From assembly GCA_015069575.1 (NCBI GenBank), contig SVIH01000010.1, positions 1 through 64,000 of the forward strand: a stretch of DNA of 64,000 nt, written 5' to 3'. How positions within the stretch are numbered: position 1 is the first letter of the stretch; each line of letters begins with the position of its first letter. The stretch is from Clostridiales bacterium (GTDB taxonomy: Bacteria; Bacillota; Clostridia; Christensenellales; QALW01). This document shows positions 1 to 64,000 of this stretch, one piece after another. Below the pieces are notes generated by a model. It had not been told where the DNA came from, searched no databases, and was given only the letters and a program-made list of their open reading frames with translations. A program made the position numbers and the translations under genes.

Positions 1-2
1 TT

Positions 3-98
3 TCCCTTATTTTCGCTCATAAGGGCAAAAACAAGGGAAAATACATAACAGTTGAGTTTGTAATTAACGAAAACCCCAGTAATATCAAGGTTTTTTAG
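3..98 (+). CDS. Possible C-terminal remnant of an unidentified protein (partial)
   Basis: An open frame runs in from the left edge and ends at TAG 96-98. It reads ...GKYITVEFVINENPSNIKVF, a composition typical of a real protein end, with alternating beta-like residues. No start is visible because the window begins inside it. The following gene is open in a different frame and lacks a proper start, so this junction may be a gene end, a frameshifted region or a rearrangement/assembly join. Function is not recognisable; a surface carbohydrate protein is only a guess from the neighbours. Confidence 0.3.
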   Translation, partial: SLIFAHKGKNKGKYITVEFVINENPSNIKVF

Positions 99-187
99 AG
101 TGTAGGACAGTTAATGTCTGATAAATCATAATTTGTAATCTCACCTCACAGCAGGCAATAAGCCTTAAAGATGCAGGCAAATGGAAT

Positions 188-1384
188 ATGAACACAGATG
201 CTACACCTACAGTAGTTGCAAATCCCGAAATTTCAACAGAACCCGGACCAAGCGCAACACCGGATAGTAGCACACCAACTAACAAACCTGATCTTAAAGC
301 AGAAGGCGCATATATTACAGTTACAAATCGCGGAAACCAGAACTCAGGTCCTATCCAATATCTTGGCGATAAACTTAAAGCATCAGGCGATGGCACATAT
401 TATTTATCTGCATGGGTAAAAATTCCTGAAAACAGTGCTGATAAAAAAGTTGGTATAATTGTTTATTGCAAATTTGGTACTGAAAACAAGTATGTATACC
501 CAACAGTTACAAAAACTATTTCAAACGGCGAATGGACTTTAGTTGCCGGCGAAATTGAAATTAAAAATACAGCTGGCTGCACAGCAAACAACGATTCATA
601 TTTCAGAATTCAGACAGGCTCAGCAGCAACAGATAACTGGGATGTTTGGTTTGATGGTATGACTTTAAATAAAAAGAATGCCGATGGCTCTTACGGTAAA
701 AACATTTTAGCAAATGGAGATTGCAGTATTGATGACCCTGCAACCTGGGCAAATACTACAACCTGTAAGGTTACATTCGTTGGCGTTGCTAAACAACAGC
801 CCACAGGCGTTATTATCACCGCAACAGAAGATACTGAAACAAACCATATTATTACCAATACGGGCGTTGTATCAAAGAATGATATTAAAGATGGCAAAAT
901 AACAAAAACCTATACTATTCTTAATGAAGGTAAGGAAGCAGTTAAAGTAACCTTCTCGCTTCAGGTTGCACACAAAAAGGCTGATGGTAGCGATATGTGG
1001 TCTACACCTGCAAAGGGCTTTACAGCTTTAATTGAACCAGGTGAATCACAGGAACTTACCTTTACAATGGATGTTAACGAAGATGGTAAGATCACCGTAA
1101 CAGGTGGCGACAACGAAGCATCTTACGAGCCTGAAAAATTCTTTGCGCGCTTCGATATTCTTGAAGCAGACGGCAATCCAAAAGTTCTTAAAGGAACAAA
1201 ACTTGTAATTTTAAATAACAATCCTGATATCAGCTTTACAGCAGGGGATAAGAATGTTGTAAAAGTTGAAGTTACCTATAGCAAACAGTATGCAACATCA
1301 GATATGATTCCGATAAGTGCGTTTGTACTTATGCCTGTAATTGTTGCTTTTGCTGTTGTGATAAAAAAACGCAAGGAAAACTAA
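188..1384 (+). CDS. Cell-surface protein with CBM-like domain and C-terminal membrane anchor, 5' end missing
   Basis: The product (398 residues from ATG 188) opens with a Thr/Pro/Ser-rich linker, followed at about residues 38-165 by a beta-sandwich region like carbohydrate-binding modules of the CBM4/9/22 type (YYLSAWVKI, aromatic strands, WDVWFDGM). After a second beta-rich domain it ends in a hydrophobic segment and the basic tail KKRKEN, a membrane anchor. ATG 188 has no ribosome site, and the frame is open upstream to the stop at 122-124 with coding-like residues (AISLKDAGKWN), so the true start and signal peptide are missing or lie out of frame. Neighbouring genes are apiosidase-like enzymes, so a role in binding plant polysaccharide is inferred. 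It could be a pseudogene. Confidence 0.65.
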   Translation: MNTDATPTVVANPEISTEPGPSATPDSSTPTNKPDLKAEGAYITVTNRGNQNSGPIQYLGDKLKASGDGTYYLSAWVKIPENSADKKVGIIVYCKFGTENKYVYPTVTKTISNGEWTLVAGEIEIKNTAGCTANNDSYFRIQTGSAATDNWDVWFDGMTLNKKNADGSYGKNILANGDCSIDDPATWANTTTCKVTFVGVAKQQPTGVIITATEDTETNHIITNTGVVSKNDIKDGKITKTYTILNEGKEAVKVTFSLQVAHKKADGSDMWSTPAKGFTALIEPGESQELTFTMDVNEDGKITVTGGDNEASYEPEKFFARFDILEADGNPKVLKGTKLVILNNNPDISFTAGDKNVVKVEVTYSKQYATSDMIPISAFVLMPVIVAFAVVIKKRKEN

Positions 1385-1402
1385 AAAGTTTTCCTTGCTT
1401 TT
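1371..1402 (+). terminator. Rho-independent terminator overlapping the stop codon
   Basis: A perfect 12-bp stem, GCAAGGAAAACT / AGTTTTCCTTGC, with an AAAA loop is followed by TTTT. The TAA stop of the surface protein (1382-1384) lies inside the hairpin. The ribosome site of the next gene (AGGAG 1403-1407) follows directly, with no room for a promoter between, so the next gene depends on read-through or on an upstream promoter. Confidence 0.75.
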
Positions 1403-1413
1403 AGGAGAAAACT

Positions 1414-3591
1414 ATGAAGACCTTGAATAACGCTGTTGTTTGGTCACCTTTGGAAATTAAACTCCAAAGCACAAAACAATACAATAATCCTTATATTGAC
1501 GTTGAAATAAATGCAACCTTTCTTCACACAAGCGGTAAAGAAATTAAGGTTTTAGGATTTTGGCACAGTGAAAATATCTTTGCAGTAAGATTCACCCCCA
1601 CATTAGAAGGCGACTGGTCATATACCATTACTTGCACAGATAAGGATAATAAGGATTTATTCTTAAAAGGAAGTTTCACTGCCAAAAAGGAAGAAACAGA
1701 TGTTTTATGCAAAAAGCACGGTTTTATTACTGATAGGCATAATAACAGATATTTTACTTATGATGACGGCACGCCTTTTTATTGGCTTGCTGATACACAT
1801 TGGCAAGCACCAAACTATGAAACTATAACTGATTGCAATTACCCTGGCTGTACTTGTAAAAATCAGTTTAAGCACGAGGTTGACGACAGACTTAAAAAAG
1901 GCTTTACTGTTTATCAAACATATTTTGATGCTTCTGAGAGTGATGGCGGTGGTCAAAAAGGTATTTTACCTTCCCTTTGGGATAAAAAGTTTACGCTTCC
2001 GTCAAAGCAGTTTGCTGAAAAGGTTGATGTTATGTTTGAATACCTTGATAGCGTTGGTATGGCTATTGCCTTAGGATTTGGCGTTCACTATATTACAGTA
2101 CAAAATATGGATGAAGAAGACCTTTTCCGTTTTGCAAAATACGTTATCGCAAGATACGGTTGTTACAATATTATCTGGCTTATTGCACAGGAAATCACAA
2201 GGCTTCGTCCTTCGCGTATTGAAGGCAAAACCGTTTTTGATACGTATCTTGAACTTGGTCAGCTTGTTCGTGATTGCGATGGCTTTAAGCACCCCGTTTC
2301 TGCCCATATGGATGTTATGGAGTTTGAAGATGAAAGAGCACAAAGGCTTTCAGATCAGCCTTGGCATACTTATTGGATGACGCAGGGCGGTCACGGTGAA
2401 GCTATGGTGCCTAAAAAGAAACATTATAAGGAATATGCTGAAGCAAAGGATTATTTTAAACCTGTTATTGAAGGCGAATTAAATTACGAAGATCTTAACT
2501 GCGGATATTTTGCTGATAACAGAGGCGCCCGTGTTTCTGCGTGGAACGCTATGATGGATGGTTGCGCAGGTTATACTTACGGCGCAACAGGTATTTGGGC
2601 AAACGGTTATTCAACAGAAATCAGCAAGGGATGGCTTGGTGAAACAAACAGTTACAGTTATGAACCCTGGTATATGGGGCTTTCAAAGCCCGGATCCTTT
2701 GAAATGATGCATTTAAAACAATTCTTTTTAAATATTCCCAACTGGGATAAATTTGTACCAAGTTATTATGATGCTTCATTAGGCGATTTTCTTGAAGATG
2801 ACAATAAACTTATGATGCGTATAGAAGATCATACTGTTGCTTGCTATTTCAGAAATCTTGATTTAACAACAGGCAAGGTTTTACAGTTAAACAAGGATAA
2901 AACTTATACTGCTTATTGGTTTGATGTTAGAACAGGCAATTATATAAAGATTGATACAATTTCGGGCGTTACGGAATATGATATTCCCCAAAAGCCTGCG
3001 CTTGATGATTGGGCATTTATTTTAACCAACCAAGAATTAAAGAATATTACTGTTGTTGAAAAGTTTGAAAACAAAACAATAATAACAGGTGAAATTATTA
3101 AACCTGTAAACGTAAGCGCTATTGGCGGTATTTATTATAAAGATGGCAAGATGATTGATAACACTGAATATCTTTATGATAATAATAAGGAAACTGTTTG
3201 GATTCCTTTTGCACAAAGAAGCACACAAACTATTATTTATGACCTTGGTAAACAGTATAAATTAGGCGGTGTTGAAATCGTTCCTAATGATAATACAGTT
3301 TTGCCACCTTACAGAGTTGAGGTTTCTAACGATGGCGAAAAGTGGTTTACACAGGCTGATACTAATTCTCTTGGTGCAAAGTTCCACAAAGGAAAAGTTA
3401 CAAGTAAAATTACAGGCACATGGCAGTTTGTTAAAATAATGCTTCATAATAAATATGTGATTTCTGAAAAAGAAGCTGAAGAAGCAGACTACAAAGTGTT
3501 CGTTAATACTATTTACGCAGAAAGAGGCGCAAAGCCTACCCATTATGCTGAAACTCAGATTCAGGAGATTTCAGTTTACGGTAAAAAATAA
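1414..3591 (+). CDS. Apiosidase-like glycoside hydrolase (DUF5060-DUF4038-discoidin), no signal peptide
   Basis: The 725-residue product starts at ATG 1414, seven bases after AGGAG. Residues about 1-90 look like DUF5060 (beta-sandwich, FAVRFTPTLEGDWSYTITC). Residues about 100-450 form the DUF4038/apiosidase-like TIM barrel related to GH140 (FTYDDGTPFYWLADTHWQ, WLIAQEITR, PVIEGELNYEDLN); Glu in the last two motifs are the likely acid/base and nucleophile region by family analogy. Residues about 560-725 resemble an F5/8 type C (discoidin) sugar-binding domain. There is no signal peptide, unlike its paralogue downstream, so it should stay in the cytoplasm and may act on imported oligosaccharides. 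The substrate (apiose-containing pectin side chains or another glycan) is inferred only. Confidence 0.75.
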   Translation: MKTLNNAVVWSPLEIKLQSTKQYNNPYIDVEINATFLHTSGKEIKVLGFWHSENIFAVRFTPTLEGDWSYTITCTDKDNKDLFLKGSFTAKKEETDVLCKKHGFITDRHNNRYFTYDDGTPFYWLADTHWQAPNYETITDCNYPGCTCKNQFKHEVDDRLKKGFTVYQTYFDASESDGGGQKGILPSLWDKKFTLPSKQFAEKVDVMFEYLDSVGMAIALGFGVHYITVQNMDEEDLFRFAKYVIARYGCYNIIWLIAQEITRLRPSRIEGKTVFDTYLELGQLVRDCDGFKHPVSAHMDVMEFEDERAQRLSDQPWHTYWMTQGGHGEAMVPKKKHYKEYAEAKDYFKPVIEGELNYEDLNCGYFADNRGARVSAWNAMMDGCAGYTYGATGIWANGYSTEISKGWLGETNSYSYEPWYMGLSKPGSFEMMHLKQFFLNIPNWDKFVPSYYDASLGDFLEDDNKLMMRIEDHTVACYFRNLDLTTGKVLQLNKDKTYTAYWFDVRTGNYIKIDTISGVTEYDIPQKPALDDWAFILTNQELKNITVVEKFENKTIITGEIIKPVNVSAIGGIYYKDGKMIDNTEYLYDNNKETVWIPFAQRSTQTIIYDLGKQYKLGGVEIVPNDNTVLPPYRVEVSNDGEKWFTQADTNSLGAKFHKGKVTSKITGTWQFVKIMLHNKYVISEKEAEEADYKVFVNTIYAERGAKPTHYAETQIQEISVYGKK

Positions 3592-3603
3592 AAGGTGGAA
3601 TAT

Positions 3604-6051
3604 ATGAAAAGATTTTTAGCACTTGTGCTTACAATGGCAATTTTTATGGGCTTATTAACCGGCATCAGTTTTACTGCTAAAGCAGAAGGCGAAAGCGCAA
3701 CGGTTTGGTTGCCTACGGAGATAACTCTTGAAAGCACAAAAGAATATTCAGATCCGTATGTTGATGTTGAAATTGATGCTGTTTTTACCCATACTGACGG
3801 CACACAGATTTCACTTCCTGGATTCTGGAAAGAAAAAAACACCTTCGCAGTGCGTTTTTCACCTACAAAAACGGGATTATGGAAGTATGAAATCACTTGT
3901 TCTGATTCAGCAAATGCATCTTTAACCAAAAAAGGCAGTCTTGATGCAAAGGAAAACACTTCTGAAAATAAATTACAGAAGCACGGTTTTGTAAAAACAG
4001 GCAAAGATATATTTGTTTATGATGATGGAACTCCGTTCTTCTGGCTTGGAGATACTCACTGGCAATCACCCAACTATGAACAAACAAATGTTTGTAATTA
4101 CCCCGGATGCAACTGCTACAATCAGTTTAAGCATGAAGTTGATAACCGTGTAGAAAAAGGCTTTACAGTTTATCAAACATATTTTGATACATCTGAAAGC
4201 GATGGTGGTGGTCAGGCAGGGAAAATTGATTCTATCTGGGAAGAAAAACTTAAGCGTCCTTCAACCGATGTATTCAACACAAAGATAGATAAGATGTTTG
4301 AATATCTTCACGAAGTTGATATGGTGATAGCGCTTGGATTTGGTTTGCACACAGCAACAGCAAGAAAAATGCCTTTAAAAGACCTTAAACTTTTTGCACG
4401 CTATTGTGTTGCAAGATACGCTTGCTATTCTGTTGTTTGGATAACTGCACAGGAAATTACCCGTAATAAAATCGAAGCCTATGATCCAACTACAAATGTA
4501 ATGCAGGTGTGGATGGATCTTGCAGAGTATGTAGGTGAATTAGATGGATATAAGCATCCTAATTCAGCACATATGGATGTTATGGATCGCTCCAATTTAT
4601 GTGCATTGGAACTTGCAGAACAAAAATGGCATACATATTGGGCAACGCAAGGCGGACACGGAATGCAAATGTTACCTGTAAAACAGCATTATCTTGCTTA
4701 TTGTGGAACTGATAAACCTGTTGTTGAAGCAGAGTATAATTATGAAGATATAAACTGCGGCTTGTTTACAGGTTATGATGCCACAAGAATAGGCGCATGG
4801 AATGCTATGATTAACGGTTGTGCAGGTTATACCTATGGCGCAGCAGGTATCTGGGCAAACTGCTATTCTACCGAAGGTAATGTTGGTTGGTATGACGGTT
4901 TTACAAGTTATAACTATGAGCCTTGGTATATGGGCCTTGATAAGCCCGGCTCTTTTGATATGATGTATATGAAAAACTTCTTTATGACTATTAATGATTG
5001 GTCAAAACTTGTTGCAAGGTATGAAGATATACGTCATGCTGACTTTTTGAAAGATAGTAAAAAAATGATGGCATCAACAAATGATAAAGGAACATTTGTT
5101 TGCTATTTTATAAATGAAGATACTTCAACAGGTAAGATATATAACCTTGATGGTGAAAAAACATATAAAGCATTATGGTATAATGTGCTTACAGGTAAGT
5201 TTATTGAAGTTGATAATAATATTAAAGGCACACAGTATGATGTTCCTGAAAAGCCTACTTCACAGGACTGGGTTTTCCTTTTAACTTGCGAAGAATTAAA
5301 GGATTATAAAACCGAAAAAGCATATGTGAAGCCTGAAAAACAGGAAAACGTTGGTAATATTGTTACGCCTTATCAGGTAACTGCAATAGGCGGTTTAAGT
5401 TATGAAAGAGGCAGATTATCAAACAACACCAAATATCTTTATGATCTTGATGGTAAAACTGCTTGGGAACCACATGCAAACAGGGTTACCCAAACTATTG
5501 TTTATGATCTTGGCGCGGCTTATAACTTAACTCAGATTAACATCGTTCCTGCAACCGAAACAATACTTCCTAAATACCGTATTGAAGGTTCAAATGACGG
5601 CAAAGACTGGACAATTATAGTAAACACAGCTTTACATGATTTTACATTGTCACAGGATAAAACTTATTCGCAAGAGGCTTTAACGGGCGCTTACCGTTAT
5701 GTTAAAATATTGTTCTTAAATGCTGAAAACATTCCTAAAGAAGAAGTTGCAAAGGTTAAATACAGAATAGTTAGAAATAACAGATACTTTAGTCAAACTG
5801 AAGAAACAGAATGTTATTCTTACACAGCAATTGCAGAAATTTCTGTTTTTGCATCATCTTTAGCAACACCTGATGAAATTCAGGAGCAGTTAAACAACAA
5901 CAATAATAATAACAATAACAATGACACTGTAAACACTGTTGATTTAGGAGTAAAAATTGATATTGTTCCTGTTATTATAACGGCAGTATGTTCAGTAACA
6001 ATGGTTGCGTTAGTTGGAATAATAGCCTTTAAAAAGAAGAAAAAAGATTAA
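3604..6051 (+). CDS. Secreted, membrane-anchored apiosidase-like glycoside hydrolase
   Basis: This is a paralogue of the preceding gene with the same DUF5060, DUF4038/apiosidase-like and discoidin order. Shared motifs include FVYDDGTPFFWLGDTHWQ, WITAQEITR and PVVEAEYNYEDIN. ATG 3604 is preferred over GTG 3595 because AGGTGG (3593-3598) overlaps the GTG; it begins a clear signal peptide (MKRFLALVLTMAIFMGLL...AKA). A linker of ten Asn codons near residue 770 leads to a hydrophobic segment and a KKKKKD tail, so the enzyme is displayed outside the membrane. It lies 12 bases after the cytoplasmic paralogue, so the two are co-transcribed. Extracellular cleavage followed by intracellular processing of the same glycan is inferred. 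Confidence 0.8.
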   Translation: MKRFLALVLTMAIFMGLLTGISFTAKAEGESATVWLPTEITLESTKEYSDPYVDVEIDAVFTHTDGTQISLPGFWKEKNTFAVRFSPTKTGLWKYEITCSDSANASLTKKGSLDAKENTSENKLQKHGFVKTGKDIFVYDDGTPFFWLGDTHWQSPNYEQTNVCNYPGCNCYNQFKHEVDNRVEKGFTVYQTYFDTSESDGGGQAGKIDSIWEEKLKRPSTDVFNTKIDKMFEYLHEVDMVIALGFGLHTATARKMPLKDLKLFARYCVARYACYSVVWITAQEITRNKIEAYDPTTNVMQVWMDLAEYVGELDGYKHPNSAHMDVMDRSNLCALELAEQKWHTYWATQGGHGMQMLPVKQHYLAYCGTDKPVVEAEYNYEDINCGLFTGYDATRIGAWNAMINGCAGYTYGAAGIWANCYSTEGNVGWYDGFTSYNYEPWYMGLDKPGSFDMMYMKNFFMTINDWSKLVARYEDIRHADFLKDSKKMMASTNDKGTFVCYFINEDTSTGKIYNLDGEKTYKALWYNVLTGKFIEVDNNIKGTQYDVPEKPTSQDWVFLLTCEELKDYKTEKAYVKPEKQENVGNIVTPYQVTAIGGLSYERGRLSNNTKYLYDLDGKTAWEPHANRVTQTIVYDLGAAYNLTQINIVPATETILPKYRIEGSNDGKDWTIIVNTALHDFTLSQDKTYSQEALTGAYRYVKILFLNAENIPKEEVAKVKYRIVRNNRYFSQTEETECYSYTAIAEISVFASSLATPDEIQEQLNNNNNNNNNNDTVNTVDLGVKIDIVPVIITAVCSVTMVALVGIIAFKKKKKD

Positions 6052-6055
6052 ACAT

Positions 6056-6088
6056 AAAAACTCCCTGATTTAAAAAGGGAGTTTTTTT
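6056..6088 (+). terminator. Rho-independent terminator
   Basis: AAAAACTCCCT pairs with AGGGAGTTTTT around a short loop and is followed by a run of T. It ends the apiosidase-like operon just after the stop codon at 6051. Confidence 0.85.
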
Positions 6089-6124
6089 ATTAAGGACTAA
6101 AAGATAGTCAAAATATCAAAATTA

Positions 6125-6154
6125 TTGACAATAATATATTATATATGGTATTAT
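6125..6154 (+). promoter_or_regulatory. Sigma-A promoter with extended -10
   Basis: TTGACA (6125-6130) and TATTAT (6149-6154) are 18 bases apart, with TG one base upstream of the -10 (TGGTATTAT). It lies 30 bases before the sugar transferase start and is separated from the upstream operon by a terminator. Confidence 0.75.
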
Positions 6155-6184
6155 ATCAATAAGTGTAGATTGCGGAGATTAAAG

Positions 6185-6844
6185 ATGTTTCAAAAGCGTA
6201 ATAACAAACAAAAAATTGAACATAGCCGTTTATACGATGTTCCTGATATAAAACCAAAAAACAAACCGTTTTATAGTTTTATAAAACGCACTTTTGATAT
6301 AATTGCATCATTAACTGGTATTGTTATTGCATTTATTCCAATGGTGATTATAGGGATTATTATTTGTGTTGATTCAAAAGGTCCGGCTATATATAAACAG
6401 GAGCGTCTTGGATTAAACGGTAAGCCGTTTATGTTGTTAAAGTTCAGGTCAATGTACCTTGATGCTGAAGATGAAGGCGCAAAATGGGCTTCGGAAAACG
6501 ATACACGCCGTACCCGTGTAGGCGGTTTTTTGCGCAAATCAAGGATAGACGAGCTTCCTCAGCTTATTAATATTCTTAAAGGGGATATGAGCCTTGTTGG
6601 CCCACGCCCTGAACGCCCGTTTTTTTATAATGAGTTTGAAAAAAACATTCACGGTTTTTCACACAGGCTTAATGTTATTCCCGGTTTAACAGGGCTTGCA
6701 CAGGTTAATGGTGGATACGATCTTTTGCCTGAAGAAAAAATCGTTTATGATATGGAATACATTAAAAACCGTTCATTATGGCTTGATCTTAAATGTATAT
6801 TTAAAACAGTTGCTATAGTGTTCAATTCTGATGGTGCAAGGTAA
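6185..6844 (+). CDS. Undecaprenyl-phosphate sugar phosphotransferase (bacterial sugar transferase family)
   Basis: The product is a 219-residue initiating enzyme of polysaccharide assembly (PF02397 family) that moves a sugar-1-phosphate from a nucleotide sugar to undecaprenyl phosphate at the membrane. Visible features are one N-terminal hydrophobic segment (about residues 35-60, SLTGIVIAFIPMVIIGIIIC) and the cytoplasmic catalytic core with KFRSM, RKSRIDELPQLINILKGDMS and LVGPRPERP. ATG 6185 follows CGGAG with good spacing; an in-frame upstream start at 6125 sits on the promoter and is rejected. The next gene overlaps closely, suggesting a two-gene polysaccharide unit. Confidence 0.85.
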   Translation: MFQKRNNKQKIEHSRLYDVPDIKPKNKPFYSFIKRTFDIIASLTGIVIAFIPMVIIGIIICVDSKGPAIYKQERLGLNGKPFMLLKFRSMYLDAEDEGAKWASENDTRRTRVGGFLRKSRIDELPQLINILKGDMSLVGPRPERPFFYNEFEKNIHGFSHRLNVIPGLTGLAQVNGGYDLLPEEKIVYDMEYIKNRSLWLDLKCIFKTVAIVFNSDGAR

Positions 6845-6845
6845 T

Positions 6846-7826
6846 ATGAATTTAAAAGATAAAAATATACTTATTGTAAGTCCATTTTTCTTTGATTACC
6901 ATGTGCGTATGAAGGAAGCGTTGGAAAAACGGGGCGCTAATGTGGATGTGGTTGATGAACAACCTTCCCATTCAGGTTTTGCCCGTATTCTGATGCGAAA
7001 AGATATTGGATTTTATCACGGCGTAATTAACAGATACTTTGATAAAGTGCTTGCTACCTTAAAAAAAGATTATGATTTTATTCTTTTTATTAAGTGTGAA
7101 GCACCAACTGTTGAAGTGTTGAAGAAGTTTAAACGCCGTTTTCCTTTTGCAAAAAGGATTCTGTACCTTTGGGATTCTGTTGCAAATATTGCCCATATAA
7201 CAAAGAAATTTGCGTATTTTAATAAAATATTCTCTTTTGATAATGATGATGTAAAAAGATACTCATTCCTTGAATATGCCTACTGGGGCTACACTAAGGA
7301 ATTCGATGTTGAATCTTCGCAAAAACCGGAGTATGATCTTGCTTTTATCGGCACGCTTCATTCAATAAGGCCAAAAGTGTTAGATGAAATTTCAAAACAG
7401 TGTAAAAAACAAGGGCTTATTTTTTACAAATTCGTTTTTGTGCCGCATATACTGGTTTATTTATATAATAAATTAATGAATCCGTATTTTGTTGGCGTAA
7501 AGCGAAATAAAATACATTTTAAATCAATGCCTACGCAAAAATCAATTGATATTTATAAAAAATCAAAGGCGGTTCTGGAAATTGAGAACACCTATCAGTC
7601 AGGGGCAACAACCCGCTTAGGCGAAATGATAGGTATGAAAAAGAAAATTGTAACTACTTACGATTGCACTAATCAGGAATTTTATAATCCCAATAACCAG
7701 CTTGTTATTGATGTTAATAATATCAAAATACCAAAGGAATTTTTTGAAACACCTTACGAAGAAATCGACGAAACAACAAGATACAAATACTCATTTGAAC
7801 ATTTTATTGATAAGGTATTTAAGTAA
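6846..7826 (+). CDS. Glycosyltransferase-like protein (CgeB / GT-B type)
   Basis: The soluble 326-residue protein starts at ATG 6846, one base past the preceding stop. An in-frame GTG 6834 and ATG 6831 overlap the upstream gene and are less likely. The layout suggests a GT-B glycosyltransferase of the CgeB/spore-maturation or lipopolysaccharide type: an N-terminal Rossmann-like start (NILIVSPFFFDYHVRMKEAL), a central ILYLWDSVANI, then a C-terminal half with DLAFIGTLHSIRPKVL and ATTRLGEMIGMKKKIVTTY. It is paired with a sugar-phosphate transferase, so a role in a short surface glycan is inferred. Donor and acceptor cannot be told from sequence. Confidence 0.6.
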   Translation: MNLKDKNILIVSPFFFDYHVRMKEALEKRGANVDVVDEQPSHSGFARILMRKDIGFYHGVINRYFDKVLATLKKDYDFILFIKCEAPTVEVLKKFKRRFPFAKRILYLWDSVANIAHITKKFAYFNKIFSFDNDDVKRYSFLEYAYWGYTKEFDVESSQKPEYDLAFIGTLHSIRPKVLDEISKQCKKQGLIFYKFVFVPHILVYLYNKLMNPYFVGVKRNKIHFKSMPTQKSIDIYKKSKAVLEIENTYQSGATTRLGEMIGMKKKIVTTYDCTNQEFYNPNNQLVIDVNNIKIPKEFFETPYEEIDETTRYKYSFEHFIDKVFK

Positions 7827-7854
7827 AAAAAGCGACCGAGCAGGTCGCTTTTTT
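7825..7854 (+). terminator. Rho-independent terminator
   Basis: AAAAAAGCGACC pairs with GGTCGCTTTTTT around a five-base loop directly after the glycosyltransferase stop. Confidence 0.85.
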
Positions 7855-7857
7855 AAT

Positions 7858-7971
7858 ATTAATAACGAATATGATGAACTTTCAGGAATAAATGATAAAC
7901 AAATATTCATATCTGCCTTTTGTCTTGGTGCACGAATTGCTATTGAGGTGTTAAGTACACAGATAAAATAA
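7858..7971 (+). pseudogene. Probable DUF6809-type C-terminal remnant
   Basis: Between two terminators an open frame without its own start reads INNEYDELSGINDKQIF, then ISAFCLGARIAIEVL, then TAA. The pattern FxxGFxLGARLxxEVL is typical of the C-terminus of small DUF6809-type proteins common in Clostridia (recalled from memory, not searched). No start codon or ribosome site is present, so it looks like the tail of a deleted gene. Confidence 0.3.
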
Positions 7972-7996
7972 AAGCGGTCTAAAAAGACCGCTTTTT
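7967..7996 (-). terminator. Bidirectional terminator after the ATPase gene
   Basis: AAAGCGGTCT and AGACCGCTTT form a stem with an AAAA loop, with T runs on both sides. It lies 15 bases beyond the stop of the minus-strand ABC ATPase and also faces rightward transcription. Confidence 0.8.
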
Positions 7997-8011
7997 GTTG
8001 TTAATTTTAAA

Positions 8012-9145
8012 TTATCTTTCAAGGATAGAAACTTCTGTATCCTTATCAAATAACTGAATACGGTAGGGGTCAAATGCAAGAACTACATCGTCGCCTGCCA
8101 TAATTGTTGAACGGGGGTTAACACGTGCAACAGGGTTATCAGCATTTTCCTGAATGAATGAATCCATTTCAAGATATACAAGTGTTTCATAACCAAGTTT
8201 TTCAAGAAGTTCAACATGAGCCTTAACCTGTGCTTCAGGATGAGCTTCAATAAATACCTGTTCATCGTGAATATCGTCAGGACGGATACCAAGGATAACG
8301 TCTTTGCCGATATAGCTTTGGTCAGTAAGTTTTGAAACAACGCCCTGTGGAAGTTCAACCTTGTTTTCGCCCATACGAGCAACAACCTTGTCACCATCTT
8401 TAACAAGAGTAGCATCAAAGAAGTTCATTTGAGGTGTACCGATGAAGCCTGCAACGAACTTATTGCAAGGATAATCGTAAAGGTTCTGAGGTGTATCAAC
8501 CTGCTGAATGAAACCGTCCTTCATAACAACGATACGGGTACCCATTGTCATAGCTTCTGTCTGGTCGTGAGTAACGTAAATGAAGGTGGTGTTAAGGCGT
8601 TTATGAAGCCTTGTAATTTCAGTACGCATCTGTACACGAAGTTTAGCATCAAGGTTTGAAAGAGGTTCGTCCATAAGGAATACCATGGGCTCACGAACGA
8701 TAGCACGGCCTAAAGCAACACGCTGACGCTGACCACCGGAAAGAGCCTTGGGCTTTCTCTGAAGATATTCTTCAATACCAAGAGCCTTTGCAGCTTCCTT
8801 AACCTTCTTATCAATTTCGCCCTTATGAACTTTACGAAGTTTAAGGCCGAATGCCATATTATCATAAACTGTCATGTGGGGATAAAGAGCATAGTTCTGG
8901 AAAACCATAGCGATATCTCTATCCTTAGGTGCAACATCGTTCATAAGCTTGTCACCAATGAAAAGTTCACCTTCTGTAATTTCTTCAAGACCTGCAACCA
9001 TACGAAGAGTAGTGGATTTTCCGCATCCTGAAGGACCAACAAGAACGATAAATTCTTTGTCTTTAATTACAAGGTTAAAGTCATTAACAGCGGTAACGCC
9101 GCCGGGATAAACCTTGTAGATATGTCTTAAAGTAACGCCTGCCAT
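8012..9145 (-). CDS. ABC transporter ATP-binding protein, MsmX/UgpC/MalK type
   Basis: The 377-residue ATPase energises binding-protein-dependent carbohydrate import. Visible in order are Walker [11 protein letters not shown]-loop [13 protein letters not shown], signature [14 protein letters not shown], Walker [18 protein letters not shown]-loop YVTHDQ and a C-terminal TOBE-like regulatory region. The start at 9145 ([16 protein letters not shown]) has GGGAGG nine bases upstream; an in-frame ATG at 9178 lies ahead of that ribosome site and is rejected. No permease or binding protein is adjacent, so it is probably a shared ATPase like MsmX of Bacillus. Upstream lie an extended -10 at 9177-9182 (TGTTATAAT on the minus strand) and an AAAC-G-GTTT palindrome near 9226-9240 that could be a LacI-family operator (weak). 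Confidence 0.85.
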
Positions 9146-9256
9146 ATAAAACAGCCTCCCTAAATAATTTTTTACCATTATAACACGGTATATAAAATGT
9201 TGCTACTGTCAAAATGCACAAATAATAGAAACGGTTTGCACATTAGTAAAGGAATT

Positions 9257-10387
9257 TTAATTAAAAAATCTTATAATTTCTTCTTTTTTAGCGTTGGTTT
9301 TGCCCTGAAGCATATTATCTCTGCCGCCGCCTGAAGCATTTAACTTTTCTTTTAAAAGAGTTTTTGTTGCTTCAATATCAGGGGTAATAATATTAAAACG
9401 GTAACCGTCAATATCGTTTCCGAAAAATGCACCGCAAATACTGTTGAATTTATTGTTTAAAAGATTTACTGCGTCTTTTAATAAATCGGCGCTGTCAACA
9501 AAAGCAAAATTACAATCGGTTTGGTTAATTTCTCTTTTAAGCAATTCCAATTTCAAACCGTTTAATTGGTATTGGGTATCGTTTAATTTTTGCATAAGTT
9601 TTTCAACGCCTGCAGGCGTTTCTTCCATAGGCAATGAAAGCAAAACAGAAAGTTTTTTTAACGCTTTAAAGTATCCGTTAATTTCGTTAAAGGCAAAACT
9701 GCCTGCTTTCATAAAAAGTCTTACTCCGCCTTTGTATTTTTGCCAGGAAACGATTTTTATAAAGCCTATTTCACCTGTTTCTTTAACATGGGGTGCGCAA
9801 CAAGCACACCTGTCAACACCGTCAATTTCAACAATTCTTAAGTTTTCTTTTATATCAAGTTTACTGCGGTAAAAAAGATTTTCGGTGTTTTCAGGATAAT
9901 AACAGGTTATCTTGCGGTTTTCCCAAACAACCTTGTTTGATAAAAACTCAATTTTATCAATATCTTCTTGGTTCAAAGGACCGCTGTAATCCATTGTTAC
10001 AACATCGTCACCTAAATGGAACCCTGTGTTTTCGTATCCGTAATGGGTGTGCACAATACCTGAAATTACATGCTCGGCGCTGTGATTTTGCATTTTGTTA
10101 AAACGCTTTTCCCAATCTATAACGCCTTTAATTTCCTTTTTTTCAATAGGGGAATGGGTAAAGTGATAGATTATCCCGTTTTCTTCCTGAACATCAAAAA
10201 GAGGAATATTATCCAAATATCCCGTATCGCTTTTTTGTCCGCCACCTTCGGCAAAAAATGCAGTTTGGTCTAAAACTGTTTTATAAAACCCGTCACATTC
10301 TATAGAATCAGTAACAGTAGCTGTAAATTCTGATATATAACTGTTTTCATCAAATAAACGCTTTGTCAAAATGATTTTTCCTTTCAT
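9257..10387 (-). CDS. alaX: Alanyl-tRNA editing protein AlaX (long form with DHHA1)
   Basis: The 376-residue trans-editing hydrolase clears Ser or Gly mischarged on tRNA-Ala. The N-terminal half resembles the AlaRS second additional and editing domains, with zinc ligands in QNHSAEH and CCAPH. The C-terminal third carries the glycine-rich DHHA1 motif (NASGGGRDNMLQGKT), so this is the long AlaX type. ATG 10387 is used; a GAAAGG ribosome site overlaps the first codons, and a TTGCAA-17-TATAAT promoter lies just upstream. It sits about 1.2 kb from a tRNA-Ala gene, which may be coincidence. Confidence 0.85.
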   Translation of the reverse strand: MKGKIILTKRLFDENSYISEFTATVTDSIECDGFYKTVLDQTAFFAEGGGQKSDTGYLDNIPLFDVQEENGIIYHFTHSPIEKKEIKGVIDWEKRFNKMQNHSAEHVISGIVHTHYGYENTGFHLGDDVVTMDYSGPLNQEDIDKIEFLSNKVVWENRKITCYYPENTENLFYRSKLDIKENLRIVEIDGVDRCACCAPHVKETGEIGFIKIVSWQKYKGGVRLFMKAGSFAFNEINGYFKALKKLSVLLSLPMEETPAGVEKLMQKLNDTQYQLNGLKLELLKREINQTDCNFAFVDSADLLKDAVNLLNNKFNSICGAFFGNDIDGYRFNIITPDIEATKTLLKEKLNASGGGRDNMLQGKTNAKKEEIIRFFN

Positions 10388-10403
10388 CTAAAAAGATAAT
10401 GTG

Positions 10404-10432
10404 ATTATAGCACAAATTAAGCCTGTTTGCAA
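10404..10432 (-). promoter_or_regulatory. alaX promoter
   Basis: Reading leftward, TTGCAA (10427-10432) and TATAAT (10404-10409) are separated by exactly 17 bases. A GTGATGC repeat unit (10444-10450) abuts the upstream side. The spacer is strikingly like that of the promoter at 11392-11420. Confidence 0.75.
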
Positions 10433-10501
10433 ATAATTGATAAGTGATGCACTCAATCAGTGCACCAAAACCGTGCATAACATAAAAAAGCCTGCATCAA
10501 A

Positions 10502-10544
10502 CAAAAAAGCCCCTCCTGCCTGAAAGACAAAAAGGACTTTTTTG
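10502..10544 (-). terminator. Probable terminator of the lipoprotein operon
   Basis: On the minus strand, AAAAAAGTCC pairs with GGGGCTTTTTT (one G-U wobble) around a loop of about 20 bases and is followed by T-rich DNA. The rest of the 10388-10622 gap holds the alaX promoter and one GTGATGC unit; no gene was seen in it. Confidence 0.5.
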
Positions 10545-10622
10545 TTGGAAGAGAAGTCGTAAAAGTATAAATCCGCCCTTGTAGAAAGGGAAGAAACGCA
10601 AAAAGTACACCTATGGTCTGAT

Positions 10623-11018
10623 TTAAGCCCAGTGCAACTCATAATAATACCAATTATCCGAAATTTCTTTTATAAAACACCAATCCGTTCCATTGTTAGG
10701 TTTTCCAATATACACTCCGCCATCATCTTCGCATATATCGTTTTGTATCTTCTCTAGATCATTTCCGCAATAAAAATCGGGCAGCAATATATTGTTCTCG
10801 GCAGAGAAATAATATCCGTAATACACTCCACCAATACTAAGTCCCGTAGTTTTATAATCATAAAACTCGTTTTCTTTTGTCGGAGAAAATGACTCTATAT
10901 TTTCGGTTACATATTCTGAAATCTCACCATACATCTTGTTAGATACAGACATTCCGCTGCAAGCCGACAAATTTAGAACAACACATAGAAAAAGGACTAG
11001 GCTGAGTAATCTTTTCAT
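10623..11018 (-). CDS. Small lipoprotein of unknown function
   Basis: The 131-residue product begins with a lipoprotein signal peptide, MKRLLSLVLFLCVVLNLSAC, with the lipobox LSAC, so it should be tethered outside the membrane. The mature part is acidic and aromatic-rich (YYGYYF, NWYYYELHWA) with two further Cys (YCGND, ICEDDG). No family is recognised. Its ATG overlaps the stop of the four-helix-bundle gene (ATGA), so the two are translationally coupled. The pair is flanked by related GTGATGC repeats, which suggests it may have arrived as a unit. Confidence 0.7.
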   Translation of the reverse strand: MKRLLSLVLFLCVVLNLSACSGMSVSNKMYGEISEYVTENIESFSPTKENEFYDYKTTGLSIGGVYYGYYFSAENNILLPDFYCGNDLEKIQNDICEDDGGVYIGKPNNGTDWCFIKEISDNWYYYELHWA

Positions 11019-11368
11019 TTACCATTCTCCTTTGCAGTTCGACAGGATGCAATCAGCATTGCTCTTAACGAGGTGCATTTTGCAGAAAGTGTTTTGAATG
11101 TTTGCTCATCAATATATTTAGTTCTGTATAAGAGTTCGAGCCAATAACCCGTTTCACTTGCTTCTTTTAAGGCGATTTCGAGTTTAGATATGAAATCTTT
11201 CTTGCCTTGTGCATATTGTGCTTCGTGGATATTTGCGCCAATGCTCGTGCCGCTTCTTCCGACTTGATTGGCAATAATAGATTCTTTCATAGATTTCAGA
11301 TGCTTTACCAATTCAATAATATCAACAGAGAAGTCCATAGAAAGTTCCCGAAGCTTCGATTCTGACAT
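11015..11368 (-). CDS. Four-helix-bundle protein (23S rRNA intervening-sequence protein family)
   Basis: The 117-residue, helix-rich product has the hallmarks of the TIGR02436 family: an N-terminal RELSMDFSVDIIELVKHL, the conserved RSGTSIGANIHEAQ core, then KKDFISKLEIALKEASETGYWLELL. Such proteins form pentameric bundles. Some are encoded in rRNA insertions but most, like this one, are free-standing with unknown function. ATG 11368 is chosen because the GTG at 11377 overlaps the GAGGTG ribosome site. A strong promoter lies at 11392-11420. Confidence 0.8.
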   Translation of the reverse strand: MSESKLRELSMDFSVDIIELVKHLKSMKESIIANQVGRSGTSIGANIHEAQYAQGKKDFISKLEIALKEASETGYWLELLYRTKYIDEQTFKTLSAKCTSLRAMLIASCRTAKENGK

Positions 11369-11391
11369 AATATACACCTCACTTTTTTAAA

Positions 11392-11420
11392 ATTATACCA
11401 TAAATTAAGTTGTTTTGCAA
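11392..11420 (-). promoter_or_regulatory. Promoter of the four-helix-bundle operon
   Basis: TTGCAA (11415-11420) and TATAAT (11392-11397), leftward, are 17 bases apart. The stretch from the -35 into the spacer closely matches the alaX promoter (both contain CTTAATTT), and both are abutted by a GTGATGC unit. Confidence 0.75.
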
Positions 11421-11431
11421 ATAAGTAATAA

Positions 11432-11555
11432 GTGATGCAGCTTCGCTGTGATAGGTGATGCGATGCGTTCCACTCACGCGCGTGACGGCGTGCATCACGG
11501 GCGAAGCCTGCATCACGCACGAAATGCGCATCACGTTCCGTAAGGAACGCATCAC
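11432..11555 (+). repeat. REP-like cluster of GTGATGC / GCATCAC heptamers
   Basis: Six copies of GTGATGC or its complement lie at 11432, 11455, 11492, 11510, 11528 and 11549, alternating with small inverted repeats such as GTTCC-gtaa-GGAAC. A seventh copy lies at 10444. The block is GC-richer than its surroundings and has no coding capacity. It resembles REP-type intergenic palindromes. Confidence 0.65.
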
Positions 11556-11556
11556 G

Positions 11557-11599
11557 CAAAGAAACCTGATTTGTCAGGTAGACAAATCAGGTTTCTTTG
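11557..11599 (-). terminator. Terminator of tRNA-Ala
   Basis: A perfect 19-bp inverted repeat (CAAAGAAACCTGATTTGTC at 11557-11575 and its complement at 11581-11599) with a five-base loop lies directly beyond the 3' end of the minus-strand tRNA. The T content after the stem on that strand is short (TTTG inside the stem). Confidence 0.6.
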
Positions 11600-11600
11600 T

Positions 11601-11676
11601 TGGTGGAGATAAGCGGATTCGAACCGCTGGCCTGTTACATGCGAAGCAACCGCTCTACCACCTGAGCTATACCCCC
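11601..11676 (-). tRNA. tRNA-Ala (anticodon CGC)
   Basis: The minus strand folds into a 76-base cloverleaf with encoded CCA: a 7-bp acceptor stem starting GGGGGTA, D stem GCTC/GAGC, anticodon stem GTTGC/GTAAC with loop TTCGCAT, and T loop TTCGAAT. The G3-U70 wobble pair, the main alanine identity element, is present. The anticodon CGC would read GCG. Confidence 0.9.
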
Positions 11677-11756
11677 ATTAACTTTATAATATTTTATCAC
11701 ACATTTTAAAAAAAGCAACAGAAAAATACCAAATTTTTTATATTAAATTCGACAAA

Positions 11757-11791
11757 AAAGTATATACTTTTGCGTTCAAATGTGATATACT
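11757..11791 (+). promoter_or_regulatory. Extended -10 promoter with a palindromic operator
   Basis: A perfect 16-base palindrome, AAAAGTATATACTTTT (11757-11772), lies where a -35 box would be expected, followed by an extended -10, TGATATACT (11783-11791). No good -35 is seen, so transcription may need an activator or be blocked by a repressor at the palindrome. The start of the deacetylase gene is 32 bases downstream. Confidence 0.5.
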
Positions 11792-11822
11792 AAATAAAAA
11801 CTAAATTCTTGGGGAAATAAAA

Positions 11823-13046
11823 ATGCGCAGATTATTAAAAGCAATAATTGTATTAATGCTTGTGTTATGTTTGATGTTATCAGGCTGCACAAAAAATGTT
11901 GTAGTGGATATATATAAAATTGAAAACAACACTCTTATTGTTGAACAGGTACAAGTAGATAAACGCACCCCGCAAGAAATATTAAGTCAGTTACAAGTTG
12001 CAGGCATTGTTTCTAACGAAGTTTCTGTTGAAGCATTTGAAAGTTCAGGGGATGATGCCTTAAGAAGCATTAAAATTAATTTAAGTGAAAACTTTAGTCC
12101 ATGGGTTTCTTTGTACGAAGCAAAATATCAAAAACTCATAATGCAATCTGTTGCTAATTCATATTTGCATAATTACTCCGCTAATGAAATTACTATACTT
12201 TCTGGCGGAGAAGCCATTAAAACAAGCGTTTATGATTTTTCCGGAAGTTTTACTTATGCGCCGGTAAATACAGATATCGATAATATTGATGTGGGTGTAA
12301 CACCTACCGCACAGGTTATAACGCCTTCACCAACACCAACACAGGCGCCAACAAAAGCACCAACAAAAACATCAACGCCTGGTGTAAAAGTAACTCAAGG
12401 GCCCATAAAAACACCGATCAGAACAGATGGTAAAAAATATATAGCGCTTTCTTTTGATGATGGTCCGCACAAAAAATATACAAAACTAATCGTTGATAAA
12501 CTTAACGAATATAATGCCAAAGCAACATTCTTTGTTGTAGGCAACAGAATTGATTCTACAACCAGTGACGCTGTCAGATACCTTGTTGAACAAGGTAATG
12601 AAATTGCAATTCACGGATACACCCACTCTGTTTATTATAATACATGCTCTGATTCTAAATTTGAATATGAACTTTCTGAAACTGCAAAGGTTATAAAAGA
12701 AACTACAGGTGTAACACCAACGCTTATGCGCCCTATCGGTGGAAGCATTACAAGTGAAAGGGTTAAAAGTTGCGGATATTCAGTTATTTTATGGAATGTG
12801 GATTCTGAAGACTGGAGACACAAAAAACAGAATCAAAGCGAAATAGATGCTATTGTTAATAATGTTATGAAAGATGTTGGCGATGGCAAGATCATCTTAA
12901 TGCACGAAATTTACGAAAATTCATATCAGGCGTTAGATATAATTTTAAGAAAATTAACTGAACAAGGTTATAATGTTGTAACCGTAACTGAACTTATGGG
13001 TAAAGAAAATCTTACACCGGGTACAAAATATTTTGGTGCAAATTAA
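11823..13046 (+). CDS. Lipoprotein with GerMN-like domain fused to polysaccharide deacetylase (NodB, CE4)
   Basis: The 407-residue product starts with a lipoprotein signal (MLVLCLMLSGC). Residues about 25-140 look like a GerMN domain (SIKINLSENF, YLHNYSANEITILSGGE), known from spore germination and sporulation proteins. A Thr/Pro/Lys linker follows (about 150-200), then a NodB deacetylase with all five CE4 motifs: SFDDGPH, HGYTHS, RPIGGS, ILWNVDSEDW and ILMHEI. It should remove acetyl groups from peptidoglycan or another glycan outside the membrane. ATG 11823 follows GGGGAAATAAA. The fusion suggests action on spore or septal wall during sporulation (inferred). Confidence 0.85.
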   Translation: MRRLLKAIIVLMLVLCLMLSGCTKNVVVDIYKIENNTLIVEQVQVDKRTPQEILSQLQVAGIVSNEVSVEAFESSGDDALRSIKINLSENFSPWVSLYEAKYQKLIMQSVANSYLHNYSANEITILSGGEAIKTSVYDFSGSFTYAPVNTDIDNIDVGVTPTAQVITPSPTPTQAPTKAPTKTSTPGVKVTQGPIKTPIRTDGKKYIALSFDDGPHKKYTKLIVDKLNEYNAKATFFVVGNRIDSTTSDAVRYLVEQGNEIAIHGYTHSVYYNTCSDSKFEYELSETAKVIKETTGVTPTLMRPIGGSITSERVKSCGYSVILWNVDSEDWRHKKQNQSEIDAIVNNVMKDVGDGKIILMHEIYENSYQALDIILRKLTEQGYNVVTVTELMGKENLTPGTKYFGAN

Positions 13047-13073
13047 AAAAAGAGCAGATTTCTGCTCTTTTTT
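13045..13073 (+). terminator. Bidirectional terminator between convergent genes
   Basis: AAAAAAGAGCAG pairs with CTGCTCTTTTTT around ATTT. It serves the deacetylase gene and the convergent M23 peptidase gene. Confidence 0.85.
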
Positions 13074-13788
13074 ATTTTGTGAAATTGCTTAAATAGTTTT
13101 GCGGATTTACATTTTTGCCATCTTTTAATACTTCAAAATGCAAATGGGCACCATCGTCGGCTTCGCTTACACCTGAATTGCCAACAGCGCCGATAGCCTG
13201 TCCTTTTAAAACAGAAGCACCTTCTTTAATGCCATCGGGTACAGATTTTAAGCAGGAATACACAGTTTCAAGCCCGGAATCATGGCTTACTTTAACAGTA
13301 AGCCCCATTAAAGCGTCTTCTTCTACACTTGAAATTGTACCGTCAAGAACAGAAAAAACTGATGAATCCTCTGCACAGGAGAAGTCAATGGCATTGTGTG
13401 TTGCCCAATGCTTTAGGGTTGAAGAGTATAAAAGTGAATCAGAAGCATAACCTTTTAATACATTGGCTTCGTTTACAGGTAAAAGCATCGTGGCAGTAAC
13501 ACTGCTTCCTGCAGATGCAGGTGAATCGTTTTCATTGTTGTCATCGGGAATTTGCGTGTTTGCAGGGGGCTGTGTAGTTAAATCTGCATCCCCGTTTGAG
13601 ATAACTGTTTGTGTGTTTGCGGGATTTTCAAGCACAAGATTGTTGTTTGGCTTGTTCAGTGCCGAAACAGCATATGTTACTGCTATTGCTGCAACACAAA
13701 ATACCGCCGTAACAGTAAATGCCTTTTTTACAGTTTTCTTTCTTAACATAGTATTACCTGTCTTGTCTTTAATTGGTCCAAGATTCAT
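13072..13788 (-). CDS. M23 (LytM) metallopeptidase, SpoIIQ-like
   Basis: The 238-residue protein has a single N-terminal membrane segment (about residues 22-44, KKAFTVTAVFCVAAIAVTYAVSAL), a Ser/Asn/Pro-rich linker and a C-terminal LytM domain. The M23 zinc ligands appear intact (HNAIDFS and HLHFEV), unlike Bacillus SpoIIQ, which has lost one, so endopeptidase activity is likely. The architecture fits the forespore channel protein SpoIIQ of Clostridia or a general wall hydrolase. ATG 13788 lies nine bases after GGAGGTG. It is convergent with a GerMN-deacetylase gene, consistent with a wall and sporulation neighbourhood. Confidence 0.75.
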   Translation of the reverse strand: MNLGPIKDKTGNTMLRKKTVKKAFTVTAVFCVAAIAVTYAVSALNKPNNNLVLENPANTQTVISNGDADLTTQPPANTQIPDDNNENDSPASAGSSVTATMLLPVNEANVLKGYASDSLLYSSTLKHWATHNAIDFSCAEDSSVFSVLDGTISSVEEDALMGLTVKVSHDSGLETVYSCLKSVPDGIKEGASVLKGQAIGAVGNSGVSEADDGAHLHFEVLKDGKNVNPQNYLSNFTK

Positions 13789-13892
13789 AAAATAAACACC
13801 TCCAATGTATATTTTTTCCTGAAAACACAGAGATATACATTTAATTTATGTAAAAACAATGAATAAATTACAAAATTTTTGTTTTCTCAATA

Positions 13893-13921
13893 TTGACATT
13901 GGTATACGATTTTGTTAAAAT
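13893..13921 (+). promoter_or_regulatory. glg operon promoter
   Basis: TTGACA (13893-13898) and TAAAAT (13916-13921) are separated by 17 bases, about 37 bases before the glgB start. Confidence 0.8.
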
Positions 13922-13957
13922 ATAATCAGGAAAAACTATGTATGGGAGGCTACCTTG

Positions 13958-15853
13958 ATGGGAAAAGAAAATTTTACAAAAAGCAAAATGATAAGTGATT
14001 TTGATCTTTATCTTCTTTGTGAAGGCACACATAGGAATCTTGATGAAATACTTGGTGCCCGCCCCGTATTCAACAGTACAGGATTGATTGATGGTTTTTA
14101 TTTTGCACTTTGGGCGCCCCACGCAAAAGAAATCAGTGTGGTGGGTGATTTTAACCAGTGGCAAAATGGAAAAAATCCTATGCAAAGAATTCCCGATACA
14201 GATATATGGGAAGTGTATATCGAAGGTGTTTCTACAGGCAGCCTTTATAAATATTGTATAACTACAGAAGATGGCCGTATACTTTATAAGGCCGATCCGA
14301 TGGCAAAATTCAGTGAATTAAGGCCTAAAACTGCTTCAAAAACATATGCAGACAGTTACCGTTGGCATGACCTTTCGTGGTGTTTGAAACACTCAAAACC
14401 ACAGGAAAAAAATGTTCCTATGGCAATTTATGAATTGCATATGGGTTCATGGATGCGCGGTCAGAATAATGAAATATTGTCTTATGCTGATGTTGCTGAT
14501 GCATTGGTAAAATTCTTAAAAGAAAACCGCTATACTCATGTTGAAATTATGCCCCTTGCTGAACATCCCTACGATGGTTCATGGGGTTATCAGGCAACAG
14601 GGTATTTTTCACCAACATCCCGTTACGGAACGCCTGCTGAATTAAAATATTTTGTTGATGTTCTTCATCAAAATTCCATTGGCGTTATTCTTGATTGGGT
14701 TCCCGGGCATTTTCCAAAAGATGCCCATGGCCTTGCGTTTTTTGATGGTCAGTGCCTTTACGAAAAAGATAGTAATGTAAGTAGTTGGGGCACATTAAGA
14801 TTTAACTTTGACCACCCATTTGTAAGGCAGTTTCTTGTTTCAAACGCTGTTTATTGGCTTAAAGAATTCCATTTTGACGGGCTTCGTGTTGATGCAGTAA
14901 GCAATATGCTTTATCTTGATTTCTGTAAGGAAGACGGTCAGTGGACGCCTAATATTTACGGCGAAAATATTGACCTTGGGGCAGTTGAATTTATTAAAAC
15001 ACTTAATTCTGTTGTTAAGGAAAATTTCCCCGGTGCTATTATGATTGCCGAAGAATCTTCTGATTATCCCAAACTTACCCATCCATTAAATGAAGGCGGA
15101 TTAGGCTTTGATTACAAGTGGAATATGGGCTGGATGAATGATACATTAAAATATATGGAAACTGATCCGTTATTCAGAAACGGTATGCACAATAATCTTA
15201 CTTTTTCAATGATGTACGCCTTTAATGAACAGTATATTCTGCCACTTTCCCACGATGAATGTGTTCACGGCAAAAAGAGCCTTTTAGATAAGATGTTTGG
15301 TGAATATTATCAAAAATTTGCTTCTGTAAAAGCATATTTAGGATATATGTTTGCACATCCTGGCAAAAAACTTTTGTTTATGGGTAATGAAATCGGTCAG
15401 TTTATGGAATGGCGTTACTATGAACAAGTCGAATGGAAACTTTTACAGTACGAAACTCACCGTGGTTTGTACGGATTCGTAAAGGAACTTCTTAATATTT
15501 ACAATGACCACGATGCTTTCTGGAAGAAAGATGATTCTTGGGATGGATTTAAATGGATAAACGCTGATGATAATCAGGCAAGCGTTTACTCAATGTGTCG
15601 TAAATCAGATGATGAAACCATAATCGCAGTTGTAAATATGACCCCTGTTGAAAGATATGACTATTGGTTAAGTCTTGAAGATGAGGGAACATATACACTT
15701 CTTTTAAACAGCGATGATAAAAAGTATTCAGGGGAAGGTGCAACACAAGTTTTATGCGAAGTTGTAACTGATAATGAAACACCTGAATTCAAAAACCGAG
15801 TGCGTGTAAATTTACCGCCAATGTCGGTGCTTTATTATAAATTAAATAAGTAA
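13958..15853 (+). CDS. glgB: 1,4-alpha-glucan branching enzyme
   Basis: The 631-residue GH13 enzyme forms alpha-1,6 branches in glycogen. An N-terminal CBM48-like domain (about residues 20-120, FALWAPHAKEISVVGDFNQW) precedes the TIM barrel with HVEIMPLAEHPYDGSWGYQ, the nucleophile in FDGLRVDAVSNM, the acid in IAEESSDYP and the stabiliser in LSHDECVHGK; a beta-sandwich tail ends it. ATG 13958 follows GGGAGG (13944-13949); the TTG at 13955 is in frame but less well placed. It is the first gene of a glgB-glgC-glgD operon. Confidence 0.93.
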   Translation: MGKENFTKSKMISDFDLYLLCEGTHRNLDEILGARPVFNSTGLIDGFYFALWAPHAKEISVVGDFNQWQNGKNPMQRIPDTDIWEVYIEGVSTGSLYKYCITTEDGRILYKADPMAKFSELRPKTASKTYADSYRWHDLSWCLKHSKPQEKNVPMAIYELHMGSWMRGQNNEILSYADVADALVKFLKENRYTHVEIMPLAEHPYDGSWGYQATGYFSPTSRYGTPAELKYFVDVLHQNSIGVILDWVPGHFPKDAHGLAFFDGQCLYEKDSNVSSWGTLRFNFDHPFVRQFLVSNAVYWLKEFHFDGLRVDAVSNMLYLDFCKEDGQWTPNIYGENIDLGAVEFIKTLNSVVKENFPGAIMIAEESSDYPKLTHPLNEGGLGFDYKWNMGWMNDTLKYMETDPLFRNGMHNNLTFSMMYAFNEQYILPLSHDECVHGKKSLLDKMFGEYYQKFASVKAYLGYMFAHPGKKLLFMGNEIGQFMEWRYYEQVEWKLLQYETHRGLYGFVKELLNIYNDHDAFWKKDDSWDGFKWINADDNQASVYSMCRKSDDETIIAVVNMTPVERYDYWLSLEDEGTYTLLLNSDDKKYSGEGATQVLCEVVTDNETPEFKNRVRVNLPPMSVLYYKLNK

Positions 15854-15861
15854 CGATTTTA

Positions 15862-15894
15862 TTTAGTCGGAATAGATTTGCTGTTCCGACTAAA
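15862..15894 (+). other. Hairpin between glgB and glgC
   Basis: TTTAGTCGGAA and TTCCGACTAAA form a perfect 11-bp stem with an 11-base loop. No T run follows, so it is more likely an mRNA-processing or stability element, or a weak attenuator, than a full terminator. Confidence 0.5.
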
Positions 15895-15939
15895 AACATA
15901 ATTAAAACATTGTTAACTCTTAAATTGGAGGGTGCATAA

Positions 15940-17172
15940 ATGTACAGTATTGAATGTGTTGCAATGCTTCTTGCCGGCGGGCAGGGAAGCAGACTTGGCG
16001 CACTAACTAAAGAAATAGCGAAGCCTGCAGTTCCATTTGGGGGAAAGTATCGTATTATCGATTTTCCTTTAAGCAACTGTTCAAACTCAGGTATTTATAC
16101 CGTTGGCGTGTTAACGCAATACCGCCCGTTAGAATTAAATACATATATTGGTAGCGGTCAGCCCTGGGATATGGATAGATTGCGCGGTGGCGCATTTGTT
16201 CTTCCGCCCTATGTAAAAGGCAAAACAGGGGAATGGTATAAAGGTACTGCAAACGCAATATATCAGAATATTCCTTTTATAGAACAGTTTAACCCTGAAT
16301 ATGTACTTGTGCTTTCAGGTGACCACATCTATAAAATGGATTACAGGCGAATGCTTAAGGCGCACAAGGAAAAAGGTGCAGATGCTACAATTGCAGTATT
16401 TAATGTTCCCATTGAAGATGCAAGCAGATACGGCATAATGTCCGCTGATGAAAGCGGCAGAATATATGATTTTGCAGAAAAACCCAAAAAACCAAAAAGC
16501 ACTACTGCCAGCATGGGTGTTTATATATTCTCATGGCAAGTGCTTAAAAAATACTTAATCGCCGATGAAGAAAATGAAAATTCAACTAAAGATTTTGGTA
16601 AAGATGTTATTCCTGCAATGTTAAACGATGGCCTTAATATGTTTGCGTATTCCTTTGATGGTTATTGGAAAGATGTTGGAACAGTTTATAGCCTTTGGGA
16701 AGCCAATATGGATCTTTTAGGAACGGTTCCGCTTTTAAATCTTTATGATACTAATTGGCGCATCTATTCCCGTAATGATGGTTTACCGGGCCACTACATT
16801 TCGCCAAAGGCAAAAATCAAAAACTGCTGTATTTCAGAAGGTTGTAAGGTGTTTGGCACCGTTGAACACAGTGTACTGTTTTCAGGCGCAGTGGTTGAAG
16901 AAGGAGCAGTAGTTAAAAATTCTATTGTGTTGCCTTATTCAGTAATCAAAAAAGGTGCAATAATTGATAAAGCAGTTGTTTCCAATAACTGTGTTATCGG
17001 TGAAAATGCTGTTATCGGCAGTGATCAACCTAATATTCCTCATGTTAAAAATTCTATGTGCACAAACGGTATTACTCTTATAGGTGATAAGGTTAATATC
17101 GGCAATAATGTGCGCGTGGGAAGAGAAATGATGATTGAACATGATATTTTAGGGGGTGGCTGTGATGAATGA
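15940..17172 (+). CDS. glgC: Glucose-1-phosphate adenylyltransferase, catalytic subunit
   Basis: The 410-residue enzyme makes ADP-glucose from ATP and glucose-1-phosphate, the committed step of glycogen synthesis. The nucleotide-binding start [16 protein letters not shown] and [19 protein letters not shown] are intact, as are the substrate motifs GTANAIYQN and [10 protein letters not shown]. The C-terminal quarter is a left-handed beta-helix (repeats such as [15 protein letters not shown]). ATG 15940 follows GGAGGGTG. It overlaps glgD by eight bases. Confidence 0.95.
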
Positions 17173-18274
17173 TACTTTAGGCATAATAATGGCAGGCAGC
17201 AGCGGTCTTGAACTTGGTGAAATTACAAAAAACCGCCCCATAGGTGCAGTTCCTGTAGGTTCAAGGTATAGGCTTGTGGATTTTATACTTTCGAATATGG
17301 TTAATTCAGGCATTGAAAGGGTTGGTATTCCCACGCAGGACCATTATCGCTCTTTAATGGACCATCTTGGCTCAGGTGCAGCATGGGATCTTAACCGTAA
17401 ACGCCATGGCCTTGTTGTCCTTCCGCCGATTATGGGAACAGGCTCTGAAATGCAAGGTGACCTTGATGTTTTAAACAGTATTTTAGATTATATTTCAGCA
17501 TCTCACAGGCGGTATGTTATTATCTGCGGTAGCGATATTTTATATAAAACAACATTCGATGATATGCTTGAGGCACACAAGAAAAACAACGCCGATATTA
17601 CAGTTATGTATCATAATATGCCTGACTGTGCATCTCTTTCACATCACGTTGGTTTAAAAACTGATGCTGACGGAAGAATTGTTGATATTGAAATTGATCC
17701 AACCCGTGCATTTTCTTCACAAATAGCAACAGGAACCTATATTATGGAAAGGGATTTTTTAGAATATCACCTTAACCGTTGTCTTTCCCGTGGCTTGCAC
17801 GATTTTGCAAAGGATATTCTGTTGCACGAAAAAGAACGCTTAAGAATATTTGGTTATGAATATAAAGGCTATGTTGGCAGAGTGCATAATATTGCTTCTT
17901 ACTACAAATGTAATATGGATATTCTAAAACCAGAAATCAGCGCGCAACTTTTTGAAAACGGTGATCCCGTTTATACCAAGGTTAAGGACGAAGTTCCTAC
18001 CATTTACGGTGAAAAGGCAGAAATCAAAAATTCAATGGTTGCCGATGGTTGCATCATTAACGGTACCGTTGAAAATTGTATTATCTTCCGCGGTGTGCAA
18101 ATTGAAGAAGGTGCAGTTGTTAAAAACAGCATCATTATGCAGAATTCTCTCATTCAGTCCGGCGTAAACTTAAACCACGCCGTAATTGATAAGTCCGTTG
18201 TTATTCGTAAGAATAAAACGTTAGTTGGGCAAGAAAACTACCCTGTAGTTGTAGGCAAGAACGCTGTCGTTTAA
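17165..18274 (+). CDS. glgD: GlgD-type adenylyltransferase subunit, probably regulatory
   Basis: This 369-residue GlgC paralogue is the partner in Firmicute GlgC-GlgD hetero-oligomers. The catalytic glycine-rich loop is altered: [16 protein letters not shown] stands where GlgC has [13 protein letters not shown], losing the conserved Arg and fitting a non-catalytic, activating role. The C-terminal beta-helix is kept ([24 protein letters not shown]). ATG 17165 is chosen over GTG 17156 and 17162 because AGGGGGTGG overlaps those codons. It is translationally coupled to glgC. Confidence 0.88.
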
Positions 18275-18403
18275 AAAAAGCACAAGAAACTCTTGCAACT
18301 GCGTGTTGTGAACGGTGTAATTGCTCAATCACTTACCGCTTTTGTAAGCTCCTTCGCAATTAACCGCCCACGCCACTGATTTGCAAGCTTTCTTGCACTT
18401 TTT
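18273..18403 (+). repeat. Long imperfect inverted repeat after glgD
   Basis: The ends AAAAAGCACAAGAAACTC and its near-complement GCTTTCTTGCACTTTTT pair, and the inner arms continue to match (CTTGCAA with TTGCAAG, then CGGTGTAATTGC with GCAATTAACCG). The whole of about 130 bases can fold into one long hairpin. It could act as a terminator for glgD, be a MITE-like element or be a structured RNA. No coding frame was seen. Confidence 0.55.
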
Positions 18404-18423
18404 GCGTAGCACGAGATAATCAA

Positions 18424-18453
18424 TAAAAAAAGCCCCCTATTTTTAGGGGGCTT
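18424..18453 (-). terminator. Terminator for the zinc-ribbon membrane protein gene
   Basis: AAGCCCCC and GGGGGCTT form the stem; on the minus strand it is followed by a T run. It lies four bases beyond that gene's stop. Confidence 0.8.
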
Positions 18454-18456
18454 GTC

Positions 18457-18951
18457 TTATACTCCTGGGTAAAATCTTTGACCGCAAACCTGACATACAT
18501 TTACAACATCGCAACTTCCTATTAATTCACGAGCAACTGAATATCCTATGGCTGTAGTATCTGGACGAGTTCTTAGTGCTGTAATAGTTGTGGATGCACA
18601 TCTTGGACAACTTACAATACCTTGTGCAGCAAGGTTTCTACGTTTTATCTCAATTTCCTTTAAACGCTGATTTTCTCTAATACGTTGCTGTTCGGCTGCG
18701 TATTTTTTTGCTTGTATTTTTTTATTATAATTGGCGGGTCCCATCGCTTGTAATTCTTTAAGTTTCTTTAATAGGTAAAAACCTAAAAACAATGAAATAA
18801 TTGAAATAAAAATAACGAACAATCCTGTGCCTGATTCTTTGAGATTAAAAAAACAAATCCCGCCAACAAAGAAGATAAATGCACCAATAAAAGACACAAC
18901 AGAGCAACAGCCGTAAACAAAAACAAGTTCTTCGTATTTTGATTCTTTCAT
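18457..18951 (-). CDS. Two-TM membrane protein with C-terminal zinc ribbon
   Basis: The 164-residue product has two hydrophobic segments (about residues 10-35 and 43-62), then a basic helical stretch rich in K, R, Q and E (about 75-110), and ends with a zinc ribbon CPRC...CQVC. The cytoplasmic tail probably binds metal and perhaps nucleic acid or protein. No specific family is recognised. ATG 18951 follows AAAGGTG; an upstream in-frame start at 18999 lies inside a palindrome and is rejected. It is divergent from an XRE regulator with which it shares a palindromic control region. Confidence 0.65.
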   Translation of the reverse strand: MKESKYEELVFVYGCCSVVSFIGAFIFFVGGICFFNLKESGTGLFVIFISIISLFLGFYLLKKLKELQAMGPANYNKKIQAKKYAAEQQRIRENQRLKEIEIKRRNLAAQGIVSCPRCASTTITALRTRPDTTAIGYSVARELIGSCDVVNVCQVCGQRFYPGV

Positions 18952-18992
18952 AAATGTTACACCTTTCCATATGTAATATATGTCTATTATAA

Positions 18993-19038
18993 CATACAAT
19001 TTATTATTTGTCTATGAAAATAGACAATAAATTGTATG
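18993..19038 (+). promoter_or_regulatory. Palindromic operator between divergent genes
   Basis: CATACAATTTATT...GTCTAT (18993-19015) is mirrored by ATAGACAATAAATTGTATG (19020-19038), with four extra bases in the left arm. It sits between the membrane protein and the XRE regulator and is the obvious binding site for the latter. Confidence 0.55.
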
Positions 19039-19072
19039 ATTTTTGTTATCCTATTTAATAGGGTGATAAATT

Positions 19073-19318
19073 ATGGATTTTAATAATGATTCCGTAGGTA
19101 AAGTCATTAAAAAATTAAGAAAAGAAAAAAACCTTTCGCAAGAAGTTTTAAGCGGGTTTGCGTGTATTGCGCGTAGTCATCTTGCGATGATTGAGTCAGG
19201 CACGAAGCAACCTAATTTTGAAACTATATGGAAGATTGCATATGCCCTTGAAATTCCACCCCATAAACTTGTTGAATTGATTGAAATTGAAACTAATAGG
19301 CAACAGAAGAATATATAA
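19073..19318 (+). CDS. XRE-family helix-turn-helix regulator
   Basis: The 81-residue protein is nearly all one Cro/C1-type domain: VIKKLRKEKNLSQEVLSGFACIARSHLAMIESG, then PNFETIWKIAYALEIPPHKL. It probably binds as a dimer to the palindrome at 18993-19038 and controls itself and the divergent membrane protein (inferred from position). The start has a GGGTG ribosome site. A GGACGG/CCGCCC hairpin near 19325-19351 is a possible weak terminator. Confidence 0.8.
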   Translation: MDFNNDSVGKVIKKLRKEKNLSQEVLSGFACIARSHLAMIESGTKQPNFETIWKIAYALEIPPHKLVELIEIETNRQQKNI

Positions 19319-19371
19319 TAAACAAAGGACGGTATAAATAACCGCCCTTTATTGTTTTCTTTTAAAAACTG

Positions 19372-19399
19372 TTGCAAAAAAAATAAAATATGGTATAAT
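19372..19399 (+). promoter_or_regulatory. serS promoter
   Basis: TTGCAA (19372-19377) and TATAAT (19394-19399) are 16 bases apart, with TG one base upstream of the -10 (TGGTATAAT). Confidence 0.75.
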
Positions 19400-19431
19400 T
19401 TCACATATAATCTCGTTTAAGGAGAAAAGTT

Positions 19432-20718
19432 ATGATTGATATTAAATTTTTAAGGGAAAACCCCGAAATCGTAAAGCAGAATATTAAAAACAAGTTTCAG
19501 GATTCCAAGTTGCCACTTGTGGACGAGGTTATTGAACTTGATAAGGAAAACCGCAAGACTATTCAGTTAGCTGAAGAATTGCGCGCAAACCGCAATAAAT
19601 ATTCAAAGCAAATCGGCGCGTTGATGGCGCAGGGTAAAAAAGACGAGGCACTTGAAATGAAGAATCTTGTTACCCAGCAGAGTGAGCAACTTGCAGAAGC
19701 TGAAAAGAAAGAAGCGGAACTTCAGGAAAAAATCAAAAATATTATGATGATTATTCCTAACATTATTGACCCTTCTGTTCCAATTGGTAAAGACGATTCT
19801 GAAAATGTTGAAGTACAAAAATACGGCGAGCCTATTGTTCCTGATTTTGAGGTGCCTTATCACTCTGAAATTATGGAAAGTTTTAATGGCATTGATTTAG
19901 ACAGTGCAAGGCGCGTTGCAGGTAACGGTTTTTACTATTTAATGGGTGATATTGCACGCCTTCATTCAGCAGTAATTTCTTATGCCCGCGATTTTATGAT
20001 TGACCGTGGCTTTACTTATTGCATACCGCCCTTTATGATTCGTTCTGATGTTGTTACAGGCGTTATGAGCTTTGCTGAAATGGACGCTATGATGTATAAG
20101 ATTGAAGGTGAAGACCTTTATCTTATCGGCACAAGTGAACATTCAATGATCGGTAAGTTCATTGACCAGATGCTTTATGAAGAAAATCTTCCTTACACCT
20201 TAACAAGCTATTCACCTTGTTTCAGAAAGGAAAAGGGCGCACACGGTATTGAAGAACGTGGTGTTTACCGTATTCATCAGTTTGAAAAGCAGGAAATGAT
20301 CGTTGTTTGCAAGCCTGAAGAAAGCCCCATGTGGTTTGAAAAGTTATGGCAAAATACAGTTGATTTATTCCGCTCACTTGATATTCCCGTTCGTACCTTA
20401 GAATGTTGCTCAGGCGATCTTGCGGATTTAAAGGTTAAATCTATTGATGTTGAAGCCTGGTCACCAAGGCAGAAAAAGTACTTTGAGGTTGGCTCATGCT
20501 CCAACTTAGGCGATGCGCAGGCACGTAGGCTTCGTATCCGTGTAAGCGGAAAAGACGGCAAGTATTTTGCACACACCCTTAATAACACCGTTGTTGCACC
20601 ACCAAGAATGTTAATTGCATTTTTAGAAAACAACCTTAATGTTGATGGCAGCATTTCCATCCCCAAAGCATTACAATCTTATATGGGTGGCAAGGAAAAA
20701 CTTGTTCCTAATAAATAA
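19432..20718 (+). CDS. serS: Seryl-tRNA synthetase
   Basis: The 428-residue class II synthetase charges tRNA-Ser. It has the N-terminal antiparallel coiled coil (about residues 28-100, rich in K, E and Q) that grips the tRNA variable arm, then the catalytic core: GNGFYYLMGD, IPPFMIRSDV, TSEHSMIG, motif 2 CFRKEKGAHG, and motif 3 NNTVVAPPRMLIAFLEN. Length is normal for the family. ATG 19432 follows AAGGAG. It is monocistronic, with its own promoter and terminator. Confidence 0.95.
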   Translation: MIDIKFLRENPEIVKQNIKNKFQDSKLPLVDEVIELDKENRKTIQLAEELRANRNKYSKQIGALMAQGKKDEALEMKNLVTQQSEQLAEAEKKEAELQEKIKNIMMIIPNIIDPSVPIGKDDSENVEVQKYGEPIVPDFEVPYHSEIMESFNGIDLDSARRVAGNGFYYLMGDIARLHSAVISYARDFMIDRGFTYCIPPFMIRSDVVTGVMSFAEMDAMMYKIEGEDLYLIGTSEHSMIGKFIDQMLYEENLPYTLTSYSPCFRKEKGAHGIEERGVYRIHQFEKQEMIVVCKPEESPMWFEKLWQNTVDLFRSLDIPVRTLECCSGDLADLKVKSIDVEAWSPRQKKYFEVGSCSNLGDAQARRLRIRVSGKDGKYFAHTLNNTVVAPPRMLIAFLENNLNVDGSISIPKALQSYMGGKEKLVPNK

Positions 20719-20724
20719 AAAAAT

Positions 20725-20750
20725 AAGGAGTGAAAATTCACTCCTTTTTT
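20725..20750 (+). terminator. serS terminator
   Basis: AAGGAGTGAA pairs with TTCACTCCTT, followed by a T run. It also lies just past the end of the convergent membrane protein gene. Confidence 0.85.
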
Positions 20751-22870
20751 TATTTTAACTTATAAACTTGAACCCCGTTTTCATTATAAACCACATCTGC
20801 TATGTTTTTTATACTGTCTTCGTTTACTGTATAACTGTTTCTTTCATCAGGACCTACAACAATATAATCAACACTATGCTTTTCAAAAAGCGATTTGCTT
20901 GTTTCGGGGTTAGCATACATCTGCTTTACTTCGTTTTGCAATTGGTTATAATCAGGCAAACCATGGGTTGAAAAGAACCAACCGCCACCGCAAACAACAC
21001 TTCTGCCTGTTAAACCTGTAATTGCATTATTGTAGCGGTCATTTGTTAAAAATACTGCATCGTTTTCAGTGTTTTTATCAATCCATTCAGCCGTTTTAAC
21101 ATCTGAAGAAGAAAACATTTCAAATTCGTCTGCAACGTACTCTCTGCCCATAGAAAGCGCACCTGAAAGCACACAAGCAATAATAACGCCAACGGCTAAA
21201 ATCTCTCTGCCTTTTATACTTTTAAGTTTCTGATAAACTGTTACCATATAATCGGCAACTATGCCGATAGCAAGGAAGAATGCAGGATAAATAATCTTGT
21301 TGTTATCATAAACGTTAGGCTGAAGGGAAAATGTTTCAGCCAAAAGCATTAAAACTGCAACGGGGGCAACAACACTTAAAGAGCGTTTATTTGCGTTAAA
21401 TAATGCAGGAATTAATAAAAGTGCAGGTACACCCATATTTTTTACATAGAACCAAAAGTAACTGTCTTTAGAGTTTATCCAGTTAAAGTGTGGCTGTAAA
21501 AAGCCATCGCCTTTTGTCTGGCCAAATGTAAAACAAATAAGCTGAGGCAATGCAAGAACAAGCACGATTATCAGATACAATCCCCATGTGTTAAAAATTT
21601 CTTTTAAATGCCCGTTTAGTATTGCAATAAGAGTTAAACTGATATAAATTAAGGCAATAATAATTCCGCAAGCAGAAAGCACATTCATACCGGCAGTATT
21701 ATAATTAACGTTTGTAATTGAATCACCTGTTTTTATACAAGTTGAAACAAATATTACTACCCCAAGCAATAGAATTGCTAAAGCAATATATAATGCGTAT
21801 TTAGGTTTATATTTCATCATTACATAAAGCCTTGAAAGCATCCAGACAGCTGAAATAATACCAACTGCAAGGAATATATGTGTGCTTATTAAAGGCGTCA
21901 GTCCTGCTAAAATTCCGGCATAAATAAAATTTTTGTTTTCTTTTAAAAAAACTGCCCTGTACAAAAGATATAAACATGCAAAAAGCATCATCCAACCAAA
22001 CAGAGTGGCTCTTTGCGGAATCATCATATCACAAAAGGTGTTTACCCAACGAATCATATTGCCGTCAAGATTGGTGGGTGTTTCATAAAGTTTTTCAAAA
22101 ATGCGGGAAAAATTACCTTCGTTAACCTTTAAATTATCGAAGAAATACATAAACCCGAATCCACCGTTAAAAGCAAATAAAATCCATGCTAAAAGTGCTT
22201 TTGCAAACTTTTTAAGCCAAAGCCGGAAAAAAAGCATTGCTCCTAAATAAATGTTAAATGCACCTAAAATTGTTGGTATAATATAAGACCATCTTAAAGA
22301 TGCGCCAAAAATATAAATTGATGAAGAAACAGTATCACTTAAAAATGGATATGAAACCTGATTTTGCGGTGCGATATTATAATTAAAAGGAACGGTGCCT
22401 TGTTTTATAGGCGAAGTTATAAAACTTAAATGTATATGCACATCGGCATAAGTGCTTTGCCCAAAAATCATTCCGCCTGATTCTGTTGGTTGCATTATGT
22501 GATTAGTTTCAACAATAGCGTAAAAAACAGTCATCAAAACAACAGGAATAAGTGTTAAAAGGTCGTCTTTTGAAAACGAGAAATCAAAAGTTTCCAATTT
22601 TGGTTTTTTTGCAATAAAAAAACTTAATACATTTAATCCCGTTAAAATAACAAGCGCAACAATGTGCGAGGTTATGTTAAATCCGATTAAAAATGAAACT
22701 GCAACAGGTAACCACATTAAAAGCACTGTTCCAAAAACCAAACCAAGCCATAGCCTTGTTATAAAGGAAAGTTTTTTTATTAGGTTGTTTGCAATAAAAA
22801 TACCTGATATTATAAATAAGGTAAAATAAAGGAAACCCATAAGGTTTCCTAAAAAAGTTCCGTTAAACAT
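20750..22870 (-). CDS. Large polytopic membrane protein, GT-C glycosyltransferase-like
   Basis: The 706-residue product has about 14 hydrophobic segments and a C-terminal extracytoplasmic domain of about 130 residues (from about 580; WIDKNTENDAVFLTNDRY, RSVVCGGGWFF). A large first loop holds acidic and His residues (QSTYADVHIHLSF). This resembles lipid-linked-sugar GT-C transferases of the mannosyltransferase/ArnT kind, but no diagnostic family motif was identified. ATG 22870 is chosen over TTG 22879 because AAGGA is correctly placed for it. It starts 19 bases after the dnaA stop, so it is probably read from the dnaA promoter, where dnaN usually sits. Confidence 0.6.
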   Translation of the reverse strand: MFNGTFLGNLMGFLYFTLFIISGIFIANNLIKKLSFITRLWLGLVFGTVLLMWLPVAVSFLIGFNITSHIVALVILTGLNVLSFFIAKKPKLETFDFSFSKDDLLTLIPVVLMTVFYAIVETNHIMQPTESGGMIFGQSTYADVHIHLSFITSPIKQGTVPFNYNIAPQNQVSYPFLSDTVSSSIYIFGASLRWSYIIPTILGAFNIYLGAMLFFRLWLKKFAKALLAWILFAFNGGFGFMYFFDNLKVNEGNFSRIFEKLYETPTNLDGNMIRWVNTFCDMMIPQRATLFGWMMLFACLYLLYRAVFLKENKNFIYAGILAGLTPLISTHIFLAVGIISAVWMLSRLYVMMKYKPKYALYIALAILLLGVVIFVSTCIKTGDSITNVNYNTAGMNVLSACGIIIALIYISLTLIAILNGHLKEIFNTWGLYLIIVLVLALPQLICFTFGQTKGDGFLQPHFNWINSKDSYFWFYVKNMGVPALLLIPALFNANKRSLSVVAPVAVLMLLAETFSLQPNVYDNNKIIYPAFFLAIGIVADYMVTVYQKLKSIKGREILAVGVIIACVLSGALSMGREYVADEFEMFSSSDVKTAEWIDKNTENDAVFLTNDRYNNAITGLTGRSVVCGGGWFFSTHGLPDYNQLQNEVKQMYANPETSKSLFEKHSVDYIVVGPDERNSYTVNEDSIKNIADVVYNENGVQVYKLK

Positions 22871-22889
22871 AAAAATCAATCCTTAAAAT

Positions 22890-24227
22890 TTATTCGCCCT
22901 TTAAACGCATAGTAATATCTTCAATGCAGTTTTTAATTTCGATATCTGTTTTAAGGGCAGTGCGAATCTTACCTATACCATTAATAATGGTTGCATGATC
23001 GCGGCCATTAAACTCATCACCGATTCGTTTATTGGAAAGGGAAGTAAGTTCACGGCATAAATAATATGCAATGTGCCTTGGCTGAACAATTGGTTTATCA
23101 CGCCTTGGGCCAAGAATATCTTCGGGTGTAATATTAAAATATTCAGCAACGGTACTGATTATCATTTCAGAGGTACAATGCTTTTGTATTTCTGCATTAT
23201 AATCCCTTAAAACTTTCCCTGCAAGATCTATCGTGATAGGTTGCCCTGTAGTTGAAGCAAAAACTGTTATACGCTTTAATGCGCCTTCAAGTTCCCTGAC
23301 ATTATCACTGGCTCTTTCTGCTATAAACAGCAAAATGCTATCATCAATGTCAATCTTATCAATTTCTGCTTTTTTGCGCAGAATTGCTGCGCGTGTTTCA
23401 AGGTCAGGGGGAGTAATATCCACAAGTAAGCCGCCTTCAAAACGAGAGCAAAGCCTGTCAGAAAGAGTCTGAATACTCTTAGGCGGACGGTCACTTGAAA
23501 GAATTATCTGTTTATTTGAAGCAAAAAGGTCATTAATATTATGGAATATTTCTTCCTGTGTATGTTCTTTTTTGGTTAAGAACTGAACATCGTCAATCAT
23601 TAAAACATCAACATTTTCACGATACTTGTCCCTGAAAGCATCTATCTGATGTTTAGAAACTGAACGAATATATTCGTTTGTATATTTTTCACAAGTAATG
23701 TAAAGAACTTTAGTATCGGGTTTGTATTTTAAAATGTGGTTGCCGATTGCATGCATAAGGTGTGTTTTACCTAATCCTACACCACCATAAATAAATAATG
23801 GGTTGTTGATGGTTGCAGGTGCTTCAGCAACGCTTAATGCGGCAGCAAAAGCAAACTGGTTACCCGAACCAATAACAAAATTTTCAAAAGTATAACGCTC
23901 GTTAAGCATTGGATAGGGAATAGATGCTTTAGGCTGCAAAGTTGTATCAATAATTGCAGGAGCTTCGCTTTCTAAAACAAGCACAATATCTGCACCCGGT
24001 GAATCAAGCACAATATTAAGGGCTGAAACCAGATAGGCATGCATCATAGTAACAGTCATTAAATGGCGCCTGTGTGTATCAGAAGGTGTTATTAAATATA
24101 ATGTATTATCTTTAAAGGTAAGGGGTTTTAATGTAGCAATGAATGTTTTATATGAAATAGGATTAATATCCTGTGGTGATTGTTCAAGAATAGAACATAT
24201 CTTTTGAAAAAGTTCACTTGCGTCCAT
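22890..24227 (-). CDS. dnaA: Chromosomal replication initiator protein DnaA
   Basis: The 445-residue AAA+ protein opens the origin. Domain I (about 1-85) binds helicase and regulators; domain II is short. Domain III shows Walker A GGVGLGKTHLMHAIGN, Walker B VDVLMIDDVQFL, sensor 1 (ILSSDRPP) and the arginine-finger region SRFEGG. Domain IV carries the DnaA-box reader GPRRDKPIVQPRHIAYYLCRELT and the signature GRDHATIINGIGKI. ATG 24227 is preceded by GGAAGGAGG. The -35 of its promoter overlaps a DnaA-box-like site, consistent with autoregulation. Confidence 0.97.
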   Translation of the reverse strand: MDASELFQKICSILEQSPQDINPISYKTFIATLKPLTFKDNTLYLITPSDTHRRHLMTVTMMHAYLVSALNIVLDSPGADIVLVLESEAPAIIDTTLQPKASIPYPMLNERYTFENFVIGSGNQFAFAAALSVAEAPATINNPLFIYGGVGLGKTHLMHAIGNHILKYKPDTKVLYITCEKYTNEYIRSVSKHQIDAFRDKYRENVDVLMIDDVQFLTKKEHTQEEIFHNINDLFASNKQIILSSDRPPKSIQTLSDRLCSRFEGGLLVDITPPDLETRAAILRKKAEIDKIDIDDSILLFIAERASDNVRELEGALKRITVFASTTGQPITIDLAGKVLRDYNAEIQKHCTSEMIISTVAEYFNITPEDILGPRRDKPIVQPRHIAYYLCRELTSLSNKRIGDEFNGRDHATIINGIGKIRTALKTDIEIKNCIEDITMRLKGE

Positions 24228-24445
24228 AAAAAACCTCCTTCCTTATTTTTGACAGGTGCGATTATCATAACACAAAATAAAACTTTTATCAACAAAAAAA
24301 AGACAACTTTTTTAAAAATTTTTTTAAAATTGTGGATAACTTTTTTTTATATACAACATGTTGTGGTAAGGCAAAAAAAGGCAATTTCTTTAACGATGAA
24401 AACAATATATTTAAATTTTCATTTGACACTTTTAACTGTTTACAC
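24228..24445. other. oriC: Candidate replication origin (oriC), dnaA-rpmH spacer
   Basis: The spacer between divergent dnaA and rpmH is very AT-rich, with long A and T runs. It holds one perfect DnaA box (TGTGGATAA, complement of TTATCCACA, at 24331-24339) and one near-match (TTATCAACA, 24286-24294). No 13-mer array was resolved. Position in the dnaA-rpmH-rnpA-yidD-yidC-jag cluster strongly supports an origin, though a bipartite origin could extend to the other side of dnaA. Confidence 0.6.
24264..24292 (-). promoter_or_regulatory. dnaA promoter
   Basis: Reading leftward, TTGATA (24287-24292) and TATGAT (24264-24269) are 17 bases apart. The DnaA-box-like TTATCAACA (24286-24294) covers the -35. 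Confidence 0.65.
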
Positions 24446-24451
24446 TATAAT
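24423..24451 (+). promoter_or_regulatory. rpmH operon promoter (perfect consensus)
   Basis: TTGACA (24423-24428) and TATAAT (24446-24451) are exactly 17 bases apart, 70 bases before rpmH. Confidence 0.85.
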
Positions 24452-24520
24452 AAAAAGGCTAATATGCATTATAATGTAAATTTGCGCCCAACAGGGCGAT
24501 TATGAAAGGATGAATAAAAA

Positions 24521-24655
24521 ATGTTACGCACTTATCAACCTAACAGACGTAAAAGAAAAAAGGTACATGGCTTCCGTGAAAGAATGAAGACCAAGAACGG
24601 CAGAAACGTTCTTCAGAGACGTCGTCGTAGAGGCAGAAAAGTTCTCAGCGCTTAA
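24521..24655 (+). CDS. rpmH: 50S ribosomal protein L34
   Basis: The 44-residue, very basic protein begins [20 protein letters not shown] and ends [12 protein letters not shown], the full L34 pattern. It packs into 23S rRNA in the large subunit. ATG 24521 follows AAAGGATG. It heads the conserved rpmH-rnpA-yidD-yidC-jag operon to the right of the origin. Confidence 0.96.
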
Positions 24656-24670
24656 TTTGGAGGTGTCCTC

Positions 24671-25015
24671 TTGAAAAAGCAAGATATGTTAAAAAAGAAC
24701 AAAGAGTTTAGATATGTTGTTTCAAGGGGCAAATCATATCAGGCACCTACGATGGTGCTTGTGTGCGCAAAATCAAGGACAGGCATTAAAGCAGGGTTTT
24801 CGGTAAGCTCAAAGCTTGGCAATGCTGTTGTCCGCAACAGAACAAAACGAATAATGCGCAGTGGGTTTACACCTTTAATGCCATATTTAAACGATAATAT
24901 GTGGTATTTTTTTATTGCAAGGCGTGCACTAATTGGTAAAAAAAGCACATTTTGCATGGAAGAAATGCGTTCATTATTGAAAATGGCGGGAATGATAAAT
25001 GAAGAATCCTGTTAA
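24671..25015 (+). CDS. rnpA: Ribonuclease P protein component
   Basis: The 114-residue basic protein is the cofactor of RNase P RNA in tRNA 5' maturation. The family pattern is clear: [20 protein letters not shown] near the start, then the RNR-type signature [17 protein letters not shown]. It starts at TTG 24671, seven bases after GGAGGTG; no ATG fits the family start. It overlaps yidD by 17 bases. Confidence 0.94.
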
Positions 25016-25247
25016 AAATTTATGCTTATGGCTAATTAAGGCGTATAAAAAAAATATATCACCAAATTTGCCTCCTGCGTGCAGATTTGTTCCAACGTGC
25101 TCCGAGTATGCTTATACTGCCATCGAAAGATTTGGCGTAATAAAGGGCGGGGCGCTTTCTTTGTGGCGTATTTTACGCTGCAACCCTTTTTGCAAAGGCG
25201 GGTATGATCCCGTACCTGAAAAAACAAGACAGGAGAATTCCAAGTGA
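24999..25247 (+). CDS. yidD: Membrane protein insertion efficiency factor YidD
   Basis: The 82-residue product shows the YidD signature: [39 protein letters not shown], then a Cys near [14 protein letters not shown]. It is a small, membrane-associated, amphipathic protein that aids YidC-dependent insertion. It starts inside the end of rnpA and its stop overlaps the GTG start of yidC, as is typical of this operon. Confidence 0.93.
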
Positions 25248-26269
25248 CTTTTATCAGTGAATTTTTTGGATCCATTTTCGAATGGATAAATGGCTTTACT
25301 CATAATTATGGCCTTTCCATTATCCTGTTTACCATAATGTTCAGATTAGTGCTTTTGCCTTTTGATATCCGTAGCCGCATTGGTCAGCGCGAATATACAA
25401 AGAAACTTAAAAAGATACAGCCTGAACTTGATATGATAAACAAGGCATATAAAAATAATCCTGAAAAAGCATCGCAGCAGGCAATGGAAATCAGAAAACG
25501 CGAAGGTATCGGCATGATGCCTAAAGGATGCGGAACTATGCTTTTAACATATCCTATTCTTATTGCGTTTTTTGCGGTATTCCGTAATCTTGCAGCAGAA
25601 AAAATAGTTGAACTTTCAATTTTAACAGATGCACAGGCAATTGAAAATTGGTTTGATACCAATAGCTTTTTATGGGTAAAAAACATATGGCAGCCAGATG
25701 TTTATTTTAACTTCAGCGAAACCTGGGGATTAAGAACACTTTGGATAATTAAGAATGTTGATGGTCATATTATTCCGGCAACCCTTAATCCTGATACTGC
25801 TGCAACAGTTCTCAATACTCTTAAGGCAACACTTCAATCCGCTTATAATGATGGCTTGTTATTTGATTTAGGCGCAGGCTATTATCATTTCAATGATTTG
25901 CAGACTTTTGCTACAGGCGTTTTTGAAGGCTTAAAGAATGTTATGAGCATTGCAGGCGTTCAGGAATACGGTAACGGTTTTTATATCTTGCCGATTCTTG
26001 CAGGCGTTGTGCAGGTGTTAAGCTTTAAAGCAACCGGTCAGCAACAACAAACTCAAGGAACGGATATGCAGGCACAACAGGCGGCTTCAACAGGAAAGTT
26101 TATGCAGATTTTCTTCCCGTTGATGTTTGTGTATTTCTGCCTTGTTTCAAGTACGGCACTTGCTATTTATTGGGTAACTTCAAGCCTTTGCATGATTTTG
26201 GCAAACTTTATTATCAATAAAGTTCTTGATGCCAGAGAAAAGAAAAAAGAAGCTGAAGGAGAAAAATAA
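25244..26269 (+). CDS. yidC: Membrane protein insertase YidC/OxaI
   Basis: The 341-residue insertase helps place proteins in the membrane with or without SecYEG. It has an N-terminal helix, [20 protein letters not shown] with the conserved Arg of the hydrophilic groove, a cytoplasmic coiled hairpin (about 55-95), then further membrane helices, including [25 protein letters not shown]. No lipobox is seen, unlike Bacillus SpoIIIJ. An insertion of about 80 residues lies between the second and later helices (about 130-220). The start is GTG 25244, overlapping the yidD stop. Its end overlaps jag by one base. Confidence 0.92.
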
Positions 26270-27030
26270 TGGCAAAAGTTATTGAAATCGAGGGTAAAAC
26301 CATCGATGAAGCTATTTATCTTGGTCTTGATCAGCTTAAACTTACCATTGATGAAGTTGATATGGAAGTTATTGAGTATGGTCAAAAAGGCTTTATGGGT
26401 ATTGGATACAAACCTGCAAAGGTTAAAATAACCCAAAGGGAAGAAGCGATAATACCTGATTTTATTCTTAATAAGGATAAAGAAAAAGCACCCCATAAAG
26501 AAAAACGGGAAAAACCAAGAAAAGATAAAAAAATTGAGGCTTTTGAAGAAAAAAAGGGAGAATATTTTCCTGAAGGAACTGAATTTGTTGAAAATGAAGT
26601 AACAGAGTTTTTACAAGGCCTTATGAACCATATTGGCATAAAAGAAAGTACAGTTAAAGCCGCAAATACCGATAACGGCTTGCTTGTAAATCTTGAAGGC
26701 AACGATATGGGAATTTTAATTGGCAGAAGGGGTGAAACCCTTGATGCAGTACAGTATCTTGCTTCCTTAGTATATAATAAGGATAAGGAAGATTACCATC
26801 GCGTTACAGTAGATACTGAAAATTATCGTAAAAAGAGAGAAAACACACTTATAAGGCTTGCTAAAAAGAAGGCAGGTCAGGTGGCTAAAACAGGCAAAAA
26901 AGTGGTGCTTGAACCAATGAGCCCATTTGAAAGAAGAATCATTCACTTTGCGCTTCAGAACGATAAGTTTGTTACAACTTATTCCGAAGGTGAAGAGCCT
27001 AACCGCCATATCGTAATTGATAAAAAGTAA
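26269..27030 (+). CDS. jag: RNA-binding protein Jag (KhpB/EloR)
   Basis: The 253-residue product has the three Jag parts: the Jag-N domain (1-55, VIEIEGKTIDEAIYLGL...YGQKGFMGIG), a long charged linker (60-105), a KH-II domain (about 110-185, VNLEGNDMGILIGRRGETLDAVQYL) and an R3H domain at the end (ERRIIHFALQ). In Firmicutes it binds RNA with KhpA and affects cell elongation and division. It is the last gene of the rpmH operon, joined to yidC by TAATG. mnmE and mnmG, often next, are absent here. Confidence 0.92.
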   Translation: MAKVIEIEGKTIDEAIYLGLDQLKLTIDEVDMEVIEYGQKGFMGIGYKPAKVKITQREEAIIPDFILNKDKEKAPHKEKREKPRKDKKIEAFEEKKGEYFPEGTEFVENEVTEFLQGLMNHIGIKESTVKAANTDNGLLVNLEGNDMGILIGRRGETLDAVQYLASLVYNKDKEDYHRVTVDTENYRKKRENTLIRLAKKKAGQVAKTGKKVVLEPMSPFERRIIHFALQNDKFVTTYSEGEEPNRHIVIDKK

Positions 27031-27035
27031 ATTTT

Positions 27036-27064
27036 AAAGGACATCATCTGATGTCCTTTTTTTT
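27036..27064 (+). terminator. Terminator of the rpmH-jag operon
   Basis: AAAGGACATC pairs with GATGTCCTTT around ATCT, followed by T8. Confidence 0.88.
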
Positions 27065-27112
27065 GTATATTAATGCTTTTTTTTGTTAAAAATAGTGTTG
27101 AGGTGATTTATT

Positions 27113-27565
27113 ATGGAACTTACACAAAAAGAAGCAACGCTTCTTGAAGACCTTAAAACACAAGAAAAGGTCTGTGCCGAAAAATATGCCCGCAGCGCAA
27201 ATTCGGCAGTTGATCCCCAGTTAAAAGCACTATTTACTGAACTTTCACAAAACGAATTAAAGCATCTTAATATGTTGGATCAGTTAGGTGAAGGTAAAAT
27301 TCCGCCTATTGATAATTCAAAGCAGCCACCTAAAAATTTTAGTGCAACCTATGGCGCGGCAACAGATAGTAATAAAGCCAACGATTGTTTTTTATGTAAC
27401 GATTTATTGTCTGCGGAAAAACATGCTTCAGATCTTTATGATACTTGCGTGTTTGAATTTAAAGATGCAGGCGCACGTGATGTTTTGAATTATATTCAGT
27501 CTGCCGAACAAAATCATGGTAAGCAACTTTATGATTATATGGTGGCAAATGCAATGTATGAATAA
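27113..27565 (+). CDS. CotF-like spore coat protein (ferritin-like fold)
   Basis: The 150-residue, helix-rich protein has two four-helix-type halves with QKEATLLEDLKTQEKVCAEKY near the start, ELSQNELKHLNML, and DLLSAEKHASDLYDT...EQNHGKQLYDYM at the end. This pattern fits the coat F family (PF07875) found in Bacillus and Clostridia spores and sometimes in vegetative cells. ATG 27113 follows GAGGTG. It is monocistronic between terminators. Confidence 0.8.
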   Translation: MELTQKEATLLEDLKTQEKVCAEKYARSANSAVDPQLKALFTELSQNELKHLNMLDQLGEGKIPPIDNSKQPPKNFSATYGAATDSNKANDCFLCNDLLSAEKHASDLYDTCVFEFKDAGARDVLNYIQSAEQNHGKQLYDYMVANAMYE

Positions 27566-27595
27566 AAAAGCACCCTTATGGGTGCTTAATTTTAT
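27566..27595 (+). terminator. Bidirectional terminator between convergent genes
   Basis: AAGCACCC pairs with GGGTGCTT around TTAT, with A and T runs on either side; it serves the CotF-like gene and yqeY. Confidence 0.8.
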
Positions 27596-28029
27596 TTACA
27601 AAGATCTGCAACTATCTGATTAATAAGTTTTCCGTCAGCCTTGCCCTTTAACTGACCCATGGCGGTGCGCATGATCATACCTTTGTTTTTCTGGTCAATT
27701 AATTCTTGGCAATTAGCTTTTAAGAAAGCAATAATTTCTTCTTCACTCATTAACTTTGGCGCATAAGCTTCAACTGCCTGAAGTTTTTGCGTGTATTCTT
27801 CAAGTAAATCTTGTCTTTCTTGGGGGCAGGTATCAACCTGTTCCTTTAAGGATTTAACCTCTTTTAAAATAACGCGGTCAACAAGTTCTTCAGGAATGTT
27901 ATCCCTAACGCCCTCATCAATGGCAACTCTTTTAATTGCGGCAATTAAAGAAGAAACTGCATCCTTTTTAATTTTGTCCTTTGCCTTCATAGCGGCAATC
28001 ATTTCTTTTTGAAGCATTTCAAACTGCAT
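27592..28029 (-). CDS. yqeY: GatB/YqeY domain protein
   Basis: The 145-residue product matches the YqeY family, related to the tRNA-binding C-terminal domain of GatB: LQKEMIAAMKAKDKIKKDAVSSLIAAIK near the start and KGMIMRTAMGQLKGKADGKLINQIVADL at the end. ATG 28029 follows GGAGAG. It is divergent from glnS. In some bacteria a YqeY domain is fused to glutaminyl-tRNA synthetase, where it helps tRNA binding, so it may work with GlnRS here (inferred). Confidence 0.87.
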   Translation of the reverse strand: MQFEMLQKEMIAAMKAKDKIKKDAVSSLIAAIKRVAIDEGVRDNIPEELVDRVILKEVKSLKEQVDTCPQERQDLLEEYTQKLQAVEAYAPKLMSEEEIIAFLKANCQELIDQKNKGMIMRTAMGQLKGKADGKLINQIVADLCK

Positions 28030-28060
28030 AATATCTCTCCTTAAAAGGTTATTTTTTATA

Positions 28061-28089
28061 ATTATATTATTATATTAAAAATTAGTCAA
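28061..28089 (-). promoter_or_regulatory. yqeY promoter
   Basis: Reading leftward, TTGACT (28084-28089) and TATAAT (28061-28066) are 17 bases apart. Confidence 0.75.
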
Positions 28090-28097
28090 TAAACTAA

Positions 28098-28126
28098 TTG
28101 CAAAATTTTCTGCTTTTTGATACAAT
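28098..28126 (+). promoter_or_regulatory. glnS promoter
   Basis: TTGCAA (28098-28103) and TACAAT (28121-28126) are 17 bases apart, eight bases from the divergent yqeY -35. Confidence 0.75.
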
Positions 28127-28157
28127 ATAAATAATATTTTTAATTAAGGTGTTTTTT

Positions 28158-29807
28158 ATGGAAGAAATCAGAAAGAATTTTATTCAGGAAATCGTTGAAA
28201 ACGATATTAAAGAAAGTGATGGTAAAATTAACATTGTTACACGCTTTCCGCCTGAACCTAACGGATATTTACATATAGGTCATGCAAAAGCAATATGTGT
28301 GGATTTCGGTATTGCAAAAAAGTATAACGGAAAGTGCAATCTTCGTATGGATGATACCAACCCTGCAAAAGAAGATAACTTTTATGTTGAAGCCATTAAA
28401 AAGGATGTTGAATGGCTTGGCTTTAAATATGATGAACTTTGCTATGCTGCTGATTATTTTGAAGAAATGTTTAATCAGGCAGTTGTGTTAATTAAAAAGG
28501 GTCTTGCTTTCGTTTGTGATATGAACGCTGATGAAATTAAGGAAAGCCGCGGCACTTTAACCGAGCCTGGTGTTGAAAGCCCATACCGTAACAGATCTAT
28601 TGAAGAAAATTTAGACCTTTTTAACCGTATGCGCGCAGGGGAATTTGAAGACGGTGCTAAAGTTTTAAGAGCAAAAATTGATATGGCTTCACCTAATATC
28701 AATATGCGCGACCCCATTATTTACCGCATTTTAAGGATGGAGCATTATCGTACAGGTAACGATTGGTGCATCTATCCTATGTACGATTACGCTCATCCCA
28801 TTGAAGATATGATTGAAAACGTTACACATTCAATCTGTACTTTGGAGTTTGAAGACCATCGCCCATTATATGATTGGGTTGTTCAAAATGTTGATATTCA
28901 GGCTAAACCACGCCAGATAGAATTTGCCCGCCTTAATATGACACGCACAATTATGAGCAAAAGGTATCTTAAACGCCTTGTTGATGAAAACAGCGTTGCA
29001 GGTTGGGATGACCCAAGAATGCCCACCATCGCAGGCTTAAGAAGAAGGGGATATACCCCCGAAGCCATTCGCGATTTCTGTGATCGTATCGGTGTTGCAA
29101 AAAGCAATTCTTTGGTTGAAGCCGCACTTTTAGAGCATTGTGTTCGTGAAGATTTAGCCGCAAAAACTCAAAGGCGTATGGCAATTATGGACGCCATTAA
29201 GCTTGTTATTGATAACTATCCCGAAAATGAAACCGAAATGCTTACAACCGAAAACGGCGGTGATGAAACCTGCGGAACAAGAGAGGTTTCGTTCTCCCGT
29301 GAACTCTATATTCAAAGCGAAGATTTTATGATTGATCCACCTAAAAAGTTCTTCAGGCTTTTTGTTGGCGGTGAGGTTCGCTTAAAGAGCGCATATATCG
29401 TTAAGTGCACAGGCTACGAAACTGATGAACAAGGCAATGTTACAGTTGTTCACTGCGAATACGACCCCGAAACAAAATCAGGTATGTCAGGGGCTGACCG
29501 TAAGGTTAAAGGTACGCTTCATTGGGTTGATGCCAATAACTGCACACCTTGTGAATTCAGGCTTTATGATTACCTTTTAGACGAGCGTGAAGGCGAAGGC
29601 CTTGATTTTTCTGAGCGCGTTAATAATGATTCCTTAATAGTTAAAAACGGTTTTGCCGAAAAATCAATTAGTGACGCTAACATTGGTGATTCATTCCAGT
29701 TTATCCGCGTAGGCTATTTCCGTAAGGATGAAGATTCTACAAGCGAGAATCCCGTATTTAACAGGATTGTAGGGTTGCGTGATACTTGGGCTAAACTTAA
29801 TAAATAA
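28158..29807 (+). CDS. glnS: Glutaminyl-tRNA synthetase
   Basis: The 549-residue class I synthetase shows the HIGH motif in [16 protein letters not shown], the GlnRS/eukaryotic-type core ([42 protein letters not shown], where MSKR stands for KMSKS) and the two C-terminal anticodon-binding barrels. ATG 28158 follows AAGGTG; the in-frame GTG 28149 overlaps that site. Many Clostridia make Gln-tRNA only through GatCAB, so a direct GlnRS is informative; no gatCAB genes lie in the window. Three 157-bp repeats carrying terminators follow. Confidence 0.93.
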
Positions 29808-29812
29808 TCCCA

Positions 29813-30170
29813 TATTCCGCTTTAAACAAAGCACCCTTTTAAAAGGGTGCTTTTTCCTGTGTTGCACAATAGATAAAAGCGCGGTCATTTACCTTATTGT
29901 AAACTCCCTTGCTTTTACTATTGCGCGCCTTGGCTTAAAGCGTTTATGTGATTATTTTATATTAAGGAATATTCCGCTTTAAACAAAGCACCCTTTTAAA
30001 AGGGTGCTTTTTCCTGTGTTGCACAATAGATAAAAGCGCGGTCATTTACCTTATTGTAAACTCCCTTGCTTTTACTATTGCGCGCCTTGGCTTAAAGCGT
30101 TTATGGGATTTTTAAATATTAAGGAATATTCCGCTTTAAACAAAGCACCCTTAAAACAGGGTGCTTTTTC
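29813..30170 (+). repeat. Three tandem 157-bp repeats containing terminators (third copy partial)
   Basis: The motif TATTCCGCTTTAAACAAAGC begins at 29813, 29970 and 30127, an exact period of 157. Each unit starts with a terminator-type hairpin (AAAGCACCC...GGGTGCTTTTT). The first two continue into a second, longer imperfect hairpin (CAATAGATAAAAGC pairing with GCTTTTACTATTG) and close with TTAAAGCG, complementary to CGCTTTAA at the start. The full copies differ at only a few bases near their ends. The third stops after its terminator hairpin, which has ACCCTTAAAACAGGGT in place of the usual loop. No coding frame was found. Confidence 0.85.
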
Positions 30171-30177
30171 TTTCTTC

Positions 30178-30206
30178 TTGTAATTTATATTTTATTTTGC
30201 TATAAT
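30178..30206 (+). promoter_or_regulatory. deoC-deoD promoter
   Basis: TTGTAA (30178-30183) and TATAAT (30201-30206) are 17 bases apart, just after the last 157-bp repeat. Confidence 0.75.
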
Positions 30207-30226
30207 AATTCTTAGAGGTGTTAATT

Positions 30227-30901
30227 TTGAATATAAACGAAATTTTATCTAAGGTAGATCACACTTTATTAAGTCAGGATGCTACATGGCAGGATATAAA
30301 AGAGATTATTGATGATGGTATTAATTTTAAAACTGCGTCAGTTTGTATTCCGTCTTGTTTTATTAAACAGGCAAAGGAATATGCAAAAGAAAAAATAAAA
30401 CTTTGCACAGTTATTGGGTTTCCTAACGGTAACGCTACAACCGAAAGCAAGTGTTTTGAAGCTGAAAATGCGGTTAAAAACGGCGCTGACGAAATTGATA
30501 TGGTAATAAATATCGGCTTTTTAAAGGAAAAATGCTACGATCAGATTTTAAATGAAATAAATTTAGTAAAAAACGCGTGCAAAGGCAAACTATTAAAGGT
30601 AATAATTGAAACTTGCCTTTTGACAAAAGACGAAAAAATAAAAATGTGTGAAATTATTGAACAGTCACAGGCTGATTACATTAAAACATCAACAGGGTTT
30701 TCTTTTGACGGCGCAAAAAAAGAAGATATAATATTATTTCTAAGCACTTAAAAACAAAAAAGATTAAGGCGGCAGGCGGTATTAAGACGTTAAAAGATGC
30801 CGAAGAATTTGTGCTTTTAGGTGCAAACCGACTTGGTACAAGCAGAATAGTTAAACTTTTAAAGGAGAATGAAAATGAATTATCCAACACCGCATATTAA
30901 T
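30227..30901 (+). pseudogene. deoC: Deoxyribose-phosphate aldolase with a frameshift
   Basis: Frame 1 from TTG 30227 (six bases after AGAGGTG) encodes most of DeoC: ILSKVDHTLL, VIGFPNGNATTESKCFEAE, GADEIDMVINIG and the Schiff-base lysine region YIKTSTGF. It stops at 30749-30751. The missing end continues in the -1 frame: [18 protein letters not shown], then [13 protein letters not shown]. One base has been lost near TATTATTTCTAAG (30732-30744). The truncated form lacks the second active-site lysine (KAAGGIKT). Restored, the protein would be about 220 residues, the family norm. Possible causes are a recent mutation, a sequencing error in a T run or, less likely, programmed frameshifting. The enzyme would split deoxyribose-5-phosphate. 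Confidence 0.8.
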
Positions 30902-31588
30902 GCAAAGCCATCTGATTTTGCAAAAACCGTGCTTATGCCCGGCGACCCTAAACGCGCCAAGTTTGTTGCCGAAAACTTTTTAGAAGATGCCGTTTTAATT
31001 AACGATGTTCGCGGTGTGCAAGGTTATACAGGTTTTTATAAAGGCAAAAAAGTTTCTGTTATGGCAAGCGGAATGGGTATGGCTTCAATGGGCATATATT
31101 CTTATGAGCTTTTTAACTTTTTTCAGGTTGAAAACATTATCCGTATCGGCTCTGCCGGGGCGATGAAAGAAAACATAAAGGTTCGTGATATTGTTTTAGC
31201 CATGGGTGCATCTTCTGATTCTAACTTTCACAAGCAATATAAGTTAAACGGCACAATCGCGCCACTTTGTAGTTATTCCCTTTTAGAAAAGGCAGTTAGT
31301 AAAGCAAAAGAAGTGAATTTAACCTATCATGTTGGCAATATTCTTTCAACTGATATTTTTTATAACGAAAATCCCACAACTGAAGAATGGGCAAATATGG
31401 GCGTTTTGGCAGTCGAAATGGAAAGCGCCGCCCTTTATCTTAACGCCCAGAAGGCAAACAAAAACGCTTTAACCATCTGCACAATTTCCGACCATCTGAT
31501 AAACGGAGAAAGCCTTAAAGCAGAAGATAGGCAAAACTCATTTAAAGAAATGATGCTTTTAGCATTGGAAACTGCAATAGAATTATAG
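30875..31588 (+). CDS. deoD: Purine nucleoside phosphorylase, DeoD type
   Basis: The 237-residue enzyme splits purine (deoxy)nucleosides with phosphate. Visible are [30 protein letters not shown] (phosphate site), [23 protein letters not shown] and the base/ribose site [12 protein letters not shown] with the catalytic Asp in TISDHL. ATG 30875 is chosen because AAAGGAG leaves only one base before the ATG at 30869. It follows deoC closely: salvage yields deoxyribose-1-phosphate, which needs a mutase (not here) before DeoC. Confidence 0.93.
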
Positions 31589-31591
31589 ATA

Positions 31592-31623
31592 AAAAAATAA
31601 TCCCCGCACGTTTGCGGGGATTT
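31592..31623 (+). terminator. Bidirectional terminator after deoD
   Basis: AATCCCCGCA pairs with TGCGGGGATT around CGTT, with a T run to the right and an A run (T on the minus strand) to the left. It can also end the minus-strand transcript that starts near 32008. Confidence 0.85.
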
Positions 31624-32008
31624 AATACGTAATAAAGTATTTAATATTTTATATGTTAATGTCTATTTAATTGTCTTAAAAATTAACTAAATGGTACATT
31701 GGACCGATTTCCTTTTCTTAGATTTTAAAGTTACAAAGTTTTTTCATTAAGGAAACACATCCTTTTTTAAAGTAACTTTCCTTTTTTCCGCTACCTGCGG
31801 GATTAAGCTAATTAGAACATTGGACTAATTCCTTTCTTATAGATTTCTAAATGGAACCTTTTTTTCATAAAAAGCACGCCTTTCATTTAGAAATTAAGTT
31901 CTAAAAACTGCTTAGTACATTGGACCGATTTCCTTTCTATAGATTTTGGCCTTTTCGTTAAGGTAAAGCCACCTGCTTTCCTCCTTAACGCTTTCTTTTT
32001 CTTTTTTC
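31595..32008 (-). ncRNA. Strongly promoted minus-strand transcript with three repeated hairpin/motif units
   Basis: A perfect minus-strand promoter and the shared terminator at 31592-31623 bound a transcript of about 410 bases with no ordinary gene. It holds three units (conserved cores at 31695-31727, 31816-31847 and 31916-31946). In each, a hairpin with unit-specific complementary arms covers a Shine-Dalgarno-like stretch (AAGGAGG in the first unit) and is followed by the conserved core, minus strand GAAAGGAAATCGGTCCAATG. The cores translate as KEIGPMY, KGISPMF and KEIGPMY. This could be a regulatory RNA, an array of tiny peptides or both. It is not a recognised RNA family. Confidence 0.5.
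31812..31868 (-). CDS. Candidate 18-residue peptide in the minus-strand repeat transcript
   Basis: ATG 31868, nine bases after AAAGGC (31878-31883), opens MKKRFHLEIYKKGISPMF, then TAA. The first unit has the in-frame ending IYRKEIGPMY-stop but no ATG; the last unit has MKKLCNFKI-stop followed, out of frame, by KKEIGPMYHLVNF. The shared end (K-x-I-x-P-M-Y/F) is kept despite base changes. A very short real peptide or a decaying one is possible; evidence is thin. Confidence 0.3.
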   Translation of the reverse strand: MKKRFHLEIYKKGISPMF

Positions 32009-32014
32009 ACTTAC

Positions 32015-32043
32015 ATTATAACAAATCAAAAATCGGTTGTCAA
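32015..32043 (-). promoter_or_regulatory. Perfect-consensus promoter for the minus-strand transcript
   Basis: Reading leftward, TTGACA (32038-32043) and TATAAT (32015-32020) are exactly 17 bases apart. There is no minus-strand gene longer than about 20 codons before the terminator. Confidence 0.8.
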
Positions 32044-32120
32044 TAGTAAATTTAAAAAAAGTTAATAATTTTTTAATAAAATATATAAAAATAAAATTCA
32101 CGCGGATTTAAACTTTTATC

Positions 32121-32149
32121 TTGACTGATTTTAAAGTTAAGGGTAGAAT
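32121..32149 (+). promoter_or_regulatory. mgtE leader promoter
   Basis: TTGACT (32121-32126) and TAGAAT (32144-32149) are 17 bases apart, giving an mRNA leader of about 265 bases before mgtE. Confidence 0.75.
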
Positions 32150-32183
32150 AATAACAGAATAAATATTAAAAGAGGTGAACATA

Positions 32184-32261
32184 ATGGAAGACGGAAGTAC
32201 AAGCACTGTTCCTGTCAAAAAGCGTAACAGGGTTTTTCATTATGTTCGCATTTATTTATAA
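32184..32261 (+). CDS. Leader peptide upstream of mgtE
   Basis: The 25-codon frame starts at ATG 32184, four bases after AGAGGTGAAC (seven from the core), and reads MEDGSTSTVPVKKRNR, then VFHYVRIYL, then TAA. It is acidic at positions 2-3, has a Val-Pro-Val centre and a basic middle. It recalls MgtL, the leader peptide of enterobacterial mgtA (MEPDPTPLPRRR...), where Glu/Asp and Pro codons destabilise ribosomes when Mg2+ is low. No sequence homology is claimed. Placement between a promoter and an attenuator before a Mg2+ channel gene supports a regulatory role. Confidence 0.5.
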   Translation: MEDGSTSTVPVKKRNRVFHYVRIYL

Positions 32262-32262
32262 A

Positions 32263-32284
32263 CGTAATAAAATATCCTATTACG
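32263..32284 (+). other. Leader hairpin with loop complementary to the attenuator
   Basis: CGTAATA (32263-32269) pairs with TATTACG (32278-32284). The eight-base loop AAATATCC (32270-32277) is complementary to GGATATTT (32349-32356) in the terminator's 3' arm and U tract. The hairpin begins two bases after the leader-peptide stop, so a ribosome at the stop codon would cover it. Confidence 0.5.
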
Positions 32285-32304
32285 CGCTAATTAGGCGGAA
32301 GCAG

Positions 32305-32359
32305 TATCCATTTGTTAATATGCACAAGTATGCATAGTTTAATCAGATGGATATTTTTT
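32305..32359 (+). terminator. Attenuator-type terminator upstream of mgtE
   Basis: TATCCATTTG-TTAA (from 32305) pairs with TTAA-T-CAG-ATGGATA (to 32353) with a bulge, and TATGCA/TGCATA makes an inner hairpin. T6 follows at 32354-32359. It lies 60 bases before the mgtE start with no promoter between, so mgtE needs read-through. Confidence 0.65.
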
Positions 32360-32420
32360 GTGCCTTTTGATAAGAAACGTTGTACCTTTCGTATTTTATT
32401 AAAAAGGAGGTACGCAACCA

Positions 32421-33788
32421 ATGGAAAACAAAGATTTACTTTTTGAAAGAATTTATGAGTTGCTTAATCAAAAGCAACCAAACAAGATATTAGAAATTCT
32501 TTCTACTCTTCAGCCACAGGATATTGCTGAAATTTTAAATGCTGATTATTTTGAGCAAAAACAAAAAAATATTATATTCAGGTTATTAAAAAAGGACCTT
32601 GCGGCGCAGGTTTTTGTTGAACTTGATAATGATATGCAGGAAAATTTAATAAAAGGTTTTTCTGATAATGAGCTTCATCAGATGCTTAACGAACTTTTTG
32701 TTGACGATGCAGTTGATATTATTGGAGAAATGCCTTCAAGCGTGGTTAAACGGATTTTAAAAAACTGCACAAAGGATATGCGCGGGGATATAAACGATAT
32801 TCTCGCATTTGATAAAGATAGCGCAGGCAGTGTGATGACTCCGGAATATATTGCCTTGAAATCGGATATGACGGTTCGCGAAGCCTTTTTGCGTATCCGC
32901 AAAGAAGGAATAGACAGCGAAACTATTTATACTTGCTATGTTCTTGATAGAAGCAGGCATATTTTAGGCGTTATAACGGTTCGTGAACTTCTTTTAGCAA
33001 ACGAAGAGTCTTTGATTAAAGATATAATGAATGAAAACGTTATATTTGTCGAAACCGTTTCTGATAAGGAAGAAGCCGCAAAGATACTTAAAAAGTACGA
33101 TTTTTTGGCAGTTCCCGTTGTTGATAAGGAAAAGCGTCTTGTAGGTATTATTACCGTTGACGATGCTATTGATGTTCTTGTTGAAGAAACCACCGAAGAT
33201 ATAGCAAAAATGGCGGCAGTTACGCCAATAGATCAATCTTATTTTAAAACAGGTGTTTTTAAACACTCTTTAAGCAGAATTTTGTGGCTTATTGTGTTAA
33301 TGATTTCTGCTACCGTTACAGGATTTATTATTACTTATTACGAAGAGGCCTTTGCAGCAGTACCGCTTTTGATTGCATGCCTTCCACTTTTAATGGGTAC
33401 AGGGGGTAACTGCGGTTCACAGGCTTCAACCATGATTATCCGTGGCCTTGCAGTTGATGAAATGCATACAAGGGATGTTTTTAAGGTTTGGTGGAAAGAA
33501 ATACGCATTTCTTTAGTGGTTGGCATTGTGCTTGCAATAGTAAACACAATTCGCGTATTTTTGCTTTACGGATTTTCTAAGGAAATTATATTGCTTGCAA
33601 TAACCAATGCTTTGGCGCTTTTATTTACCGTTTCGCTTGCCCAAACATTAGGATGTTTACTACCTATCGGTGCAAAAGCAATTAAACTTGACCCTGCAAT
33701 TATGGCGGCACCTTTAATAACAACAATTGTTGATGCTTTAAGCGTTACGGTGTTTTTTGCTTGCGCAGTCTGGGTGTTTGGAATGTAA
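32421..33788 (+). CDS. mgtE: Magnesium transporter MgtE
   Basis: The 455-residue channel has an N-terminal superhelical domain (about 1-130, LSTLQPQDIAEILNADYFEQ, then DDAVDIIGEMPSSVV), two CBS domains (about 140-260, GSVMTPEYIAL and FLAVPVVDKEKRLVGIITVDDAIDVL) and five C-terminal membrane helices with the pore signature PLLMGTGGNCGSQASTMIIRGLA. Cytosolic Mg2+ bound at the N and CBS domains closes the pore. ATG 32421 follows AAGGAGG. Expression is probably set by the upstream leader peptide and attenuator (inferred). Confidence 0.94.
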   Translation: MENKDLLFERIYELLNQKQPNKILEILSTLQPQDIAEILNADYFEQKQKNIIFRLLKKDLAAQVFVELDNDMQENLIKGFSDNELHQMLNELFVDDAVDIIGEMPSSVVKRILKNCTKDMRGDINDILAFDKDSAGSVMTPEYIALKSDMTVREAFLRIRKEGIDSETIYTCYVLDRSRHILGVITVRELLLANEESLIKDIMNENVIFVETVSDKEEAAKILKKYDFLAVPVVDKEKRLVGIITVDDAIDVLVEETTEDIAKMAAVTPIDQSYFKTGVFKHSLSRILWLIVLMISATVTGFIITYYEEAFAAVPLLIACLPLLMGTGGNCGSQASTMIIRGLAVDEMHTRDVFKVWWKEIRISLVVGIVLAIVNTIRVFLLYGFSKEIILLAITNALALLFTVSLAQTLGCLLPIGAKAIKLDPAIMAAPLITTIVDALSVTVFFACAVWVFGM

Positions 33789-33792
33789 GTGG

Positions 33793-33826
33793 ACTATACA
33801 ACTTTTGCTGTTTGTATAGAGTTTTT
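33793..33826 (+). terminator. mgtE terminator
   Basis: CTATACAA pairs with TTTGTATAG around a short loop, followed by GTTTTT. Confidence 0.75.
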
Positions 33827-33904
33827 ATAAAATTACCCTACATATTATTGTTTGTGTTATACTATAATTAGAGTATTAAACTAAAATGATAGGAGATAAT
33901 AGAG

Positions 33905-35257
33905 ATGAAAAGATTATTTGGAACAGATGGCGTGCGCGGTGTTGCCAATAGCGAATTAACACCTGAACTTGCGTTCAAGTTAGGTAAAGCAGGGGCAACG
34001 GTATTAACAAGTGAGATTCATAAACCCAAGATACTTATAGGAAGGGATACAAGAATTTCAGGAAATATGCTTGAAGCGGCTTTGATTGCAGGTATGATGT
34101 CGGTTGGCGCCGATGTATTAATTGCAGGCGTAATTCCTACACCGGCAGTTGCATATCTTACCCGTTATTATCATGCTGATGCCGGTGTTATGATTTCAGC
34201 AAGCCATAATTCAGTTGAATTTAACGGAATCAAGTTTTTTGATAGTAAAGGCTTTAAATTACCCGATCAGGTTGAAGATGAAATTCAGCGCATTATGGAT
34301 ACTGATGAAATGCCCTGTCCTATAGGCACAGATATTGGAAGAAGAATTTCAATTAAAAGCGCAAAAGACGATTATATGGAATTCCTTGCTTCTACCATTG
34401 ATGTATCTCTTGAAGGAATCGAAGTTGTTATGGATTGCGCAAACGGTGCTGCAAGTGGAGTTGCACCCCAGTTATTTAAAAAATTAGGCGCAACGGTTTA
34501 CCCATATTACTTCCTTCCTGATGGCACAGATATCAATAAAAACTGCGGTTCTACACATCCTGAACGCATTTGTGAAATCGTTAAAGAAATCGGTGCAGAT
34601 ATAGGTCTTGCTTTTGATGGCGATGCTGACCGTTTAATTGCTTGCGATGAACGCGGTGTTGAACTTGATGGCGACCATGTTTTAGCCATCTGCGGCAGAA
34701 TGCTTATGGATGAAGGAAAATTAAACAAAAACACCATTGTTGGCACAGTTATGAGCAATATGGGTCTTGATATTTTTGCAAATAAAAACAATATTCACTT
34801 AGAAAAAACAACTGTTGGCGATAGATATGTTCTTGAAAGTATGCTTGAAAACGGTTATTCATTAGGCGGTGAAAAAAGCGGACATGTAATTTTCCTTGAA
34901 CATAACACAACAGGTGACGGTATCTTGACTGCGTTACAACTTTTAAGGGCAAAAGTTATGCAGAAAAAAGAAATGAGCGTACTTGCAAAGGATATGAAAA
35001 ATCTTCCGCAAGTGCTTGTAAATATCAAAGTTGATAACGAAAAGAAAAACCTTTATAAAACAGATGAAAGTATATTAAATGAAATTAAAAAAGCCGATCA
35101 GGCGCTTGAAGGCAGGGGCAGAACATTGATACGCGCAAGCGGAACCGAACCCCTTATCCGCGTTATGCTTGAGGGCGATAATGTTGAAGAAATCGATGGA
35201 TTTGCATTAAATATTGCAAAAGCCATTGAAAAGGCATGTGACGGCAAAATAGTTTAA
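33905..35257 (+). CDS. glmM: Phosphoglucosamine mutase
   Basis: The 450-residue enzyme interconverts glucosamine-6- and -1-phosphate for UDP-GlcNAc and wall synthesis. It opens MKRLFGTDGVRGVANSELTPE. The catalytic serine lies in ISASHNSVEFNGIKFF, the metal loop is DGDADRL, the sugar loop is GGEKSGHVIF and the phosphate site is RASGTEPLIRVM. ATG 33905 follows AGGAGATA. It is followed nine bases later by pepF, so they are probably co-transcribed. An extended -10 (TGTTATACT) near 33855 may be its promoter. Confidence 0.95.
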   Translation: MKRLFGTDGVRGVANSELTPELAFKLGKAGATVLTSEIHKPKILIGRDTRISGNMLEAALIAGMMSVGADVLIAGVIPTPAVAYLTRYYHADAGVMISASHNSVEFNGIKFFDSKGFKLPDQVEDEIQRIMDTDEMPCPIGTDIGRRISIKSAKDDYMEFLASTIDVSLEGIEVVMDCANGAASGVAPQLFKKLGATVYPYYFLPDGTDINKNCGSTHPERICEIVKEIGADIGLAFDGDADRLIACDERGVELDGDHVLAICGRMLMDEGKLNKNTIVGTVMSNMGLDIFANKNNIHLEKTTVGDRYVLESMLENGYSLGGEKSGHVIFLEHNTTGDGILTALQLLRAKVMQKKEMSVLAKDMKNLPQVLVNIKVDNEKKNLYKTDESILNEIKKADQALEGRGRTLIRASGTEPLIRVMLEGDNVEEIDGFALNIAKAIEKACDGKIV

Positions 35258-35266
35258 GGAGTAAAA

Positions 35267-37057
35267 ATGGAACAGGTAAAAACAAGGGCAGAAATTGATC
35301 AGAAGTATAAATGGAATCTTGCCGATATTTTTGAATCCGATGAAAAATGGGAAGGAGCCTTTAATTTAGTTAAGGCTGAGATACCTGTATTAAAGCAGTT
35401 TAAAGGAACATTAAATGATAAAAATTCTTTAAAAGAGTTTTTTATAAAGGAACACAATGTTTCTTTAATAAGTGAAAAACTGTATGTGTATGCAAAAATG
35501 AGTCGTGATCAGGATAATGGCAATGATACTTATGTTTCTATGTGTGATAGGGCATATTCACTTTTGATGCTTATGGAAACGGAAACAGCCTTTGTTACAC
35601 CTGAACTTACAAAACTTGATGATGAAACACTGCTTTTGTGGGCAAATGAAGATGTTTTTAAAGATAACAGTCTTTTTTTAAAAGGGATAGTGCGCAATAA
35701 AAAACATCTTTTATCTGAAAAAGAAGAAAGAATACTTGCGCAAACAAGTGAAATGGCAAATTCTTTTGATACTATTTTTACCATGCTTGATGATGTGGAT
35801 ATGCGTTTTGAAGATATTCAGATGGCTGATGGCACAAAGCAACAGTTATCCCACGGAAGATACGGGCTTTTATTACAAGATAAAAACAGAGATATAAGAA
35901 AACAAGCATACGAATCCATGTATAACGCCCATATAAATAACATAAATACCCTTGCAGCGCTATATTCTTCAAGTGTAAAAAAAGATGTTTTTTATGCTAA
36001 GGTAAGAAATTTTGAAAGTGTTTTACAAGGTGAATTGTTTTCGGGCAACATTCCTTTAACGGTGTATTCAGGGTTAATTGAACAAGTGCATAATTTTCTT
36101 CCCCAAATGCACAGGTATGTAAAATTAAGGCAAGAACTTTTAGGCATAAAAGATGGAAAAATGTATGATATGTATGTTCCATTAATTGATGTTCCTGATA
36201 CAAACTATACTTATGATGCGGCACAGGAACTTGCTAAAAAAGCCCTTGCGCCTTTAGGCGAAGATTATGTTCGGTTGTTAGAGCGTTCTTTTAAGGAAAA
36301 CTGGATTGATGTTTATGAAACAAAGGGTAAAACAAGCGGTGCATATTCCTGGGGGGCATACGGCGTTCATCCGTATATGCTTTTGAATTATCAGGGAAGG
36401 CTTGATGATGTATTTACATTAGTTCATGAAGCAGGCCATTCTATGCATACTTATTATTCTGATAATTCTTTGCCTTATGAAAAGGCACAGTACAGGATAT
36501 TTGTTGCCGAAGTTGCTTCAACTGTAAATGAAGTGCTTTTATTAAAGTATATGCTTAAAAATACTCAGGATAAAAAAATGAAAGCATATCTTTTAAATCA
36601 TTTTATTGATCAGTTCCGTACAACTCTTTTTAGGCAGACTATGTTTGCTGAGTTTGAATGGGAAACTCATAAAATGGCAGAAAATGATGAGCCCCTTACC
36701 GTAAGTGTTTTAAATAAAATTTACGGTGATCTTAATCGTCTTTATTATGGCGATGGCGTTGAAACAGATAAATTTATTGAAGCAGAATGGTCGCGCATTC
36801 CTCATTTTTACAGGGCTTTTTATGTTTATCAGTATGCAACAGGATTCTCATCAGCGGTGGCAATTGCAGATATGATTTTAAATGAAGGTGCACCGGCTGT
36901 TGAAAGATATAAAAACTTTCTTTCTTCAGGTGGCAGTGATTTCCCTGTTGAATTGTTAAAGATTACAGGGGTGGATCTTTCAAAACCTGAACCCATAATT
37001 TCCGCATTAAAGGTTTTTGAAAAAACATTAGAAGAGTTTGAAGGAATGGTAAAATAA
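35267..37057 (+). CDS. pepF: Oligoendopeptidase F (M3 family)
   Basis: The 596-residue cytoplasmic zinc peptidase trims oligopeptides. An N-terminal helical oligo-F domain (about 110-180) precedes the M3 catalytic domain with the HEXXH site TLVHEAGHSMHTYYS (about residue 385) and the downstream zinc Glu in FVAEVASTVNE. Length is normal for PepF. ATG 35267 follows AAGGAG. It forms a unit with glmM and the small gene after it. Confidence 0.93.
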   Translation: MEQVKTRAEIDQKYKWNLADIFESDEKWEGAFNLVKAEIPVLKQFKGTLNDKNSLKEFFIKEHNVSLISEKLYVYAKMSRDQDNGNDTYVSMCDRAYSLLMLMETETAFVTPELTKLDDETLLLWANEDVFKDNSLFLKGIVRNKKHLLSEKEERILAQTSEMANSFDTIFTMLDDVDMRFEDIQMADGTKQQLSHGRYGLLLQDKNRDIRKQAYESMYNAHINNINTLAALYSSSVKKDVFYAKVRNFESVLQGELFSGNIPLTVYSGLIEQVHNFLPQMHRYVKLRQELLGIKDGKMYDMYVPLIDVPDTNYTYDAAQELAKKALAPLGEDYVRLLERSFKENWIDVYETKGKTSGAYSWGAYGVHPYMLLNYQGRLDDVFTLVHEAGHSMHTYYSDNSLPYEKAQYRIFVAEVASTVNEVLLLKYMLKNTQDKKMKAYLLNHFIDQFRTTLFRQTMFAEFEWETHKMAENDEPLTVSVLNKIYGDLNRLYYGDGVETDKFIEAEWSRIPHFYRAFYVYQYATGFSSAVAIADMILNEGAPAVERYKNFLSSGGSDFPVELLKITGVDLSKPEPIISALKVFEKTLEEFEGMVK

Positions 37058-37058
37058 T

Positions 37059-37385
37059 ATGACAGGATATAATGATGAAGCACTTTTATTTATGCTTGAT
37101 AAATTAAAAGAAGACGATGTAAATGCAGATCAGAATCAGGCAAAACAAGTTTTCAATCTTGCGCTTACCTATGATATTGATTATATGGTATCAGCAGGCA
37201 TTATCAAGGAGGGCGCATTTACTGATGAATATTATGATGAAGATGACGCCTTTGATTTTATAATCGACCGTATCGGCAACGCAATACCTTCTTTAGATGG
37301 CGATGTTTTAGCTGATTTGGTTGAAAAATATTTCGATTACCACGATTTATATATGGAACAAAAAGGACTATTATATTGGGAATAA
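37059..37385 (+). CDS. Small acidic hypothetical protein
   Basis: The 108-residue product starts one base after the pepF stop and is strongly acidic (EYYDEDDAFDFIIDRIG, SLDGDVLADLVEKYFDYHDLYMEQ). It is predicted helical, without signal or membrane segments. I do not recognise the family. Coupling to pepF suggests it is translated from the same message; a terminator with a UUCG loop follows at once. Confidence 0.65.
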   Translation: MTGYNDEALLFMLDKLKEDDVNADQNQAKQVFNLALTYDIDYMVSAGIIKEGAFTDEYYDEDDAFDFIIDRIGNAIPSLDGDVLADLVEKYFDYHDLYMEQKGLLYWE

Positions 37386-37413
37386 ACAAAGCACCCTTCG
37401 GGGTGCTTTGTTT
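37385..37413 (+). terminator. Terminator with TTCG tetraloop
   Basis: AACAAAGCACCC pairs with GGGTGCTTTGTT around TTCG. It ends the glmM-pepF unit. Confidence 0.88.
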
Positions 37414-37454
37414 ATAGATAAAATCTTTATTCATACAGGCAAAAATGTCTGTTT

Positions 37455-38222
37455 TTATTTTAACCTTTCGCCTGTCTGGGCGTTAATATAAATTACCCAA
37501 AGACCTTTATTTTGCGGGTCCGAACAATCAAGTGGAATCCATTGTGAGTAGCCTTCAAGTTTTTTAGGCGGATCTTCACTCCAACCTAAATCAAAACCGT
37601 AACAAATATAAAGGGGAATGTTATTTTCATCGTATATTATGCCAAAAGTATAGTTTTCCTCTAGAACATCAACCCATTTTGATTCGGGAATAAGTGCCAT
37701 AAGCGATTCATTTACAGGATTGTTATATAAAAGGTCGTTGAATTTTTCCTTGTTGCAATCGAAAAACGAGTTTGGTATTTCTGCGGGGGGGTGAATAAAT
37801 TCTTCAGGCAAAACATAGCCTGTTTCTTTATATTCAGGCTCTTTTTTTTCAGCAACAATTTCTTCGTTAAATATATCAGGCTCTGTTTCAGAATCAATTT
37901 GTTCTATAATGTTATCTTTTATTTCTAAACCCATCTGCTTTTTTAATTCTTTTTTTATAATTGCTTGGTCACCGGTAAAAAGCGTTAAAACAGCATAATC
38001 ATCTTTAATTAAAAAAATTCCTGCGTTTTTAGGAAATTTTTCATATAAAAAGCGGCAATGATTCATTTCATATAATTCTTTTAATGTAGAATCGCATAAT
38101 AAAATGTATTTGCCTTTTTCACCTTTAAATGCAACGGTTAAAGTTTTTCCATCTTCCAGTTTTATAAAGCCTTCTTCAACTGTATCAGTTAGTTTGTTAA
38201 GAATAATTAATTTATCAGTCAT
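37455..38222 (-). CDS. Hypothetical protein, two domains with acidic linker
   Basis: The 255-residue cytoplasmic protein has an N-terminal beta-rich domain (about 1-100, TLTVAFKGEKGKYILLC), an acidic linker (105-150) and a C-terminal domain with the aromatic, proline-rich stretch ICYGFDLGWSEDPPKKLEGY, then SQWIPLDCSDPQNKGLWVIYINAQTGERL. I do not recognise the family. Its start overlaps the stop of the amidotransferase-like gene (ATGA), so the two are translationally coupled. Confidence 0.6.
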   Translation of the reverse strand: MTDKLIILNKLTDTVEEGFIKLEDGKTLTVAFKGEKGKYILLCDSTLKELYEMNHCRFLYEKFPKNAGIFLIKDDYAVLTLFTGDQAIIKKELKKQMGLEIKDNIIEQIDSETEPDIFNEEIVAEKKEPEYKETGYVLPEEFIHPPAEIPNSFFDCNKEKFNDLLYNNPVNESLMALIPESKWVDVLEENYTFGIIYDENNIPLYICYGFDLGWSEDPPKKLEGYSQWIPLDCSDPQNKGLWVIYINAQTGERLK

Positions 38223-38803
38223 TTTTTACACCTCATTAATGTATATTTAAAGTTATTTAAAATTATGCGGTCATTAAGCCTTTCGGGATGAAATTGGCAT
38301 AATATTATGTTATGGTTTACTGCAAGTTCAATGCAATCACCGTAATAACCCACAACTTCAAAAGAAGGCGCAAGTTTATCTATTGCCTGATGATGCTTTG
38401 AATTAACAAGAAAACTTCTTTTACAGGTAAATAACGGATGAAAAACATCGTTTTCACCAATGTGCATATGTGCATTATTAAGATCTTTCAGCGTTCCACC
38501 CATAAATATATTAATTATCTGTGCACCGCGGCAAATTGCAAGAACAGGCATATGTTTTGCTTTTGAAAAAAGAAAAAACTCAAAAACATCTCGTAAAGCG
38601 TTGTTTCCATTACCTGTTTTAGTGGAGGAATAAAACCAATATTTTATGTCGCCACCGCCTGTAAAAATAATTCCGCTGCATTTTTCTAATCGGTTTATGC
38701 GAAAAAAACGGTCAATAATAACAGGTTCAAAACCTGCCTGCTTTATCCACTTTATATAGTTGATTGGTATGGAATTTTTTTCACAGGTAACTGCTATCTT
38801 CAA
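38219..38803 (-). CDS. Class I glutamine amidotransferase-like protein (peptidase C26, PuuD-like)
   Basis: The 194-residue enzyme shows the triad of gamma-glutamyl hydrolases of the C26 family: nucleophile Cys in LAICRGAQIINIFMGG, His and Glu in CQFHPERL, with FTGGGDIKYW and the HHQAI motif of PuuD-type enzymes. It is somewhat short (PuuD-type enzymes are about 235-255). It may split gamma-glutamyl bonds of peptides or gamma-glutamyl-GABA; the substrate is unknown. ATG 38803 has no strong ribosome site (GGTGATAT). Confidence 0.75.
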   Translation of the reverse strand: MKIAVTCEKNSIPINYIKWIKQAGFEPVIIDRFFRINRLEKCSGIIFTGGGDIKYWFYSSTKTGNGNNALRDVFEFFLFSKAKHMPVLAICRGAQIINIFMGGTLKDLNNAHMHIGENDVFHPLFTCKRSFLVNSKHHQAIDKLAPSFEVVGYYGDCIELAVNHNIILCQFHPERLNDRIILNNFKYTLMRCKK

Positions 38804-38849
38804 TAAATATCACCGTTTAAATGTATGCGGTGTAATAAAAAAGTATACA

Positions 38850-38878
38850 AAAAAACCGACTTTATTAAGTCGGTTTTA
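38850..38878 (-). terminator. polC terminator
   Basis: AAAACCGACTT pairs with AAGTCGGTTTT around TATT; on the minus strand a T run follows. It starts two bases beyond the polC stop. Confidence 0.85.
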
Positions 38879-38880
38879 AG

Positions 38881-41800
38881 TTAAAAATCAAATAGTGAAA
38901 TCTGTTGGCTTTTTGGCAAATCCTTAAGACAACCACATTCATCAAGAGATTGCATTAAAGTTGAAGACAGTTTAGTTCTTAATAAAAGGTCATCTTGTGA
39001 TTTAAAAGGTTCTTCTTTTCTTGCCTGAACAATTGATTCTGCAGCAGTTTCACCTAATCCGGGAACAGCATTAAGGGGTGGACGAATAAGGTTATCTTCA
39101 GTAACGGTGAAATTCATTGCTTCAGAAGCATAAATATCAATGTTACAGAATTCAATTTTCCGCATCTTCATTTCAAGCACCATTTCAAGCATAACAATCT
39201 TTGCTTTATCTTTTGCAGTTAAAGAAGGCTGTTCGTGAAGGGATTTTAGTGCTTGGCGGATCTGGCTTGCAGTCATTCGCGCAATGCTGATTTCAAAATC
39301 GTCTGCACGCACCGTAAAGTATGTGGCATAATACTGATGAGGCTTATAAACTTTAAACCATGCAATTCTTAATGCCATGGTAACATATGCTGCAGCGTGC
39401 GCTTTAGGGAACATATATTTGATTTTGTTACAGGATTCAATAAACCACTCCGGAATACCGTGTTGGCGTATATGTTCAATGTATTTTTCAGGAATGCCTT
39501 TGCCTTTTCGCACTTTTTCCATAACGTCAAAGGATAAAAATGATTCGCAACCGTTAAGAATCAAAGTATTCATAATATCTTCACGGGTACAGATGCAACC
39601 TGAAATAGTGGTTGTACCGCTTGCAATAAGATCCTGGGCGTTGCCAACCCAAACGTCAGTTCCGTGCGAAAGTCCTGAAATTTTAACAAGGTCCGAAAAA
39701 GTTGTGGGTTTTGTTTCTTCAAGCATTTTTCTTGTGAACCCTGTGCCAAACTCGGGCACACCGTATGTTCCTGTCTGCGAACCGATATCATCAGCAGTTA
39801 CACCTAAAGGTGCAGGTGAAAGGAATAATTCCATAACTTTGGGATCATCAAGAGGTATATCTTCTTTTGCATTAATACCTGTAAGATCTTCAAGCATTCT
39901 GATAACTGTGGGGTCATCGTGGCCAAGAATATCTGCTTTTAAAAGGGTATCATGCAATGATTTAAATGTAAAATGGGTAGTGATAATACCTTGGCTTGGA
40001 TCGTTTGCAGGATACTGAAGCGGGGTAAAGTTGTTTATATCGTATGCTTTAGGAACAATAACTACACCGCCTGCGTGCTGGCCGGTAGTTCTTTTAACAT
40101 CAATACATCCTTGGCTCATTCTTAAAATTTCTGCCATAGGCGGTCTGCCAAGATTATATTCCTCGCAATATTTTTTAGCGTAACCAATAGCAGTTTTATC
40201 GGCAACGCCACCGATAGTTCCTGCCCTGAAAACATATTTATCGCCGAAAAGTTCTTCAATATATTTATGTACTACAGGCTGATAAGTACCTGAAAAGTTA
40301 AGGTCAATATCAGGAACTTTATCTCCATCAAAGCCCATAAAAACTTCAAAAGGAATATTAAAGCCAAGCCTTAAAAGTTCGGTATTGCAATGAGGACAGT
40401 TTTTCTTGGGCATATCAATACCGCAATCGTATTTTGTCATATCGATGTCAAAATCTGAATACTTACAGTTGGGGCAAACATAGTGGGGCTGAAGCGGATT
40501 AACTTCAGTAATATCGGCCATTGTTGCGGCAAATGAAGAACCAACAGAACCACGGGAACCAACAAGGTAACCATCACTTAGCGACTTTTTAACAACTTTA
40601 TGGGCAATTAAATAAAGCACTGAATATCCGTTTTTAATAATAGAAGTCAGTTCTCGTTCAAGCCTCTTTGCAACAATTTCGGGTAAAGGATCGCCATAAA
40701 GTTTACGGGCATTTTCTTCACACATTTGCCTTAAATCTTCATCAGCATTTTCCATTTCAGGCGTGTAAAGATGGTCTCTTGGGAAAGATTCCATTTTTTC
40801 GCAAAGATCTGCAACCATTCGTGGATTATCAATAACAATTTCCTTGCGCTTTTCTTCAGGCAGATAATAGAATTCCTCAAGCATTTCTTCTGTAGTGCGG
40901 TAATAAAGAGGCGCCTGATTATCTGCATCGGAATATCCTTCTGCGCATTGTATAATTGAACGGAAAATAGAATCTCTTTCTAAAAGATAGTGAACATCAC
41001 CTGTTGCAAGCACAGGCTTGTTTAATTTATCACCAAGTGCAATTATGCGCTTATTTAACTCAATTAAATGTTCTTTATCCCTGACTGTGCCTTCACGCAC
41101 AAGGAAATCATTATTGCCTAAGGGCTGAACTTCAAGGAAATCGTAAAATTCAGCTATTTTTTCAAGTTTTTCGTCTGTTGCGCCTCTTAACATTGCACGG
41201 TAAAGTTCGCCTGCTTCACATGCAGAAGCAATTAAAAGACCTTCCCTGTGCTTGATTAAAGAAGAACGGGGTATACGGGGGCGCTTGCGTTTTAAATGAT
41301 GCAAATGGGATTCAGTTACAAGTGAATAAAGGTTAAACAAACCTTTTTTGTTTTTTGCATAAAGAATGATATGATAACTTTCGCCACCGTCAACATTCAT
41401 TTCCTTATTTAAACCATCAACATCATAAATCTTTTTTTGTGCTAAAAGGTCAATAAGTTTATTAAGAATAACGCCTGTTATTTCCGCTTCTTTAAGGCAA
41501 TCAAAAATATCACCTGTTTTAATTTCAAGGGCGTCACAAACTTTATTGAATTTATTACTTTTAATATTAGGTACGATTTCCCTTGCGATGCGCAAAGTGT
41601 CAAGGCATGGCATATTTAAAGTCAGGCCTGCATCACTAAAGGCTGTGGTTAAAAACGCAGATGTGTTTACAGCGTTGTGGCAAACAAGAACGCTGTTGGC
41701 AGCATACTCATAAAATTCCTTTATAACTGTAGAAATTTCAGGAGCATTTTTAAGCATTTCGTTAGAAATATTTCTTTCAAATAAAACCTGATTATCAATT

Positions 41801-43056
41801 TCAATATGAGGGTTTATATATCTGTGGAAAGTTTTTTCCTGTAAAATTCCGTTTTCGATTATGCAAGCGCCAAGTTCATATATTTTACCTGTAAGTGCGC
41901 TTTCGTTGCTTGTACGGATAGAATAAACGCAGTAACGGATATTTTTAAGTAGTTTATCACCATCAACGCCTGAAAGAACAGGGTCATCATTTAAAAGGTA
42001 ACCTTCCATGCCTAAAATCAACTTGATATCGGCATTAAGTTTACCCATTGCCGCTTCCATATCAGTGTAAGCCTGAACAACACCGTGGTCAGTAATGGCA
42101 ACAGTATCGTGGCCATATTGAAGCATAAGTTTAACAAGTTCCTTTGCATCAACAACGCTGTCCATCTGGCTCATTTTTGTATGAAGATGCATTTCAATTC
42201 GCTTTTTAGGGGCATTATCTGTCTTTTTTTCTTGCTTTACAGAAATTATATTAAATGGACTGATAATAACTTCGTTCATAAAACTGTCATAAGCGCATTT
42301 ACCTTTAAGTGCAATATGACCACTAATAAGTTCATTTAAATTTTCTGCATCAGCAGAACTTAAAAATAATTTGCAGTTAATGGTTGAAGTGTAATCAGTT
42401 ACCGCAAAAGTAAAAATTATTTTTTTGCCTTCCTGTATAGGTTTCAGGTCTTTTGAAATTACATCACCCTCAATTAATACATTACCGCTGTATTCATTAA
42501 GGGTTTTTATGTTCACCGGATCTTTTACTTCAAAAAAACTACCATATATGGCGCGGCCGTCTTTTGAAAGTTTGCTTTCCTGTTTTTTCTTTGCTGTTTT
42601 TTTAGCGCCTTCGTATTTTTTTGCATTTTGCGCCGCTTGTTGTGAAAGTTCTTTCTGCCTTTTAAAATAGCGGTCCATGGCAGTTTCGTTAAGGTCCTCT
42701 TCAATAGATAAAACTACATCGTCTTCTTCGGGGATATCCTTTTCTTCAAAAGACGGAATAAAAATATCTTCATCGTCAGAGCTCCCGTCTTCGTTCTTAT
42801 CAAGAGTATCTTCGTTTAAAAGGTAATTTACAGAAAGTTTAACCGAGGCGGGAATAATGCTTTTTATTGCATTTTCAATAATTTCTTTTTTGTTGTCATC
42901 TAAAACTTCAAAACAGGTAAAATAAATCAGCCATGAATCACCGTCATCAGAAATCACAGCCTGATCAAATTCTATAATTTCTAAAATTTCGCTTTCAACT
43001 ACTGCTGATAACGCTTTAGAAAATTTTGAGTTTTTACCGTTCAAAGTTACTGACAT
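38881..43056 (-). CDS. polC: DNA polymerase III PolC-type, exonuclease site degenerate
   Basis: The 1391-residue main replicase is normal in length and order: N-terminal domain, OB fold (about 195-275), PHP domain split by the exonuclease (EMHLHTKMSQMD; ITDHGV), then the palm with GYLVGSRGSVGSS, zinc cysteines CPNCKYSDF...KNCPHC (about 855-890), VPDIDLNFSG and KYMFPKAHAAAY. The exonuclease region is present (about 370-540), but its acidic motifs are lost: FDxETTG reads YSIRTSN, HNASFDxxFL reads HNAVNTSAFL, and the HxxxxD end reads FDCLKEAE. Polymerase motifs are intact. ATG 43056 follows GGAGC; the start at 43095 is rejected. Confidence 0.95.
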   Translation of the reverse strand: MSVTLNGKNSKFSKALSAVVESEILEIIEFDQAVISDDGDSWLIYFTCFEVLDDNKKEIIENAIKSIIPASVKLSVNYLLNEDTLDKNEDGSSDDEDIFIPSFEEKDIPEEDDVVLSIEEDLNETAMDRYFKRQKELSQQAAQNAKKYEGAKKTAKKKQESKLSKDGRAIYGSFFEVKDPVNIKTLNEYSGNVLIEGDVISKDLKPIQEGKKIIFTFAVTDYTSTINCKLFLSSADAENLNELISGHIALKGKCAYDSFMNEVIISPFNIISVKQEKKTDNAPKKRIEMHLHTKMSQMDSVVDAKELVKLMLQYGHDTVAITDHGVVQAYTDMEAAMGKLNADIKLILGMEGYLLNDDPVLSGVDGDKLLKNIRYCVYSIRTSNESALTGKIYELGACIIENGILQEKTFHRYINPHIEIDNQVLFERNISNEMLKNAPEISTVIKEFYEYAANSVLVCHNAVNTSAFLTTAFSDAGLTLNMPCLDTLRIAREIVPNIKSNKFNKVCDALEIKTGDIFDCLKEAEITGVILNKLIDLLAQKKIYDVDGLNKEMNVDGGESYHIILYAKNKKGLFNLYSLVTESHLHHLKRKRPRIPRSSLIKHREGLLIASACEAGELYRAMLRGATDEKLEKIAEFYDFLEVQPLGNNDFLVREGTVRDKEHLIELNKRIIALGDKLNKPVLATGDVHYLLERDSIFRSIIQCAEGYSDADNQAPLYYRTTEEMLEEFYYLPEEKRKEIVIDNPRMVADLCEKMESFPRDHLYTPEMENADEDLRQMCEENARKLYGDPLPEIVAKRLERELTSIIKNGYSVLYLIAHKVVKKSLSDGYLVGSRGSVGSSFAATMADITEVNPLQPHYVCPNCKYSDFDIDMTKYDCGIDMPKKNCPHCNTELLRLGFNIPFEVFMGFDGDKVPDIDLNFSGTYQPVVHKYIEELFGDKYVFRAGTIGGVADKTAIGYAKKYCEEYNLGRPPMAEILRMSQGCIDVKRTTGQHAGGVVIVPKAYDINNFTPLQYPANDPSQGIITTHFTFKSLHDTLLKADILGHDDPTVIRMLEDLTGINAKEDIPLDDPKVMELFLSPAPLGVTADDIGSQTGTYGVPEFGTGFTRKMLEETKPTTFSDLVKISGLSHGTDVWVGNAQDLIASGTTTISGCICTREDIMNTLILNGCESFLSFDVMEKVRKGKGIPEKYIEHIRQHGIPEWFIESCNKIKYMFPKAHAAAYVTMALRIAWFKVYKPHQYYATYFTVRADDFEISIARMTASQIRQALKSLHEQPSLTAKDKAKIVMLEMVLEMKMRKIEFCNIDIYASEAMNFTVTEDNLIRPPLNAVPGLGETAAESIVQARKEEPFKSQDDLLLRTKLSSTLMQSLDECGCLKDLPKSQQISLFDF

Positions 43057-43307
43057 TTTTTTGCTCCAATAAAAATATATAATATATTTAAACATAATTT
43101 TATACTAGAGTCAAGTGCAAAAAACAAATAATAAACATATTAATCAGTGCGCATATATGCAAACGAAAGTTTTTTTATTCCCACAATGAAAATAGTAAAA
43201 ATTTTTATAAAAATTTGAAAATATTTGCATATTTGCTTGCCTAAAAACAAATAATGGTATAAAATAACAGATGTAAAAAATAATTTTTCTATATGGAGGA
43301 ATTTAAT

Positions 43308-44336
43308 ATGTCAGTAAAAGTTGCTATTAACGGTTTCGGACGTATCGGTCGTCTTGCTTTCCGCCAGATGTTTGGCGCAGAGGGTTATGAGGTTGTTGCT
43401 ATCAACGATCTTACCAGCCCTGACATGCTTGCACACCTTCTTAAGTATGATACCGCACAAGGTTCATACATGGGATATATCGGTGAAAACAAGCACACAG
43501 TTGAATCAACAGAAGATTCAATTATTGTTGACGGTAAAGAAATCAAAATCTATGCTTGCAAAGATGCTAATGACTGTCCTTGGGGTCAGCTTGGTGTAGA
43601 TGTAGTTCTTGAATGCACAGGTTTCTACTGCTCAAAAGAAAAATCAATGGCTCACATCAACGCAGGCGCAAAGAAGGTTGTTATTTCAGCTCCCGCTGGT
43701 AAAGACCTTAAAACAATCGTTTTCTCAGTAAACGAAGATACTCTTGATAAAGATGATCAGGTTATTTCAGCTGCATCTTGCACAACAAACTGCCTTGCAC
43801 CTATGGCAAAGGCTCTTAACGATTACGCAGCAATCCAGTCAGGTATTATGACAACTGTTCACGCTTACACAGGCGATCAGATGATCTTAGACGGTCCTCA
43901 CCGCAAGGGTGACCTTCGCCGTGCTCGTGCAGGCGCACAGAACATTGTTCCCAACTCAACAGGTGCTGCAAAGGCTATCGGTCTTGTAATTCCTGAACTT
44001 AACGGCAAGCTTATCGGTTCAGCACAGCGTGTTCCCACCTGCACAGGTTCAACAACAATCCTCGTTGCAGTTGTTAAGGGTACAGATGTTACAGTTGATG
44101 GCATCAATGCTGCTATGAAGGCTGCTGCTTCAGATTCATTCGGCTACAACGAAGAAGCTATCGTATCTTCAGACGTTATCGGTATGCGTTACGGTTCACT
44201 CTTTGATGCAACACAGACAATGGTTGCTAAGATTGACGAAGATACTTATCAGGTACAGGTTGTTTCCTGGTATGATAACGAAAACTCATACACCAGCCAG
44301 ATGGTTCGCACAATTAAGTACTTTGCAGAACTTTAA
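43308..44336 (+). CDS. gap: Glyceraldehyde-3-phosphate dehydrogenase (type I)
   Basis: The 342-residue glycolytic enzyme shows the NAD fold [19 protein letters not shown], the catalytic Cys in [13 protein letters not shown], His in [10 protein letters not shown] and the end [22 protein letters not shown] 43308 follows GGAGG; the in-frame ATG 43293 overlaps that ribosome site. Codon use is strongly biased, with few rare codons, as expected of a highly expressed gene. An extended -10 (TGGTATAAA, 43255-43263) is the likely promoter. The rest of 43096-43292 is AT-rich with nothing else clear. Confidence 0.96.
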
Positions 44337-44350
44337 TCTTTAAAAAAATT

Positions 44351-44387
44351 AAAAGAGAGATAACATAGTTTATCTCTCTTTTTTTTG
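44351..44387 (+). terminator. gap terminator
   Basis: AAAAGAGAGATAA pairs with TTATCTCTCTTTT around a short loop, followed by T runs. Confidence 0.88.
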
Positions 44388-44466
44388 TTTATAAAACGGG
44401 CAGGTTATTTAACTTGCCCATAAATGTTTTCTGTGATATAATTGCCTTTGTTTTTAAGGAGTTTTT

Positions 44467-45570
44467 ATGGCAAAAATTATTGATTTTGTAAAGAAAAATG
44501 CGGTAATGTGCATAGCATTTTTAGCGGCACTGATAACTGCATTCATCGTTCCGCCTGATAGGGAATATATAGGATATTTTGATTTTAAAACTTTAACTTG
44601 CCTGTTTTGTGTGTTGGCGGTAGTATGCGCTTTAAGAAATATCGGTTTTTTCTTTTGTTTGGCACATACCATAGTTAAAAAATTCAAAACTGCAAGAACA
44701 TGTATATTGGTGCTTGTTTATGTAACTTTTATTGGTTCGATGTTTATAGCAAACGATATGGCACTTTTAACATTCTTGCCCTTAGGCTACCTTGTTTTAA
44801 GTGAATCAGGTGAAGAAGGCTATCTTGCTTTTACCTTTGTTATGCAAAATATTGCGGCAAATTTAGGCGGTATGCTTACGCCCTTTGGTAATCCGCAAAA
44901 CTTATACCTTTATACTAAGTTTAATATTCCAACGATAGAATTTATGGGAATAATGATAATCCCGTTTTTAATAGCAGTAGTGTTAATAACCATTTGTTGT
45001 TGCTTTGTTAAAAACGAACCATTGAATATCCGCGGTGAACAAAGCCGCCTACCTAAAAAACGCACAATAATTTATTTGGTATTATTTGCTCTTTCTATTT
45101 TAATCGTTTTCAGGGGCATACATTATATAATAGGTCTTGTTGTTATACCTTTTGTCCTATTGTTTATGGATAAAAAGGCGCTAAAACAAGTTGATTATCC
45201 CTTGCTTTTTACTTTTGTATTTTTCTTTATTTTTGCAGGGAATATGGCAAGGATAGAAAGTGTAAAAAATCTTTTATCTGCTTTACTTGAAAAAAATACG
45301 CTTTTGTTCAGCGCTCTTTCCTGTCAGGTAATAAGCAATGTACCTTCGGCTATTTTGCTTTCGCAGTTTACATCTGATTATGCACCGCTTCTTATAGGTG
45401 TTAATATTGGGGGCGCAGGAACTTTGATTGCTTCCCTTGCAAGTTTAATAACATTTAGGGAATATACCCGCCATTATCCTAACAGAGTTGGCAGATATAT
45501 AGTAATGTTCTCACTTTTTAACTTCGGATTTTTAATAATTTTAACGCTAATAATGTCCTTTTTAGTTTGA
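44467..45570 (+). CDS. Anion permease of the ArsB/CitT ion transporter superfamily
   Basis: The 367-residue membrane protein has about 10 helices. Family landmarks are MFIANDMALLTFLPLGYLVL in the first half, GGMLTPFGNPQNLYLYT (the first SNT/GNPQN-type hairpin) and ISNVPSAILLSQF in the second. It probably carries a di- or tricarboxylate or another anion with Na+ or H+; the substrate cannot be read from sequence. ATG 44467 follows AAGGAG. It is monocistronic. Confidence 0.7.
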   Translation: MAKIIDFVKKNAVMCIAFLAALITAFIVPPDREYIGYFDFKTLTCLFCVLAVVCALRNIGFFFCLAHTIVKKFKTARTCILVLVYVTFIGSMFIANDMALLTFLPLGYLVLSESGEEGYLAFTFVMQNIAANLGGMLTPFGNPQNLYLYTKFNIPTIEFMGIMIIPFLIAVVLITICCCFVKNEPLNIRGEQSRLPKKRTIIYLVLFALSILIVFRGIHYIIGLVVIPFVLLFMDKKALKQVDYPLLFTFVFFFIFAGNMARIESVKNLLSALLEKNTLLFSALSCQVISNVPSAILLSQFTSDYAPLLIGVNIGGAGTLIASLASLITFREYTRHYPNRVGRYIVMFSLFNFGFLIILTLIMSFLV

Positions 45571-45578
45571 TAAATTTG

Positions 45579-45607
45579 TGCGTCTTGCTCTGCAAGGCGC
45601 ATTTTTT
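45579..45607 (+). terminator. Terminator after the anion permease
   Basis: TGCGTCTTGC pairs with GCAAGGCGCA (one mismatch) around TCT, followed by T6. Confidence 0.75.
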
Positions 45608-45714
45608 ATACTTTTGGGTATAAAACAACAATCAAAAAATAGGGTTTTGTTGGGTTTGATATAAAATTTGTTTGGTTTTCGGTTAAAATTTACTGTTTTT
45701 TTCTGTTTTTTATA

Positions 45715-45743
45715 TTGACATTGTGTTGATTTTGTAATAAAAT
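45715..45743 (+). promoter_or_regulatory. First promoter of the microcompartment locus
   Basis: TTGACA (45715-45720) and TAAAAT (45738-45743) are 17 bases apart. The region before it (45608-45714) is T-rich with no gene. A small AAGGG-TTTTTG-CCCT hairpin follows in the leader (near 45766). Confidence 0.8.
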
Positions 45744-45795
45744 AGTATGTGAAATAGTAGGGTATAAGGGTTTTTGCCCTGAAAGTGAGAAAATT

Positions 45796-46167
45796 ATGGC
45801 AAATTACATCGATTCAAACGAAGGTAAAACAAGAATAATACAGGAATTAGTTCCGGGCAAACAGATAACATTAGCTCACATTATTGCTAATCCTGATATT
45901 GAAATATATGAAAAACTTGGTCTTGACCCTGCTGACGATCACACAGGCGCTATCGGCATTATTACAATGAGTCCTGCTGAAACCGCAATTATTGCTGCTG
46001 ACCTTGCAACCAAATCTTCAGGGGTTGAACTTGGCTTTGTTGACAGGTTTTCAGGCACATTAATTGTAACAGGTACCGTTTCTCAGGTGGAAGCATCAGT
46101 TCACGCAGTAAGCGAATATGCAGAAAACACCCTTCACTTTTCAGTTTGCCCTATAACTAAAACATGA
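45796..46167 (+). CDS. Microcompartment shell protein, PduU/EutS-like (permuted BMC-H)
   Basis: The 123-residue shell protein has the circularly permuted BMC fold: an N-terminal tail and strand (RIIQELVPGKQITLAHIIANP) that forms the small beta-barrel cap of PduU/EutS hexamers, then GAIGIITMSPAETAIIAADLATKSSGVELGFVDR and the turn SGTLIVTGTVSQVEASV. It would make a hexameric shell tile with a plugged pore. ATG 45796 opens the locus and its end overlaps the next gene (ATGA). Confidence 0.9.
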   Translation: MANYIDSNEGKTRIIQELVPGKQITLAHIIANPDIEIYEKLGLDPADDHTGAIGIITMSPAETAIIAADLATKSSGVELGFVDRFSGTLIVTGTVSQVEASVHAVSEYAENTLHFSVCPITKT

Positions 46168-46658
46168 ACAAAGTAATTCTTTTAGGTAGAAGTGGCGCAG
46201 GCAAAACAACACTTACCCAGGCATTAAAAGGTGAAGAAATACATTATGCCAAAACACAGGATGTTAAAAACGGCAGTTTTATGATAGATACACCCGGGGA
46301 ATACATACAGGAAAGGCATCTTGGCGGCGCGGTGGCAGTGTTTGTTTACGAATCAGATATTGTTGGGCTTTTAATGAGCGCAGACGAACCTTATAGTTTG
46401 TACTCACCTAATATAACAGGAATGTGCAACCGCTATGTTATCGGCATAGTAACAGGCATAGATAAAGAAAAGGCAAATATACCCCGTGTAACCAACTGGC
46501 TTAAACTTGCAGGGGTGCAAAAAATATTTTATGTTTCCTCGCTAACGGGGGAAGGCATACAGGAACTAAAAGAATTTTTGCGTGATTTTGATCCTAAAAA
46601 AGAAAAAGCGCGCAAAAAAGCAGAACTAAAAAGGTTAAAATATCCAAATTTGGTCTAA
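46164..46658 (+). CDS. Microcompartment-associated GTPase, PduV/EutP-like
   Basis: The 164-residue Ras-like protein shows P-loop GRSGAGKTTL, the switch region with IDTPGEY, and GIDKEKAN in the place of NKxD, followed by VSSLTGEGIQEL. PduV binds the PduU shell protein and is thought to help compartments move or localise; pairing with the PduU/EutS-like gene fits. A basic tail (KKEKARKKAELKRLK) ends it. Start and stop codons overlap the preceding gene. Confidence 0.85.
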   Translation: MNKVILLGRSGAGKTTLTQALKGEEIHYAKTQDVKNGSFMIDTPGEYIQERHLGGAVAVFVYESDIVGLLMSADEPYSLYSPNITGMCNRYVIGIVTGIDKEKANIPRVTNWLKLAGVQKIFYVSSLTGEGIQELKEFLRDFDPKKEKARKKAELKRLKYPNLV

Positions 46659-46715
46659 AAACAGAAAAAAGTCGGCAAAAAACAAGAAAAAACCAACAAA
46701 AACCAACATTTTTTG

Positions 46716-46744
46716 TTGACGAAAATCTGTGTTTATGATATTAT
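46716..46744 (+). promoter_or_regulatory. Second promoter, upstream of the aldolase
   Basis: TTGACG (46716-46721) and TATTAT (46739-46744) are 17 bases apart, so the enzyme and main shell genes can be transcribed apart from the PduU/PduV pair. No terminator was seen before it. Confidence 0.75.
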
Positions 46745-46790
46745 TTAAGTAATAAAATGTGTATTTCACAAAAAGAAGGAGAGAAACACT

Positions 46791-47597
46791 ATGACAGAAT
46801 ATGAAATTAAAAAACAAATCTGTGACATCGGCAAGAGAATTTACAATCAGGGCATGGTTGCAGCAAATGACGGTAACATTTCCGTAAAGCTCAACGATAA
46901 CGAATTCCTTTGCACACCTACAGGTGTATCCAAAGGCTTTATGACACCTGAATTCATTTGTAAAGTTGATGCTGACGGTAAGGTTATTCAGGCTAACCCA
47001 GGCTTTAAACCTTCAAGCGAAATCAAAATGCACATGCGTGTTTATAAGCAGAGACCTGATGTTAACTCAGTTGTTCATGCTCACCCCGTATATGCAACAA
47101 GTTTTGCTATTGCAGGCATTCCTTTAACACAGCCCATTATGCCAGAAGCAGTTATCGCTCTTGGATGCGTTCCGATTGCTGATTACGGTACACCTTCAAC
47201 AGAAGAAATTCCTGATGCAGTTGAAAAGCATCTTCAGTATTTCGATGCAGTTCTTCTTGAAAATCACGGTGCTCTTACATATTCCGATTCACTTATAAAT
47301 GCATATCACAAGATGGAATCAGTTGAATTCTATGCAAAACTTCTTTTCAACGCCCGTCTTCTTGGCGGACCAAAAGAACTTACACCTCAGCAGGTTGAAC
47401 GTCTTTATGAAATTCGTCGTCAGTTTGGCCTTAAAGGAAAGCATCCTGCAAATGTTTGCCCCAATGTAAAAGATGGTAAATCAAGCTGCCATTCCTGCGG
47501 TGGTAACTGCACATGCGGTAAACACGGCGATGGTTGTGGCGAAGCTGACCTTGTTGCTGAAATTACCAAGAAAGTTCTTGAATCCTTAAACAAGTAG
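46791..47597 (+). CDS. Class II aldolase, L-fuculose/rhamnulose-phosphate type, with C-terminal targeting helix
   Basis: The 268-residue zinc aldolase should split L-fuculose-1-phosphate (or L-rhamnulose-1-phosphate) to DHAP and L-lactaldehyde. Zinc ligands are seen in VVHAHPVYATSF and LENHGALTYS, with AANDGNISVKL and TPTGVSKG as the phosphate-binding start. Beyond the usual end (about 215 residues) come a Cys/His-rich linker (about 222-249: CPNV, CHSCGGNCTCGKHGDGCG) and an amphipathic helix EADLVAEITKKVLESLNK, typical of an encapsulation peptide, so it is probably packed inside the shell. ATG 46791 follows AAGGAGAG. Confidence 0.85.
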   Translation: MTEYEIKKQICDIGKRIYNQGMVAANDGNISVKLNDNEFLCTPTGVSKGFMTPEFICKVDADGKVIQANPGFKPSSEIKMHMRVYKQRPDVNSVVHAHPVYATSFAIAGIPLTQPIMPEAVIALGCVPIADYGTPSTEEIPDAVEKHLQYFDAVLLENHGALTYSDSLINAYHKMESVEFYAKLLFNARLLGGPKELTPQQVERLYEIRRQFGLKGKHPANVCPNVKDGKSSCHSCGGNCTCGKHGDGCGEADLVAEITKKVLESLNK

Positions 47598-47609
47598 GGA
47601 TGATGGCAG

Positions 47610-48092
47610 TTGAAAAATAATATAAATGAAACTGTCAGCAAAATCGTTAGTGCATATTTAAAAAGCCCTGATGAAATGACTTTGGAACTTGCAATGGCAA
47701 TTAGCAGATACGTTCGTGTACAAGCGTGTAAAATGGGCGTAAATGCAGTTGTTGCTGTTTCAAATTCAGGGGGCAATCCTGTTTCGGTACAATGCATGAA
47801 CGATTCATATCTGGCAAGTTATGATGTTGCTTTTAATAAAGCTTACACCGTTGTGGCACTTAAAATGTCAACTATTGATTTAAAACCTCTTGCTCAGCCG
47901 GGGGGTAGCCTTTACGGAATACAGTTTACCAATAACGGTAAAATCGTAATTTTCGGCGGCGGCGTTCCTTTATATAATAAGGAAGGCAAAATAATTGGTG
48001 GGTTAGGTGTTTCAGGTGGTTCTGAGGAGCAGGATACACTTCTTGCAAAACTCGGTGGTGACATTTTTAAAGCGTGCATCGAAAATATTTGA
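47610..48092 (+). CDS. HbpS/GlcG-like (DUF336) protein, PduO C-domain type
   Basis: The 160-residue protein belongs to the GlcG/HbpS family, also found as the C-terminal domain of PduO, where it can bind heme or cobalamin-related ligands. Visible are LELAMAISRYVRVQACKMGVNAVVAVSNSGGNPVS, FNKAYTVVALKMST and GGGVPLYNKEGKIIGGLGVSGG. The start is TTG 47610, since the nearby ATG frame closes at once; the ribosome site is AGGGATGATGG. It lies 12 bases after the aldolase gene. Its exact role in such loci is not established. Confidence 0.75.
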   Translation: MKNNINETVSKIVSAYLKSPDEMTLELAMAISRYVRVQACKMGVNAVVAVSNSGGNPVSVQCMNDSYLASYDVAFNKAYTVVALKMSTIDLKPLAQPGGSLYGIQFTNNGKIVIFGGGVPLYNKEGKIIGGLGVSGGSEEQDTLLAKLGGDIFKACIENI

Positions 48093-48107
48093 AAGGACTA
48101 AACTGAA

Positions 48108-49313
48108 ATGGATATAAACTCAGTAAATGTAGAAGAAATCGTTAAACAAGTACTTTCTTCTATGCAAAACGGTGATAGCGCACCTGTTGCTAAAAAGCCC
48201 GCAGGGGCAATTCCAAAAACAGCCCGTGTTGCAATGCTTACTCAACTTGAGAAGTTTGAGTTGAAAGAATATCCAATTCCACCATTAGGTGATGATGATA
48301 TTCTTGTTAAAGTTGAAGGCTGCGGCGTTTGCGGAACGGATGCTCACGAATTCAAGCGCGATCCCTTTGGTATGATTCCCGTTGCACTTGGCCACGAAGG
48401 TACAGGTGAAATCGTTGCAATGGGTAAAAACGTTAAGAAAGACAGCGCAGGCAAACCTTTAAACATTGGTGATAAGGTTGTAACCTGTATGATTTTTAAG
48501 GATAATCCCGATATCACAATGTTTGATCTTAATAAACAGAACGTTGGTGGTGCAGATGTTTATGGTCTGCTTCCTGATGATGATATCCATCACAACGGTT
48601 GGTTTGCAGATTACATCTTTGTTCGTAAGGGCTCATCAATTTTTAATGTAAGCGATCTTGATCTTGATTCAAGAATTCTTATTGAGCCTTGCGCAGTTCT
48701 TATTCACGCAGTAGAACGCGCAAAAACAACAGGTATTTTAAAATTCAATTCCCGCGTAGTTGTTCAGGGATGCGGACCTATCGGTCTTATCTGTATTGCA
48801 ATCCTTCGCACAATGGGTATTGAAAATATCGTTGCTGTTGATGGTGATGAAAAACGTCTTGCCTTTGCAAAGGAAATGGGTGCTGATAATTCAGTTAACT
48901 TTAAGAACTTTAAAGGTCAGGAAGAACTTGCAAAGGGTGTTGAAGCAGCCTTTGGCGGTTATTTGGCAGATTTTGCATTCCAGTGCACAGGCTCACCTGT
49001 AGGCCATGCAAACATCTACAAATTTATCCGTAACGGCGGCGGTCTTTGCGAACTTGGCTTCTTTATCAATGGCGGTGATGCAACAATCAACCCCCACTTT
49101 GATATCTGCGCAAAAGAAATCACAACAGTTGGTTCATGGGTTTACACTTTAAGGGATTATGCAACTACATTCGATTTCCTTAAACGCGCAAAAGCAATTG
49201 GACTTCCAATGGAAAAACTTATTACACACCGCTATCCTCTTGAAGAAATCAACGAGGCACTTAAAACAAACCTTGCAATGCAGGGCCTTAAAATCGCGGT
49301 TATAAATAAGTAA
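48108..49313 (+). CDS. Zinc-type alcohol dehydrogenase with N-terminal targeting helix
   Basis: This 401-residue MDR dehydrogenase probably reduces lactaldehyde to 1,2-propanediol while regenerating NAD+. Residues 1-20 (VEEIVKQVLSSM) form a predicted amphipathic encapsulation helix, joined by an Ala/Pro linker to the enzyme. Catalytic zinc motifs GCGVCGTDAHEF and LGHEGTGEIV and the Rossmann start QGCGPIGLICIAILR are present. The usual four-Cys structural zinc loop is missing (VVTCMIFKDNPDITMFDLN in its place). ATG 48108 follows AAAGGAC. Confidence 0.82.
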   Translation: MDINSVNVEEIVKQVLSSMQNGDSAPVAKKPAGAIPKTARVAMLTQLEKFELKEYPIPPLGDDDILVKVEGCGVCGTDAHEFKRDPFGMIPVALGHEGTGEIVAMGKNVKKDSAGKPLNIGDKVVTCMIFKDNPDITMFDLNKQNVGGADVYGLLPDDDIHHNGWFADYIFVRKGSSIFNVSDLDLDSRILIEPCAVLIHAVERAKTTGILKFNSRVVVQGCGPIGLICIAILRTMGIENIVAVDGDEKRLAFAKEMGADNSVNFKNFKGQEELAKGVEAAFGGYLADFAFQCTGSPVGHANIYKFIRNGGGLCELGFFINGGDATINPHFDICAKEITTVGSWVYTLRDYATTFDFLKRAKAIGLPMEKLITHRYPLEEINEALKTNLAMQGLKIAVINK

Positions 49314-49324
49314 GAGGGTAAAAT

Positions 49325-49636
49325 ATGCAAGCAGTTGGAATTATTGAGGTTTACGGTTTAGCAGCAGCTTTTGTGGCTTGCGATGCAGGTTGTAAAGCGG
49401 CAAATGTTACAAGTGAACCGTTTGATAAAAATAAACCGGGCAATCCTGAAGGTCTTAAAGTACCGTTAATCGTGTGCGTTAAGTTCCGTGGCCAAGTAGC
49501 AGCAGTTGAAGCTGCCGTTGAAGCCGCTAAGGAAGCAGCCCAAAAGGTTTCAGGTGTAATTTGCACCCACGTAATACCCAATCCTGAAGAGGATACACAA
49601 AAAATGTTAAAGCTTAACGCTTTTGATAAAAAGTAA
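49325..49636 (+). CDS. BMC-H shell protein with loop insertion
   Basis: The 103-residue single BMC domain begins AVGIIEVYGLAAAFVACDAGCKAANV and ends VICTHVIPNPEEDTQKML. A charged loop of about 12 residues (SEPFDKNKPGNPEGLK) is inserted after the first helix relative to its neighbours, which should alter the hexamer face or edge. Its sequence is far from the three near-identical BMC-H copies that follow. ATG 49325 follows AGAGGG. Confidence 0.88.
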   Translation: MQAVGIIEVYGLAAAFVACDAGCKAANVTSEPFDKNKPGNPEGLKVPLIVCVKFRGQVAAVEAAVEAAKEAAQKVSGVICTHVIPNPEEDTQKMLKLNAFDKK

Positions 49637-49659
49637 TTTATTGACGGAGGAATTTTAAA

Positions 49660-49935
49660 ATGTCACAGGAAGCATTAGGTATGGTAGAAACCAGAGGTCT
49701 TGTTGCAGCTATTGAAGCAGCAGATGCTATGGTTAAAGCAGCAGAAGTAGTTCTTATCGGAACTGAAAAGATTGGTAGCGGACTTGTATCCGTTATGGTT
49801 CGCGGCGATGTTGGCGCAGTTAAAGCAGCAACAGAAGCAGGCGGAGCAGCAGCAGCTCGTTTAGGTGAGGTTGTAGCAACACACGTTATTCCTCGTCCTC
49901 ACGGCGATGTTGAAAAGATCCTTCCCAAAATCTAA
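49660..49935 (+). CDS. BMC-H shell protein (copy 1 of 3, PduA/EutM-like)
   Basis: The 91-residue major shell tile begins [29 protein letters not shown], has the pore loop KIGSGL and ends [17 protein letters not shown]. Hexamers of this type tile the facets and let small metabolites through the central pore. It is almost identical, in protein and DNA, to the copies at 50514 and 50848. ATG 49660 follows GGAGG. Confidence 0.92.
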
Positions 49936-49953
49936 TATATTAAGAGGTTAATT

Positions 49954-50292
49954 ATGAAGTCTTTAGGACTTGTAGAGGTAGAAAGCGTAGCAGCCGCAGT
50001 TGATGCACTTGATATTATGTGCAAAACTGCTGATGTTGAGTTTGTTACCTGGGAACGTAAATTAGGCGGCAGGCTTGTTACTATAATTGTACAAGGCACT
50101 GTGTCTGCCGTATCACAAGCAGTAGAAACTGCAGTAGAAAAATGTATCAAAAATGTTGCAGCCCACGCTGTTATAGCAAATCCTCATAGCGAAACGGCAA
50201 GGATTCTTGAGCTTTCAGCCCAAAGAACCCGCAGGACTTACGAGGAAAGGTTAAAGCAACATGAAGATAAAACCTATTTGCAAGAGGTTTAA
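49954..50292 (+). CDS. BMC-H shell protein with charged C-terminal extension
   Basis: The 112-residue protein has a BMC domain (1-85, SLGLVEVESVAAAVDALDIMCKTADV; AHAVIANPHSETARIL) and an added basic/acidic helix of about 25 residues (SAQRTRRTYEERLKQHEDKT). The pore loop differs from its neighbours (RKLGGRL). The tail may face the lumen or cytosol and bind cargo or another shell part. ATG 49954 follows AAGAGG. Confidence 0.87.
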   Translation: MKSLGLVEVESVAAAVDALDIMCKTADVEFVTWERKLGGRLVTIIVQGTVSAVSQAVETAVEKCIKNVAAHAVIANPHSETARILELSAQRTRRTYEERLKQHEDKTYLQEV

Positions 50293-50315
50293 TTTAGGAA
50301 AGGCGGTCTAAAAAA

Positions 50316-50792
50316 ATGGCAGAAACTAAAAAAACAACTGTAAAAACAACAGCAGCAAAAAGTACAACTGCTAAAAAGCCGGCAGCACCTAAAGCGGCCT
50401 CTGCAGCAAGTAGAGCCGCAAAACGTGTGGCACAGGTTAAAACAGAAGCCAAGCCTGTAGAAGTACAGGTAAAGGCTGAACCAAAACAGCAAATCATTAA
50501 GGAGGAAAGAAAAATGAATCAGGAAGCATTAGGTATGGTTGAAACCAGAGGTCTTGTTGCAGCTATCGAAGCAGCAGATGCTATGGTAAAGGCTGCAAAC
50601 GTAGTTCTTATCGGAACTGAAAAGATCGGTAGCGGACTTGTATCCGTTATGGTTCGCGGTGATGTTGGTGCAGTTAAAGCAGCAACAGAAGCAGGCGGAA
50701 GTGCAGCAGCACGCTTAGGTGAGGTTGTAGCAACTCATGTTATTCCTCGTCCTCATGGCGATGTTGAAAAGATTCTCCCTTCAATTAAGTAA
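50316..50792 (+). CDS. BMC-H shell protein with basic, histone-H1-like N-terminal extension (copy 2 of 3)
   Basis: The full 158-residue product has 66 extra N-terminal residues, rich in Lys, Ala, Thr and Pro ([40 protein letters not shown]), of the kind seen in histone-H1-like tails, followed by a standard BMC-H domain almost identical to its neighbours. A perfect AAGGAGG inside the coding frame precedes ATG 50514, so a 92-residue tail-less tile should also be made from the same gene. The upstream start ATG 50316 has AAAGGCGG. The tail might bind nucleic acid, polyphosphate or enzymes. Confidence 0.82.
50500..50514 (+). promoter_or_regulatory. Internal ribosome binding site and second start
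   Basis: AAGGAGGAAAGAAAAATG lies in frame within the extended BMC-H gene (AAGGAGG near 50500, ATG at 50514). This is the same site strength as for the free-standing copies at 49660 and 50848, and it encodes the Lys-Glu-Glu-Arg-Lys at the tail-domain junction. Confidence 0.75.
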
Positions 50793-50847
50793 TCTGACCT
50801 ATCAGGTTAAAATTTAAATTTAAAAATAAATCAAGGAGGAAACACAT

Positions 50848-51126
50848 ATGTCACAGGAAGCATTAGGTATGGTTGAAACCAGAGGTCTTGTTGCAGCTAT
50901 CGAAGCAGCAGATGCTATGGTAAAGGCTGCAAATGTAGTTCTTATCGGAACTGAAAAGATCGGTAGCGGACTTGTATCCGTTATGGTTCGCGGCGATGTT
51001 GGTGCAGTTAAGTCAGCAACAGAAGCAGGCGGTGCAGCAGCAGCACGCTTAGGTGAGGTTGTAGCAACACACGTTATTCCTCGTCCTCATGGCGATGTTG
51101 AGAAGATTCTTCCCTCAATTAAGTAA
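50848..51126 (+). CDS. BMC-H shell protein (copy 3 of 3, PduA/EutM-like)
   Basis: The 92-residue tile differs from copy 2 (from residue 67) only at a few positions (for example [15 protein letters not shown] for [15 protein letters not shown]). The DNA identity continues nearly unbroken through the gene, pointing to recent duplication or gene conversion. ATG 50848 follows AAGGAGG. A spacer of 55 bases separates it from copy 2. Confidence 0.92.
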
Positions 51127-51197
51127 TAAATTTCTTATTTTGGCTGGGGCATCGATTAGATGCCCCAGAAAAAAAGAAATAATAGGAAGGAAATAAA

Positions 51198-51458
51198 ATG
51201 ATAGTAGGTAAAGTTGTAGGCAGTGTAGTTGCCACAAGAAAAAATGAAAAACTTTTAGGCAGCAAATTTATGATTGTTGAGCCTGTTTCCAATATGGAAA
51301 AGCAGGGCAGAATTGTTGCCATTGATGATGTTGGCGCAGGTATTGGTGAAACTGTACTTGTTGCAACAGGCAGTGCAGCCAGAATCGGCTGTTCAATGGG
51401 TGATGCGCCTGTTGATGCTGCAATAGTAGGTATTGTTGATAACTCGATTGGATTATAA
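51198..51458 (+). CDS. Microcompartment vertex protein (EutN/CcmL/PduN family)
   Basis: The 86-residue BMC-P protein forms pentamers that close the shell's vertices. It has the family start MIVGKVVGSVVATRKNEKLLGSKFMIVEP and the glycine-rich VDDVGAGIGETVLVATGSAAR-like stretch, ending AAIVGIVDNSIGL. ATG 51198 follows GGAAGGA. A small hairpin (TGGGGCATC/GATGCCCCA, about 51140-51168) lies in the gap before it and may balance expression against the hexamer genes. Confidence 0.93.
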   Translation: MIVGKVVGSVVATRKNEKLLGSKFMIVEPVSNMEKQGRIVAIDDVGAGIGETVLVATGSAARIGCSMGDAPVDAAIVGIVDNSIGL

Positions 51459-51483
51459 AAACAATAACTTTTAGGTAATAACT

Positions 51484-52809
51484 ATGAAATTAACAGAACT
51501 TTCAAAAATACTTAAGGAATGTGGCGTTGTCGGTGCAGGCGGCGCTGGATTTCCAAGTTACGCAAAACTTAATGAAAAGGCTGATACGATAATTCTAAAT
51601 TGCGCTGAATGTGAACCTTTATTAAAGCTTCACCGTCAGGTAATGGCAGAATATGCCTATGAAATTCTTTACGCCTTAAACGAGGTAAAAATTGCTACAG
51701 GCGCAAAGGAAATAATTATTGCGATTAAACCTAATTATAAACAGGCAATTCAGGCAATAGAAGAAGTATTACCTTCTTTTGAAAACGCACGGATAGGCTT
51801 ATTGCCCCCTGTTTATCCTTCAGGGGATGAAGTTGTTACTATTTATGAGGTAACAGGCAGGGTAGTGCCTGCAGGAAAACTTCCCATTGAAGTTGGCTGT
51901 ATTGTTTATAATGTTGAAACGATGCTTAATGCATATTATGCAATAACAGAAAATAAGCCTGTAACCCATAAGTATTGCACAGTAACAGGTGCAGTTAAAA
52001 ACCCTGTTACTCTTAAATTGCCGTTAGGTATGAAAGTATCTGAAGTTATAAAAATGGCTGGCGGCACAACTATTGATGATTATGAAATAGTTTCCGGCGG
52101 TCCTATGACAGGAAAACTTACAAGCGAAAGTGATGTTGTAACAAAAACATCAAACGCTTACATAATTCTTCCGCCATCACATTTTGTTGTGCAGAAGAAA
52201 AAGGCTAACACACAGGTATCGGTAAACAGGGCTATGTCCGCATGTTGCCATTGCGGAATGTGCACCTCACTTTGCTCACGCCATATGTTAGGCTATCCTA
52301 TTGATCCCACAAGTTTTATGAATGCTCTTTCAGCAGGGGCAACAGGCAACATTAAGCCGTATCTTAATACGTTTTTCTGTTCTGCTTGCGGTCTTTGTGA
52401 AATGTATTCATGTTTCCAGAATCTTAACGCTCAAACGCTTATCAGCGTATTCAAAGGCGGTATGCGTAAAGGCGGCGTAAAAATGCCTGAGGTTCAGATG
52501 GCACCGGTTGATCCACTGCGTAGTCAGAAACTTGTTTCACATGCAAGGCTTACTGCAAGGCTTGGTTTAACGCAGTACAATAAAAATGCTCCGTTAAATG
52601 AAGAAGAACCACAAGTAAAGCAAGTTAAAATTATGCTTTCACAGCATATTGGCGCACCTTGTGAAGCAATAGTTAAAAAAGGCGATAAGGTAACAAAGGG
52701 TCAGGTAATCGGCAGGGCATCTGATGATAAGTTAGGCGTAAATATTCATTCTTCCGCAAACGGCACAGTTCAGGAAGCAAACGATAAATATATAAAAGTA
52801 ACACTTTGA
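51484..52809 (+). CDS. pduS: PduS-like flavin/iron-sulfur electron carrier
   Basis: The 441-residue RnfC-related protein opens with the FMN/NADH-binding region (GVVGAGGAGFPSYAKL; NCAECEPLL), then an SLBB-type domain (about 170-230) and two cysteine clusters of the ferredoxin kind (CCHCGMCTSLCSRH and CSACGLCEMYSCF), the second atypical. It ends in a biotinyl-like/RnfC barrel (GDKVTKGQVIGRA). In Pdu compartments PduS reduces cobalamin; here, with no B12 enzyme nearby, it may pass electrons from NADH through the shell to PduT. Confidence 0.85.
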   Translation: MKLTELSKILKECGVVGAGGAGFPSYAKLNEKADTIILNCAECEPLLKLHRQVMAEYAYEILYALNEVKIATGAKEIIIAIKPNYKQAIQAIEEVLPSFENARIGLLPPVYPSGDEVVTIYEVTGRVVPAGKLPIEVGCIVYNVETMLNAYYAITENKPVTHKYCTVTGAVKNPVTLKLPLGMKVSEVIKMAGGTTIDDYEIVSGGPMTGKLTSESDVVTKTSNAYIILPPSHFVVQKKKANTQVSVNRAMSACCHCGMCTSLCSRHMLGYPIDPTSFMNALSAGATGNIKPYLNTFFCSACGLCEMYSCFQNLNAQTLISVFKGGMRKGGVKMPEVQMAPVDPLRSQKLVSHARLTARLGLTQYNKNAPLNEEEPQVKQVKIMLSQHIGAPCEAIVKKGDKVTKGQVIGRASDDKLGVNIHSSANGTVQEANDKYIKVTL

Positions 52810-52823
52810 AAGGAAGTAAATAG

Positions 52824-53372
52824 ATGAGCAAAGCTATTGGTATGGCTGAATTTTCAACAGTATCAGCAGGTATTACCGGTGCAGACCGTATGATAAAAAC
52901 TGCTGAAGTTGATGTTATTGAAAGCGCAACAGTATGCCCAGGTAAATATATTGTAATTATAAGCGGTGAATTAAGCGCTGTAAAAGCTTCGGTGGAAGCA
53001 GCAAAAGCATTTCAGCCTGAAAAGGTAATTGATAGTTTCGTGCTTGGAAATCCTCACGATTCAATATTCACAGCAATTTATGGCACTGCACAGCCTGAAG
53101 ATGTTCAGGCACTTGGCGTTGTTGAAAGTTTCAGTGCTGCAACTGCTATTGTTGCCGCTGATGCTGCAGCAAAAACTGCATTGGTTGAACTTATTGAGCT
53201 TCGTCTTGCCCGTGGTATGTGTGGTAAATCATATCTTCTTTTAACGGGTTCCGTTTCAGCGGTAACAGCTGCAATTGAACGCGCTTCAAACGAAGCAGGT
53301 GAAAGAGGAATGCTTCTTGATCATTCAGTTATTCCTAACCCCGATAAAAAACTTTGGGACAGTATTCTGTAA
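52824..53372 (+). CDS. pduT: BMC-T trimeric shell protein, PduT-like
   Basis: The 182-residue product has two tandem BMC domains (AIGMAEFSTVSAGITGADRMIKTAEV and ALGVVESFSAATAIVAADAAAKTALV) and so forms pseudohexameric trimers. The pore loop of the first domain has VCPGKYIV, matching the Cys that holds a [4Fe-4S] cluster on the three-fold axis of PduT. It directly follows pduS, its expected electron partner. ATG 52824 follows AAAGGAAG. Confidence 0.87.
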   Translation: MSKAIGMAEFSTVSAGITGADRMIKTAEVDVIESATVCPGKYIVIISGELSAVKASVEAAKAFQPEKVIDSFVLGNPHDSIFTAIYGTAQPEDVQALGVVESFSAATAIVAADAAAKTALVELIELRLARGMCGKSYLLLTGSVSAVTAAIERASNEAGERGMLLDHSVIPNPDKKLWDSIL

Positions 53373-53389
53373 AAAAGATGGTGTAAAAA

Positions 53390-54157
53390 ATGCTTGCTAT
53401 TGAACGTAGAAATGAGATATTAACAAGGCTTTCTAATGATGGTAAAGTTCTTGTTGCAGATCTTGCAAAAGAGTTTGATGTTACTGAGGAAACAATCCGC
53501 AGAGACCTTGAAAAACTTGATAATGACGGTTTAGCCCGTAAAACTTACGGTGGTGCCGTTAAAAATGAAAATTTTAATATTGATTTGCCATTTCATATTC
53601 GCAAGCAAACCAATGTTGAAAGTAAAAAGCGTATCGCTGCATTAATTGGCGATATGATTAACGATGGTGATTATATTATGCTTGATTCAAGCACAACTGC
53701 TTTGTGCGTAATCAAAAGCATATTACATAAGAAAAACATCACCTTAATAACCAACAGTATCGAAATTTTAATTGAACTTTGTAATAAGCCGGAATGGAAC
53801 ATTCTTTCTACAGGTGGTATGCTTAAAGAAGGTGGACTTTCATTAGTAGGATATCAGGCAGAAAAAATGATTTCAGGATTTCATGTTGATCTTGCAATAT
53901 GTTCTTGTAAAGGTATTGATGAAATTAACGGTATCACTGATTCAAACGAAAGAGATGCTGAAATTAAAAAAGCATTTTTCAAGTCTGCAAACCACAGGCT
54001 TTTAGCAGTAGATAGTTCAAAATTTGATAAAGCTTCATTTGTTAAAGTTTGCGGATATAATGAAGTTGATACTATAGTTACCGAACAAAAACCCAGTGAA
54101 ATCTGGATCGAACGGTTAAAACAAAACAATGTAAAATTAGTTTACGAAGAAGACTAA
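53390..54157 (+). CDS. DeoR-family transcriptional regulator
   Basis: The 255-residue repressor has the N-terminal winged helix signature ERRNEILTRLSNDGKVLVADLAKEFDVTEETIRRDLEKL, then the DeoR sensor domain with GDYIMLDSSTTALCV, STGGMLKEG and VDLAICSCKGID, which binds sugar phosphates. It lies within the compartment operon and likely controls it in response to a sugar phosphate, plausibly the aldolase substrate or DHAP (inferred). ATG 53390 follows AAGATGGTG (a weak site). Confidence 0.88.
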   Translation: MLAIERRNEILTRLSNDGKVLVADLAKEFDVTEETIRRDLEKLDNDGLARKTYGGAVKNENFNIDLPFHIRKQTNVESKKRIAALIGDMINDGDYIMLDSSTTALCVIKSILHKKNITLITNSIEILIELCNKPEWNILSTGGMLKEGGLSLVGYQAEKMISGFHVDLAICSCKGIDEINGITDSNERDAEIKKAFFKSANHRLLAVDSSKFDKASFVKVCGYNEVDTIVTEQKPSEIWIERLKQNNVKLVYEED

Positions 54158-54175
54158 AATTTGGAGGAAACAATT

Positions 54176-55663
54176 ATGGCAGATTTTAATCAGTCACAGA
54201 TAGAAGCCATTGTTCGTCAGGTTATATCTAATGTAAATAACGGTGAACAAACACAGGCAAAAGCACCTGAAACAAAAGTTACAGGCGCAAGTTTTACCTC
54301 AACTGAATATAACGGCAGAAAACTTATCGGTATTTATTCAGATATGAATCAGGCTATTGCCGCTGCACAGGAAGGCTATACTGCAGTGCGCAAAATGTCA
54401 GTTGAACAAAGGGAAAAGATAATTACCGCTATTCGTGAGCTTACATATAAAGAAGCACCCGTTATGGCAGAAATCGGTGTTAAGGAAACAGGCATGGGCA
54501 AGGTTGAACATAAACGCCTTAAACATATTCTTGTTGCAGATAAAACACCCGGCACAGAAGATATCGTTGCCGAAGCCAAAACAGGTGATAATGGCTTAAC
54601 TTTAGTTGAAAACGCACCCTTTGGCGTTGTTGGTGCTATCACTCCTTCAACAAACCCATCAGAAACAGTTATTTGTAACAGTATCGGTATGATAGCCGCA
54701 GGTAATGGTGTTGTATTTAACCCACATCCCGGCGCAATCTGTACCTCAAACTATGCAGTTGACCTTGTAAACCGCGCATGCTTCTCAGCAGGCGGACCTA
54801 AGGTTCTTGTTGCATCAATGGATAAACCTACATTAGATTCTGCACAGATTATGTATTCACATCCTGCTATCAGGCTTCTTGTTTGCACAGGCGGTCCCGG
54901 TGTTGTTCGTGCAGTGCTTTCATCAGGTAAAAAGGCTATCGGCGCAGGCGCAGGTAACCCACCTGTAATCGTTGATGATACTGCAGATATTAAAAAAGCA
55001 GGTAAAGATATTATTGATGGTTGTACTTTTGATAACAACCTTCCCTGCATTGCAGAAAAGGAAGTTTTTGCATTTAAATCAATTAAGGATCAGCTTATTT
55101 CCGAAATGCTTAAAAACGGCGCATACCTTTTAACTAAAGAAGAAGCTGATGCGCTTTGCAATATCGTTTTAGTTGATGTAACAGATAAAAAGACAGGCAA
55201 AACAAAGAAACAGGTTAACCGTAAGTGCGTTGGTAGAGATGCTTCTGTTATCTATGCAATGCTTAATAACGGAAAAACATTACCAAGCGATGTTCGTTGC
55301 CTTATCTGCGAAACTGAATTCGAACATCTTTTTGTTCAGGAAGAACTTATGATGCCAATTCTTCCTATCGTTACTGTTGATAATATTGATGAAGCTGTTA
55401 CTTTGGCAGTTAAAGCAGAACACGGCAACCGCCATACTGCACATATGCACTCAAAGAACATTGATAACTTAACAAAGTTTGCTTCTCAAGTTGAAACAAC
55501 AATCTTCGTTAAAAACGCACCTAGTTATGCAGGTATCGGCTTTGGCGGTGAAGGTCATACAACTTTTACCATCGCAGGTCCTACAGGTGAAGGTATTACC
55601 TCGGCCCGTAGCTTCACCCGTAAACGCCGTTGCGTAATGGCAGATAGCTTCAGAATTATTTAA
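54176..55663 (+). CDS. CoA-acylating aldehyde dehydrogenase, PduP/EutE-like
   Basis: The 495-residue enzyme converts an aldehyde (here probably lactaldehyde) with CoA and NAD+ to acyl-CoA. The N-terminal helix (SQIEAIVRQVISNV) is a classic encapsulation peptide, followed by a Gln/Thr/Ala linker. The ALDH fold shows ITPSTNPSETVICN, GAGAGNPPVIVD and the catalytic Cys in FDNNLPCIAEKEV. ATG 54176 follows GGAGG; the TTG at 54161 overlaps that site. PduL follows and would use the acyl-CoA. Confidence 0.92.
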   Translation: MADFNQSQIEAIVRQVISNVNNGEQTQAKAPETKVTGASFTSTEYNGRKLIGIYSDMNQAIAAAQEGYTAVRKMSVEQREKIITAIRELTYKEAPVMAEIGVKETGMGKVEHKRLKHILVADKTPGTEDIVAEAKTGDNGLTLVENAPFGVVGAITPSTNPSETVICNSIGMIAAGNGVVFNPHPGAICTSNYAVDLVNRACFSAGGPKVLVASMDKPTLDSAQIMYSHPAIRLLVCTGGPGVVRAVLSSGKKAIGAGAGNPPVIVDDTADIKKAGKDIIDGCTFDNNLPCIAEKEVFAFKSIKDQLISEMLKNGAYLLTKEEADALCNIVLVDVTDKKTGKTKKQVNRKCVGRDASVIYAMLNNGKTLPSDVRCLICETEFEHLFVQEELMMPILPIVTVDNIDEAVTLAVKAEHGNRHTAHMHSKNIDNLTKFASQVETTIFVKNAPSYAGIGFGGEGHTTFTIAGPTGEGITSARSFTRKRRCVMADSFRII

Positions 55664-55674
55664 GGAGATTGAAT

Positions 55675-56331
55675 ATGGACGTTAATATTCAAGCTATAAC
55701 AGAAGCCGTAATAAAGGCTATAAATGAACAGAACGGTGTTTCATGCGCCCAGTGCGATGGCGATATTCCTGTTGGCGTATCAAACCGTCATATCCACTTG
55801 TCAAAGGCTGATTGCGAAACTTTGTTTGGCACAGGTTATGAACTTACACCCTTAAAGGATCTTTCACAGCCCGGTCAGTACGCTTGTAAGGAAACGCTTA
55901 CAATCGTTGGCCCATCATTAAGACCAATTGAAAATGTTCGTGTTTTAGGCCCATTAAGGCCTGAATCACAGGTAGAAATTTCCCGCACAGATTCCTTTAC
56001 ATTAAAGGTTAAACCTCCTGTTAGGGAAAGTGGTAAAATTTCAGGCAGTGCACCTGTAACTATTATTGGTCCCAAAGGTGTTGTAACACTTAAAGAAGGC
56101 TGTATTATCGCAAACCGCCATATTCATATGAGCCTTGAAGATGGTATTAAATATGGTGTTAAGGATAATGAATATGTTACCGTTGATGCTTGCGGTGAAA
56201 GAAAAACAAGATTTTTTGATGTTCAGGTTCGCGTAAGCGATAAATTCCGTCTTGAAATGCACCTTGATACTGATGATGCTAATGCAGCAGGTCTTTCAGG
56301 AAAATCACTTGTTAAAATTGTAAAAGAATAA
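55675..56331 (+). CDS. pduL: Phosphotransacylase PduL
   Basis: The 218-residue zinc enzyme converts acyl-CoA and phosphate to acyl-phosphate and recycles CoA inside the compartment. The two PduL halves each carry a zinc-ligand motif, VSNRHIHLSKAD and IANRHIHMS, with the end DTDDANAAGL. An N-terminal amphipathic helix (AITEAVIKAINEQ) resembles an encapsulation peptide. ATG 55675 follows AAGGAG. Its product, probably lactoyl-phosphate, needs a kinase that is not in the window. Confidence 0.92.
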   Translation: MDVNIQAITEAVIKAINEQNGVSCAQCDGDIPVGVSNRHIHLSKADCETLFGTGYELTPLKDLSQPGQYACKETLTIVGPSLRPIENVRVLGPLRPESQVEISRTDSFTLKVKPPVRESGKISGSAPVTIIGPKGVVTLKEGCIIANRHIHMSLEDGIKYGVKDNEYVTVDACGERKTRFFDVQVRVSDKFRLEMHLDTDDANAAGLSGKSLVKIVKE

Positions 56332-56336
56332 ATTAC

Positions 56337-56363
56337 AAGGGCTGACTGTGTCAGCCCTTAATT
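56337..56363 (+). terminator. Probable terminator of the microcompartment operon
   Basis: AAGGGCTGAC pairs perfectly with GTCAGCCCTT around TGT. Only a short AT-rich tail (AATT) follows, so read-through into the HAD genes is possible. Confidence 0.6.
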
Positions 56364-56376
56364 AAAGGAAGATATT

Positions 56377-57087
56377 GTGTATCGTTTGATCGTTTCTGAT
56401 TATGATGGCACATTAAATATTAACGAAAAGCCATTAAGTAATCAGTTTTTTATAAAACTTAATAATCTGTCAAACCGTGGTAGTATCTTTGCCCTTGCCA
56501 GCGGAAGACCGTATAATCAGTTAAAAAAACTGTTTTTTAAGGTTTCAAACAGTATTGTGTTTGTTGCTGATGACGGTGCGCAGGTAATGTACAAAAATTG
56601 CCTGTTATATAAGAAAACTTTACAAATGAATGATGCTAAAGCGCTTTGCGGTTTTGCTATTGAAAATGGTTTTACTGCTATCTGCGCTTTAAGAGAAGAA
56701 AACAGAAGTGTTAAAAAAGAGCAACTTTCTTTGCCGTTTTTTTTAAGTGCAGATATTTTCAAAATTATAATTATTAAAGATGGTAAAAACGCTCAGGCGA
56801 TTAAGGAATTTGCTTCTGAATTAAATGTACGCGTTTGCTATGAAGATGAAACTTATCTTGAATTTTGCCACAAAGATGCTAATAAGGGCGAAGCGGTAAA
56901 AAAATTAATGGAAAAATTTAACATTAGTCAAATGCAAACCGTTATATTTGGTGATGGAATAAATGATATTTTAATGCTTAAATTAACAAAAAACAGATTT
57001 TTCCCACCAAATGCCCACAAAGAAGTTTTTGATGTTGGCGGAACAGTGATTAATGATGTGGAAAAATATATTATAGGACTTAATTAG
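56377..57087 (+). CDS. HAD-superfamily hydrolase, Cof/IIB type
   Basis: The 236-residue phosphatase shows the nucleophile motif VSDYDGTLN, ALASGRP (motif II) and the metal motif VIFGDGINDILML, with the Cof-type cap between. It starts at GTG 56377 after AAAGGAAG. It may remove phosphate from a sugar phosphate or cofactor; the substrate is unknown. The aspartates at the expected places are intact. It is followed without a gap by a second HAD gene. Confidence 0.82.
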   Translation: MYRLIVSDYDGTLNINEKPLSNQFFIKLNNLSNRGSIFALASGRPYNQLKKLFFKVSNSIVFVADDGAQVMYKNCLLYKKTLQMNDAKALCGFAIENGFTAICALREENRSVKKEQLSLPFFLSADIFKIIIIKDGKNAQAIKEFASELNVRVCYEDETYLEFCHKDANKGEAVKKLMEKFNISQMQTVIFGDGINDILMLKLTKNRFFPPNAHKEVFDVGGTVINDVEKYIIGLN

Positions 57088-57717
57088 ATGAAGATTTACT
57101 TGTTTGATTTTGATGGCACATTGGCAGATTCAATGCCTGCGTGGGAAAATAAATTAGTAGTAGTTTTAAAAAGTGAAGGCATTACACCCCCTGAAGATTT
57201 AATGGAAAAAGTTTCGCCGTTAGGGGATAGGGGCGCATCAGAGTATCTTATAAGACTTGGCGTCAAAAAAACTGTTGAAGAAATTAACGAACAAACAGAT
57301 GGGATTATAAGAAATTCTTACGAAACAAGCATTCCATTAAAAAAAGGTGTGCTTGAATTTTTGCAAAACGCAAAAAAACAGGGGATATATATGGCAGTGC
57401 TTACTGCAAGCCCACACAGGTTTCTTGATCCTTGCCTTAAAAGAACAGGCGCATATGATTTGTTTGAAAACATATGGTCTATAGAAGATTTTGGTTCATT
57501 AAAAAAGAATCAGATTGAAATCTATCAGGCGGTTGCGCAAAAAATGAATTGCCAAGCAACAGATATTGTGTTTTTTGATGATAATATTATTGCCTTACAA
57601 ACTGCAAAAAAAGCAGGTTGTAAAACTGTAGGTGTTTTTGATAAATCATCAGCAAGCCTTGTGGAAAAAATTAAAAAAACAGCAGATAAATATATATATT
57701 CTTTTGAAGAAATGTAA
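57088..57717 (+). CDS. HAD-superfamily hydrolase, IA type (phosphoglycolate phosphatase/beta-PGM-like)
   Basis: The 209-residue product shows LFDFDGTLADSMPAW (nucleophile and acid/base Asp), VLTASPHR (motif II), and FFDDNIIALQTAKKAG (motif IV), with a helical cap (about 18-80). It starts right after the stop of the Cof-type gene, and the two make a unit. The substrate is unknown. Confidence 0.82.
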   Translation: MKIYLFDFDGTLADSMPAWENKLVVVLKSEGITPPEDLMEKVSPLGDRGASEYLIRLGVKKTVEEINEQTDGIIRNSYETSIPLKKGVLEFLQNAKKQGIYMAVLTASPHRFLDPCLKRTGAYDLFENIWSIEDFGSLKKNQIEIYQAVAQKMNCQATDIVFFDDNIIALQTAKKAGCKTVGVFDKSSASLVEKIKKTADKYIYSFEEM

Positions 57718-57742
57718 AAGCGGCTATAAAGTCGCTTTTTTT
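57716..57742 (+). terminator. Terminator after the HAD genes
   Basis: AAAGCGGC pairs with GTCGCTTT (one mismatch) around TATAAA, followed by a T run. Confidence 0.7.
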
Positions 57743-57843
57743 CATAATGTAAAAACAAAAGAGATTTTACCATGTTAAAAATTACTGTATTAAAAAAATA
57801 CAGAAAATAACATGCAAAAAAATTGATTTTTTTAAAATAACTG

Positions 57844-57872
57844 TTTACTTATTTTAATAAAAGGTGTATTAT
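57844..57872 (+). promoter_or_regulatory. nifJ promoter
   Basis: TTTACT (57844-57849) and TATTAT (57867-57872) are 17 bases apart, giving a leader of about 75 bases. Confidence 0.6.
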
Positions 57873-57887
57873 ATAGTATGGTAGAAT

Positions 57888-57929
57888 CCCGTAGATTACG
57901 GGTTTTAGTAAAAAAACGGAAACTTCCGT
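57888..57929 (+). other. Two small hairpins in the nifJ leader
   Basis: CCCGTA-gat-TACGGG followed by TTTT (57888-57906), then ACGGAA-ac-TTCCGT (57916-57929), lie between the promoter and the GGAGG of nifJ. The first looks like a small terminator; the second could protect the 5' end of the message. Confidence 0.45.
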
Positions 57930-57953
57930 AAAAATATTTAGGAGGAAAACACT

Positions 57954-60900
57954 ATGGCAAGAAAGTTTAAGACCATGGATGGTAACAATGCTGCGGCATA
58001 TGTCAGCTATGCGTTTACTGAGGTTGCAGGTATTTATCCTATCACACCCTCAAGCCCTATGGCAGACTATGTTGATCAGTGGTCAGCAGCAGGTCAGAAA
58101 AACATCTTTGGCACAACCGTTAAGGTTGCAGAAATGCAGTCAGAAGCAGGTGCTTCAGGTACAGTACACGGCTCATTAGCAGCAGGTGCACTTACAACTA
58201 CATACACCGCATCACAAGGCTTACTTCTGATGATCCCCAACATGTATAAAATCGCAGGTGAATTATTACCTTGCGTATTCCACGTTTCAGCACGTACAGT
58301 TGCAAGCCACGCCCTTAACATTTTCGGCGACCATTCTGACGTTTATGCATGCCGTCAGACAGGCTTTGCTATGATGGCAGAAACAAATACACAGGAAGTT
58401 ATGGACCTTGGTCCTGTTGCTCACCTTGCATCAATTGAAGGTAGAGTACCTTTCCTTAACTTCTTTGATGGTTTCCGTACATCTCACGAACTTCAAAAGG
58501 TTGCAGTTTGGGATTACGAAGATCTTAAAGAAATGTGCGATATGGATGCAGTTGATGCATTCCGTAAACGCGCACTTAACCCTGAACGCCCCGTAATGCG
58601 CGGAAGCCACGAAAACGGAGATATCTTCTTCCAGCACCGTGAAGCTTGTAACGCATATTACGATGCAATTCCTGCTATTGTTGAAAAGTATATGGACAAG
58701 GTTAACGCTAAACTTGGCACAGATTATAAGCTTTTCAACTACTATGGCGCACCTGATGCAGAACGCGTAATCATCGCAATGGGCTCAATTTGTGACGTTG
58801 CTGAAGAAGTTATTGATTACCTTACAGCACAGGGCGAAAAAGTTGGTTTAGTAAAAGTTCGTCTTTACAGACCTTTCTCAGCCGAAAAACTTGTTGAAGC
58901 TATTCCTGCAACAGCAAAGAACATCGCTGTTCTTGACAGAACAAAAGAACCCGGCGCACTTGGCGAGCCTCTTTATCTTGATGTTATCGCTGCTCTTGAA
59001 GCAAAAGGCGTTAAGGCAAATGTTATCGGCGGCCGTTATGGTTTAGGTTCAAAGGATACACCTCCTGCAAGCGTATTTGCAGTATTTGATGAACTTAAGA
59101 AAGATGCTCCTAAAAAGATGTTCACCATTGGTATCGTTGATGACGTTACAAATCTTTCATTAGAAGAAAAGCCCGCTCCCAACACTGCAGCAGAAGGCAC
59201 TATCGAATGTAAATTCTGGGGTCTTGGCGGTGACGGTACTGTTGGTGCTAACAAAGACTCTATTAAGATTATCGGTGACCACACAGATAAATACGTTCAG
59301 GCATACTTCCAGTATGACTCAAAGAAAACAGGCGGTATAACAATTTCTCACCTTCGCTTTGGTGATAAGCCTATCAAGAGCCCTTACTATATCAATAAGG
59401 CTGACTTTGTTGCTTGCCACAACCCATCATATGTTGAAAAGGGATTCAGAATGGTTAACGATGTTAAACAAGGCGGAACATTCCTTATTAACTGCCAGTG
59501 GGATGCAAAGGAACTTGAAGAAAAACTTTCAGGCGAAGCAAAGAGATATATCGCAAACAATAACATTAATCTTTACACAGTTAACGCTATTGACCTTGCT
59601 GCTGAAATCGGCTTAGGCAAGCGTACAAATACTGTATTACAGTCTGCATTCTTTGCTCTTTCCAACGTTCTTCCCCGTGAAGAAGCTATCGGCTATATGA
59701 AGGAAAAAGCACAGAAGTTCATGAAGAAGGGTAAAGAAATCGTTGAAATGAACGAAAAGGCTATTGATGCCGGTGCTAACGCATACGTTAAGATCGATGT
59801 TCCTGCTTCATGGAAGGATGCAAAAGATACTAAAGATGCTCCTACTGAAAAGGGTAGAGCAAAACTTGTTAAGATGGTTGACGGTATTATGAAGCCCGTT
59901 GCAAAGATGAACGGTGATCTTCTTCCTGTTTCCGCTTTCGTTGACCATGCTGACGGTACTTTTGAACAGGGCGCATCAGCATACGAAAAACGCGGTGTTG
60001 CAGTTTTGGTTCCTGCTTGGGATAACACAACTTGCGCACAGTGTAACCGTTGCTCATTCGTTTGCCCCCATGCAACAATTCGTCCTTTTGCATTAAATGC
60101 TGAAGAAATGGCAAACGCTCCCGAAGCACTTCTTAAAGGCAAGCGTCCTGCTGCACCTAAAACAGAATATGTTTACACACTTGCAGTTTCACCTCTTGAT
60201 TGTATGGGTTGCGGTGTGTGCGTAGGCGTATGCCCCACAAATTCACTTAAGATGGTTTCCCGCGAATCACAGGATCATATGCAGGAAGTATTTGATTACT
60301 GTGTTGACGTTGTTACAGAAAAACCTGAAACAGTTGCAAATCTTAACCTTGTAGGCAGCCAGTTCAAACAGCCTCTCTTAGAGTTCTCAGGCTCCTGCGC
60401 AGGTTGTGCTGAAACAGCTTATGCTCGTTTAATTACACAGCTTTTCGGTGATAGAATGTATATCTCAAACGCAACAGGTTGTTCATCAATCTGGGGTGGT
60501 CCTGCAGCAACAAGCCCCTATACAGTAAATAAGGAAGGCTTTGGTCCTGCTTGGGCAAACTCATTATTTGAAGATAACGCTGAACACGGCTATGGTATGT
60601 ACCTTGGCCAGAAAGCTATCCGTACTCGTCTTATGGATCAGGTTAAGGAAATGGCTGAATCCGATAAGGCAAGCGATGATTTTAAAGCAGCTGCAAAACA
60701 GTATCTTGATACTGCAAACGATGGCAAAGCAAACGCTATTGCAACAAAGGCATTAGTTGCTGAACTTGAAAAGGCTGAAAAAGCAGGTTGTCCTATTGCT
60801 AAAGAAGTTCTTAATAACAAAGAATTCCTTTCCAAGAAGTCCGTATGGATCTTCGGTGGCGATGGTTGGGCATACGATATCGGCTTTGGCGGTGTTGATC

Positions 60901-61481
60901 ATGTTCTTGCTTCTGGTGATGATGTAAATATTATGGTATTTGATACTGAAGTTTACTCCAACACCGGTGGTCAGGCTTCAAAGGCATCACAGATCGGTCA
61001 GGTTGCACAGTTTGCAGCAGCCGGTAAAGGTATTGCTAAGAAGAGCCTTGCTGAAATCGCAATGAGCTATGGCTACATCTATGTTGCACAGATCGCTATG
61101 GGTGCTGATATGAATCAGACACTTAAGGCAATTCAGGAAGCTGAAGCATATCCAGGACCTTCACTTATTATTGGTTATGCACCTTGTGAAATGCACTCCA
61201 TTAAGGGTGGTATGATTCACTGTCAGGATGAAATGAAGAAGGCTGTTGACTGCGGTTACTGGAATATGTTCCGCTTCAACCCTGCAAGCGAAAAGCCCTT
61301 CACAATTGATTCTAAAGAGCCCACAACTGATTATAAGGAATTTATCCTTAACGAAGCTCGTTATTCTTCACTTACCCGTTCATTCCCTGAACGCGCTGAA
61401 GAACTCTTTAACCTTGCTGCTGAAACTGCAAAGAAGAAGAGAAAACATCTTGAAAAGCTTCAGGCTCTTTATAACGACTAA
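57954..61481 (+). CDS. nifJ: Pyruvate:ferredoxin (flavodoxin) oxidoreductase
   Basis: The 1175-residue single-chain enzyme oxidises pyruvate with CoA to acetyl-CoA, CO2 and reduced ferredoxin. The domain order is complete: the N-terminal pyruvate domain (AAAYVSYAFTEVAGIYPITPSSPMA), a gamma-type domain (about 415-600), a two-cluster ferredoxin insert (CAQCNRCSFVCPH and CMGCGVCVGVCPT, about 690-760) and a C-terminal TPP domain (FSGSCAGCAETAYARL, GGDGWAYDIGFGG, DTEVYSNTGGQASKAS) with the proximal-cluster Cys. Strong codon bias suggests high expression. ATG 57954 follows AGGAGG. Confidence 0.96.
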   Translation: MARKFKTMDGNNAAAYVSYAFTEVAGIYPITPSSPMADYVDQWSAAGQKNIFGTTVKVAEMQSEAGASGTVHGSLAAGALTTTYTASQGLLLMIPNMYKIAGELLPCVFHVSARTVASHALNIFGDHSDVYACRQTGFAMMAETNTQEVMDLGPVAHLASIEGRVPFLNFFDGFRTSHELQKVAVWDYEDLKEMCDMDAVDAFRKRALNPERPVMRGSHENGDIFFQHREACNAYYDAIPAIVEKYMDKVNAKLGTDYKLFNYYGAPDAERVIIAMGSICDVAEEVIDYLTAQGEKVGLVKVRLYRPFSAEKLVEAIPATAKNIAVLDRTKEPGALGEPLYLDVIAALEAKGVKANVIGGRYGLGSKDTPPASVFAVFDELKKDAPKKMFTIGIVDDVTNLSLEEKPAPNTAAEGTIECKFWGLGGDGTVGANKDSIKIIGDHTDKYVQAYFQYDSKKTGGITISHLRFGDKPIKSPYYINKADFVACHNPSYVEKGFRMVNDVKQGGTFLINCQWDAKELEEKLSGEAKRYIANNNINLYTVNAIDLAAEIGLGKRTNTVLQSAFFALSNVLPREEAIGYMKEKAQKFMKKGKEIVEMNEKAIDAGANAYVKIDVPASWKDAKDTKDAPTEKGRAKLVKMVDGIMKPVAKMNGDLLPVSAFVDHADGTFEQGASAYEKRGVAVLVPAWDNTTCAQCNRCSFVCPHATIRPFALNAEEMANAPEALLKGKRPAAPKTEYVYTLAVSPLDCMGCGVCVGVCPTNSLKMVSRESQDHMQEVFDYCVDVVTEKPETVANLNLVGSQFKQPLLEFSGSCAGCAETAYARLITQLFGDRMYISNATGCSSIWGGPAATSPYTVNKEGFGPAWANSLFEDNAEHGYGMYLGQKAIRTRLMDQVKEMAESDKASDDFKAAAKQYLDTANDGKANAIATKALVAELEKAEKAGCPIAKEVLNNKEFLSKKSVWIFGGDGWAYDIGFGGVDHVLASGDDVNIMVFDTEVYSNTGGQASKASQIGQVAQFAAAGKGIAKKSLAEIAMSYGYIYVAQIAMGADMNQTLKAIQEAEAYPGPSLIIGYAPCEMHSIKGGMIHCQDEMKKAVDCGYWNMFRFNPASEKPFTIDSKEPTTDYKEFILNEARYSSLTRSFPERAEELFNLAAETAKKKRKHLEKLQALYND

Positions 61482-61497
61482 TTTATTAGTTAAAATT

Positions 61498-61531
61498 AAA
61501 GACCGCAGAAATTTTTCTGCGGTCTTTTTTA
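61498..61531 (+). terminator. nifJ terminator
   Basis: AAAGACCGCAGAA pairs with TTCTGCGGTCTTT around a T-rich loop, followed by T runs. Confidence 0.88.
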
Positions 61532-61566
61532 CACCTGTAAATAATTTTATAAAAAATAATAAAAAA

Positions 61567-61605
61567 GTTTAGTTATACTAAAAAAATACACACAAATAAC
61601 TAAAC
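61567..61605 (+). promoter_or_regulatory. Inverted repeat, possible operator
   Basis: GTTTAGTTAT (61567-61576) is mirrored exactly by ATAACTAAAC (61596-61605). A related GTTTA-gcaaaaa-TAAAC lies at 61781-61797, just past the promoter of the XRE regulator. The rest of 61532-61850 is very AT-rich and shows no gene. Confidence 0.4.
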
Positions 61606-61737
61606 AAAAGCAATAAAAAAGGGTAAAAACATTAAAGAAACAGACAAGCTAATAATAGCCAAAATAAAGATGGCACAAGGGTTTTTGTTTAAAAATCAAT
61701 AAAAAAACAAAAAAAATAAAAGTATATAAAAAAACTA

Positions 61738-61765
61738 TTGACAAATTTTGTAGTATTGATATAAT
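61738..61765 (+). promoter_or_regulatory. Promoter of the XRE-pot operon
   Basis: TTGACA (61738-61743) and TATAAT (61760-61765) are 16 bases apart. The GTTTA...TAAAC repeat begins about 15 bases after the -10, a good place for repression. Confidence 0.75.
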
Positions 61766-61850
61766 TTATCTATCTTTTAAGTTTAGCAAAAATAAACTTT
61801 TAGTTTAAGCAAGCCATTGTAACTTAGTTCAGGCTTAGGGAGGCGTAAAA

Positions 61851-62384
61851 ATGCTTTTAGGTGAAAAAATAAAAATGTTGCGAGTGCAACATGATTTAAC
61901 ACAGGAAGAACTTGCAAACCGATGTGAGCTTTCAAAAGGTTTTATTTCTCAGATAGAAAGAGATCTTACAAGCCCAAGTATTGCAACGCTTATAGATATA
62001 CTGGAATGTTTAGGTACAAATTTAAAAGATTTCTTTTCTGAAGAAACTGAGGAAAAAATAGTATTTACCAATGAAGATTACTTTGTTAAGGATGAAGAAG
62101 ATTTTTCTGTTACATGGCTTGTACCTTCTGCGCAAAAAAATTCAATGGAACCTATTATGCTTCAGTTAAAAGGAAATGCTAAAACAGAAATTGATGATCC
62201 CCACGAAGGTGAAGAATTCGGATATGTTCTATCAGGTAAGATAGTTGTTGTTTGTGGCAAGGTGCGAAAAAAATGTAAAAAAGGCGAAAGTTTTTATTTT
62301 AATTCCAACCAACCCCATTATATTGAAAATTTAGGTAGTACTGAGGCAACTGTGCTTTGGGTAAGCACCCCGCCCAGCTTTTAA
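61851..62384 (+). CDS. XRE-cupin transcriptional regulator (PuuR-like)
   Basis: The 177-residue protein joins an N-terminal helix-turn-helix (IKMLRVQHDLTQEELANRCELSKGFISQIERD) to a C-terminal cupin (about 105-175, GEEFGYVLSGKIVVVCG; NQPHYIENLG). This is the layout of PuuR and of regulators placed ahead of potABCD in Clostridia, so it probably senses a polyamine or related ligand and controls this operon. ATG 61851 follows GGGAGG. potA starts 13 bases after its end. Confidence 0.87.
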   Translation: MLLGEKIKMLRVQHDLTQEELANRCELSKGFISQIERDLTSPSIATLIDILECLGTNLKDFFSEETEEKIVFTNEDYFVKDEEDFSVTWLVPSAQKNSMEPIMLQLKGNAKTEIDDPHEGEEFGYVLSGKIVVVCGKVRKKCKKGESFYFNSNQPHYIENLGSTEATVLWVSTPPSF

Positions 62385-62397
62385 AAGGAGAAAATAG

Positions 62398-63519
62398 ATG
62401 AAAAATATAATAGTAGATTTAAAAAATATTTCAAAAAGCTATGATGGCGAAACGGTGCTTGATAACATCAGCCTTTATATAAGGGAAAATGAGTTTATTA
62501 CCTTATTAGGTCCATCAGGTTGCGGTAAAACTACAACGCTCAGAATTATTGCAGGCTTTGAAACTGCAGATTCAGGGGAAGTGTTCTTTGAAAACAAAAT
62601 TTTAAATGATATTCCGCCATATAAACGCAATATTAATACAGTTTTTCAAAAGTACGCGCTTTTTCCGCACCTTAATGTGTATGAAAATGTTGCCTTTGGT
62701 CTTCGTTTAAAAAAAGTTAAGGATGAAGAAATCCGCAATAAAGTAAAAGAAATGCTTGCAATGGTAAATCTTAAAGGCTTTGAAAAGCGTAATATAAATA
62801 CGCTCTCAGGTGGACAGCAACAGCGTGTTGCTATTGCCCGCGCTTTAATTAATGATCCAAAAGTTCTTTTGCTTGATGAACCGTTAGGCGCACTTGATTT
62901 AAAACTTCGTAAAGATATGCAAAACGAACTTAAAAACATTCAGCTTAAAACAGGTATTACATTTATTTATGTAACACATGATCAGGAAGAAGCACTTTCA
63001 ATGTCTGATACCGTTGTTGTTATGGCAGACGGTAAAATTCAGCAGATAGGTACACCTACTGATATTTATAATGAACCTAAAAACGCCTTTGTTGCAGATT
63101 TTATCGGTGAATCAAATATTATTGACGGCGTTATGCTTGAAGATTATAAAGCAAAATTCTCAGGTCAGGTTTTTGAATGTTTAGATACAGGCTTCAAGAA
63201 AAACGAAGCAGTTGATATCGTTGTTCGCCCTGAGGATGTCGATGTTGTTTCGTTAGATAAAGCAATGCTTTCAGGTATTGTAACAAGCGTAACATTTAAG
63301 GGTGTTCACTATGAAATTATTGTTGATATCGGTGGTTTTAAATGGATGATTCAGACAACCGATTATGTTGGCGTTGATGAAAAAATAGGTCTTTATATTG
63401 AACCTGACGCAATTCATGTAATGAAAAAATCACTGTATTCAGATATGTTTGGCGATTACTCCTCATTCTCTGATGAACTTGAAAAGCTTTCTGACGCTAC
63501 GGAGGTAATTGAAGAATGA
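62398..63519 (+). CDS. potA: Spermidine/putrescine ABC transporter ATP-binding protein
   Basis: The 373-residue ATPase shows Walker [16 protein letters not shown]-loop [13 protein letters not shown], signature [14 protein letters not shown], Walker [17 protein letters not shown] and H-loop VTHDQEEA, then a TOBE-2 domain (about 290-350). The context (XRE-cupin ahead, PotB-type permease behind) and sequence type fit polyamine import. ATG 62398 follows AAAGGAG. Its stop overlaps the permease start (ATGA). Confidence 0.9.
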
Positions 63520-64000
63520 AGAAAAATGCCTTTATGAAACAGTTGTCAGCCACACCTTACTATGTGTGGGCGGCATTGTTTATAATAGTGCCAATAATCT
63601 ATGTTTTGTACTATACATTTACTGATGCTAACGGCAGTTTTGTGCTTTTTGATAATTTTAAGATTATTGAACATTATTCATCAACATTTTTACTTTCTTT
63701 AATGATGGCATTTATAGCAACGGTTATATGCCTTTTAATCGGATACCCCCTTGCATTAGCCATTTCTAGAACTAAACCTGTAACACAAAAGATTTTAATA
63801 ATGCTTGTAATGTTACCAATGTGGATAAATTTTATTATCCGTACAGATTCTATTGCAATCTTATTGGAGAAAAACGGCTTAATCAACCAGTTTTTAAGCA
63901 TATTCAATTTGCATTTTGAACTTATGGACACCCGTTTTGCAGTTATCGTAGGTATGGTTTATGACTTTTTACCTTATATGATTCTGCCTATATACTCTGT
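63516..64000 (+). CDS. potB: Spermidine/putrescine ABC transporter permease PotB (partial)
   Basis: The first 161 codons are present before the window ends. After [18 protein letters not shown] comes a first membrane helix ([17 protein letters not shown]), a loop, then helices with [44 protein letters not shown] and [22 protein letters not shown], the last being the start of the EAA-type region. The pattern LPMWxNxxIRT is typical of PotB. The start overlaps the potA stop. Confidence 0.9.

Follow-up and report, generated by a model that had tools for sequence, protein, structure and literature searches.

A Clostridia PolC replicase that retains its DnaQ-like exonuclease insert without the DEDDh residues

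PolC is generally assumed to need its DnaQ domain for fidelity, and a PolC in which the catalytic residues of this domain are missing raises the question of what, if anything, corrects the errors of the replicase. Such a gene lies in the window analysed here, which spans 64,000 nucleotides of a Clostridiales contig (SVIH01000010.1). The longest PolC ORF (38881-43095, minus strand) encodes a protein of 1404 aa, hereafter P0001. Its likelier start is the ATG at 43056, which corresponds to M14 of this ORF and has a TTGGAGC just upstream, and the polC gene was accordingly delineated as 38881..43056 (-). Residues are numbered here as per the 1404-aa ORF, and subtraction of 13 gives the numbering from the ATG at 43056; the coordinates and residue numbers of the original prediction are right. 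P0001 passes the full-length PolC profiles NF001688 of NCBIfam (1555 bits, cutoff 873) and TIGR01405 (1434 bits, cutoff 1043), and shows an N-terminal domain (NTD), an OB domain, a PHP domain interrupted by the exonuclease insert, the polymerase, an HhH region and a C-terminal clamp motif, in that order. The N-terminal part of the PHP domain (41980..42207, -) supplies the ligands H303, H305, D312, H337 and E364, and its C-terminal part (40816..41388, -) supplies H575, C626, D700 and H702, with H575 being placed as the sixth ligand by its spacing to C626. Thus, the PHP metal ligands are complete (HHDHEHCDH, 9/9). The two CxxC pairs of the zinc motif CPNC...CPHC (40387..40476, -), whose four cysteines are invariant across 136 aligned PolCs, the polymerase acids in PDIDLNF (40294..40314, -) and the sliding-clamp motif QISLF (38890..38904, -) are also kept, which bears out the earlier view that the polymerase, PHP and zinc motifs are intact. 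There is no second intact PolC among the matches in the genome of the window (G000), where the remaining PolC matches belong to DnaE1.

Within the interval 37455-43095 (-), two genes follow polC, one for a peptidase C26 and one with no Pfam match; polC is divergent from a GAPDH gene (43293-44336, +), and the arrangement is kept in a genus mate (G001, locus L016). Further along, a BMC shell protein and a PduV/EutP-like gene (45796-46658, +) mark the start of a microcompartment-type cluster. The dnaA gene (22890-24227, -) lies about 15 kb from polC, and the GC skew near it shows no clear switch.

The DnaQ-like insert (41440..41940, -), a proofreading domain of the Mg type, was compared in an alignment of 136 PolC sequences: P0001 and 135 others, drawn from the host's order and from named Clostridia. 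At each of the five DEDDh positions, 127-131 of the 136 sequences carry the wild-type residue, and P0001 is changed at all five (S392, R394, T478, F531 and E536). At the ExoI site (41905..41925, -) YSIRTSN stands in place of FDxETTG, with D replaced by S392 and E by R394; at ExoII (41662..41679, -) HNAVNT stands in place of HNASFD, with D replaced by T478; and at ExoIII (41488..41505, -) FDCLKE stands in place of HRAxxD, with H replaced by F531 and D by E536. The three losses that had been read from P0001 (YSIRTSN, HNAVNT and FxxxxE) were hence all recovered in the multiple alignment. Alignment with a PolC of known structure, which had been proposed as a check, was run with phmmer against the full-length Enterococcus faecium PolC (9qpc) and gave the same register. 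Given that the sequence and profile registers agree and that the structural model described below superposes on solved DnaQ folds, we consider it unlikely that the catalytic acids are hidden elsewhere in the domain by misalignment. The corresponding residues in the genus mate G001 (L003/L016), an independent metagenome-assembled genome with an intact ORF, are S, R, S, T and E, which is the same class of loss. An annotation or assembly artefact was likewise rejected, as the two independent assemblies have intact ORFs, differing replacement residues, a normal insert length and alignment throughout. This constellation of substitutions suggests that the exonuclease domain of this PolC is devoid of catalytic activity.

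The domain itself persists. The counted span of the insert is 198 residues, and most intact PolCs have 194-198. An AlphaFold model of the PHP and exonuclease regions (mean pLDDT 94) aligned end to end with cryo-EM structures of PolC (E. faecium 9qpc, Z 40.9 over 466 residues), and its exonuclease part matched the E. coli epsilon subunit 2gui (Z 21.3, 1.9 A over 164 residues). The insert therefore sits in the usual place and at the usual length within PHP, as was originally described, and is predicted to keep the RNase H-like DnaQ fold. P0001 and its genus mate share 53% of residues in the exonuclease domain, where third codon positions are saturated, and 82% in the polymerase part, suggesting that the former is still constrained, though far less so than the latter. 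The conservation of the exonuclease domain in this genus pair falls below that of all 102 exonuclease-intact pairs with a matched polymerase identity, although these pairs are not independent of each other.

We used three-way relative-rate tests to compare either P0001 or the genus-mate sequence (L003) with the exonuclease-intact PolC of a sister genus (G004), with four outgroups. Changes in the exonuclease domain were distributed 45:14, 39:18, 49:17 and 47:15 between P0001 and the sister genus, and 40:13, 35:18, 46:20 and 45:15 between L003 and the sister genus, amounting to an acceleration of about 2-3:1 (P of 6e-5 to 0.03 across the four outgroups and two species). The PHP domain evolved at about 1:1 for three outgroups and at 1.5-1.9:1 for the fourth (32:17 or 37:24), the polymerase part at about 1.2-2:1, and DnaE1 showed no consistent difference from the sister genus. 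The strong acceleration of the exonuclease domain, the near-parity of PHP for three outgroups and the inconsistent signal of DnaE1 together indicate that relaxation has mostly affected the exonuclease domain; we rejected a fast clock across the whole genome of this genus, as DnaE1 does not show one. The remaining role of the exonuclease domain would be structural, as a pseudo-exonuclease held inside PHP.

The sister genus has intact motifs (FDLETTG, HNAEFD and HHRAIND in L010). The two dead sequences group together in the PolC tree with an SH-aLRT of 100, and the sister-genus sequence is the next branch (99). Given that both genus members are dead and the sister genus is intact, the simplest reading is a single loss on the stem of the genus. 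Two further members of the family (G002, G003) gave no PolC match, in genomes that are only 70-73% complete. Across the order of the host, 47 of the 56 PolCs are exonuclease-intact. Beyond the genus pair, there is a clade of four strongly eroded exonuclease domains in family f10 (L136, L141, L145 and L146, with apparent D/E letters in the last two that depend on the alignment) and one eroded domain in family f29 (L143). Single changes were also seen in f21 (ExoII D to E, L105) and in another f10 sequence (ExoI D to Y, L122). Parsimony on the PolC tree yields five changes, three of them deep erosions, so that the order holds at least two deep erosions beyond that of the genus pair. Among other Clostridia loci, a non-random set of best matches to the query, 78 of the 79 PolCs are exonuclease-intact and one is a masked sequence; an apparent ExoIII loss in the latter (L069) was rejected, as it is due to masking and not to a deletion.

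What, then, could proofread? The PHP domain is intact in all but five of the 136 PolCs; every exonuclease-changed PolC retains 9/9 ligands and the five PHP-changed PolCs are all exonuclease-intact, in counts too small for significance. Since PHP is normally intact in the compared PolCs, its integrity here does not represent a specific response to the loss of the exonuclease. The DnaE1 of Mycobacterium tuberculosis, with nine intact PHP ligands, is an active zinc-dependent 3'-5' exonuclease, and the Geobacillus kaustophilus PolC, with one ligand changed, is without PHP exonuclease activity (PMC5636811). The active signature HHDHEH[C/H]DH used in a recent survey (PMC12926913) is matched by the HHDHEHCDH of this PolC. 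Speaking against PHP proofreading, B. subtilis with a mutated PolC exonuclease is a mutator (PMC11890065), though in Bacilli-type systems the PHP is often inactive (PMC12926913). The presence in P0001 of an intact signature that is active in M. tuberculosis DnaE1 favors proofreading by PHP, and by this analogy the PHP site would most likely be the working proofreader of the enzyme. Furthermore, PolCs without the exonuclease insert exist, constituting 6% of PolCs and occurring in Clostridia and Negativicutes (PMC3919608), which indicates that the exonuclease domain is dispensable.

The original prediction held that proofreading is either supplied elsewhere, by the PHP site or a separate DnaQ-like protein, or that the lineage replicates with reduced fidelity. 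The first of these options is favored by the 9/9 ligands, and the second is weakened by the genome search: in G000, a draft of 1.59 Mb that is 95.6% complete, the sole match to the RNase_T fold is the dead PolC domain, and no other DnaQ-family exonuclease was found. The same prediction had called for a search for DnaE, and DnaE1 was indeed recovered with its PHP intact. All nine ligands are present in DnaE1 of both G000 and G001 (the first ligand being scored as one of three His in HxHxH, all three of which are present). Apart from PolC and DnaE1, the PHP matches of G000 are short ORFs (260-342 aa), and therefore none of these is of PolX size. MutS is also present.

It is still conceivable that a separate exonuclease acting in trans was missed, either because it lies in the unassembled 4% or because it is too diverged. 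G001 encodes a DnaQ-like protein of 177 aa whose DEDDh residues are intact (L171:1477-2007, -), other DnaQ-like ORFs occur in the exonuclease-dead genomes of family f10, and, as detailed below, PolC-less relatives have a separate PolC-derived exonuclease. However, the G001 protein has no counterpart among the G000 matches, where the dead domain stands alone, and we regard this explanation as quite unlikely. We also considered that the PolC of this genus might do without any proofreading, with base selection and MutS/MutL handling errors and the mutation rate being raised. The lost site, the failure to find a separate DnaQ in G000, the presence of MutS and the small genome (1.6 Mb) would all fit. 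Against this, the complete PHP site is unaccelerated for three of the four outgroups, GAPDH is 95% identical between the genus members and DnaE1, as weak evidence, is not consistently faster than in the sister genus, and we hold a PolC free of proofreading to be unlikely.

The reading that we prefer, by a slight inclination over its not being so, is that of a single PolC replicase that lost DEDDh catalysis on the stem of the genus, kept the dead domain as a structural pseudo-exonuclease within PHP, and most likely proofreads through PHP. Under this proposal, what error correction remains would come from the zinc PHP site of PolC; the PHP of DnaE1, which is also intact, and mismatch repair through MutS would act alongside it.

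In many families of the order we found no PolC. The PolC-less genomes sampled encode a protein, mostly of 500-560 aa (about 520 aa), with the architecture NTD-OB-[QxxLF]-DEDDh, as exemplified by L188:1498-3060 (-) and L187:1504-3027 (+), with further cases in L189, L190 and other loci up to L216. Its N-terminal 310 residues match the PolC NTD and OB (hhalign probability 99.6%, E 1e-23 with aligned members), its C-terminal exonuclease is closest to that of PolC in the three members scanned, and the scanned members have neither a PHP nor a polymerase domain. Every one of the 30 aligned members has D, E, D, H and D at the catalytic positions, and a QxxLF-like, clamp-like motif occurs in most of the linkers viewed. 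By a hand count, the protein is present in 60 PolC-less genomes and in 0 of 39 genomes with PolC, though these genomes are related. By its sequence features, this protein appears to be a PolC reduced to its proofreading half, which probably serves DnaE1; its exonuclease looks active, and the loss of PHP and polymerase would be reciprocal to the loss in the exonuclease-dead PolC. Some members from families f15, f18 and f30 (for example, in G044, G018, G117 and G129) show a poor match, or none, in the exonuclease part, and this site may be eroding there too.

The absence of PolC from many families also bears on the alternative that PolC has been demoted, with DnaE1 carrying out the bulk of synthesis, PolC on its way to being lost and its proofreading no longer under selection. 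One genome of the exonuclease-dead family f10 (G040, 96% complete) has neither PolC nor the NTD-OB-Exo remnant, even as its family relatives have exonuclease-dead PolCs, and in our genus the polymerase part has evolved slightly faster than that of the sister genus. Yet the polymerase and PHP parts remain about 80-82% identical between the two genus species with all catalytic, zinc and clamp motifs kept, and demotion appears very unlikely to us. With respect to the order as a whole, we give an even chance to the proposal that PolC has broken down in two opposite ways in these gut Clostridia, leaving either a polymerase with a dead DnaQ domain and PHP as the sole intrinsic proofreader, or an NTD-OB module with an active exonuclease that, as a protein of its own, binds the clamp and proofreads for DnaE1.

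P0001 shares with PolC-type Pol III from Bacillus subtilis, G. kaustophilus (3F2B) and E. faecium (9QPC) the NTD-OB-PHP(Exo insert)-Pol-HhH organization, zinc motif, polymerase acids, clamp motif and an end-to-end structural match, but differs from canonical PolC in having an exonuclease insert without any DEDDh residue, and from the G. kaustophilus enzyme, with its one changed PHP ligand (PMC5636811), in having a complete set. The PolCs lacking the insert (PMC3919608) are likewise without a working DnaQ site and paired with DnaE1, whereas P0001 has the insert at normal length and with a predicted fold. The exonuclease-dead PolC is thus an intermediate variant between the canonical and insert-less forms, and our searches of the open-access literature gave no description of such an insert-retaining form. 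M. tuberculosis DnaE1 has the same nine-ligand PHP signature (PMC5636811), but in a DnaE1 whose PHP has no DnaQ insert, unlike this PolC. Pol I orthologs and PolA2/APEX with an inactivated 3'-5' exonuclease (PMC12926913) similarly keep an inactive scaffold exonuclease in a DNA polymerase, though they are of the A-family and P0001 is a C-family replicase. According to that 2026 survey, it is the PHP and not the DnaQ domain that becomes inactivated in Pol III alpha subunits (PMC12926913), a rule that is broken repeatedly within this one order. These natural PHP-only PolCs offer a way to test both PHP proofreading in Clostridia-type PolC and the dispensability of the DnaQ insert when PHP is active.
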